A stretch of 32,637 nucleotides of DNA from Desulfobacterales bacterium. Its GTDB lineage: Bacteria; Desulfobacterota; Desulfobacteria; Desulfobacterales; UBA11574. Location: NCBI GenBank assembly GCA_020345745.1, contig CP070768.1, forward strand, positions 2,576,314 to 2,608,950, read 5' to 3'. Positions within the stretch are counted from its first letter, which is position 1; every line of letters starts with the position of its first letter. The position numbers and the translations under genes are program-made. This document shows positions 1 to 32,637 of this stretch, piece after piece. Below the pieces are notes generated by a model. The model made no database searches. It saw only the letters and a program-made list of their open reading frames with translations, and was not told the origin of the DNA.

Positions 1-627
1 CTAAAAACCATTCTCGAAAAAATGCCCCATACGATCCCTCTGGTACTGCATCCAAAAGTTTTTCAATATCCCCGTTATACCCGCCAGCCGGATGGCGCCA
101 AAAACCTATGGCCTCGAAGCATGGTTAAAGATGAACTTGAAGAGAAAAATGTTAATATTGTCGAAAGCGAATCGCCCATGCTAATTGTTGATGACATGAT
201 CATGGTCACCGGTACGGTGGATAGAACCACTGAATTTGAAAAAGGAATGCCCAACGCTTTGATGGAAAAAGACGGAGAAATCGTTCAGGACCCGATCATC
301 GACGATCAGGCTGTTGTGTTAAAGTTAAATAACAAAGGCCTGGTGGTCATCTCCGGTTGCGCTCATGCCGGTATTGTTAATACGGTATTGTTTTCACAAA
401 AAGCCACCGGGGAAAATAATATCCATGCGGTATTAGGAGGCTTTCACCTTTCAGGACCATTTTTTGAAAAAATCCATGATAATACCATCCAAGAATTGAA
501 AACGTTAACACCCGATGTCATTATGCCGATGCACTGCACCGGATGGAAGGCGGTACAGCGTTTTCAGAAAGAATTTCCCGACAGTTTCGTACTAAATAGT
601 GTCGGATCGAAGATGATACTTTCATAG
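1..627 (+). CDS. MBL-fold metallo-hydrolase, C-terminal part (5' end outside window)
   Basis: The reading frame is open from base 1, seven codons before the first ATG at 22, so the gene starts upstream of the window. About 208 residues are visible. The motifs S-G-C-A-H-A-G-I-V-N-T (near residue 118), G-G-F-H-L and M-P-M-H-C-T-G-W match the C-terminal half of the COG1237 metallo-beta-lactamase superfamily. That group is often annotated as dihydropterin-ribofuranosyl-aminobenzene-phosphate synthase-like, but its true substrate is usually unknown. The His and Cys residues in these motifs are candidate metal ligands. The N-terminal HxHxDH motif is not visible because of the window edge. It is probably cytoplasmic. 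The TatD gene follows 70 bp later on the same strand. Family assignment is fairly sure; the reaction is not. Confidence 0.8.
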   Translation, partial: LKTILEKMPHTIPLVLHPKVFQYPRYTRQPDGAKNLWPRSMVKDELEEKNVNIVESESPMLIVDDMIMVTGTVDRTTEFEKGMPNALMEKDGEIVQDPIIDDQAVVLKLNNKGLVVISGCAHAGIVNTVLFSQKATGENNIHAVLGGFHLSGPFFEKIHDNTIQELKTLTPDVIMPMHCTGWKAVQRFQKEFPDSFVLNSVGSKMILS

Positions 628-697
628 GATAGGTGTCAGGGATCAGGGGCCAAGGATCATACTTTGGTATTATCGCGAGCTCAGGGATTGAAATTCC

Positions 698-1471
698 ATG
701 ATCGACGCACACACCCACCTATATTCAGACAAATACTATAGCGATCTTGAATGGGTGATCAAACGTGCCAGAAAAAAACTGTCAGCCGTGATTATTTCAG
801 CTGTCGATTCTGAAAGCCTTCGAAAAAGCTTGGCCATTAAACACAAATTTCAAGACTTCGTCTATGTTACTGCTGGGGTTCACCCTAAAAAAGCTGCCCA
901 AATCGAAAATGAAGAGCTAAAGCAAATGCTGAATACCTTTGGTCGAGCCAAGAGTGACATTGTTGCTCTGGGGGAAGGGGGGCCCGATTTTTACCACATT
1001 CGCGATCCTCGACAACAACAACGACAGCTTCAAGTACTCAACGAACTTCTTGTGCATGCAGAAAAATGGAAGCTACCCCTGGTGGTCCATGCCCGGCAAG
1101 CTGAATCCACAGCCCTAGACATGCTTGCACAAAGCAAAACCGCGGTGATGTTTCATTGCTTTACCGGCTCAAAGCAGATAGCAAAAAAAATTGCCGATCA
1201 CGGCTTTTACATCTCGTTTTCTGCCATACTCCTAACCAACCCTGAGCTTCAGGACACGGTCGCTTCGATTCCACAAGAACGTATTCTGACAGAAACGGAC
1301 AGTCCGGCGCTTTCACCGTTGCCTGATCAAACCAGAAATGAACCGTTTTTTGTCGAAAAGATTGTCTCCTGTGTGGCACAACAGTTAAGGTGTACGCTTG
1401 AACAAGCCGCTAAAATTACCGAAGAGAACGCCCGAAGATTTTATGGGTTGCCCCGACACCCGGAAACCTAA
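698..1471 (+). CDS. TatD family metal-dependent hydrolase
   Basis: This 257-residue protein has the usual TatD length. It opens with M-I-D-A-H-T-H-L, the paired metal-binding histidines of the amidohydrolase/TIM-barrel TatD family. Further conserved stations are G-V-H-P (near 67), G-E-G-G-P-D-F (usually G-E-I/T-G-L-D), V-V-H-A-R (near 129), F-H-C-F-T-G (near 153) and T-E-T-D-S-P (near 200), which carries the late catalytic Asp. Family members are 3'-5' DNA exonucleases or related phosphoesterases acting in the cytoplasm. The ATG at 698 has only a weak ribosome binding site. The exact substrate cannot be read from sequence. Confidence 0.9.
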   Translation: MIDAHTHLYSDKYYSDLEWVIKRARKKLSAVIISAVDSESLRKSLAIKHKFQDFVYVTAGVHPKKAAQIENEELKQMLNTFGRAKSDIVALGEGGPDFYHIRDPRQQQRQLQVLNELLVHAEKWKLPLVVHARQAESTALDMLAQSKTAVMFHCFTGSKQIAKKIADHGFYISFSAILLTNPELQDTVASIPQERILTETDSPALSPLPDQTRNEPFFVEKIVSCVAQQLRCTLEQAAKITEENARRFYGLPRHPET

Positions 1472-1503
1472 ATCCCTTAATTTGCATTGACTTACAAATT
1501 ATC

Positions 1504-1632
1504 GAGACCTTTGAAAAACACCCTCTTTTGCCCAATCTCTGCGTCAGGCTCAAATTTTAATCCGCAGAATACTCAATGTATGCCTGTGGTTAAAATTCTC
1601 GCCTTCCTTATTGAACACTTTTCAAAGGTCTC
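1504..1632. repeat. MITE-like element, copy 1 (129 bp)
   Basis: The copy begins GAGACCTTTGAAAAACACCC and ends in CTTTTCAAAGGTCTC, so its termini are inverted repeats. The interior carries the family core, including GTCAGGCTCAAATTTTAATC and TGCCTGTGGTTAAAATT. The sequence TATC lies immediately outside both ends (1500-1503 and 1633-1636), consistent with a 4-bp target duplication. It sits between the TatD and thioesterase genes. It encodes no protein of note. The arms would fold into a long hairpin in RNA of either strand. Confidence 0.85.
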
Positions 1633-1748
1633 TATCGAAATTCGGAGCTATTTAAAACGCTTATTGACTTAAAGTGAAAAAACTGAGATATTTCTAGGTC
1701 CTTGATTTTTATTTAATAAATAAAGATTATTCAGCAATGGAGGTAAAC

Positions 1749-2147
1749 ATGACTGAAGCACTGCAAGTTGGTATGACACATGAGATTGAGCGGGAAACCA
1801 CTGACGACATGTCGGCACAAAAGGTTTATCCTCATGTACCGAATGTTTATGCCACAAGAGCCATGGTAGGCCATATTGAAGAGGTTTGTGCAGACCTGGT
1901 CCTTTCTCACCTTGGTGAAGGTGAGCAAACCGTTGGAACCGGAATGACGTTCAAACATATGGCCGCCACGCCATTGGGAATGAAGGTGCGTTTCACCGCC
2001 ACGTTGACCAAGGTGGATGGCCCTAAGTTGGTTTTTGAAGTCGAAGGTTTTGATGAAGTCGACAAAATCGGTGAAGCCACCCACTATCGATTTATCATCA
2101 ATGCGGACAAGTTTAACAAAAATGTGGCTAAAAAAGCTGCCACCTAA
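1749..2147 (+). CDS. Hotdog-fold thioesterase, fluoroacetyl-CoA thioesterase (FlK)-like family
   Basis: The start ATG at 1749 is preceded by GGAGGT eight bases upstream; an in-frame ATG at 1737 overlaps this site and is rejected. The 132-residue product resembles the FlK-like hotdog family: an N-terminal T-x-x-x-V-x-x-V-x-x-T-R-A-M-V region, then E-x-x-C-A-D-L, then T-V-G-T-G-M-T-F-K-H-M-A-A-T-P-x-G-M-K-V, which contains the family's Thr/Glu/His-type active-site area, and a C-terminal G-E-A-T-H-Y-R-F. Such enzymes hydrolyse small acyl-CoA thioesters in the cytoplasm. The next gene is an acyl-CoA synthetase, so a role in acyl-CoA turnover is a reasonable inference. The specific acyl group is unknown. 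Confidence 0.85.
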   Translation: MTEALQVGMTHEIERETTDDMSAQKVYPHVPNVYATRAMVGHIEEVCADLVLSHLGEGEQTVGTGMTFKHMAATPLGMKVRFTATLTKVDGPKLVFEVEGFDEVDKIGEATHYRFIINADKFNKNVAKKAAT

Positions 2148-2153
2148 GAAATG

Positions 2154-2376
2154 TTGACAGGATAACAGGATATTCAGGATATTTTCGATCCCATTTTTCT
2201 GATAAAAATAGGATCATGAAGTACAACTGGTTAATTATCTTGTTGCAACAGGCAAACCAGTAGGTTTGATCTTGAATTTTGGCGAAAATAAAGTCGCAAT
2301 TAAGCGTAAAGTAAAGGATTGAAAACAGTGATGTACTGGATTGAAAATTATCTTGTGTATCCTGTTATCTTGTCAA
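2154..2376. mobile_element. Remnant of a GxxExxY-type insertion bounded by 19-bp inverted repeats
   Basis: The left arm TTGACAGGATAACAGGATA (2154-2172) and right arm TATCCTGTTATCTTGTCAA (2358-2376) are inverted repeats matching at 18 of 19 positions. They enclose a coding fragment resembling the C-terminus of GxxExxY proteins. The element fills the gap between the thioesterase stop and the Shine-Dalgarno of the next gene. From general knowledge, GxxExxY genes are often scattered in genomes next to ATCCTGT-type repeats. The boundary call is inference. Confidence 0.55.
2212..2322 (+). pseudogene. C-terminal fragment of a GxxExxY family protein
   Basis: An open stretch of 36 codons before a TGA encodes V-Q-L-V-N-Y-L-V-A-T-G-K-P-V-G-L-I-L-N-F-G. 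This is the typical C-terminal block of GxxExxY proteins (usually N-Y-L-K-A-T-G-x-x-V-G-L-L-L-N-F-G followed by a basic tail). The N-terminal part, including the namesake motif and nuclease-like core, is missing. There is no credible start codon. It lies inside the inverted-repeat element described separately, so it is read as a decayed remnant. Confidence 0.6.
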
Positions 2377-2396
2377 TAAATAAAAGGAGGTAAATA

Positions 2397-4418
2397 ATGG
2401 CAGGGCTGGATTCTGTAAAGCAGTTGGATGCAATTCTCAAACCCAGTAGCGTAGCCGTAATCGGTGCCTCAACCAACCCTGATAAAATTGGTCACGAAAT
2501 TCTGAAAAATATCATCGACAGTGGCTTTGAAGGGTCAGTTTATCCGATTAATCCAAAGGCCGACAGCATTCTCGATCTTGCTTGTCACAAGAGCGTAAAA
2601 GATATTGAAAAAGCACCGGATATGGCCATTATCATCATTCCTGCCCGATTTGTTCCCCAGGCTGTTCAGGAATGCGGTGAAGCCGGTGTAAAAGGTGCTG
2701 TGATTATTACGGGCGGCTTCAGCGAGGCAGGAGATGAAGGCGAGGAACTTCAAAATCAGGTGGTCGAAACAGCACAAAAATTCGATGTTCGCCTTATCGG
2801 ACCCAACTGTCAAGGGGTAAACAATCCCCATCATCCCATGTGTGCGTCATGGCCATTGCTTACCTTCCAGGGCAAGATCGCACTCATTTCCCAGAGCGGT
2901 ACGGTAGGCGCTGCCATGATGGATTGGTTATCCGAGGATAAGCTAGGAACATCAAGCTTTGTGAGTATGGGCAACCGGGCGGATGTGGATGAAACCGATC
3001 TCATTGCCTATTTCAATCAGGATGAAAACACCCAGGTGATCGCCGCTTACATTGAAGGGATAAAACGTCCTGAACAGTTCATTCAGACTGTGGAGCAGCT
3101 TCAAAAACCACTGGTGGTTCTTAAATCCGGTCGCACGCCCAAAGGAAAAGTAGCAGCTGAATCCCACACCAAAGCTTTGGCCGGTGCTGATGCCATCTAT
3201 GAAGCCCTCTTTTCAAAGTATAACATCTGTAGGGCCTACACAGCAGAGGAATTCTATGATTACGCCAAGGCATTGGCATACTTGAAACCTCCCAAAGGAA
3301 ATCGTATTCTTTTTATCACAACGTCCGGAGGTGCGGCGATTCTGGCCACAGATCAAGCCGAGCAGGAAGGCCTGGATGTCACTCCCTTGCCCGAGGAAGC
3401 CGTGGAAACCATTACTCCGCTCATTCCGGCCCATGCCATAAAAGCCAATCCACTTGATCTAACAGGAGATGCCACCGCCAAAATGTTTAGTGATGTTATG
3501 GAAGCCACACACAAGTATTACGATACATTGGGTGTGATTTTTGGAGATCCGGTGGAAGATGCTTCCCTTGTCGTGACCCCTGATGCCAATGAACTGATTA
3601 TTTTTTATGGGGGGGCAGATGTCGAACGTCACGAAAGTGAACTTATGCACCTTAAAGGAATTCCGGTCTTTCCTACACCTGAGCGAGGCATTAAGGCCCT
3701 GGCCCAGGTTCTTGAACGCCAAACACTGGCTCCATCTCAAAAGCCTACGCTCACGATACCGGCAATGGGTCGTCAGTTGCCTCCCCATCAGGCATTGTTG
3801 CGCATCGCCGAACAGGGATTGCCCTGCACGGATTTCGGGTTGGCGGATAACGCCGGCATGGCCGCCGATCTTGCGCGCGAACAAGGATTTCCTGTGGCAC
3901 TTAAAATCAGTTCTCCGGATATTCTTCATAAAAGTGATGTCGGTGGGGTGCGTCTCAACCTGGATTCTCCTGAAATTGTAGAAAAGGCATTTGACGACAT
4001 ACTTGCATCGGTACGACATGCTGCACCTCAGGGTCAGGTTGGAGAGGTTCTGGTAAGTAAAATGGCGCCACCGGGTTTGGAAGTTATCGTCGGAATGAAT
4101 AGAGACCCTCAGTTCGGTCCGACGATACTGTTTGGTCTTGGTGGCATTATGGTGGAGATCTTTCAAGATGTCAGTTTGCGGCTCCTACCGCTGACCCGCG
4201 ACGATGCCCTTGCCATGATCCGAGACATCAGGGGCCATAAACTCATTGCAGGATTTCGAGGTCACGCCCCGGTGGATGAGCAGGCTCTAGCAGAATGCAT
4301 CTTGACGGTGGCCCAAATGGCACAAAATAACGCCGACATCATTGAGATCGACCTGAATCCGGTAATTGCTTATCCGGATGGGATACTGGTGGTGGACGCC
4401 AGAATAATTGTAACCTAA
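2397..4418 (+). CDS. Acyl-CoA synthetase (ADP-forming), fused alpha-beta, acetate-CoA ligase type
   Basis: The 673-residue protein is a single-chain NDP-forming acyl-CoA synthetase. An N-terminal CoA-binding Rossmann domain (about 10-135; V-A-V-I-G-A-S-T near 21) is followed by two succinyl-CoA-ligase-like domains (about 150-440), then an ATP-grasp domain (about 455-670; A-L-K-I-S-S-P-D-I-L-H-K-S-D-V-G-G-V near 502). His257 in E-S-H-T-K-A-L-A-G corresponds to the phosphorylated histidine; the family usually has S-H-T-G-S-L-A-G, so the flanking residues differ slightly. The enzyme interconverts an acyl-CoA, ADP and phosphate with the free acid, CoA and ATP, conserving energy in fermenters and some sulfate reducers. 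A strong AAAGGAGG precedes the ATG. Acyl specificity is not predictable here. Confidence 0.93.
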   Translation: MAGLDSVKQLDAILKPSSVAVIGASTNPDKIGHEILKNIIDSGFEGSVYPINPKADSILDLACHKSVKDIEKAPDMAIIIIPARFVPQAVQECGEAGVKGAVIITGGFSEAGDEGEELQNQVVETAQKFDVRLIGPNCQGVNNPHHPMCASWPLLTFQGKIALISQSGTVGAAMMDWLSEDKLGTSSFVSMGNRADVDETDLIAYFNQDENTQVIAAYIEGIKRPEQFIQTVEQLQKPLVVLKSGRTPKGKVAAESHTKALAGADAIYEALFSKYNICRAYTAEEFYDYAKALAYLKPPKGNRILFITTSGGAAILATDQAEQEGLDVTPLPEEAVETITPLIPAHAIKANPLDLTGDATAKMFSDVMEATHKYYDTLGVIFGDPVEDASLVVTPDANELIIFYGGADVERHESELMHLKGIPVFPTPERGIKALAQVLERQTLAPSQKPTLTIPAMGRQLPPHQALLRIAEQGLPCTDFGLADNAGMAADLAREQGFPVALKISSPDILHKSDVGGVRLNLDSPEIVEKAFDDILASVRHAAPQGQVGEVLVSKMAPPGLEVIVGMNRDPQFGPTILFGLGGIMVEIFQDVSLRLLPLTRDDALAMIRDIRGHKLIAGFRGHAPVDEQALAECILTVAQMAQNNADIIEIDLNPVIAYPDGILVVDARIIVT

Positions 4419-4454
4419 CCTGCATGAAAAATTTTAATACTGGAAAAACAATTA

Positions 4455-5432
4455 ATGACAAGAAACGCTGATAATTTTATATCACGGCTCAAAAAAAAGT
4501 ATCCCATGCTGCAAAACTTTACCGACCGCACCTTTGGTGTGGAGATCGAGTTTTTCGGTCTGGACTATGTGATCACGCCAATAGATAATAATATCATCAA
4601 GCCCTACTGCATTTCATCTCGTGCGAAAGACGGGCGCCATATTACCGACCTTTACCAGGATTACAATTTTTCTCTTGGTGCCAGTCGAGACATGTGGCAT
4701 TTTGAGCAAGATTCATCCGTCAGAGGCAAAGGTCATACTCAATATGGTGCCGAACTGATCAGCCCCATTTTAAGCGGCATGGAAGGACTGGTACAGGTCT
4801 ACAATGCTTTTCAATTTCTCAATGCCGTTGAAGGCATTGACATTGATGCTAGTTGCGGCATGCATGTTCATCATGGTGTCGACCAGGCGACATACAACTG
4901 CAAACAACTCCAGCAACTCGTTCGTATCGTACACCACTATGAAGATCAATTTTACCTACTTATCCCGGGAGATCGTAAAACCGCCGAAACCTGCCGCCCT
5001 ATGGAAATTGACGTGAAAGCCTTTTTGGATGTTTGTGTTGGAGATTTTGGCGGTCGCAATTGCCGCATAAAAGAGCTCTGGTATTCGTTGGAAAACCGTT
5101 ACGACGCAAGCCGTGGGGAGGTTTCGCGCTATGACAAAACCCGCTACCATGGTCTAAACCTGCACTCATATTGGTATCGCTCCACGGTCGAATTTCGCTA
5201 TCACTCTGCTCTTTTGGAAAAAAGTGATGAGGCCATACAATGGATCATCTTTACCCAGTTTCTCATTGAGTTGAGTCAGGATTACGTTCCAGATATCTAT
5301 TTCTATCCCGAAGCAAACAAGTGGTTGAAAACCATCTATGAGATCTACACAGAGTACGGCCATCAGGAGCGTATAAAGCAGGCACCACCTGACGATGATG
5401 AGCCTGTAAAACATATTAAATTGTTTCATTAA
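4455..5432 (+). CDS. Amidoligase_2 family protein (putative COOH-NH2 ligase)
   Basis: The 325-residue protein matches the Amidoligase_2 family, a glutamine-synthetase/gamma-glutamylcysteine-ligase-like fold. Visible stations are F-G-V-E-I-E-F-F-G (Glu30, Glu32), Y-G-A-E-L-I-S-P (Glu100), C-G-M-H-V-H-H (His137, His139) and T-V-E-F-R-Y-H (Glu246, Arg248), the Mg-ATP and substrate-binding acidic and basic residues of the fold. Family members are predicted to join an amine to a carboxylate with ATP, modifying peptides or making small amides. The two genes downstream are class II glutamine amidotransferases, a partnership described comparatively for this family, where glutamine could supply ammonia. 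A repeat copy now separates them (372 bp gap). The C-terminus is acidic (D-D-D-E). The substrate is unknown. Confidence 0.85.
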   Translation: MTRNADNFISRLKKKYPMLQNFTDRTFGVEIEFFGLDYVITPIDNNIIKPYCISSRAKDGRHITDLYQDYNFSLGASRDMWHFEQDSSVRGKGHTQYGAELISPILSGMEGLVQVYNAFQFLNAVEGIDIDASCGMHVHHGVDQATYNCKQLQQLVRIVHHYEDQFYLLIPGDRKTAETCRPMEIDVKAFLDVCVGDFGGRNCRIKELWYSLENRYDASRGEVSRYDKTRYHGLNLHSYWYRSTVEFRYHSALLEKSDEAIQWIIFTQFLIELSQDYVPDIYFYPEANKWLKTIYEIYTEYGHQERIKQAPPDDDEPVKHIKLFH

Positions 5433-5644
5433 TAAAATTCAAAAGAAAGTCGTGTCACGATTTTATATATCGCAACGTTGTTAATCCAGGTGCGAAAGTT
5501 TTATCCACCGGTACTTTGGCGGGCTAAAACTCCTATTTCAATTGGAATACATCTTGATCTGCCCCTCACAGCGGACTCTTCACTATTCTACAACAAACAG
5601 AGGGGAATTTAAATTTAAGTAATATTTTGCCAAGTATGAAGGGC

Positions 5645-5786
5645 GAGGCCTTTGTAAAACGTTTAATTTTGATCAAGTTCAAGAAAGACGAAGATTTTAA
5701 CCACAGGCATACATGGAGTATTCCGAGGATTAAAATCTGAGTCTGACACCGAAGTTGGGCAAAAGGGGACGTTTTGCAGAGGCCTC
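5645..5786. repeat. MITE-like element, copy 2 (142 bp, inverted relative to copy 1)
   Basis: Termini GAGGCCTTTGTAAAACG and CGTTTTGCAGAGGCCTC are imperfect inverted repeats of the family. The core CCACAGGCATACATGGAGTA and GATTAAAATCTGAGTCTGAC identifies it as the reverse orientation relative to copy 1. It ends 17 bp before the ATG of the first amidotransferase, so it supplies most of the DNA upstream of that gene's start. No flanking direct repeat is evident. The remaining gap on the amidoligase side (5433-5644) shows no gene. Confidence 0.85.
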
Positions 5787-5803
5787 GAAACGGAGACGAG
5801 ACC

Positions 5804-6544
5804 ATGTGCGACATACTAGCCATCTCGGCAGGTTACAACTATACGCCTCAAAAGTATCTGCCCATCTTCGCGGAAAAGGGCCGTGAAAACATGAACGGCT
5901 GGGGTATCGGTTTTTTCCGCGAGGATCAGGCGCTGGTGGAAAAATCCTCAGAACAGGTATTCGTAAAAGATCGGGTCCACGAAAGCTTCCAAAGACTTGC
6001 CCGAGTTATCGACAGCCGAATAATCATTTCCCATGTGAATTGTCCCAAAAGCGGCGGTCGCCACAGTGCTCATCTCCATCCTTTTACGCTTAACTTTCTG
6101 GACCATAACTGGTTGTTTGCCCATGTGGGCGTTGTTGAAAACATTAACGAATATCAGACTAGTGGCGCACCCCGACTGGATGTCGATGTTTTTACAGCCA
6201 GAATTTTTGAATATTTAAGAGATCAATTGGTATTGCTGAATCAAAAAAACCCCTATATCAGCGTATACATTGCCCTGCGAATTGCAATACAAAAACTTGT
6301 AGATGATTATCCCGGGGATTACACTTTTTTTCTGGCCAATGAATCATTTCTCTTTGCCTTTTGTAATCATAGACAGCTGATGGTTCTCAAAGAGTCTGAA
6401 AGTATGGGAGACATTCTGCTGGTCACTTCCGTCGAAGAAGGGCTAAGTCGCACCGATTGGCATCCCATAACACCGGATCCACAGTCCCAGGGCGAGCTCT
6501 TGGTGATCGCCGGCCCAGATGTGTTGTATGCAGAGGATGTTTGA
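5804..6544 (+). CDS. Class II glutamine amidotransferase, copy 1 (degenerate glutamine pocket)
   Basis: Start ATG 5804 gives M-C-D-I-L-A-I-S, placing the catalytic Cys at position 2 as required for an N-terminal nucleophile amidotransferase. GGAG lies about nine bases upstream. A TTG further upstream lies inside the repeat and would bury the cysteine. The product has 246 residues and keeps N-x-x-G-W-G-I-G-F-F-R, but the usual H-x-R-x-x-T-S-G is S-H-V-N-C-P-K-S-G and the usual V-H-N-G is A-H-V-G. The glutamine-binding Arg and the oxyanion-hole Asn are therefore absent. It is a tandem paralog of the next gene. A non-glutaminase, regulatory or altered-substrate role is likely. It probably belongs with the amidoligase upstream. 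Confidence 0.85.
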   Translation: MCDILAISAGYNYTPQKYLPIFAEKGRENMNGWGIGFFREDQALVEKSSEQVFVKDRVHESFQRLARVIDSRIIISHVNCPKSGGRHSAHLHPFTLNFLDHNWLFAHVGVVENINEYQTSGAPRLDVDVFTARIFEYLRDQLVLLNQKNPYISVYIALRIAIQKLVDDYPGDYTFFLANESFLFAFCNHRQLMVLKESESMGDILLVTSVEEGLSRTDWHPITPDPQSQGELLVIAGPDVLYAEDV

Positions 6545-6597
6545 TACTGGATACGCTTGGTATCATGTTTAACTCTTTAGCAGAATGAAAAAATACC

Positions 6598-7344
6598 ATG
6601 TGTGATCTTTTCGCACTATCTGCCACAAAGGATTACTCAGCCCCGGAACTTTTACCTATTTTTGCGCTTCGGGCCAAAAAGAACATGGATGGCTGGGGCA
6701 TCGGTTTTTTCCGCAAACATCATGCTGTGGTTGAAAAGTCGGCGGAGCAGATTTTTTACTCCGGACAGTTGCACGACAGCTTCCAAAGACTGGCCCGCGT
6801 AGTAAAGAGCCGAATCATCATTTGTCATATCCGGCTGCGGACCAGCGGTCTTATAGATGAATGCCACGCCCACCCCTTTGCTTTGTCATTCGGTGGTCAT
6901 GACTGGATTTTTGTGCATAATGGCAAAGCCCCGGCCATCGAATCTTACCGAAGTAAACGCACTGCCATTGAAGATGCCATAAGCGACTCGGCCAGGGTGT
7001 TTGAATACCTCAGGGACCAGATAGAAGACCAGCACACACATAATGCAGGGCCGAATATGCTTTTCAATATATTGATGACCAGCACTGCGCAGATGATCGA
7101 CCAATATCCGGGCAACTACAATTTCTTGCTGACCAACGGGCATCTTCTTTTTGCCTTTACCAATCACCGCCAGTTTATGGTTATGAAAGGTAGCAGGAAG
7201 CTGCAAGGCGCCCTGCTGCTCACTACTCTGGCACGCGGCCTTAGTAAAGAAGAAAAGTGGTTGCGGGTGGCAAAGGCCACTAATCGCAGGGGGCTGCTTT
7301 TGGCAATCTCAGGAAATGATGTCATAATACACAAATCGATTTAA
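6598..7344 (+). CDS. Class II glutamine amidotransferase, copy 2 (intact motifs)
   Basis: The 248-residue protein starts M-C-D-L-F-A-L-S with the nucleophile Cys at position 2. It retains N-M-D-G-W-G-I-G-F-F-R, C-H-I-R-L-R-T-S-G (substrate-binding Arg and Thr) and F-V-H-N-G (oxyanion-hole Asn-Gly), so it should release ammonia from glutamine. It resembles the YafJ-type stand-alone amidotransferases, which lack a fused synthase domain. It follows copy 1 by 53 bp and aligns with it throughout, indicating local duplication. The most likely acceptor enzyme is the amidoligase upstream; this is inferred from family gene-neighbourhood knowledge. No strong Shine-Dalgarno precedes the ATG. Confidence 0.88.
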   Translation: MCDLFALSATKDYSAPELLPIFALRAKKNMDGWGIGFFRKHHAVVEKSAEQIFYSGQLHDSFQRLARVVKSRIIICHIRLRTSGLIDECHAHPFALSFGGHDWIFVHNGKAPAIESYRSKRTAIEDAISDSARVFEYLRDQIEDQHTHNAGPNMLFNILMTSTAQMIDQYPGNYNFLLTNGHLLFAFTNHRQFMVMKGSRKLQGALLLTTLARGLSKEEKWLRVAKATNRRGLLLAISGNDVIIHKSI

Positions 7345-7368
7345 CCTCAATTGACGTTTAATATGGGG

Positions 7369-7782
7369 TTATGAGTTTTCCTTAATTTTTTCGACCAACA
7401 CTTCCGGAAGCGGCCTGGATTTCCAGGTGTGGTCGATGCACACAAAAGAGACACTCCCTTCTGCCATTAGACGGGTTTCTGGTGGGCGATAAAAGTGAAA
7501 CTGAAAAACAACCGCTTTTTCTTTCATTTCTTTTATTGAGGTATGCATCTCTAACACATCGCCATAAAAGGCGGGGACAAAGAAACGGCAGTCTGCAGCC
7601 ACTTTGGGCATGCCAAATTTTTCTTCTGTGTTACGAAAAAAATTTCCCGGTGTAATGCCGATATGGCTCAGGAATTCTTCGATGCCCTCATGAAAATAAC
7701 GAAAATATGCGACAAAGTACACCACGCCATAAGGGTCTGTATCGCCGAAACGGACCGGTATTTTGGTTTTATGGACGAGCAT
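7369..7782 (-). CDS. Acyl-CoA thioesterase, 4-hydroxybenzoyl-CoA thioesterase / YbgC-like hotdog family
   Basis: A 137-residue hotdog protein. The N-terminal segment V-R-F-G-D-T-D-P-Y-G-V-V-Y-F is the 4HBT/YbgC signature; the Asp of D-P-Y-G is the expected catalytic residue. A later segment, F-V-P-A-F-Y-G-D-V-L-E-M-H-T, is the family's central-helix-to-strand region. The enzyme should hydrolyse short-chain or aromatic acyl-CoA in the cytoplasm. A strong AGGAGGT (7788-7794) lies six bases before the ATG. It is convergent with the amidotransferase genes, which end 24 bp away. The acyl substrate is unknown. Confidence 0.87.
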   Translation of the reverse strand: MLVHKTKIPVRFGDTDPYGVVYFVAYFRYFHEGIEEFLSHIGITPGNFFRNTEEKFGMPKVAADCRFFVPAFYGDVLEMHTSIKEMKEKAVVFQFHFYRPPETRLMAEGSVSFVCIDHTWKSRPLPEVLVEKIKENS

Positions 7783-7800
7783 ATGCGACCTCCTAATCCA

Positions 7801-7824
7801 AATATTTCATGAAAATTTTTCAGC
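7801..7824. repeat. 24-bp dispersed repeat, copy A
   Basis: AATATTTCATGAAAATTTTT followed by CAGC recurs at 21019-21042 with a single difference (T versus G at position 7). Both copies are intergenic, one near the 5' end of the thioesterase gene and one just after polA. The core GAAAATTTTTC is near-palindromic. The role is unknown. Confidence 0.55.
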
Positions 7825-7918
7825 AGATATATTTTAAATAAAAAATTTTTTAGGTTAAATCAATTTTCAGCAACAACTTATAGATTACACTATGTACTTT
7901 GAATCTTTTCTTTTTAAG

Positions 7919-8051
7919 CCGAAATATTTTCACCCTTCGGGCGCTGGCTGATGCGTCCATTTGATGTGTTATCAGGGGTTTGCAGTAGCAAACTACAGCT
8001 GCACCCCTGAATGCCTTCCAAATGAACACATCCGTCGCGTGAAATATCCGG
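7919..8051. other. Long imperfect inverted repeat with strong central hairpin
   Basis: The outer arms CCGAAATATTTTCAC (7919-7933) and GTGAAATATCCGG (8039-8051) are complementary with small gaps. Middle arms (GCGTCCATTTG near 7953, CAAATGAACACATC near 8020) also pair. The centre is a strong hairpin: CAGGGGT (7973-7979) with ACCCCTG (8003-8009), and inside it TGCAGTAG-CAAA-CTAC-AGC-TGCA. No coding potential is seen. It could be a structured RNA, a palindromic mobile remnant, or a bidirectional terminator. The rest of the 7783-8151 gap is AT-rich with no gene. Confidence 0.6.
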
Positions 8052-8151
8052 ATTTTAAGAGCACCTATTCGAGTTGTGCTTCATTCTTGTAAAAAAATTT
8101 GTCAACTAAATTCTCCACCACAGAAAAAGCAGAAAAATACGTGAGGCAACA

Positions 8152-8538
8152 ATGCACTATTTCAAATCCGTTATTATTGGCTGCCTTCTTTTGTTGGCCA
8201 CGCTAAATTTTTCGGCTTGGTCGGATCAAGGCATTAACACCCAATTGATTAGATTAGAAACTTTTGATGGAATCAACTTAACCGGCGTTTTGCGTCAACA
8301 CCATTCGGTCCCCAACGGTGTTGGGATTGTCATGGTTCATGGTTATAGCGGCAATTTTTACTCCGGGATAATGAATTTTCTCCCCAAAATGCTGGCCGGT
8401 CGACTCCGTAATAGCGCCCCACCAGAAGCCAAGGTAGATGTGGTCAAGATCGCTGGTGCAGGTCATAGCTTATACAACCACCAAAAGGACCTTAAGGATA
8501 CCATGAGCCACTGGCTGATGAGACAGACGAACAACTAA
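8152..8538 (+). pseudogene. Alpha/beta hydrolase with internal in-frame deletion
   Basis: The ORF is intact (128 residues) but looks like the two ends of a longer exported alpha/beta hydrolase joined together. Residues 1-25 form a signal peptide. Residues 50-68 contain G-I-V-M-V-H-G-Y-S-G-N-F-Y-S, the first strand and oxyanion-hole H-G loop. At about residue 82 the sequence jumps to V-D-V-V-K-I-A-G-A-G-H-S-L-Y, the last strand with the catalytic His, followed by the C-terminal helix ending W-L-M-R-Q. The whole centre, including the nucleophile G-x-S-x-G and the acidic residue, is absent. Catalysis is therefore not expected. GAGG precedes the ATG. It could still be expressed as a short exported protein. 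Confidence 0.65.
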
Positions 8539-8583
8539 TTGTATCTATTCAGAGTATAATATATCATCGCATATTAAAATAAA

Positions 8584-8608
8584 CTCTGCGTCTCTGCGGC
8601 TTTGCGGT
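8584..8608. repeat. Short CTCTGCG-type tandem repeat
   Basis: Three near-copies of a CTCTGCGG-like unit occur in a row (CTCTGCG, TCTCTGCGG, CTTTGCGG). Sequences of this kind are common solo repeats in bacterial genomes, often near GxxExxY genes. Here it lies between the broken hydrolase gene and the VOC gene. Function unknown. Confidence 0.5.
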
Positions 8609-8629
8609 GAATTGTTTGTTCAATTTAGA

Positions 8630-9196
8630 TTAAATAAGATCATTGATGAGCTGTTTTACTTCTGCTGTCGTTAATTTGACGTGCACTTTTCCTCCTCCAG
8701 GATGGGCAAAACCTAATGTAAAACCTTTTTTTCCTTTTTTTACCTCCCATTTTTTTCCCTTTGGAAGTACAAGGGAAGGGTTTAGCCAATCATTCGGGCA
8801 AAATTCGGCGATTTGGATCAGAACACCAAATGCATCGTTGGGATGAATAAAGATTTCTTTCCAGATATCGCCATATTCATTATATCCAAAATAAGGGATA
8901 TTGTTTTCTCTTAGTATCTTTTTGGCTTTTTTTATATCCGGCGTTTGTAGGGTCATATGATGAAGTCCGCCGTTTTTATGCTTTTTAAAAAAACTATCTA
9001 AAAAACCACCTTGTTCTGTAGCATGGATAAGCTCGAGACGAGAAAGATCACCAAAAGAAAACATTTGCCAGGCATATCTCATGTTGTTGTCTTTGGCGTT
9101 CGCCCCGGGGATGGCTCCGAGTACGTTCTGAAAGAAATGCCGTGCGTTATCGTAATCTTTTACGGCAATTGATATATGGTCTATTCTATTGATCAT
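8630..9196 (-). CDS. VOC superfamily protein, methylmalonyl-CoA epimerase-like
   Basis: The ATG at 9196 gives M-I-N-R-I-D-H-I-S-I-A-V and is preceded by AGGTG six bases upstream, so it is preferred over a GTG six codons earlier. The 188-residue protein has two vicinal-oxygen-chelate halves: R-I-D-H-I-S-I-A-V-K-D-Y near the N-terminus, R-L-E-L-I-H near 54, G-G-L-H-H-M-T-L near 75 and a late I-Q-I-A-E. This places His, Glu, His and Glu as likely metal ligands, as in methylmalonyl-CoA epimerase and lactoylglutathione lyase relatives. A C-terminal extension of about 55 residues rich in Lys and Gly is longer than a typical epimerase. Epimerase function is possible but the extension argues for a distinct subgroup. 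Confidence 0.75.
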   Translation of the reverse strand: MINRIDHISIAVKDYDNARHFFQNVLGAIPGANAKDNNMRYAWQMFSFGDLSRLELIHATEQGGFLDSFFKKHKNGGLHHMTLQTPDIKKAKKILRENNIPYFGYNEYGDIWKEIFIHPNDAFGVLIQIAEFCPNDWLNPSLVLPKGKKWEVKKGKKGFTLGFAHPGGGKVHVKLTTAEVKQLINDLI

Positions 9197-9209
9197 CTTT
9201 TCACCTATC

Positions 9210-9221
9210 TTCACTAGTGAA
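9210..9221. promoter_or_regulatory. 12-bp perfect palindrome upstream of the VOC gene
   Basis: TTCACTAGTGAA lies 14 bp before the chosen ATG and covers the base of the leader. It could be an operator or chance; no second copy was found nearby. Confidence 0.25.
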
Positions 9222-9316
9222 AAAGAAAAGTCACCTCTCAGGATATATGCATTTTGCGTAACGATGTTGTCAAAGTCGATTGGTCACTTGAGTAGTTTGA
9301 AACGCTCCATTTGAAT

Positions 9317-10117
9317 CTAAGAAATATCTTGTAGACAGTTGCGAACCTGCGAATAGATATCAGGGGCCATAATCAACAGATGATCATTTATTTTTTGCCC
9401 ATCCAGATGTTCATTGAGAAAAAAACCGCTCCCATCTATTTTGCTTATTTTCCCCCCGGCAGCTTCTAAAATGATACAAGCTGCAGCAAGGTCCTGAAAA
9501 GATTCGTTGGCAATTACCGCGGCCTCGGCCCGCCCCATCGCCACATAGCAAATATGCGCGCCAGTACAACCTAAATCACGGATTTTACCAGGAAATGTCG
9601 TACGATATCGTTGATGAAATCGAGAATATGTGAGCAGAAGGCTTTCATCATTAATATGTTTTTGTTCTGATACGCATATTTCTTCTTTTTTCAAATAGGC
9701 TTTTTGTTCAGCCTGGGCATGAAAAATATCTCCGGTTGCCGGCATATAAAATGCACCGAAAATGGGCCAGAAATTCTCAATCAGCGCTAAAGATATCCCC
9801 CAGATAGGAATGCCTGCCTGGAAATTTGCCACGCCGTCCAAAGGGTCGAATATCCACAGGTAACGTGTTTCATCATGGGTATACTCCATGTTGGCCTGGT
9901 CATTCTTAAATACCTGATGTTCGGGAAAGTGATGATTGAGCTGGTCTTGAAAAAATTCCATCAGATGATAATCTGCCTCGGTGACCAATTCTTCGTCAAA
10001 TTTAATCTTAGGGTTCCCTTTACCATAAAAGGCGAGGGCTTCCTCTCCTGAGCGATGGATGGCGTCCATGGCAAATTGAGTCAAATCTTTAATCCCATGA
10101 CGTTTTGATGCGGTCAT
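9317..10117 (-). CDS. Inositol monophosphatase family protein
   Basis: A 266-residue member of the inositol-monophosphatase/FBPase/CysQ fold. Visible metal-binding stations are L-V-T-E-A-D (near 44), W-I-F-D-P-L-D-G-V-A-N-F (near 91; the family usually has D-P-[IL]-D-G-T-x-N-[FY]) and F-Q-D-L-A-A (near 213; usually W-D-x-A-A). The replacement of Trp by Gln in the last motif and of Thr by Val in D-G-V-A-N are unusual but keep the acidic ligands. Members dephosphorylate inositol phosphate, PAP or sugar phosphates with Mg2+ in the cytoplasm. GGAGGA sits just before the ATG. The exact substrate is not predictable. Confidence 0.88.
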   Translation of the reverse strand: MTASKRHGIKDLTQFAMDAIHRSGEEALAFYGKGNPKIKFDEELVTEADYHLMEFFQDQLNHHFPEHQVFKNDQANMEYTHDETRYLWIFDPLDGVANFQAGIPIWGISLALIENFWPIFGAFYMPATGDIFHAQAEQKAYLKKEEICVSEQKHINDESLLLTYSRFHQRYRTTFPGKIRDLGCTGAHICYVAMGRAEAAVIANESFQDLAAACIILEAAGGKISKIDGSGFFLNEHLDGQKINDHLLIMAPDIYSQVRNCLQDIS

Positions 10118-10260
10118 TCTTCCTCCTTGCTTTAAGATGTTTTCGATGGATAAAGCGGGTCTTGTCCATACTCCGTTTGGATGAGCAGCCAGGTTAAGTT
10201 CCCGGGCTGATTGTAGGGAATTTCGAAAATTATATAATCTGTTGAGATCAAGGAAGTTTT

Positions 10261-10491
10261 ATGAAATATTATTATCAGCCTGGCGTAGAGAATACTCGCA
10301 CCCTCCAAAACCGTTATTTCGGCATTTCGATTGCGATGAAAGCGAACGAAGATCAAAAAGGTAATACGTTGGGCGGATGGTTCTATTTTGCAGCTCCCGA
10401 CATCAAGGCGTTAACTATGAGACCTTTAAAAAACGTTCAATTTTGTTCAAGGTCAAGGAGAGCGAAAATTATAACCACAGGCATACATTGA
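10261..10491 (+). CDS. Small hypothetical protein whose C-terminus is encoded by a repeat element
   Basis: A 76-codon frame has an AAGGAAG ribosome-binding-like site seven bases before its ATG. The first ~54 residues (M-K-Y-Y-Y-Q-P-G-V ... A-P-D-I-K-A-L-T) are unique. From about residue 54 the frame runs into MITE copy 3, so the last ~22 residues are supplied by the repeat. I do not recognise the protein. It may be a real small gene truncated by the insertion, or a chance frame. Confidence 0.35.
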   Translation: MKYYYQPGVENTRTLQNRYFGISIAMKANEDQKGNTLGGWFYFAAPDIKALTMRPLKNVQFCSRSRRAKIITTGIH

Positions 10492-10560
10492 GTATTCCGC
10501 GGATTATAATTTGAGCCTGACACAGAGTTTGGACAAAAGAGGGTGTTTTTCAAAGGTCTC
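10419..10560. repeat. MITE-like element, copy 3 (142 bp)
   Basis: Termini GAGACCTTTAAAAAACG and GTTTTTCAAAGGTCTC are inverted. The core CCACAGGCATACATTGAGTA and GGATTATAATTTGAGCCTGA places it in the same orientation as copy 2. It interrupts the end of a small reading frame on the plus strand. No convincing target duplication is visible. Confidence 0.85.
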
Positions 10561-10640
10561 TCGATTTCAGTCGAACGGCTATGACTAGTGTGCTCTCGGA
10601 GTAAGTTCAAATGGATGATGGGCACACATTTTTTAGTAGG

Positions 10641-10943
10641 TTAAAAGTCTCCCAGTGGTCTGTTAAACGTAAAGTTGACAGGATCCATAATTAATTTCTG
10701 AGAGGCATCATTAACGTTTCCACCCAATGCTGAGAAGGGAAGTGATACAATGAATAGGGCAGAACCCACAACAACGGAAAGGAGCCCAATAGGTCTGGCA
10801 AATAAAATATCTGCTGCCATCGCCCCTGCATCTATGTCCTCATTATTGGTATAAGTTTCTGCCAAAGCGGAAGTTCCAAATGGGACAAAAATCAAGGCCA
10901 CAACTAAAACAAAAATGATGGGTCGTTTTGCGCTTTTATGCAT
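10641..10943 (-). CDS. Small exported/membrane protein of unknown function
   Basis: A 100-residue protein with a strong AAAGGAGG before its ATG. Residues 1-28 look like a signal peptide with cationic start (M-H-K-S-A-K-R-P), hydrophobic core and A-L-A cleavage site. A second hydrophobic stretch (about 52-75; P-I-G-L-L-S-V-V-V-G-S-A-L-F-I-V-S-L-P) could span or associate with the membrane, followed by F-S-A-L-G-G-N-V and a C-terminal F-N-R-P-L-G-D-F. I recall similar short proteins in sulfate-reducing Deltaproteobacteria but know of no function. It stands alone, next to MITE copy 3. Confidence 0.7.
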   Translation of the reverse strand: MHKSAKRPIIFVLVVALIFVPFGTSALAETYTNNEDIDAGAMAADILFARPIGLLSVVVGSALFIVSLPFSALGGNVNDASQKLIMDPVNFTFNRPLGDF

Positions 10944-11265
10944 ACTTTCCTCCTTTGGATAGAAGATTCCGTTTCACCATTGCCTTGTTTGACCGTCTGC
11001 AGCTTAGCTTGTGTGTTTTGAGACGGTTGAAAAATATCGGGTTTAAGGCTATATGTTTGTTTATCTTGGTTGGTCAAAACCCTTTTGTCGGAATCTAGCA
11101 TGAAAATTGCAAAGGGCTTTTTATTTTTTTCAAATACACGGCTTGAAACCTATCGAATTTTCACGCATATTTCATAATATAGCGTAAAAAAAACCACGGC
11201 CTGTGTCAAGTGAAAAGGGCCGGTATTTTAAACCTATATCGTTTTAAGAAGCCATAACGTAATAA
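10944..11265. other. Intergenic region without recognised gene
   Basis: This stretch between the small exported protein gene (reading left) and priA (reading right) should hold both promoters. No credible gene, hairpin terminator or repeat was recognised. A 65-codon minus frame here has biased, featureless composition and was rejected. Confidence 0.5.
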
Positions 11266-13707
11266 ATGACCGCATCCCCACGTTATATCGAAGTTGCCGT
11301 GGCCCTTCCGGTATACAACACGTATACGTATCGTGTTCCGCAAAACCTTTTGGAATTTGTATCGATTGGAAAAAGAGCACTGGTTCCTTTTGGTCGGCGG
11401 GTCGTAACCGGCTATATTCTCGGCGATAAGACAAAGATTCAGCACGATGATATCAAAACCATTTTAGATATCCTGGATGAAAAACCGCTTTTCCCCGCCT
11501 CGATGATTCCTTTTTTTAAATGGACGTCTGATTATTATATTCATCCTATTGGCGATGTTATTAAATGCGCGCTTCCTGGCGGGCTGAATTTGTATGATTT
11601 TACGACCTTGTCCCTAACAGCCAAAGGCGAGGCGGCGCGTATTGAGAAATCGGTTACACCTCTGGAAGGCCAAATTTTAAAGCAGCTAATGACAAGGTCC
11701 TGTCGCTTTAAGGATCTGGACAAGCATTTTAAGGAGAACATTCCAAAGGCACTACTTCAATCCATGGAACGTCGCGGGTTAATTGTTCTCAAACGTGAAC
11801 TCAAAGGGGGATCAACCAAGACAAAGATGGAACGTTATGTATCATTAACCAACGCTGACATTCCCTTGACCAAGCTTTCAGAGGCACGCAAAAAAATCAT
11901 TGAATCGATTAAAGATCAAAGTGAAATTTCCGTAAAAAAATTAACCGCGCTGGTTCCATCTGCTTCAAAATTGATAAAAATACTTGAGCAGGCCGGCTAT
12001 GTGACGATTTTTCAAAAAAAGATGTATCGTGATCCTTTTGGAGAGCCGATATTGCCCGACAAGGCTCACCAACTAACCAAAGAGCAAAATCATGCTATCT
12101 CTACCGTGATTAAGTCATTGGGTCAAAAGTTTACAACCTACCTTCTTACCGGGGTTACGGGGAGTGGAAAAACCGAAGTTTACATGCAAATTGCAGCCAT
12201 TGCTATGCAAAAGGGATTTTCCGTTCTGGTTCTTGTCCCTGAAATCGCACTGATATCCCAGATGGAACGGCGCTTCCGAGCTCGATTTGGAGACTGCGTG
12301 GCCGTCCTTCACAGCGGGCTTTCTCCCGGAGAACGGTATGATCAGTGGATACGCATCTCGAGAAAAGAGGTGAATATTGCCATCGGCGCTAGATCTGCCA
12401 TCTTTGCACCATTTGTAGATATTGGTCTCATCATCGTGGATGAAGAACATGATACATCTTATAAGCAAGAAAGCGGCCTGAAATACAACGCAAGGGATCT
12501 TGCCATCGTTCGAGCAAAGCTTAATGATAGCGTTGCTCTATTGGGATCCGCCACACCTTCTTTGCAGTCGTACCACAATACGGCAACCAAAAAATTTAAG
12601 GAAATCACCCTCACAAAACGCGTTGAAAAACGACCGCTTCCAGAGATCACGGTTATCGATCTTCGAAAGAGCAGAGATGTCAGGGGGGTGCAACGTTTTA
12701 TTACTCCGGAGCTGCACCATGCTATGGAGACAACGCTCCAGCGAGGCGAGCAGGTTCTTATTTTCCTGAATCGCCGAGGTTTCGCCAGCTTCCCGGTTTG
12801 CTCCTTGTGTGGCCAGTCAATACAATGCAAAAACTGCGACATCTCTCTTACCTTACATCAGAGGGCCAATGCCTACAAATGCCATTATTGTGGCTTTTCA
12901 CGGGCATCCGTATCCAATTGTACCCATTGCGGATCTTCTAAAATCAGATTGTTGGGACTCGGCACCGAAAAAGTCGAAGAAACGATTAAGGCGATTTTCC
13001 CTAACGCGAAGGTCGCCAGAATGGATCGTGATACTACCCGGCATAAAGGATCGATTCGCAAGATTCTAAAGGATCTGAGAAACCAATCCATCGATGTTCT
13101 TGTAGGAACTCAGATGGTTGCCAAAGGTCATGATTTTCCTAACATTACACTGGTCGGTGTTATTTGTGCTGATCTATCCCTTAATTTTCCGGATTTTCGA
13201 GCCGGAGAACGGACCTATCAGCTGTTGGCTCAGGTTGCCGGAAGGGCTGGCCGTGGGGCGGTGCCGGGACGAGTTATTCTCCAAACATACAATCCCGACC
13301 ATTTCAGCATCTTGTCAGCGACAAAACAGGATTTTTTAACCTTTTACAATGCTGAAATCGCTTTTCGAAAAAGCTTAGAATACCCCCCATTTTCAAGGAT
13401 GGCACAGTTAAAAATCTCAGGAATCGATAAAGATAAAACCCGCCAGCATGCACTGGCCGTGGGAGATCTGTGTCATACCCTTAAACAAAGCTGTCCATCT
13501 ACTTTTACCACTTTGGAAATATTAGGACCCATTGAAGCCCTGCTTTCAAAAATCGCCCGGCGTTATCGATGGCAAATTATTTTGAAAAGCCGTAGCGTTC
13601 AATCACTCCATCAGTTTCTTCACCAGGTGTGGTTTAACAATAAAAACATCAGCCACAATCGCTCGGTCATCGTCATGTTGGATGTGGACCCTTTTTTGAT
13701 GACTTAA
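11266..13707 (+). CDS. priA: Primosomal protein N' (replication restart helicase PriA)
   Basis: The 813-residue protein has the PriA layout: an N-terminal 3'-DNA-binding domain (V-A-V-A-L-P-V-Y-N-T-Y-T-Y near 11), a winged-helix region, then a superfamily 2 helicase. Walker A is G-V-T-G-S-G-K-T near 295 and the DEAH-type box is D-E-E-H at about 392. A zinc module of eight cysteines begins near 512 (C-x2-C, C-x2-C, C-x2-C, C-x2-C). Helicase motifs V-G-T-Q-M-V-A-K-G-H-D-F and Q-V-A-G-R-A-G-R follow. PriA reloads the replisome at collapsed forks. It is somewhat longer than the E. coli protein (732). The ATG is chosen because it fits the family's N-terminus; no clear Shine-Dalgarno is present. 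Confidence 0.95.
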   Translation: MTASPRYIEVAVALPVYNTYTYRVPQNLLEFVSIGKRALVPFGRRVVTGYILGDKTKIQHDDIKTILDILDEKPLFPASMIPFFKWTSDYYIHPIGDVIKCALPGGLNLYDFTTLSLTAKGEAARIEKSVTPLEGQILKQLMTRSCRFKDLDKHFKENIPKALLQSMERRGLIVLKRELKGGSTKTKMERYVSLTNADIPLTKLSEARKKIIESIKDQSEISVKKLTALVPSASKLIKILEQAGYVTIFQKKMYRDPFGEPILPDKAHQLTKEQNHAISTVIKSLGQKFTTYLLTGVTGSGKTEVYMQIAAIAMQKGFSVLVLVPEIALISQMERRFRARFGDCVAVLHSGLSPGERYDQWIRISRKEVNIAIGARSAIFAPFVDIGLIIVDEEHDTSYKQESGLKYNARDLAIVRAKLNDSVALLGSATPSLQSYHNTATKKFKEITLTKRVEKRPLPEITVIDLRKSRDVRGVQRFITPELHHAMETTLQRGEQVLIFLNRRGFASFPVCSLCGQSIQCKNCDISLTLHQRANAYKCHYCGFSRASVSNCTHCGSSKIRLLGLGTEKVEETIKAIFPNAKVARMDRDTTRHKGSIRKILKDLRNQSIDVLVGTQMVAKGHDFPNITLVGVICADLSLNFPDFRAGERTYQLLAQVAGRAGRGAVPGRVILQTYNPDHFSILSATKQDFLTFYNAEIAFRKSLEYPPFSRMAQLKISGIDKDKTRQHALAVGDLCHTLKQSCPSTFTTLEILGPIEALLSKIARRYRWQIILKSRSVQSLHQFLHQVWFNNKNISHNRSVIVMLDVDPFLMT

Positions 13708-13745
13708 AATCTGCATATCGGTCGAAAAAACTGACCGGCTGCGCC

Positions 13746-13774
13746 TTGACATTAAAAACGTTGACATTTAGATT
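13746..13774 (+). promoter_or_regulatory. Predicted sigma70-type promoter for the DUF1573 operon
   Basis: TTGACA (13746-13751) is followed after 17 bp by TAGATT (13769-13774), four of six matches to TATAAT. A second TTGACA starts at 13761. Transcription would begin near 13781, which argues for translation from the ATG at 13816 rather than the one at 13783. Confidence 0.5.
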
Positions 13775-13815
13775 AATGATCGATGAAAATTTTTCGTAAC
13801 ATATTCGAGTTAAGT

Positions 13816-14541
13816 ATGAACCATAAATCTCTGTATGCGTTTATGTTTGCTTTATGTTTCCTTTTTTTTACCAACACCTCATCGGCCACAGAAAATAGTG
13901 CCTTGAATTCGCCGTCTGCTTTTTTCCCTGAATCTCGATTCGAATTTAAGCCCGTTGTCGACGGTGCCGATGTAACCCATTCATTTGTTGTGAAAAATAA
14001 AGGAGCATCACCATTAAAGATTGAGAAGGTCCGGACCGGTTGAGGGTGTACCACTGTCTCTTATACGAGGCTAATCCCTCCGGGCGACGAGGGAACAATA
14101 GTCATTAAAGTCGACACTTCAGGTTACGGTGGAAGAACCTTAAGCAAAAGAATAACCGTCCAAACCAATGACCCCAATCAATCGCTATTTTATCTGACCA
14201 TCATGGGTCGCGTCGAAAAATTTGTCACCATTATCCCCAAAAGCCTAACCTTGCGCGGTGTGGTCGGAAATTCGATAAAACAGACGATGCGGATTATACC
14301 TGAAAAAAAATATCCATTTAACATCGTCGGACATAATCTTAGCCATGGCAACAATATCAGCTATGAGCTGGAGCAAGTTAAACGTTCGGAAAGGATTGAA
14401 TACCTTTTGACGGTTGAGAATTTGAAAAAGGAAAAGGGTGCTTATTTTAATATTATTTCTATAAAAACAGATAGTAAACTAAAGCCATCAATTAATATCC
14501 GCGTTAAAGGCTATATTCAGGACAATCAGCCAATAAAATAG
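13816..14541 (+). CDS. DUF1573 exported protein, candidate selenoprotein (in-frame TGA at conserved Cys)
   Basis: Reading TGA 14041-14043 as selenocysteine, one uninterrupted frame gives 241 residues with Sec at position 76. From ATG 13816, residues 1-22 are a signal peptide (M-N-H-K-S-L-Y-A-F ... S-S-A); an in-frame ATG at 13783 lies almost on the predicted transcription start. The DUF1573 domain (about 34-135) contains K-I-E-K-V-R-T-G-U-G-C-T-T-V-S-Y, where relatives have G-C-G-C-T, so TGA replaces exactly the first conserved Cys and makes a U-x-C pair. The frame continues with clear family sequence (I-P-P-G-D-E-G, N-D-P-N). No frameshift is needed. A hairpin lies 31 nt after the TGA. The gene starts a probable operon with the HAD gene (6 bp gap). 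A simple nonsense mutation or a sequencing error is the alternative. Confidence 0.72.
14075..14094 (+). promoter_or_regulatory. SECIS-like hairpin downstream of in-frame TGA
   Basis: TCCCTC (14075-14080) and GAGGGA (14089-14094) form a 6-bp stem with loop CGGGCGAC, 31 nt after TGA 14041-14043. A competing fold pairs GAGGG (14042-14046, including two bases of the TGA) with CCCTC (14076-14080), with an inner UGUA/UACG stem and a 13-nt loop containing one G. Bacterial SECIS elements follow the UGA closely and expose a loop G. The spacing of the first hairpin is at or slightly beyond the usual long end. Sequence alone does not settle which fold matters. Confidence 0.4.
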
Positions 14542-14547
14542 GTTTCT

Positions 14548-15165
14548 ATGAGAAATATTATCGTTGTCGCTTTTGATTGTGACGGTGTCATGTTTGACAC
14601 AGAAAAAGCAAATATTGCCTATTATAACAGCATCTTGGAATATTTCAATCGGCCGGCCATGACACCGGAACAGTTTGCTTATTGCCATATGCATACCGTT
14701 GATCAGTCCATTTCGAATCTATTTAGTGATGAAGAGAGTTACAAGGCAGCACAAGCTTATCGCAAACGTATGAGTTATTTGCCTTTTTTAAAATACATGG
14801 AAATGGAGCCCTATCTGAAGCCGTTGCTTGAAAAGCTCAGACCGCAATATAAGACTGCCGTTGCCACAAACCGATCCGACACCATGGATCGGGTTCTCAT
14901 TGAACACAGCCTGACAGACTATTTCGACCTTGTGGTCAGTTCTAATGACGTAAAGCGCCCTAAACCTTATCCTGATCCCTTGATTAAAATTCTGGAACAT
15001 TTTAAGATAAAGCCATATCAATCGATTTATGTGGGAGATTCGGAACTCGATCAAATAGCTGCAAAGCTGGCAGATATGCCCTTTGTTGCTTACAAAAACC
15101 GATCCCTTGTTGCTGATTATTATATAGAAAGCTTGCAAGAGATCGAAAAAATTCTCGCGCTGTAG
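14548..15165 (+). CDS. HAD-superfamily hydrolase (phosphoglycolate-phosphatase-like)
   Basis: A 205-residue HAD subfamily IA protein. Motif I is F-D-C-D-G-V-M-F-D-T-E (nucleophile Asp 9, general acid Asp 11). Motif II is A-V-A-T-N-R-S-D near 108. The motif III lysine is in K-R-P-K-P-Y-P near 136, and motif IV is Y-V-G-D-S-E-L-D near 161. A helical cap domain lies between motifs I and II. Such enzymes dephosphorylate phosphoglycolate or other small phosphates. The gene begins six bp after the DUF1573 stop and ends seven bp before the next GTG start, so all three are probably co-transcribed. The substrate is unknown. Confidence 0.88.
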   Translation: MRNIIVVAFDCDGVMFDTEKANIAYYNSILEYFNRPAMTPEQFAYCHMHTVDQSISNLFSDEESYKAAQAYRKRMSYLPFLKYMEMEPYLKPLLEKLRPQYKTAVATNRSDTMDRVLIEHSLTDYFDLVVSSNDVKRPKPYPDPLIKILEHFKIKPYQSIYVGDSELDQIAAKLADMPFVAYKNRSLVADYYIESLQEIEKILAL

Positions 15166-15172
15166 AGAAATT

Positions 15173-16018
15173 GTGATTTTGAGATCCGCTTTAATTTTTT
15201 TCGTGGCACTGATCATCCTGAAAGGGAGTGCTTTCGCCCGCCACATCGACCATGTCCGAGCGACGGTACACGCATGGGCCCATGCGTGGCAAAGTCAGAA
15301 TCTCACCCGATATATGTCGTTCTACAGCCCGGCTTTTCGATCAGGTGAACTCGGTTATAAAGATTGGTTGAACAAAAAGGCCCAGCTTTTCCAAAAGCCT
15401 GTAACTATCCGCGTGGAAATATCTGATTTGTGGGTGTTTATCGAAGGAAATCGCGCCACTGCAAGGTTTGTTCAAAGTTATCAAGGTCCTAATATCACTG
15501 ATACCGGAGAAAAAACCCTGCTGTTGGTCAACACAAATGACAAATGGATGATCATCTCTGAAAAATGGACGCCATTACCGTCTCCGGCTCCGACTTCGGA
15601 GAAACTCACAACCATCACCCACCAGCAGACACTTGGTCCTGAACTGCAGCCCTCCGACCAAGACATCCAAAATCAGAAAACGTTACATCCTAATGAAATA
15701 ATTGTCAAAAACATCCAGTTCCATGTTGCAGAAAATTATGAAGAAGTCTGTCTCAATTTGAATAAATTCACCATCCCGGTTATTTTTTCACTGGAAAACA
15801 AAAAGCCCAGAATGGTGATTGACATAAAAGATGTTTATGTCTGGACAGGCGATTATACAACACCTGTAAATGGAAGGTTGGTTAAGCAGATACGAACTTA
15901 TCTGCACCAAAAAATCAATAAGCTGAGAATTGTGCTGGATCTCAACCCGGCCAAAGATTATATTATTGATCAATCCTATAGCCCTAAAGAAGATAGTTAT
16001 TGTGTTGAGATCAAATAA
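15173..16018 (+). CDS. Exported protein with NTF2-like and AMIN domains
   Basis: A GTG start seven bp after the HAD stop, with GAGA upstream, gives 281 residues. Residues 1-22 form a signal peptide (L-I-F-F-V-A-L-I-I-L-K-G-S-A-F-A). Residues about 25-135 look like the NTF2/SnoaL-like fold seen beside L,D-transpeptidases (W-A-H-A-W-Q-S-Q-N-L-T-R-Y-M-S-F-Y and D-K-W-M-I-I-S-E-K-W). After a Pro/Gln-rich linker, residues about 180-281 resemble an AMIN domain (I-V-K-N-I-Q-F-H-V near the start and L-R-I-V-L-D-L-N near the end), which targets proteins to the cell wall. An L,D-transpeptidase gene follows, supporting a periplasmic wall role. No catalytic residues were recognised. Confidence 0.75.
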   Translation: MILRSALIFFVALIILKGSAFARHIDHVRATVHAWAHAWQSQNLTRYMSFYSPAFRSGELGYKDWLNKKAQLFQKPVTIRVEISDLWVFIEGNRATARFVQSYQGPNITDTGEKTLLLVNTNDKWMIISEKWTPLPSPAPTSEKLTTITHQQTLGPELQPSDQDIQNQKTLHPNEIIVKNIQFHVAENYEEVCLNLNKFTIPVIFSLENKKPRMVIDIKDVYVWTGDYTTPVNGRLVKQIRTYLHQKINKLRIVLDLNPAKDYIIDQSYSPKEDSYCVEIK

Positions 16019-16019
16019 A

Positions 16020-16194
16020 GAGACCTTTGAAAAACGCCCTATTTTTCTCAATCTCGGTGTCAGGCTCGAATTTTAATCCGCGAAATACCCAATGTATGTC
16101 TGTGGTTAAAAATTCTCGCCCTCCCCTCCGGGGCGTAGGCCCCACGGGCCGGAGGCTTGACTTTGAGCAAAATTGAACATTTCTCAAAGGCCTC
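16020..16194. repeat. MITE-like element, copy 4 (175 bp, with internal GC-rich insertion)
   Basis: It begins GAGACCTTTGAAAAACGCCC one base after the stop codon of the upstream gene and ends TTTCTCAAAGGCCTC. Taking one more base at each end, TAA flanks both sides. Relative to copy 6, about 33 extra GC-rich bases lie in the apical part and form their own hairpin: CCTCCGG (16125-16131) with CCGGAGG (16149-16155). Confidence 0.85.
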
Positions 16195-16247
16195 TTAATA
16201 TAACTTAAACTAAGTGTAAACAAAGCGAAGGTAATAATTTTTCTGTT

Positions 16248-17147
16248 ATGGTAGCCAAATTCAATCGTTCTAAAAGACATAAAAAGGACACCCATTTCAT
16301 CGTTAATAGAGCCGCCTATATTCTCATTATTGCCGGATTAATCTTGCTGGGTGGTGTTAAAAATCAATTGCACTCTCAAGAACCTGTCCTGGATTCTTCT
16401 GCCAAGCCTGTAACCGAAATACAATTTGAGGGTGAATCGTGGAACGGACCCATACTTTTTCAGGAAGGAAATGGTGAACCGGTCCATCTCATATTGGTGG
16501 AAAAGGCGATCCAGAAGCTATTTTTGTATCGTTATGACGGCCAATATCGCCTGGTAAAAAGCTACACCTGCAGTACCGGTGAAAAGCAAGGGAAAAAGCG
16601 CGAAGAAAAAGACGAAAAAACACCGGAAGGTATTTATTTTAATGTATCGGTTTATCGGGATTCTAAAGTGACTATTTTCGGAGACCGGGCATTTGGGTTG
16701 AATTATCCCGATGTATTCGATGACATGTCCGGGAATACGGGAAGCGGTATCTTTATCCACGGGTCCAATCGCAACATTAAGCCTTTTTCAACCAACGGGT
16801 GCGTCGTTTTGAGCAATGCCGACCTTGCAGATTTAGATAAGCTCGCACCGCTCGAAAAAACGCCTTTTATCATCGGAGAGCATCTCCTCTATCGATTATC
16901 GCCGGCTGCAAATGAAATGTCGGAACTCATCCCCTTTTTCAAGCAGGCAATGGTTCCTGAACGTTACCTTCTTTCCAAATCAGAATTCCAACACATCACC
17001 GTGCTGAAATATCAAGATAGGATCGTTGCATTTGGTGAAGTTCGAATAAAAGAAGCTGATGATCTGAGAGGGTTTTCCAGACTTTACCTCATCCAACCGA
17101 CCAAAAATTTTTTGGTACTTTTAAAGCGGGAATGGAGCGAATTTTAA
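16248..17147 (+). CDS. L,D-transpeptidase (YkuD) family protein
   Basis: A 299-residue protein with an N-terminal hydrophobic stretch (about 23-37; Y-I-L-I-I-A-G-L-I-L-L-G-G) acting as signal or anchor. The YkuD catalytic domain spans about 75-205: H-L-I-L-V-E-K-A-I-Q-K-L-F-L-Y at its start, then I-F-I-H-G-S-N (His171) and S-T-N-G-C-V-V-L with nucleophile Cys185, the H...S-x-G-C signature. A C-terminal domain of about 90 residues ends the protein. Such enzymes form 3-3 cross-links in peptidoglycan, attach lipoproteins, or modify wall peptides in the periplasm. The NTF2/AMIN protein gene lies just upstream, separated only by repeat copy 4. The ribosome binding site is weak. Confidence 0.9.
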   Translation: MVAKFNRSKRHKKDTHFIVNRAAYILIIAGLILLGGVKNQLHSQEPVLDSSAKPVTEIQFEGESWNGPILFQEGNGEPVHLILVEKAIQKLFLYRYDGQYRLVKSYTCSTGEKQGKKREEKDEKTPEGIYFNVSVYRDSKVTIFGDRAFGLNYPDVFDDMSGNTGSGIFIHGSNRNIKPFSTNGCVVLSNADLADLDKLAPLEKTPFIIGEHLLYRLSPAANEMSELIPFFKQAMVPERYLLSKSEFQHITVLKYQDRIVAFGEVRIKEADDLRGFSRLYLIQPTKNFLVLLKREWSEF

Positions 17148-17210
17148 CATCCTTAATTTTTCTGCAAGTTCTTAATATGCACGGGTTAATATCACATGGA
17201 CGGACGTCAA

Positions 17211-17287
17211 GCTATGGAATACTTCGCGGATTAAAATTTGAGTCTGACGAAGAGGTTGGACAAAAGAGGGCATTTTTCAAAGGTCTC
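17211..17287. repeat. MITE-like element, half copy 5
   Basis: Only the right half is present: GGAATACTTCGCGGATTAAA and the terminus GGACAAAAGAGGGCATTTTT-CAAAGGTCTC, as in copy 3. The left half is replaced by unrelated sequence. It lies between the L,D-transpeptidase stop and the end of the convergent cysteine-rich gene. Confidence 0.75.
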
Positions 17288-17294
17288 GCTTATT

Positions 17295-17519
17295 CTATTG
17301 ATTGCCGAAACCGTTATTCGCTTCACAGTCCGGGCACTCCCAGGTGATGCCGTTACAAGACATTCCCCAAAAATTTTCCAGCATACAATCTTGACAGATG
17401 GCGAAACCGCACCGACACCGCCAGCAGAAAGGTGCGTTCTTTCTGCAACAGTGACAGTTGGTTTGTTTTGCTTTCCGTCGTTTTTCCCTATATGTGGATC
17501 TATTTAAAGAGCCTTGCAT
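17295..17519 (-). CDS. Small cysteine-rich zinc-binding-like protein
   Basis: Start ATG 17519 has AAAGG six bases upstream inside the end of the preceding gene; a TTG two codons earlier is the alternative. The 74-residue product has a basic N-terminus and 11 Cys in about 45 residues: N-C-H-C-C-R-K, F-C-W-R-C-R-C-G-F-A-I-C-Q-D-C-M, W-G-M-S-C-N-G-I-T-W-E-C-P-D-C. The paired C-x2-C knuckles suggest a treble-clef or RING-like fold holding two zinc ions. It overlaps the CoA-binding gene by 20 bp, so the two are translationally linked. I recognise no named family. The dense, ordered cysteines and conserved-looking aromatics argue that it is real. Confidence 0.7.
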   Translation of the reverse strand: MQGSLNRSTYREKRRKAKQTNCHCCRKNAPFCWRCRCGFAICQDCMLENFWGMSCNGITWECPDCEANNGFGNQ

Positions 17520-17922
17520 GCTCAACCTTTATGCATTTATCCATAACAACGTCAATCCCCTCTGCCGCCAATATCTCAGCGGCTTCCTGGTGTTTAATAT
17601 CTAGCTGCATCCAGAAAACCTTGGGTTTGTGTTGAATCGCCTCGTAAGCGTGAGACATGACATATTTGGGATTTCTAAATACATTGACGATATCCACTGG
17701 TGTATCTATATCATCAAGAGATGCATAAGCTTTTTCTCCAAGGATCTCATCTTGACCGGGACGGACAGGTAATACTCTATAGCCCTGTTGTTGAAGATAT
17801 CTTGCAACCTTATTGGAATCCCTTTCTGTTTTCGTGCTTAAACCTAAAATCGCTATCGTTTTGGCGCTATCGAGAATATCTTTGATAATCACATCATCGG
17901 TAATCATTCGGCCTGATTTCAT
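17500..17922 (-). CDS. CoA-binding domain protein (YccU-like)
   Basis: A 140-residue stand-alone CoA-binding Rossmann domain. The N-terminal motif T-I-A-I-L-G-L-S-T-K-T-E-R-D-S-N-K-V-A (near 24) binds the nucleotide. V-L-P-V-R-P-G-Q-D-E-I-L-G-E-K-A-Y, D-I-V-N-V-F-R-N-P and F-W-M-Q-L-D-I-K-H-Q-E-A are typical stations of the YccU group (usually P-V-N-P near the second and W-L-Q-x-G-V near the last). Function in vivo is unclear for the family. AGGAG precedes the ATG. It is followed by the overlapping cysteine-rich gene. Confidence 0.88.
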   Translation of the reverse strand: MKSGRMITDDVIIKDILDSAKTIAILGLSTKTERDSNKVARYLQQQGYRVLPVRPGQDEILGEKAYASLDDIDTPVDIVNVFRNPKYVMSHAYEAIQHKPKVFWMQLDIKHQEAAEILAAEGIDVVMDKCIKVEHARLFK

Positions 17923-17953
17923 GGGATTGCTCCTATCTTAATAAACGATGGTG

Positions 17954-17991
17954 GAGACCTTGCAACAAACGGAACATTTTTAAACGATCTC
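17954..17991. repeat. 38-bp deletion remnant of the MITE-like family
   Basis: GAGACCTTGCAACAAACG at the left and GAACATTTTTAAACGATCTC at the right resemble the two termini of copy 1 (right end GAACACTTTTCAAAGGTCTC) joined with the core removed. It lies just upstream of the CoA-binding gene start. Recognition rests on short similarity. Confidence 0.4.
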
Positions 17992-18223
17992 TTTTATTGA
18001 CATTCAATGAAAACGGATGAAACCCAACGTAAAATTCGTTTTCGCACCCTTGCTGTTTTGGGTCATTGATGATAAAACCAAGACGAAAAATAACATTGAT
18101 TTCAAATGGCACTCTAATGCAGGAACATCTGCGTGTCAATCATCGAAATTGGTAATTTCTCAATAAGAACGGGTGAATATCACATGTTCGGGTTTCCGAA
18201 TTTTATTTCCAATCGACACCAAT

Positions 18224-18267
18224 ATATAAAATCGCTTTAGCGATTTTATATGAAGCGGCTTTGCCGC
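18224..18267. repeat. Twin hairpin (REP-like) upstream of polA
   Basis: ATATAAAATCGC (18224-18235) and GCGATTTTATAT (18240-18251) form a perfect 12-bp stem with loop TTTA. It is followed three bases later by GCGGC-TTT-GCCGC (18255-18267). Two adjacent perfect hairpins of different composition suggest a REP-type palindromic unit or a protein-binding site. It lies about 70 bp before polA. The remainder of 17923-18335 holds no recognised gene. Confidence 0.6.
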
Positions 18268-18335
18268 GCTGAAACTCTCTTGGACTTAAATTTTGAGAAG
18301 CTACCGAAATCGTCATCAAGACGGCTAAATTTATT

Positions 18336-21014
18336 ATGAAAAATGACAAAACCGTATTTCTAATCGACGGTACTGCATACATCTACCGCGCCTATCATGC
18401 CATTCGAGGGCTGACGAACTCCAAGGGCCTTCCCACCAATGCTGCCTTTGGGTTTACCCGAATGCTGTTAAAGCTGATAGAAGATCGATCGCCGGAATAT
18501 GTCGCCATGCTGTTTGACGCCAAAGGTCCAACCTTCAGGCATGAAATTTACCACGATTATAAGGCGAATCGACCACCAATGCCCGAAGATTTATCGATTC
18601 AAATACCGCACATAATGGAGATCACCAAAGGGTTTAATATTGCGGTTATTGAAATGCCGGGGTTTGAAGCGGATGATCTGATTGGCACTTTCGGGCGTTT
18701 GGCTGAAGAAATGGGATTGTCTGTTGTAATGGTTACCGGAGACAAAGATTTCGTACAGCTGGTAACCGAAAAGTCAATTATATGGGATCCAATGAAAGAT
18801 AAAATTATAGACGCCACTGCCGTCAGAGATACCTACGGAGTTGAACCATATCAAATGGTTGATGTCATGGGTCTTTCAGGTGATCCATCCGACAATATTC
18901 CCGGTGTTCCTGGTATTGGAACGAAAACCGCCCTGTCTTTAATTCAATCCTTTGGAAGCATGAAAAACCTCTATGAACAAGTGGCATCGATTTCCAAGAA
19001 AAAACAACGCCAAAACCTTGTCAAATACAAAGACCAGGCGTGGTTAAGCCGACAGTTGGTTAAAATAAATACAACTGTGCCGGTTTCATTTAACCCTGAC
19101 GATTTAAAATTCAAAAAGCAGGACAACAATAAGCTTGCTTCCCTTTTTAAAAAACTGGAATTCAGGCAGTTACAACAAGCCTTCCCCATACACACCGATC
19201 TTTCCAAAAAGAGATATTTGCCCATACTCGATAGAGACACGCTTGACGAATTAATAACACGTCTTGAAGCAGCAGATATATTCGCCATTGACACTGAGAC
19301 CAGTGCCAAAGACCCAATGCAAGCCGAGCTTGTGGGGCTGTCATTTTCTCTAGTTCAGGATGAAGCTTTTTACATCCCCTGTGCCCATGACATCTCCAAG
19401 GTACCGGAACAACTTGACCTAAAAACTGTTTTGAACCTGCTAAAACCGGTATTGGAAAATCCGGTTGTTAAAAAAATCGGCCAAAATATAAAATACGATT
19501 GGATGGTTTTGAAGCGCCATGGCATACATCTTGACGGTGTAGTCTTTGATACCATGCTGGCATCTTATCTAATTAATCCGACAAAACGCGCCCACAACCT
19601 TGATCAAATTGCCCTCGACTTCTTGGATCATAAAACCACAACGTACCAGGATATTACGGAAAAAAACAAAAAAGACATTAGCTTTGCCGAGGTGCCTCTT
19701 GCAAAAGCCGTACCCTATGCCTGTGAAGATGCCGATATCACACTGATGGCTTATCATGTTCTCAATCCAATGCTTGAAAGCGCCGGCCTTAATGATTTGT
19801 TTGAAAATGTGGAGATGCCCCTTGTACCAGTGCTGATGAAAATGGAAATGACAGGCATAAGTGTCGACCAAGAGAAACTTCTCAACCTGTCGAAAATGTT
19901 TGAATCTCAACTCAACGAACTGGAAACCAAGATCTATTCCATCGCTGGAGAAGCCTTCAATATCAAGTCCAGCCAACAGCTTGGACGGATACTTTTTGAA
20001 AAACTTAAATTGCCGGTGCAGAAAAAAACCAAGAAAAAGACCGGATATTCCACTGATGTTAATGTTTTGACTGTTCTTGCTAACAAACATGAGCTTCCCG
20101 AACTTGTATTAAGACATAGAACCCTGGCCAAGCTAAAATCGACTTATACGGATGCCTTGTTAGGCTTGGTGCATCCAAAAACAGGCCGGATTCATACATC
20201 ATACAACCAAACCGTCACTGCAACCGGCCGCCTTAGCAGCTCGGATCCGAATCTTCAAAATATTCCCATTCGAACGGAAGAGGGGATAGAAATCCGCAGG
20301 GCATTTGTTCCAAGGAAAGGGTGGGTGCTGGTTTCAGCCGATTATTCCCAGATAGAACTCCGTATTCTCGCCCATTATGCTGCAGATGAAATACTGACGA
20401 AAGCTTTCATGGAAGATGAGGATGTCCACACCCGAACAGCAACCGAAGTGTTCCAGGTGTTTCCCTCATTTGTCACTCCTGAATTGCGGCGACACGCCAA
20501 GGTGATCAATTTTGGTATCATATACGGTATGAGCCCTTTTGGCCTTTCCAAAGAACTCGGAATTAGCCGAAAGATGGCTAAAACCTATATTGATAACTAC
20601 TTTGCCAGATATAAAGGGGTAAAACGATTTATTGATCAGACCATCGAAGATGCGAGAAAAAACAAAAAAATAAGCACCCTTTTGGGCCGCATCCGCCTCC
20701 TCCCGGATATTAACAGTCCCAATAAAACCGTGCGCGAATTTGCAGAAAGGACGGCTATTAACACCCCGGTTCAAGGCACAGCCGCAGATTTTATCAAACT
20801 TGCCATGATCAGGATTGATAAGGCCTTTATGGAAAATAACTTAAACGCCGCAATGCTGCTTTCGGTACACGATGAGATCGTTTTCGAAACCCCCCCCGAA
20901 GAACTTGATACGGTAAAAAGTCTGGTTAAAGAGATCATGGAGGGCATCTGGGACCTCAAGGTTCCCCTGAAAGTCAATATGATATCAGGTCGGGATTGGG
21001 CCGAGGCTCACTAG
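18336..21014 (+). CDS. polA: DNA polymerase I
   Basis: The 892-residue protein has the full three-domain layout. The 5'-3' exonuclease (about 1-290) begins L-I-D-G-T-A-Y-I-Y-R-A-Y-H and carries G-D-P-S-D-N-I-P-G-V-P-G-I-G. A 3'-5' proofreading domain (about 310-490) keeps the D-T-E-T exo I motif (Asp 319). The polymerase domain has motif A S-A-D-Y-S-Q-I-E-L-R (near 666), motif B R-R-H-A-K-V-I-N-F-G-I-I-Y-G and motif C S-V-H-D-E-I-V (near 843). It fills gaps during repair and removes Okazaki primers. The ATG lies about 70 bp after the twin hairpin and lacks a strong Shine-Dalgarno. All catalytic residues I can identify are present. Confidence 0.97.
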   Translation: MKNDKTVFLIDGTAYIYRAYHAIRGLTNSKGLPTNAAFGFTRMLLKLIEDRSPEYVAMLFDAKGPTFRHEIYHDYKANRPPMPEDLSIQIPHIMEITKGFNIAVIEMPGFEADDLIGTFGRLAEEMGLSVVMVTGDKDFVQLVTEKSIIWDPMKDKIIDATAVRDTYGVEPYQMVDVMGLSGDPSDNIPGVPGIGTKTALSLIQSFGSMKNLYEQVASISKKKQRQNLVKYKDQAWLSRQLVKINTTVPVSFNPDDLKFKKQDNNKLASLFKKLEFRQLQQAFPIHTDLSKKRYLPILDRDTLDELITRLEAADIFAIDTETSAKDPMQAELVGLSFSLVQDEAFYIPCAHDISKVPEQLDLKTVLNLLKPVLENPVVKKIGQNIKYDWMVLKRHGIHLDGVVFDTMLASYLINPTKRAHNLDQIALDFLDHKTTTYQDITEKNKKDISFAEVPLAKAVPYACEDADITLMAYHVLNPMLESAGLNDLFENVEMPLVPVLMKMEMTGISVDQEKLLNLSKMFESQLNELETKIYSIAGEAFNIKSSQQLGRILFEKLKLPVQKKTKKKTGYSTDVNVLTVLANKHELPELVLRHRTLAKLKSTYTDALLGLVHPKTGRIHTSYNQTVTATGRLSSSDPNLQNIPIRTEEGIEIRRAFVPRKGWVLVSADYSQIELRILAHYAADEILTKAFMEDEDVHTRTATEVFQVFPSFVTPELRRHAKVINFGIIYGMSPFGLSKELGISRKMAKTYIDNYFARYKGVKRFIDQTIEDARKNKKISTLLGRIRLLPDINSPNKTVREFAERTAINTPVQGTAADFIKLAMIRIDKAFMENNLNAAMLLSVHDEIVFETPPEELDTVKSLVKEIMEGIWDLKVPLKVNMISGRDWAEAH

Positions 21015-21018
21015 CCCG

Positions 21019-21042
21019 AATATTGCATGAAAATTTTTCAGC
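21019..21042. repeat. 24-bp dispersed repeat, copy B
   Basis: Second copy of the 7801-7824 sequence, differing at one base, four bases after the polA stop codon. Confidence 0.55.
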
Positions 21043-21075
21043 TAAAACAACCTATATGCCTGAGTCGCCAAGATT

Positions 21076-21258
21076 TTAGCTTATTGTGTCGCCCTCTTGT
21101 TCAGACGTGTCTTCTGAAACTTTCACCGTTTGCCCTATGGTTTGATATACTGATTTGAAAGTTTCTTGGAATCCGGCGGGCCCCACTCGTCCGGTCTCGA
21201 TAAATTTAACGACGATTTCCTTGGTTGCTCTAAGAATTAGTTCATCAACAGAAGCCAT
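21076..21258 (-). CDS. Small hypothetical protein
   Basis: ATG 21258 has AGGG about nine bases upstream; an ATG two codons earlier (21264) is too close to this site. The 60-residue product (M-A-S-V-D-E-L-I-L-R-A-T-K-E-I-V-V-K-F-I-E-T-G-R-V-G-P) is predicted helical, with an acidic C-terminal tail (S-E-D-T-S-E-Q-E-G-D). I recall similar 60-70 residue proteins with K-F-I-E-T-G-R-V in Deltaproteobacteria but no known role. It is convergent with polA and lies back to back with queF. Confidence 0.6.
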   Translation of the reverse strand: MASVDELILRATKEIVVKFIETGRVGPAGFQETFKSVYQTIGQTVKVSEDTSEQEGDTIS

Positions 21259-21400
21259 TTTCATTGCCCTTTTATGAGTTGTTTTTATAGTAATTTGAGT
21301 TCGTTACCAGAAAATATCATCTGTGTCAAGACACCCTGTCTGAAGCGCCTTGTTGCAAACCCATTGGCTTGTCTCGTAAAGCGATTAAAAAGGGGTCTAT

Positions 21401-21429
21401 TTGACATAATCTGTTTTATTCATTAATAA
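21401..21429 (+). promoter_or_regulatory. Predicted sigma70 promoter for queF
   Basis: TTGACA (21401-21406) and TAATAA (21424-21429) are separated by exactly 17 bp, about 55 bp before the queF ATG. No preQ1 riboswitch was recognised in the short leader. Confidence 0.6.
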
Positions 21430-21484
21430 GCAACCGTTCACGAACGAATATAGTCTATTTCGAATCATTAATGGAGCAAATAAG

Positions 21485-21898
21485 ATGCCTCAGTCAAATG
21501 AATTAAAAATACGATACCCCATTGAAAGTCCAGACATCGTTAAGACCGATGTTCTCAAACCGATGGAATATGGGTACCAATCAAAAAGGGATATTGATAT
21601 CGTCATAAAGCAACCTGAATATACTTCGGTTTGTCCTATGACCGGACTTCCTGATGCCGGCTGTATCACGATCAAATACCGGCCGGATGCCAAAATCATC
21701 GAGCTTAAGTCTTTAAAATTCTATCTTTTACAGTACAGAAACGTCGGCATTTTTTACGAGCATGTGGTGAATCGGATTCTTGACGATTTAGTTGCCGTGC
21801 TAGAGCCTAAATTTATGGAAGTTGTAGGGGATTTTACAGCAAGAGGCGGAATGACGACCCAGGTAAAAGCAGTGTTCGAGGAAAAAAATGAAAAATAG
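21485..21898 (+). CDS. queF: NADPH-dependent 7-cyano-7-deazaguanine (preQ0) reductase QueF
   Basis: The 137-residue protein is the short unimodular (YkvM-type) QueF. The catalytic Cys50 lies in E-Y-T-S-V-C-P-M-T-G and Asp57 in G-L-P-D-A-G. The family signature E-L-K-S-L-K-F-Y-L (near 73) and R-N-V-G-I-F-Y-E-H follow, and the C-terminus has G-D-F-T-A-R-G-G. The enzyme reduces the nitrile of preQ0 to the amine preQ1 on the way to queuosine in tRNA. No other queuosine genes are in the window. The lipoprotein gene overlaps its last 11 bp. Confidence 0.95.
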   Translation: MPQSNELKIRYPIESPDIVKTDVLKPMEYGYQSKRDIDIVIKQPEYTSVCPMTGLPDAGCITIKYRPDAKIIELKSLKFYLLQYRNVGIFYEHVVNRILDDLVAVLEPKFMEVVGDFTARGGMTTQVKAVFEEKNEK

Positions 21899-22847
21899 AG
21901 ATTCCAGAGCCCCTAAAAATAGCTTTGGTGTGATTTGCTTTTTTTTGATGCTGTCTATTATCACCCCTTTTATTTCTGGATGCTCATTTTTTTCCTCCAT
22001 AAACACCTCGTCAAAAAGGATGATTCGAGATATTCGATCACCACATAAAGATATCAAAAAAAAAGTGGGTATTACCTTTTTCGAAAACAAAACATCCTTT
22101 CTGAAACAAGTCGACGAACAACGTTTTGTAAATGATCTGGTTGAAAACATGAAAAAGTCTTGTCCGGATGAAATTTTGGTAAAACCGGGCGATATCAACT
22201 ATCCGGAATTTTTAGTTAAGCTTCCGAAAAATGATTCCGGTTGGATCAATACATTAAAGCTGGCAAACGCCAGCAGACAGCTCGGGTTTAATGCTATTTT
22301 AACCGGGGCTATAACCGATATCATAAAAAAACAGGAAGAACGAGGGTTCTGGTTGTTTAAAGACACCTATCACTATTTTGAGACCCATATTTCGGTGGAA
22401 GTTTATGATACACTTACCGGTGCCAAGCTGCTCGATGAGAGGTTTAGCCATGAAATGGAGGTTGATGAAATAGACTTTGAGGGAAGCGACACTTCCGCCA
22501 ATTTAATGACCTCGATCATCAAAGAGGCATATTCGGATATTGCATCTGACATGGGCGAGCACGTATGTAACGAAATTGTCTTGCAGCCGTGGCAGGGATA
22601 CATTACGTTTGTTGATGCAGATAAAATTATCATTACTTCTGGTAAAACCACGGGAATAAAGTCAGGAAACGTCTTTGAGGTCTATGACAGCAGTGAAATA
22701 TTCAATGGCTCAGCAGGACATCAGTTCTTTATCCCGGGTTTAAAAATAGGTGAAATCAAAATCACAGAGGTTTTAACCGACAGTGCCGAGGCTGTTAAAA
22801 TTTCGGGCCAAAATATACGCGTCGGGAGTTTTATTCGCCCAAAATAA
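21888..22847 (+). CDS. Exported lipoprotein of unknown function
   Basis: The 319-residue protein has a hydrophobic segment ending in I-S-G-C, a lipobox with lipidated Cys 32, so it is membrane-anchored. The rest is periplasmic. Residues about 60-215 (V-G-I-T-F-F-E-N-K-T-S-F, F-N-A-I-L-T-G-A-I-T-D-I, I-S-V-E-V-Y-D-T-L-T-G) resemble the CsgG/FlgT-like nucleotide-free domains of outer-membrane assembly lipoproteins. The C-terminal part (G-K-T-T-G-I-K-S-G-N-V-F-E-V-Y and I-G-E-I-K-I-T-E-V) resembles the FlgT C-terminal barrel. GAGG precedes the ATG, inside queF. The FlgT/CsgG resemblance is from pattern memory only. MITE copy 6 begins two bases after its stop codon. Confidence 0.75.
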   Translation: MKNRDSRAPKNSFGVICFFLMLSIITPFISGCSFFSSINTSSKRMIRDIRSPHKDIKKKVGITFFENKTSFLKQVDEQRFVNDLVENMKKSCPDEILVKPGDINYPEFLVKLPKNDSGWINTLKLANASRQLGFNAILTGAITDIIKKQEERGFWLFKDTYHYFETHISVEVYDTLTGAKLLDERFSHEMEVDEIDFEGSDTSANLMTSIIKEAYSDIASDMGEHVCNEIVLQPWQGYITFVDADKIIITSGKTTGIKSGNVFEVYDSSEIFNGSAGHQFFIPGLKIGEIKITEVLTDSAEAVKISGQNIRVGSFIRPK

Positions 22848-22848
22848 T

Positions 22849-22990
22849 GAGACCTTTGCAAAACGCCCTCTTTAACTCAATCTCGGTGTCAGGCTCAAAT
22901 TTTAATCCGCGAAACACTCAATGTATGTCTGTGGTTAAAATTTTCGCCTTCCTTGACCTTGAGTAAAATTGACCGCTTTTCAAAGGTCTC
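22849..22990. repeat. MITE-like element, copy 6 (142 bp) with 5-bp flanking direct repeats
   Basis: Termini GAGACCTTTGCAAAACGCCC and GCTTTTCAAAGGTCTC are inverted. ATAAT occurs immediately outside both ends (22844-22848 and 22991-22995), a clean 5-bp target duplication. The left duplicate contains the TAA stop of the lipoprotein gene. The remaining gap to 23101 has no recognised gene. Confidence 0.88.
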
Positions 22991-23101
22991 ATAATATCGT
23001 ATCAATGAGCTCGGGTTTCGCACCCTATCCGATCGTAGAACTTGGTATCTACAGAGGTTGGGTTATGGATGCCCTGAGTGCTGACGTTCATTTAAAAAAT
23101 A

Positions 23102-24094
23102 TTAATGCTTCACTCGGTAGACCGTGATCGGTTCGCTTACTCCTTTCACAACAACCGGGGGCAGCGCTTCCACATCTAATCCTTCCCCAATCTTCTGGTG
23201 TGTGACATCGCTGATAAGGACTTCACCGGCTTTGGCTAAACCTTGAAGCCTAGCTGCGATGTTGACCGGCATTCCTATAGAAGTAAACTCCTTTATTCTC
23301 AAGGATCCCAGAATACCGGAAAATACCTGGCCGGTGGAAATACCGATACCGATTTTTAGCCTCAATCCATTTTTTCTACCAAGGGTTTTATCAATCGCCT
23401 TTGCTTGTTTCTGCATCGCAATACCTGCCTTGACAGCCTGTATCGTATCATCTTCCTGTGCCACAGGTGAACCAAAAACGACCATAATACTGTCGCCAAT
23501 ATGCTTGTCTACGGTGCCATTGTGTCCGTAGGCAATCTCACCCATCGGCGTAAAATATTCATTGTTTAAAAACGTTGCTATCTCATGGGGTCGAATCTGT
23601 TGAGACATCTTTGTAAAACCTCGAATATCCGCAAAAAGAATCGAAACTTCGCTAAAAGTCGGTTTCAGAGCCACGGGGGACTCCTCGATTTTTTTATAAA
23701 TTTGTTCGGGTACAAACTGTTTTAAGCGCTTTCGAACAAATATTTTTTGAATGTTGGCCCTGAGCTCCAAGTTGTCGAAAGGCTTGGTTAAAAACCCATC
23801 GATTCCCTCGTTCGTCGCCTGGATCGCCGCTTCCATTGTTGCATATCCCGTCAGAATGATGCGAGTGATTTCAGGATTCATCGATCCGACGATACCAAGC
23901 GTTTCAAGTCCACACATACCCGGCATTTTGTAATCTGAAATTACCGCGCCGACGTCGCTGCTGTTTCTTTTAACAAATGAGATGCCTGCTTCACCGCTCT
24001 CTGCAGTGTAGGTTTCATAGGGTTCTCGCTTAAGTGCACGTACCAACGATCGCCGTATGCCTTCTTCATCATCAATAAACAGTAATTTGTTCAT
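23102..24094 (-). CDS. Response regulator with class III adenylate cyclase output domain
   Basis: The 330-residue protein has an N-terminal receiver domain (1-125: Asp8/Asp9, phospho-acceptor Asp54 in V-I-S-D-Y-K-M-P, L-T-G and T-K-P-F switch residues). After a short linker, a class III cyclase domain (about 155-325) follows. It carries both metal Asps (L-F-A-D-I-R-G-F; H-I-G-D-S-I), the purine-specifying Lys (V-D-K-H) and Thr (E-F-T-S-I-G), and the transition-state Asn and Arg (V-N-I-A-A-R-L), so it should be active and make cAMP. The usual I-G-D-A-V-N is I-G-M-P-V-N. Phosphorylation by an unlinked histidine kinase probably controls it. AAGGA precedes the ATG. Confidence 0.93.
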   Translation of the reverse strand: MNKLLFIDDEEGIRRSLVRALKREPYETYTAESGEAGISFVKRNSSDVGAVISDYKMPGMCGLETLGIVGSMNPEITRIILTGYATMEAAIQATNEGIDGFLTKPFDNLELRANIQKIFVRKRLKQFVPEQIYKKIEESPVALKPTFSEVSILFADIRGFTKMSQQIRPHEIATFLNNEYFTPMGEIAYGHNGTVDKHIGDSIMVVFGSPVAQEDDTIQAVKAGIAMQKQAKAIDKTLGRKNGLRLKIGIGISTGQVFSGILGSLRIKEFTSIGMPVNIAARLQGLAKAGEVLISDVTHQKIGEGLDVEALPPVVVKGVSEPITVYRVKH

Positions 24095-24554
24095 TGTACA
24101 TTCCTTCAGCTCTAACTAGCCATAAACCTTGGTCTTATCCAATAAATTTTTTTTATACATATCATTTACATTGCCTGAAAGCAGTAGCTTTTGTCTCACA
24201 TTCGCCAACAGCTTCCGTAAGGTCTATGTCAAAATTCGTGCCAAATCCGAATAGTGCACCTGCAAATTGTTCGATTGGGAAAGAAAGATTTTAAAACCCT
24301 TGCTGCACGTGCAATTGAGAAGATGGGCCGTGCATCTTTTATGACATATTTTTAAAGAAACGAATCATAAAAGAAAATATATGAGGCTAAAATGCACAAA
24401 AACAATCTTTAATTGCATATTTTTCTGTGCACACTCGATTTCCCGCTGCATTATCTAGGGGTTGTGCAATTATTTTCTTTATGATATTTAGCAGTTATCA
24501 TCCGGCTTAGATATCCGTCAAAAGACGGGCGGATTGGCCTGTTAAGGGGACATT
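24095..24554. other. Divergent intergenic region with small hairpin
   Basis: This 460-bp gap between the cyclase gene (leftward) and HD gene (rightward) must hold two promoters. CCGTC-AAAA-GACGG (24515-24528) is a perfect hairpin 26 bp before the HD start, nested within ATCCG...CGGAT. TTGCACGTGCAA-like symmetry occurs near 24300. No gene or known riboswitch was recognised. Confidence 0.5.
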
Positions 24555-25472
24555 ATGCGAACGAATGATATCAAGCTATATGATCTGATCGATTTCAAAA
24601 ATCCGCAAGCGATCCTCAATGAAATTAAAACCATTGTCGCCCTAATCGTCAGCGATTTTGACTATTCCATGTTGGAGCTCATTTATGCTGATGTAGAATC
24701 GATTTTTTCAGGAAAATACCCCGGTTACCAGGCCAGCAATACCAAATATCACGATTTGGAACATACCAGCTCAGTAATGCTGGCTGCCGCCCGCCTTATG
24801 CACGGCAGCTTTTTGCAGGGCAACACGTTTTCCGCTAAAAATATACTCTTGGGATTAGTCGCGGCGCTCTTCCACGATATCGGCTTTATTCAGACCAAAT
24901 CTGACCAAAATGGGTCGGGGGCCAAATATACCATCGGCCACGAGCAACGCAGTGTTGATTTTATGAAGAAATACCTTGCCAAAAAATCGTTTGCATCCCA
25001 GGACATGGATAATTGTTCTCATATCATCATGTGCACGATATTGAATTTAGAACTCGATCAAATTCCTTTCCAGTCCGATGAAATTGAAATGCTGGGAAAA
25101 ATCATCGGCTCGGCAGATCTTTTGGCCCAAATGGCCGACAGGGCGTATTTGGAAAAATTGTTTTTGCTCTTCAGGGAGTTCGAAGAGGCTGGATTGCCTG
25201 GATACGGTTCAGAATTTGAACTACTTCAAAAAACAGAAGATTTTTATAAGCAAGTGGCTAAAAAAAGATTAACTCATCAATTTGATAACATATTCAAATT
25301 CATGCGGTTTCATTTTAAGGATCGATGGAATATCGATCAAGATTTATATGAAAAATCTATTGCAACGAATATTAAGTACTTAAGAGCTATCGTCAAGAAA
25401 TGTAAGTCGTCTGATGAGTGTTTTTTTCAGCATCTAAGGCGCGGAGATATCGCCAAAAAGCTGCGAGACTGA
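24555..25472 (+). CDS. HD-domain metal-dependent phosphohydrolase
   Basis: A 305-residue protein. The core (about 55-200) contains Y-H-D-L-E-H-T, then L-F-H-D-I-G-F (the namesake His-Asp), G-H-E-Q-R-S-V and I-G-S-A-D-L-L-A-Q-M, matching the pattern of HD/PDEase phosphohydrolases that coordinate two metals with His and Asp. No fused GAF or receiver domain is visible. AAGGGG precedes the ATG. It lies divergently from a cAMP-forming response regulator, so hydrolysis of a cyclic nucleotide is an attractive inference, but the substrate is not shown. The C-terminal 100 residues are helical and unassigned. Confidence 0.82.
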   Translation: MRTNDIKLYDLIDFKNPQAILNEIKTIVALIVSDFDYSMLELIYADVESIFSGKYPGYQASNTKYHDLEHTSSVMLAAARLMHGSFLQGNTFSAKNILLGLVAALFHDIGFIQTKSDQNGSGAKYTIGHEQRSVDFMKKYLAKKSFASQDMDNCSHIIMCTILNLELDQIPFQSDEIEMLGKIIGSADLLAQMADRAYLEKLFLLFREFEEAGLPGYGSEFELLQKTEDFYKQVAKKRLTHQFDNIFKFMRFHFKDRWNIDQDLYEKSIATNIKYLRAIVKKCKSSDECFFQHLRRGDIAKKLRD

Positions 25473-25538
25473 TGCTGTTTTGTAGAAAACAACCTGTTTG
25501 AAACCCTTGAAAAAGGTTTTTAAATAACACAGATTATT

Positions 25539-25624
25539 CCGATCAGGGGTGTTCTGGCCTGAATACAGAACTGAGAGCATACCCTTTGAACCTGATACAG
25601 TTAGTACTGTCGTAGGGAAATCGG
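25539..25624 (+). promoter_or_regulatory. TPP riboswitch (THI element)
   Basis: The conserved blocks of the thiamine-pyrophosphate aptamer are all present in order: CAGGGGTG, CTGAGAGCATACCCTTTGAA, CCTGATACAGTTAGTACTG and CGTAGGGAA. The closing stem P1 is a perfect CCGAT (25539-25543) / ATCGG (25620-25624). The helix CAG...CTG around TTAGTA matches P5. When TPP binds, downstream expression normally falls. No thiamine gene follows; the first gene is an aldo/keto reductase 235 bp later. Confidence 0.93.
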
Positions 25625-25808
25625 AGAACAGATTAAGAACCGTTCATTTTTTCCCAGCATTCTTGCCTCATTCTTCCATTCCCCAAAGACAATATCACCC
25701 TAAATGAGCGTAAACAAAATGAAGGCGCGAAACTGGAATATAGTGCGTAAAAAATCGATCTTTATCGGTACCGATGAAAAACCTTTACTTTTTTCTTTTT
25801 AGATCATA

Positions 25809-25840
25809 AAAAACCTGAAACCCGTAAACCTTTGGTTTTT
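25809..25840 (+). promoter_or_regulatory. Possible riboswitch expression platform hairpin
   Basis: AAAAACC (25809-25815) can pair with GGTTTTT (25834-25840); a nearer AAACC (25826-25830) can compete for the same arm with loop TTT. The structure ends 18 bp before the AKR start codon. It might act as a weak terminator or leader switch. The rest of 25625-25808 has no recognised gene. Confidence 0.3.
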
Positions 25841-25858
25841 GAAACGTTAGAGAGAGCC

Positions 25859-26884
25859 ATGAATCGAATGATATTGGGGAAAACAGGAATCGAAATTACT
25901 CGCTTTGGCTTTGGGGGAATCCCCATTCAGCGGGTGGAAGAAAAGCAGGCCGTCGAAACCGTGCGTCACGCTGTTGCAAAGGGAGTCGATTTTATCGATA
26001 CCTCCCGCGCTTACACCACGAGCGAAAGGCGCATCGGACTGGCGCTAAAAAAGACAAACCAACGGGTTGTTCTGGCATCCAAATCCAGAGCCAGAACCTC
26101 GGATGCTGTTCAAAAAGATTTAGCAACGAGTCTAAAAGAACTTCAAAAGGATTATATTGACATTTATCAGTGTCATTTTGTTCAAAATGACGATGACTAT
26201 CAACAGGTGATCTCTCCAGGAGGTGCTCTTGAAGGGCTGATTCAGGCCAAAAAGAGCGGGTTGATTGGACACATCGGAATCACCAGCCACAATCTTCATC
26301 TTATGGATCGCATTCTCGATGATGGACATTTTGAAACTATTATGGTCTGCTTTAGCTTTTTAGAACCCAAAGCCCGTGAAACAATCATCCCCAAGGCCAT
26401 TGAAAATAATGTCGGCGTTATCGCCATGAAGTCCTTCTCTGGAGGTATTATTGACCATCCAGAGCTGGCTATAAAATACGCATTGTCTTATCCGGATATC
26501 GCCATCATACCCGGTGTCGAAAGCAAAGACCTGTTTGATCAAAACTGGAACGTTTTTCTGGGGACTCACGAGCTGAGCGACAAAGAAAAACAAGAGATCG
26601 AAAAAATCATAAAACAGTATGACAAGAATTTTTGTAGACGCTGTGATTACTGTCAGCCATGTAGCGAAGATATACCCATTCAACTGATCCTTGGCCTGCG
26701 CTGGGCGCTCAAACGGTTTGGGAAAGGCTTTGCTGAGGAAGAATGGCCCCGGAAATCGATTGCAAAGGCTAGAAGCTGTTCCGAATGCGGTGAATGTTTA
26801 GACCGCTGTCCCTATCAACTGCCAGTCCCGGATCTGATAAAAGAAAATATCCAATGGCTGGATGACAATCTGACGAAACCTTAA
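25859..26884 (+). CDS. Aldo/keto reductase with C-terminal ferredoxin-type [4Fe-4S] domain
   Basis: ATG 25859 follows AGAGAGAG; a TTG nine codons earlier lies in a hairpin and is rejected. The 341-residue protein has an AKR barrel: L-G-K-T-G-I-E-I-T-R-F-G-F-G-G at the start, D-T-S-R-A-Y near 45 (catalytic Asp and Tyr), A-S-K near 70 and Y-Q-C-H-F near 105 (catalytic Lys and His). The C-terminal part carries C-R-R-C-D-Y-C-Q-P-C and C-S-E-C-G-E-C-L-D-R-C-P-Y, enough for one or two [4Fe-4S] clusters. It may exchange electrons with ferredoxin as well as NAD(P)H. It is the first gene after the TPP riboswitch. Substrate unknown. Confidence 0.9.
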   Translation: MNRMILGKTGIEITRFGFGGIPIQRVEEKQAVETVRHAVAKGVDFIDTSRAYTTSERRIGLALKKTNQRVVLASKSRARTSDAVQKDLATSLKELQKDYIDIYQCHFVQNDDDYQQVISPGGALEGLIQAKKSGLIGHIGITSHNLHLMDRILDDGHFETIMVCFSFLEPKARETIIPKAIENNVGVIAMKSFSGGIIDHPELAIKYALSYPDIAIIPGVESKDLFDQNWNVFLGTHELSDKEKQEIEKIIKQYDKNFCRRCDYCQPCSEDIPIQLILGLRWALKRFGKGFAEEEWPRKSIAKARSCSECGECLDRCPYQLPVPDLIKENIQWLDDNLTKP

Positions 26885-26950
26885 AATTATCATCCCCATA
26901 GGGGCTTGTCGTAAGTATGGTAGTCTCCGCAGGGATTTTTTTCACAGATT

Positions 26951-27742
26951 TTAAAAAAGCCCTAATTCCTTCCCCAAAACACCATATGGCTTTGGAAATT
27001 CTGGCTGAAAGTTCTGGTAAAACGTCACCGGATAACGCGCCCCAATTTTTTTTCCCGCCGTTTGCATACCTTCGATTAAGTTTCCCAGAAGCCTGCCCGG
27101 TATGGAAAAAACCATCTCATTGTCCTGGGTCATAGAGAAGATACGGTCCCCCATTCCAGGAATTGCAACACGGGGAGCGTCGGTTTTGAATGGCGCTATC
27201 AAATATTCGGTACACTCCACCTTACCCCCAAAACTTCCTGCTATACGCTGGTTTTCTTGATAGACAAGCGCTTGGATCATCCGCATGATCTGGGCTGGGT
27301 TACCATAAAAAACAATTGTATCCGGCTCAAAGAGCCCCTTTTGCAATGGTGCAATAGCAATGGCCTCGAATTCATTATTCTCTAGACGCACCATGGTCTT
27401 TGCCTCTGCAATTCCCGTGTTTTCATCTTTTGAAAAATCAACCTCACAAAACAGTTTGCCGAGGGTCTCTACCTGATCAGCAGCACCACTAAAACCGAAC
27501 GCGATCATTGCTGGAACGCAAATCAAATCTTCTGTTGTTAGCCCGACGGTCCAACCGTAGCTTCGTGCCATGGTAACACCTTGACAGATGGTCACGCGTT
27601 TTTTCAAAACCACTGCTGGACGTCGGGTTTTTTCCGGAAGGTTCTTTTTGTCTTTTAAAAACTTGACCGACAAAGGAAATGTTTTTAGCCGCAAATCGTT
27701 CCTGATAAAATCAGCGATTTCTTTATGGTTGATCGATCCCAT
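26951..27742 (-). CDS. DUF169 family protein
   Basis: A 263-residue DUF169 protein. Typical stations are L-R-L-K-T-F-P-L-S-V-K-F near the N-terminus, C-Q-G-V-T-M-A-R-S-Y-G-W near 53, I-A-I-A-P-L near 129, I-V-F-Y-G-N-P-A-Q near 144 and a late V-F-S-I-P-G-R-L. The conserved Cys in C-Q-G is characteristic. The family is common in anaerobes and its biochemical function is not established. AGGAGGT (27748-27754) precedes the ATG and lies next to the stop of the helicase fusion, whose gene ends 14 bp upstream, so the two are probably one transcript. Confidence 0.9.
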   Translation of the reverse strand: MGSINHKEIADFIRNDLRLKTFPLSVKFLKDKKNLPEKTRRPAVVLKKRVTICQGVTMARSYGWTVGLTTEDLICVPAMIAFGFSGAADQVETLGKLFCEVDFSKDENTGIAEAKTMVRLENNEFEAIAIAPLQKGLFEPDTIVFYGNPAQIMRMIQALVYQENQRIAGSFGGKVECTEYLIAPFKTDAPRVAIPGMGDRIFSMTQDNEMVFSIPGRLLGNLIEGMQTAGKKIGARYPVTFYQNFQPEFPKPYGVLGKELGLF

Positions 27743-27756
27743 GATTCACCTCCTAT

Positions 27757-30700
27757 TCAAAAAAGCTTAAGCTGTTCCGAGTCTTTCTTTTTTTTCTTTC
27801 CATAGACAGGTTTATCGTATGTTTTTAATCCTTCTTCAATATCTTTCACGAACGGAGATATTTTTCGTATCTCTGTTTGCCCATAAATTTTGCGTTTTTT
27901 TGCATACGTCAAATAGAGCCTATCCTGTGTACGGGTCGCGGCAACATAAAACAGGCGTCTTTCTTCATTAATATCCGTTCCATCTTTATCAAACCGTATA
28001 TACGGAAGATAACCATTTTCACAACCGGAAATAAAAACAACCGGAAATTCAAGGCCTTTTGCAGCATGCATGGTCATCAATGCAACCTTCTCTGCATGTT
28101 GGGCATATGCATCAGTATCGGTCTGAAGGTCAATTTGAGAAAGAAATTCAGAAAGATCGAAATCGACCCTTTTTGCAATATCAAAAAGATGGTTCACTGC
28201 TTTTATTACGGTTTGATCACGACGGTTTATTTTTATAAACGCAGCGTTTTCCACTAGATAATGAAGTTTTTTGTTAATCGTAAAGCCGTGAATCGTTTCC
28301 TTTATTTTTGCAATGTTATCTATAAAAACTACCAATTTTCTCTGTACGTTTCTGGTTATTGCTTTGATTGGAAATCGTTTTGCATGCAACAGCGATGAAG
28401 AAAGGGAAAGGCTGTTTTTGTAACACCAGTTTTTAAACATATGGATCTCTTGTTTTTTAAAGCCCCATTTTTTCGCTGTTATTATTTTTTCAAAATCGAC
28501 GTAACACCCCGACCCTTCAACAATTTTTAACAGCGATATCAGCTCTTTTATGCCTTTTTCATTAAACATTCTTTTTCTGCTGACAACCTGATAAGGAATC
28601 CCCGCAGAATCAAAAACATCGGAAAAGACCCTGCTTTGATCGTGTGTTCGAAACAGGACAGCAAAATCAGAAAAGCTTCGTTGGTTGTCTCTGTTGGTAT
28701 CATCAACCTTATCAAAATCGAAAGAATGGAAACCTACACCGCCGATCAAATCCTCGATGACCTTACCAATGGCAACAGCCTCTGCTCTTGCTGATGGTGC
28801 CTCTATGACACTGATGGTATTAATGCCATCAATCTTTGAAAAGATGCGCTCATCTCCAGCCTGATGCTTGTTTATAATCTGTTGAGAAGCATCTAATATC
28901 GTCTTTGAAGATCGATAGTTCCGGGTTAAATTCAACATCGTAGCATCCGGATAATCCTTGATAAAACCCTTAAAATATTTAACATCCGAACCTCTAAAAC
29001 CATAAATGGATTGGTCTGGATCACCGATAACACAGATATTTCTTCCCGGTTTATTTGGCGGAACCAAAGACATTATCATTCGATATTGCCCATAGTTTAG
29101 ATCTTGATATTCATCAATAAAAACAAACTTGAAACGATTGCGGATAGTTTTGGCAAACATTATGTCCGTTTCAAACCGCTGAACGGTTTTAAAAATTAGA
29201 TCTTCAAAATCAAAGAGCCCTGACAGGGATAAGATGTTTTGGTATGCCTTGTAGACAGCGTTGAAAAGGTGTTTTTTTGAGTCTGGAACATGATTGGCGT
29301 GATCGGAAGGACCAATGAGGTGTTGTTTGGCAAAAACAATCCAATCCAAAACCGTTTGTGGTTTTTCGGTGATTTTTTCGACATGTTCCTCAACCTGCTG
29401 CATTGCATCTATAATTAACGTGAAACGATCTTCTTCTCCTATGATTACCGGGGGTTTTTCCTCATAATCCCTTAACATCTTAAAGCAAAAACTGTGAAAT
29501 GTGCCAATAAAAGGTAATTGCTTGGAATTAAACAGTATATATTCTAACCTTTCGCGCATCTCAGCGGCGGCTTTGTTGGTAAACGCGATGGCCAGTATGG
29601 TCTCTGGGGGAGCGTCTTGCTTTTCCACGAGGTAGGCGATCCGGTGGGTAAGGGTTCGCGTTTTACCTGTGCCCGGTCCTGCGATAATCATTAAAGGCCC
29701 GCCAACATGTTCGACGGCAAGTCGCTGTTGGCGGTTTAGTTCTTTGAACACGGATGAAACTTTACCTTCTGGTGCCCCTCTTTTTATTTGGTCATCGATC
29801 TTGACATCATCTATTTTGGGTTTGGTATTTTTGATAAACCTTGGTTTTGCTTTTTCGTTGTTCTTAATTAATGTGGTTTGCTCTGGTATTACGAAAAGGG
29901 ATTTTTGACCTAAAAGCGCCTCTCTTTCTTGTGAATCAAAGATGTTTATCTTCCCAAACTCTCCGTCATAACCCGGCAAAGGTTTAATTTTATTTTGTCG
30001 CATTCTTTTGACAGCTTCACCCAATAATGGAACATCTGCCCCTTCGATGGTTTCAATTGCTAGTGTGCGTAAAATCGTTAATTCTGCACCCAATTTTTTG
30101 AGTAGCGTCATATAATTGTTTTTTACTTTCTTGGATGTCGGGCCGACCTTTAATACTTCCGATAAAATTTCCACTAGTGGTATAAGATTATAAAACGGGT
30201 GTGTTCTCTTGGGTTTTTCACCTTCAGATCGATCTGCAAGCTCTTCAACCCGATACATAACCCCTAAGGTCAGCGGTTTCTGGCATACAGGACATATGCC
30301 TTTTATTTTTTTGGTGTTTTCAGGCCACAACCTGACGTTGCACTTTCGGTGCCCGTCGAGATGATATTTACCTTCCTCTGGATAAAATTCTATGGTGCCC
30401 AGAAACCGTTCAGGATCACCGGTTTTCATCGCTGCCTTTATTGCTGAAAAGGATAAGGTCGTGTTAAAAAGGTTGGCTTCTCGACCCATTTTTAACGGAG
30501 AATGGGCATCCGAATTAGAAATAAGCGTTAATTCATCAAGTCCTGAGACCCGCCAGTTCATTGCAGGATCAGACGAGAGGCCCGTTTCAACAGCAAATAC
30601 ATGTGAAGTTAAATATTCAAAACATTCTTCAATCGAATCAAAACCAGATTTTGAACCAAAAAGAGAAAACCACGGTGTCCAGATGTGCGCCGGTATCAAG

Positions 30701-31176
30701 AATGACGCTTGCGACACATCCAGGAGTGTTTCGAGAAGATCCCGAGCATCCAATCCCAATATCGGTCTGCCATCCGAATGTATATTGCCTATTTTATCTA
30801 ATCTCGCGTTAAATCGCTCCGCTATTTCAAGGGCTGGAATAAAGACAAGATTATGATTTTTTCTGGTTTTCTGGTTTTTTTTATATATGTTGCTGATTTC
30901 CGAAACCAGTATAAAACGGATTTTACCACGGCAAGATGTCGGTACCTGTTTGTCACAGTATTTTGCTATTTTATCTTTGAGTTTGAAAAGTCCTGGCTCT
31001 GCAGGAACCAACTTTTCTTTAATCTCAGCAAACCAGCCTGGGTGGGTAAAATCACCTGTCCCAACAACGGTAATTCCCTTTAATTGAGCAGCAATATACA
31101 GATTTTCCAAATCAAGATTTTTTGCTGTTGCCCTTGAAAATCGGGAGTGAACATGAAAATCAGCAATAAATTTCAT
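27757..31176 (-). CDS. EndoQ-like PHP nuclease fused to UvrD/Rep helicase, with C-terminal clamp-binding-like motif
   Basis: This 1139-residue protein joins two enzymes. Residues 1 to about 425 are a PHP-family nuclease: F-H-V-H-S (His8, His10), G-D-F-T-H (Asp42, His45), Glu117, A-H-I-W (His164) and S-D-A-H (Asp223, His225). A zinc module (Cys279, Cys295, Cys298) and G-T-I-E-F-Y-P-E-E-G-K-Y-H and V-E-E-L-A-D-R follow. This layout matches TIGR00375/endonuclease Q, which nicks DNA 5' of deaminated bases. Residues about 475-1120 are a superfamily 1 helicase: A-G-P-G-T-G-K-T (499-506), D-E-Y-Q-D, G-D-P-D-Q-S-I-Y-G-F-R-G, R-N-Y-R-S, H-A-A-K-G-L-E-F and Y-V-A-A-T-R. The protein ends K-K-K-D-S-E-Q-L-K-L-F, like the QL(S/D)LF sliding-clamp motif. 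The divergent neighbour is a clamp gene. Confidence 0.92.
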   Translation of the reverse strand: MKFIADFHVHSRFSRATAKNLDLENLYIAAQLKGITVVGTGDFTHPGWFAEIKEKLVPAEPGLFKLKDKIAKYCDKQVPTSCRGKIRFILVSEISNIYKKNQKTRKNHNLVFIPALEIAERFNARLDKIGNIHSDGRPILGLDARDLLETLLDVSQASFLIPAHIWTPWFSLFGSKSGFDSIEECFEYLTSHVFAVETGLSSDPAMNWRVSGLDELTLISNSDAHSPLKMGREANLFNTTLSFSAIKAAMKTGDPERFLGTIEFYPEEGKYHLDGHRKCNVRLWPENTKKIKGICPVCQKPLTLGVMYRVEELADRSEGEKPKRTHPFYNLIPLVEILSEVLKVGPTSKKVKNNYMTLLKKLGAELTILRTLAIETIEGADVPLLGEAVKRMRQNKIKPLPGYDGEFGKINIFDSQEREALLGQKSLFVIPEQTTLIKNNEKAKPRFIKNTKPKIDDVKIDDQIKRGAPEGKVSSVFKELNRQQRLAVEHVGGPLMIIAGPGTGKTRTLTHRIAYLVEKQDAPPETILAIAFTNKAAAEMRERLEYILFNSKQLPFIGTFHSFCFKMLRDYEEKPPVIIGEEDRFTLIIDAMQQVEEHVEKITEKPQTVLDWIVFAKQHLIGPSDHANHVPDSKKHLFNAVYKAYQNILSLSGLFDFEDLIFKTVQRFETDIMFAKTIRNRFKFVFIDEYQDLNYGQYRMIMSLVPPNKPGRNICVIGDPDQSIYGFRGSDVKYFKGFIKDYPDATMLNLTRNYRSSKTILDASQQIINKHQAGDERIFSKIDGINTISVIEAPSARAEAVAIGKVIEDLIGGVGFHSFDFDKVDDTNRDNQRSFSDFAVLFRTHDQSRVFSDVFDSAGIPYQVVSRKRMFNEKGIKELISLLKIVEGSGCYVDFEKIITAKKWGFKKQEIHMFKNWCYKNSLSLSSSLLHAKRFPIKAITRNVQRKLVVFIDNIAKIKETIHGFTINKKLHYLVENAAFIKINRRDQTVIKAVNHLFDIAKRVDFDLSEFLSQIDLQTDTDAYAQHAEKVALMTMHAAKGLEFPVVFISGCENGYLPYIRFDKDGTDINEERRLFYVAATRTQDRLYLTYAKKRKIYGQTEIRKISPFVKDIEEGLKTYDKPVYGKKKKKDSEQLKLF

Positions 31177-31657
31177 TATAATATATCATCTCCGTATTAC
31201 ATCTTATGTTTGCATATCATTTTTTGAGGCCTTTGAAAAAGGTAAAATCCAAAACACAAAATTTCCTTGTAACCACCATATAAACAGTATATATATTCAT
31301 TAGTTGTATAATTAAATACTATATATAGTATTTTCTATACAGCGCGGCGCTATCCCGAATTTGTCACAAAATGGTCTCGTTGGCATTCATTTTCATAACC
31401 TATCTTGGATGAAAAGATCGGTATGTTTTCAACATTAGCAAGCGCTTTTTATATTGATATTTTTATAATAAATTATTACTTATGAACAAAAAATTTTTAT
31501 GCTTTCATAACATTATTTTTTTGATATATTTTCCTATTTATTATATACATGATAAAATCTATATTTATAAATGAAATAAATAAGTTATGACGTTATTATA
31601 CTTATTAACAACCTATATTATTAAATACATATTTATTCATTTAATAAGGTAAGTATT
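31177..31657. other. AT-rich divergent intergenic region
   Basis: This 481-bp gap between the nuclease-helicase fusion and the clamp gene is far richer in A and T than the rest of the window. It holds a solo end of the MITE family (GAGGCCTTTGAAAAA, 31226-31240) and a 20-bp palindrome listed separately. I looked for DnaA boxes of the TTATNCACA type and saw only poor matches, so I do not call an origin. Promoters for both divergent genes must lie here. Confidence 0.5.
31314..31333. promoter_or_regulatory. 20-bp perfect palindrome
   Basis: AAATACTATATATAGTATTT equals its own reverse complement. It lies in the shared regulatory region, about 140 bp from the fusion gene start. It is a candidate operator for a dimeric regulator, though AT-rich DNA makes chance palindromes more likely. 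Confidence 0.45.
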
Positions 31658-32637
31658 ATGAAATTTAAAATAAAAAAAGATGATGTTTTGGATGTTTTGT
31701 CAAAGATTCAAGGATTAACCGGAAGAAAAAGCAATTTGGCAATCACTACAAATGTTCTTATATCGACAACGGACACCGGTATCATTTTGGTGGCAACAGA
31801 TCTTGAAACGGGTTTTGAAGGTCTATATCCGGCAATTGTTGATGATCATGGAACGATTGCTATTAATGCTAAAAAATTTTTTGAAATCGTCAGAGATTTT
31901 CCCAGCGACGACATCAACGTCATTGAATTGGAAAAACATTGGATAAAAATTGGAAATGAAAGTGTCGAATATAATATTGTCGGAATGAATCCAGAAGATT
32001 TTCCTGAAATTCCAAGGATTGAAGATATAGAATTGATCACTATCGAATCATCTGTTTTTAAGAAAATGATAGATCAGACGGTTTTTATAACCGGTGCTTC
32101 TGATGAGAAAAGGGCACATATCGTTGGCACCTATTTTGAAATTATTCACGCTGAAAATGAAAATTTTATTCGATTGGTATCAACGGACGGCAATAGACTT
32201 TCGAAGGTTGACCATCTGTTTGATAAAAATATCATCCTACCACCGCCAAAGGGAATACTCATTCCCAAGAAAGGAATGCATGAGGTTGCTAAATTTTTAG
32301 ATTACAGCGGCATCGTGCAAATCGGTTTTAAAGACAGCAATTTTATCATCAAAAAAGAGAGCGAGACCATTATTATTAGGCTTTTAGAAGGAGATTTCCC
32401 AGAGTACGGTGGAATTATAAAAAAGGGGGAATCGCATACCATACAAATAAATAAGTTATTATTTTTAATGATGCTAAAAAGGATGTCCATATTATCTTCA
32501 GAAGATTATAAAGGCGTTATTTTTTCTTTTTCAGATGATAGACTCTTTATTACCACCACCAATCCCGATATTGGAGAATCAAAGGAAGATATGACGATAG
32601 AATTTACCGGTGATCCTATTGAAGTTGCTTTTAATCC
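31658..32637 (+). CDS. dnaN: DNA polymerase III beta subunit (sliding clamp), 3' end outside window
   Basis: The frame from ATG 31658 (AAGGT about eight bases upstream) is open to the window end, giving 326 residues of an expected ~370. It starts M-K-F-K-I-K-K-D-D-V-L-D-V-L-S-K-I-Q-G-L. It contains T-N-V-L-I-S, A-T-D-L-E-T-G, I-N-A-K-K-F-F-E-I-V, F-P-E-I-P, V-S-T-D-G-N-R-L-S (near 180) and L-L-E-G-D-F-P-E-Y, the standard landmarks of the three clamp domains. The clamp tethers polymerases and repair enzymes to DNA. The gene is AT-rich and is not next to dnaA on the visible side. Whether this is the genome's only clamp or a second copy cannot be told here. Confidence 0.93.
   Translation, partial: MKFKIKKDDVLDVLSKIQGLTGRKSNLAITTNVLISTTDTGIILVATDLETGFEGLYPAIVDDHGTIAINAKKFFEIVRDFPSDDINVIELEKHWIKIGNESVEYNIVGMNPEDFPEIPRIEDIELITIESSVFKKMIDQTVFITGASDEKRAHIVGTYFEIIHAENENFIRLVSTDGNRLSKVDHLFDKNIILPPPKGILIPKKGMHEVAKFLDYSGIVQIGFKDSNFIIKKESETIIIRLLEGDFPEYGGIIKKGESHTIQINKLLFLMMLKRMSILSSEDYKGVIFSFSDDRLFITTTNPDIGESKEDMTIEFTGDPIEVAFN

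Follow-up and report, generated by a model that had tools for sequence, protein, structure and literature searches.

We identified in the genome of a Desulfobacterales bacterium (assembly GCA_020345745.1) a DUF1573 gene that, judging from sequence comparison, almost certainly reads the UGA codon at 14041 as selenocysteine (Sec). This level of confidence covers the Sec reading and not the biochemical role of the protein. The gene occupies positions 13816 to 14541 of the window, by which we mean the whole stretch of 32,637 nucleotides that was analysed (contig CP070768.1, positions 2,576,314 to 2,608,950, forward strand). The protein is a true selenoprotein and adds a new organism to a known family. 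The preliminary description took a DUF1573 selenoprotein to be undescribed, which was wrong: the "DUF1573 domain-containing protein" with a UGC motif is listed as a selenoprotein family after Zhang and Gladyshev 2007, whose entry, as those lists give it, comes from an Olavius algarvensis symbiont (PMC9312934, PMC13188914), and the NCBIfam model NF041425 exists for it. Because the family was first reported in 2007, the selenoprotein is real but not new. What is added here is modest, namely the conservation of the locus, the breadth of the family in the order, and a two-hairpin RNA element, and the 2007 paper, represented here by its listed entry, may already show part of this.

A DUF1573 gene with an in-frame UGA codon

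The gene, its motif residues, and its conserved neighbours lie in the window as follows.

13816..14541, + strand: DUF1573/OS_HP2-family selenoprotein gene, 241 amino acids with Sec76 (Pfam, NCBIfam, structure model, fold search)
14041..14043, + strand: UGA codon predicted to be read as selenocysteine, Sec76 (TGA/Cys-codon column; recurrence across the order and the phylum)
14041..14049, + strand: Sec-Gly-Cys motif, U76-G77-C78 (all 39 sequences agree at positions 76, as U or C, 77, and 78)
13978..13980, + strand: codon for His55, which alone among the His residues is invariant across the 39 homologs
11266..13707, + strand: priA, conserved upstream neighbour (Pfam; adjoins the Sec gene across the order)
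14548..15165, + strand: HAD-family hydrolase, conserved downstream neighbour (Pfam; 6 nt after the stop of the Sec gene)

The open reading frame begins at the ATG at 13816, which was picked by homolog alignment (another in-frame ATG lies upstream at 13783), and its stop codon ends at 14541. A single in-frame TGA is found at 14041–14043, codon 76, followed by 165 codons without a further stop. These are the position, where the Cys-Gly-Cys motif of DUF1573 has its first Cys, and the length of intact frame that the preliminary description had claimed. The Pfam DUF1573 match (PF07610) spans the TGA, covering residues 37–133 with an E value of 4.5e-21 and a score of 75.1 bits (gathering cut-off 26.1), and NF041425, "OS_HP2 family (seleno)protein", matches with 147.2 bits and an E value of 1.4e-43 (curated cut-off 100). 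The U/C-G-C motif of NF041425, in which TGA or a Cys codon specifies the first position, is present, here within the residues VRTGUGCTTVSYTR. Compared with the listed OS_HP2/DUF1573 UGC selenoprotein, the protein described here has the same PF07610 domain, the same UGC motif, and the same Sec column, and nothing essential differs.

Within the order, 342 of 389 genomes contain a homolog, and the best-scoring order-wide matches have, with few exceptions, exactly one internal TGA. When 50 homologous loci were aligned, the codon in this column was TGA in 42, TGC in five, and TGT in three, which is the alternation between TGA and Cys codons (42 versus 8 loci) that had been proposed as a check. The recurrence of TGA in the same column at 42 of 50 loci means that it is not there by chance. 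A phylum-wide sample gave 31 places above the family cut-off with TGA and nine without it. Thus, one hallmark of bacterial selenoproteins, an in-frame TGA that aligns with Cys in homologs and recurs in several sequences, was found for this gene. A related-locus search with the single DUF1573 protein alone returned one locus.

Cys-containing DUF1573 proteins (PF07610) carry C-G-C in place of U-G-C and, unlike the Sec forms, lie mostly at other loci. The residue preceding the motif also differs: among 33 Sec forms it is Gly in 31, and among six Cys forms it is Ser or Thr in five. The G-C-G-C-T motif named in the preliminary description thus needs a small correction, since the Cys forms mainly read S/T-C-G-C-T. 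Sec and Cys copies occur together in some genomes (G035, G049, G176, and G032). A tree of 39 sequences requires three changes of state, with many weak forks, and an exchange of Sec and Cys at one locus appears likely because one Cys form (L063) occupies the same place between priA and the HAD gene.

The order priA–DUF1573–HAD is kept in most members of the order whose contig reaches far enough. The suggestion that the gene heads an operon holds only in part, as priA precedes it on the same strand at a distance of 108 nt, in a conserved order, and the two genes may therefore be co-transcribed. A promoter scan of the gap between them gave matches at chance level. Copies at other loci (L053, L054, L057, and L058) stand beside genes that by eye resemble formate dehydrogenase and HdrA. 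Two Sec paralogs with a C-terminal extension (L059 and L061) lie just upstream of a gene that by eye resembles a type II secretion pseudopilin.

Elsewhere in the window, a TPP riboswitch (RF00059, 72.4 bits) was detected at 25535–25635 (+), upstream of a gene at 25832–26884 that by eye is aldo/keto reductase-like and is not an obvious thiamine gene. Adjacent genes at 5774–6544 and 6598–7344 (+) encode similar proteins that by eye resemble class II glutamine amidotransferases and are likely a tandem duplication. In addition, a short exported hydrolase-like reading frame at 8152–8538 (+) appears by eye to retain both ends of an alpha/beta hydrolase, possibly owing to an internal deletion.

Predicted fold and the Sec-Gly-Cys pair

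In the structure model (pLDDT 90), a helix typical of signal peptides at the N terminus precedes two beta-sandwich domains. A signal peptide is predicted at about residues 1–25, followed by two tandem Ig-like beta domains of the ASH/HYDIN-like kind, and in the model the U-G-C motif sits on a turn between strands 67–74 and 78–83. A fold search of the PDB returned many Ig-like and ASH domains, including those of the cilia central pair and 2qsv, and no enzyme, and a sequence search of the PDB gave no meaningful relative. Tandem Ig-like beta domains are likewise found, by fold, in Cys DUF1573 proteins such as 2qsv from Porphyromonas gingivalis. On the basis of the model, the selenoprotein would be exported and folded as two Ig-like beta domains, and Sec76 and Cys78 would form a selenol-thiol pair on an exposed turn outside the cytoplasm.

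Such a pair could form a reversible Se-S bridge, or it could serve as a ligand for soft metals or sulfur species, perhaps together with His55, a possible partner of Sec76 and Cys78. We consider it probable that the pair carries out one or the other, redox or soft-metal/sulfur chemistry, and between redox and metal binding we slightly favour redox. The competing proposal is that Sec76, Cys78, and His55 make up a site for Cu, Hg, Ag, or a similar soft metal, which would make this a periplasmic metal-binding or metal-sensing protein rather than a redox enzyme. It draws on the U/C-x-C motif and the one invariant His being the only invariant candidate ligands, and on a beta-sandwich fold without an evident enzyme pocket. 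However, no metal transporter or regulator was seen among the neighbours in the loci that were read, and the rhodanese and DoxX/MauE-like membrane protein genes (by eye) that a Cys paralog in Desulfonema magnum (L046) follows fit sulfur or thiol redox chemistry better. We regard a dedicated metal site as rather unlikely. At the priA locus, none of the neighbours points to a specific reaction.

Tandem hairpins 3' of the UGA codon

A SECIS-like hairpin 3' of the UGA had been proposed as a further check, and two conserved tandem hairpins were found there (columns 14–33 and 35–54 of the alignment), with pairing near chance in the Cys homologs.

14054..14073, + strand: hairpin 1 of the SECIS-like element (compensatory changes, comparison with Cys homologs, codon-shuffle null)
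14075..14094, + strand: hairpin 2 of the SECIS-like element (comparison, codon-shuffle null; at the spacing edge of the bSECIS limits)

In the window, the core of hairpin 1 is formed by 14056–14060 pairing with 14067–14071, and its 6-nt loop begins 17 nt after the UGA. The stem of hairpin 2 comprises 6 bp and its loop 8 nt, CGGGCGAC; the second loop position is a G, and the loop lies 37 nt from the UGA. Taken singly, the 66-nt segment in the window does not fold exceptionally well (z of 0.21 against dinucleotide shuffles and −1.5 against the codon null), so the evidence for the RNA element is comparative. Across 34 Sec sequences, compensatory changes were observed at five pairs of hairpin 1. 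Cells with changes on both sides of helix 1 numbered 12, compared with 3.7 in the shuffles, and none of 500 shuffles was as high; the covariation score of the whole two-hairpin structure was likewise reached by none of 500. The same covariation test gave chance values for eight Cys sequences.

Pairing was also compared with a codon null, in which the protein is kept and synonymous codons are redrawn. The Sec genes form 6.1 of 7 pairs in helix 1 versus 3.67 in the null (sd 0.19) and 7.18 of 8 pairs in helix 2 versus 4.81 (sd 0.17), and their mean minimum free energy is −19.8 versus −13.6. For the Cys genes, the corresponding values of −10.4 and −10.3 show no difference. Three Sec genes (L043, L062, and L067) contain one additional codon; hairpin 1 is retained in them, and its stem is longer. 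Moreover, several Sec homologs that belong to other families in the phylum have both hairpins, whereas the two clear Cys forms from such families (L114 and L115) are without them. Exceptions to this pattern are L121 and, for hairpin 1, L125. A second hallmark of bacterial selenoproteins, a conserved RNA hairpin directly 3' of the UGA, is thus present in this family.

The bSECIS model calls for a G in the first two loop positions and a spacing of 16–37 nt (PMC13188914). Like the canonical bSECIS, the element described here has an in-frame hairpin directly after the UGA, with GG at the loop of hairpin 2 and, in the window, that hairpin's 6-bp stem and 8-nt loop. However, it consists of two tandem hairpins. 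Hairpin 1, at 17 nt, is within the permitted spacing, but most sequences lack the early loop G. Hairpin 2 has a loop 37–39 nt from the UGA: in the window it fits at the edge of the limits, and in most homologs the GG loop, at 39 nt, is just beyond the range.

It is possible, and we suggest it tentatively, that the two hairpins act as a compound Sec signal in which hairpin 1 shortens the path to the loop of hairpin 2. Hairpin 1, which starts about 10 nt after the UGA, would fold away about 20 nt, so that SelB would meet the hairpin 2 GG loop at a working distance of about 19 nt instead of the nominal 37–39 nt. As part of the same tentative proposal, RNA pairing rather than protein function would fix residues, for example the Arg encoded on the 3' side of hairpin 1, as well as the choice of codons there. 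The way in which SelB deals with a distant loop could be tested on these tandem hairpins.

Proposed decoding of the UGA codon

We propose that the UGA at 14041 would be decoded as Sec by SelB and tRNA-Sec, that the two tandem hairpins inside the coding sequence, just 3' of the codon, would direct this decoding, and that the product would be a full-length exported DUF1573/OS_HP2 selenoprotein. The selA, selB, and selD genes, whose presence had been named as a check, were all found in the genome (608, 382, and 372 bits, respectively), and selD has its own in-frame TGA. No selC was detected in the draft genome by Rfam, by an anticodon-loop pattern, or by BLAST with the gene of a relative. Sub-threshold tRNA-Sec candidates were rejected as Trp, Ser, Leu, and Glu tRNAs. 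Members of the same family carry a nearly identical, canonical 98-nt tRNA-Sec(UCA), and in those of the relatives' loci whose flanks were read, selC adjoins a gene named by eye as an M20 peptidase. The copy of this peptidase gene in the present genome is without its N-terminal third, being cut on the selC side by an N100 gap at about 1,300,600 of C1 in this genome; the assembly is a draft joined by such runs, with 17 in the roughly 113 kb covered. The simplest reading of these sequences is that selC was lost in the assembly gap beside the M20 peptidase gene. Separately, odd tRNAs with a UCA anticodon, about 87–91 nt long and unlike the 98-nt tRNA-Sec, were noted in related loci (L099, 81–171; L100, 1439–1525; L088, 1501–1591), and two genomes (G202 and G021) have both an odd UCA tRNA and the canonical tRNA-Sec.

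The undetected selC leaves some room for the UGA to be read through as an amino acid other than Sec, or to act as a regulated stop that yields a short product. Either is very improbable, as Cys is without exception the alternative residue in the column, the genome encodes SelA, SelB, and a SelD whose own gene contains a TGA, and the relatives have a canonical tRNA-Sec. TGA is not generally reassigned either, because it serves as the stop of other genes in the window, among which those at 24555–25472 and 27757–31176 would run on if TGA encoded a residue. The idea that the TGA arose in a Cys gene by nonsense mutation or base-call error, which a lone TGA in an otherwise ordinary frame and a draft assembly with gaps might suggest, is practically negligible, being refuted already by the recurrence of TGA in the same column at 42 loci from many genera, and opposed as well by covarying hairpins specific to the TGA forms and by purifying selection on the downstream frame (dN/dS of about 0.15–0.42 3' of the TGA in 13 close pairs of Sec genes). 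The earlier claim that the gene is not decaying thus holds, and the alternation of TGA with Cys codons, the hairpins, and selA, selB, and selD, with no sign of decay, support its reading as a selenoprotein gene.

Overall, a true selenoprotein can be picked out by blind reading of sequence, and the OS_HP2/DUF1573 family, hitherto a table entry, proves to be near-universal, at a fixed locus, in one large bacterial order. The wide retention of Sec across this order suggests that the protein supports an important extracytoplasmic selenium chemistry.
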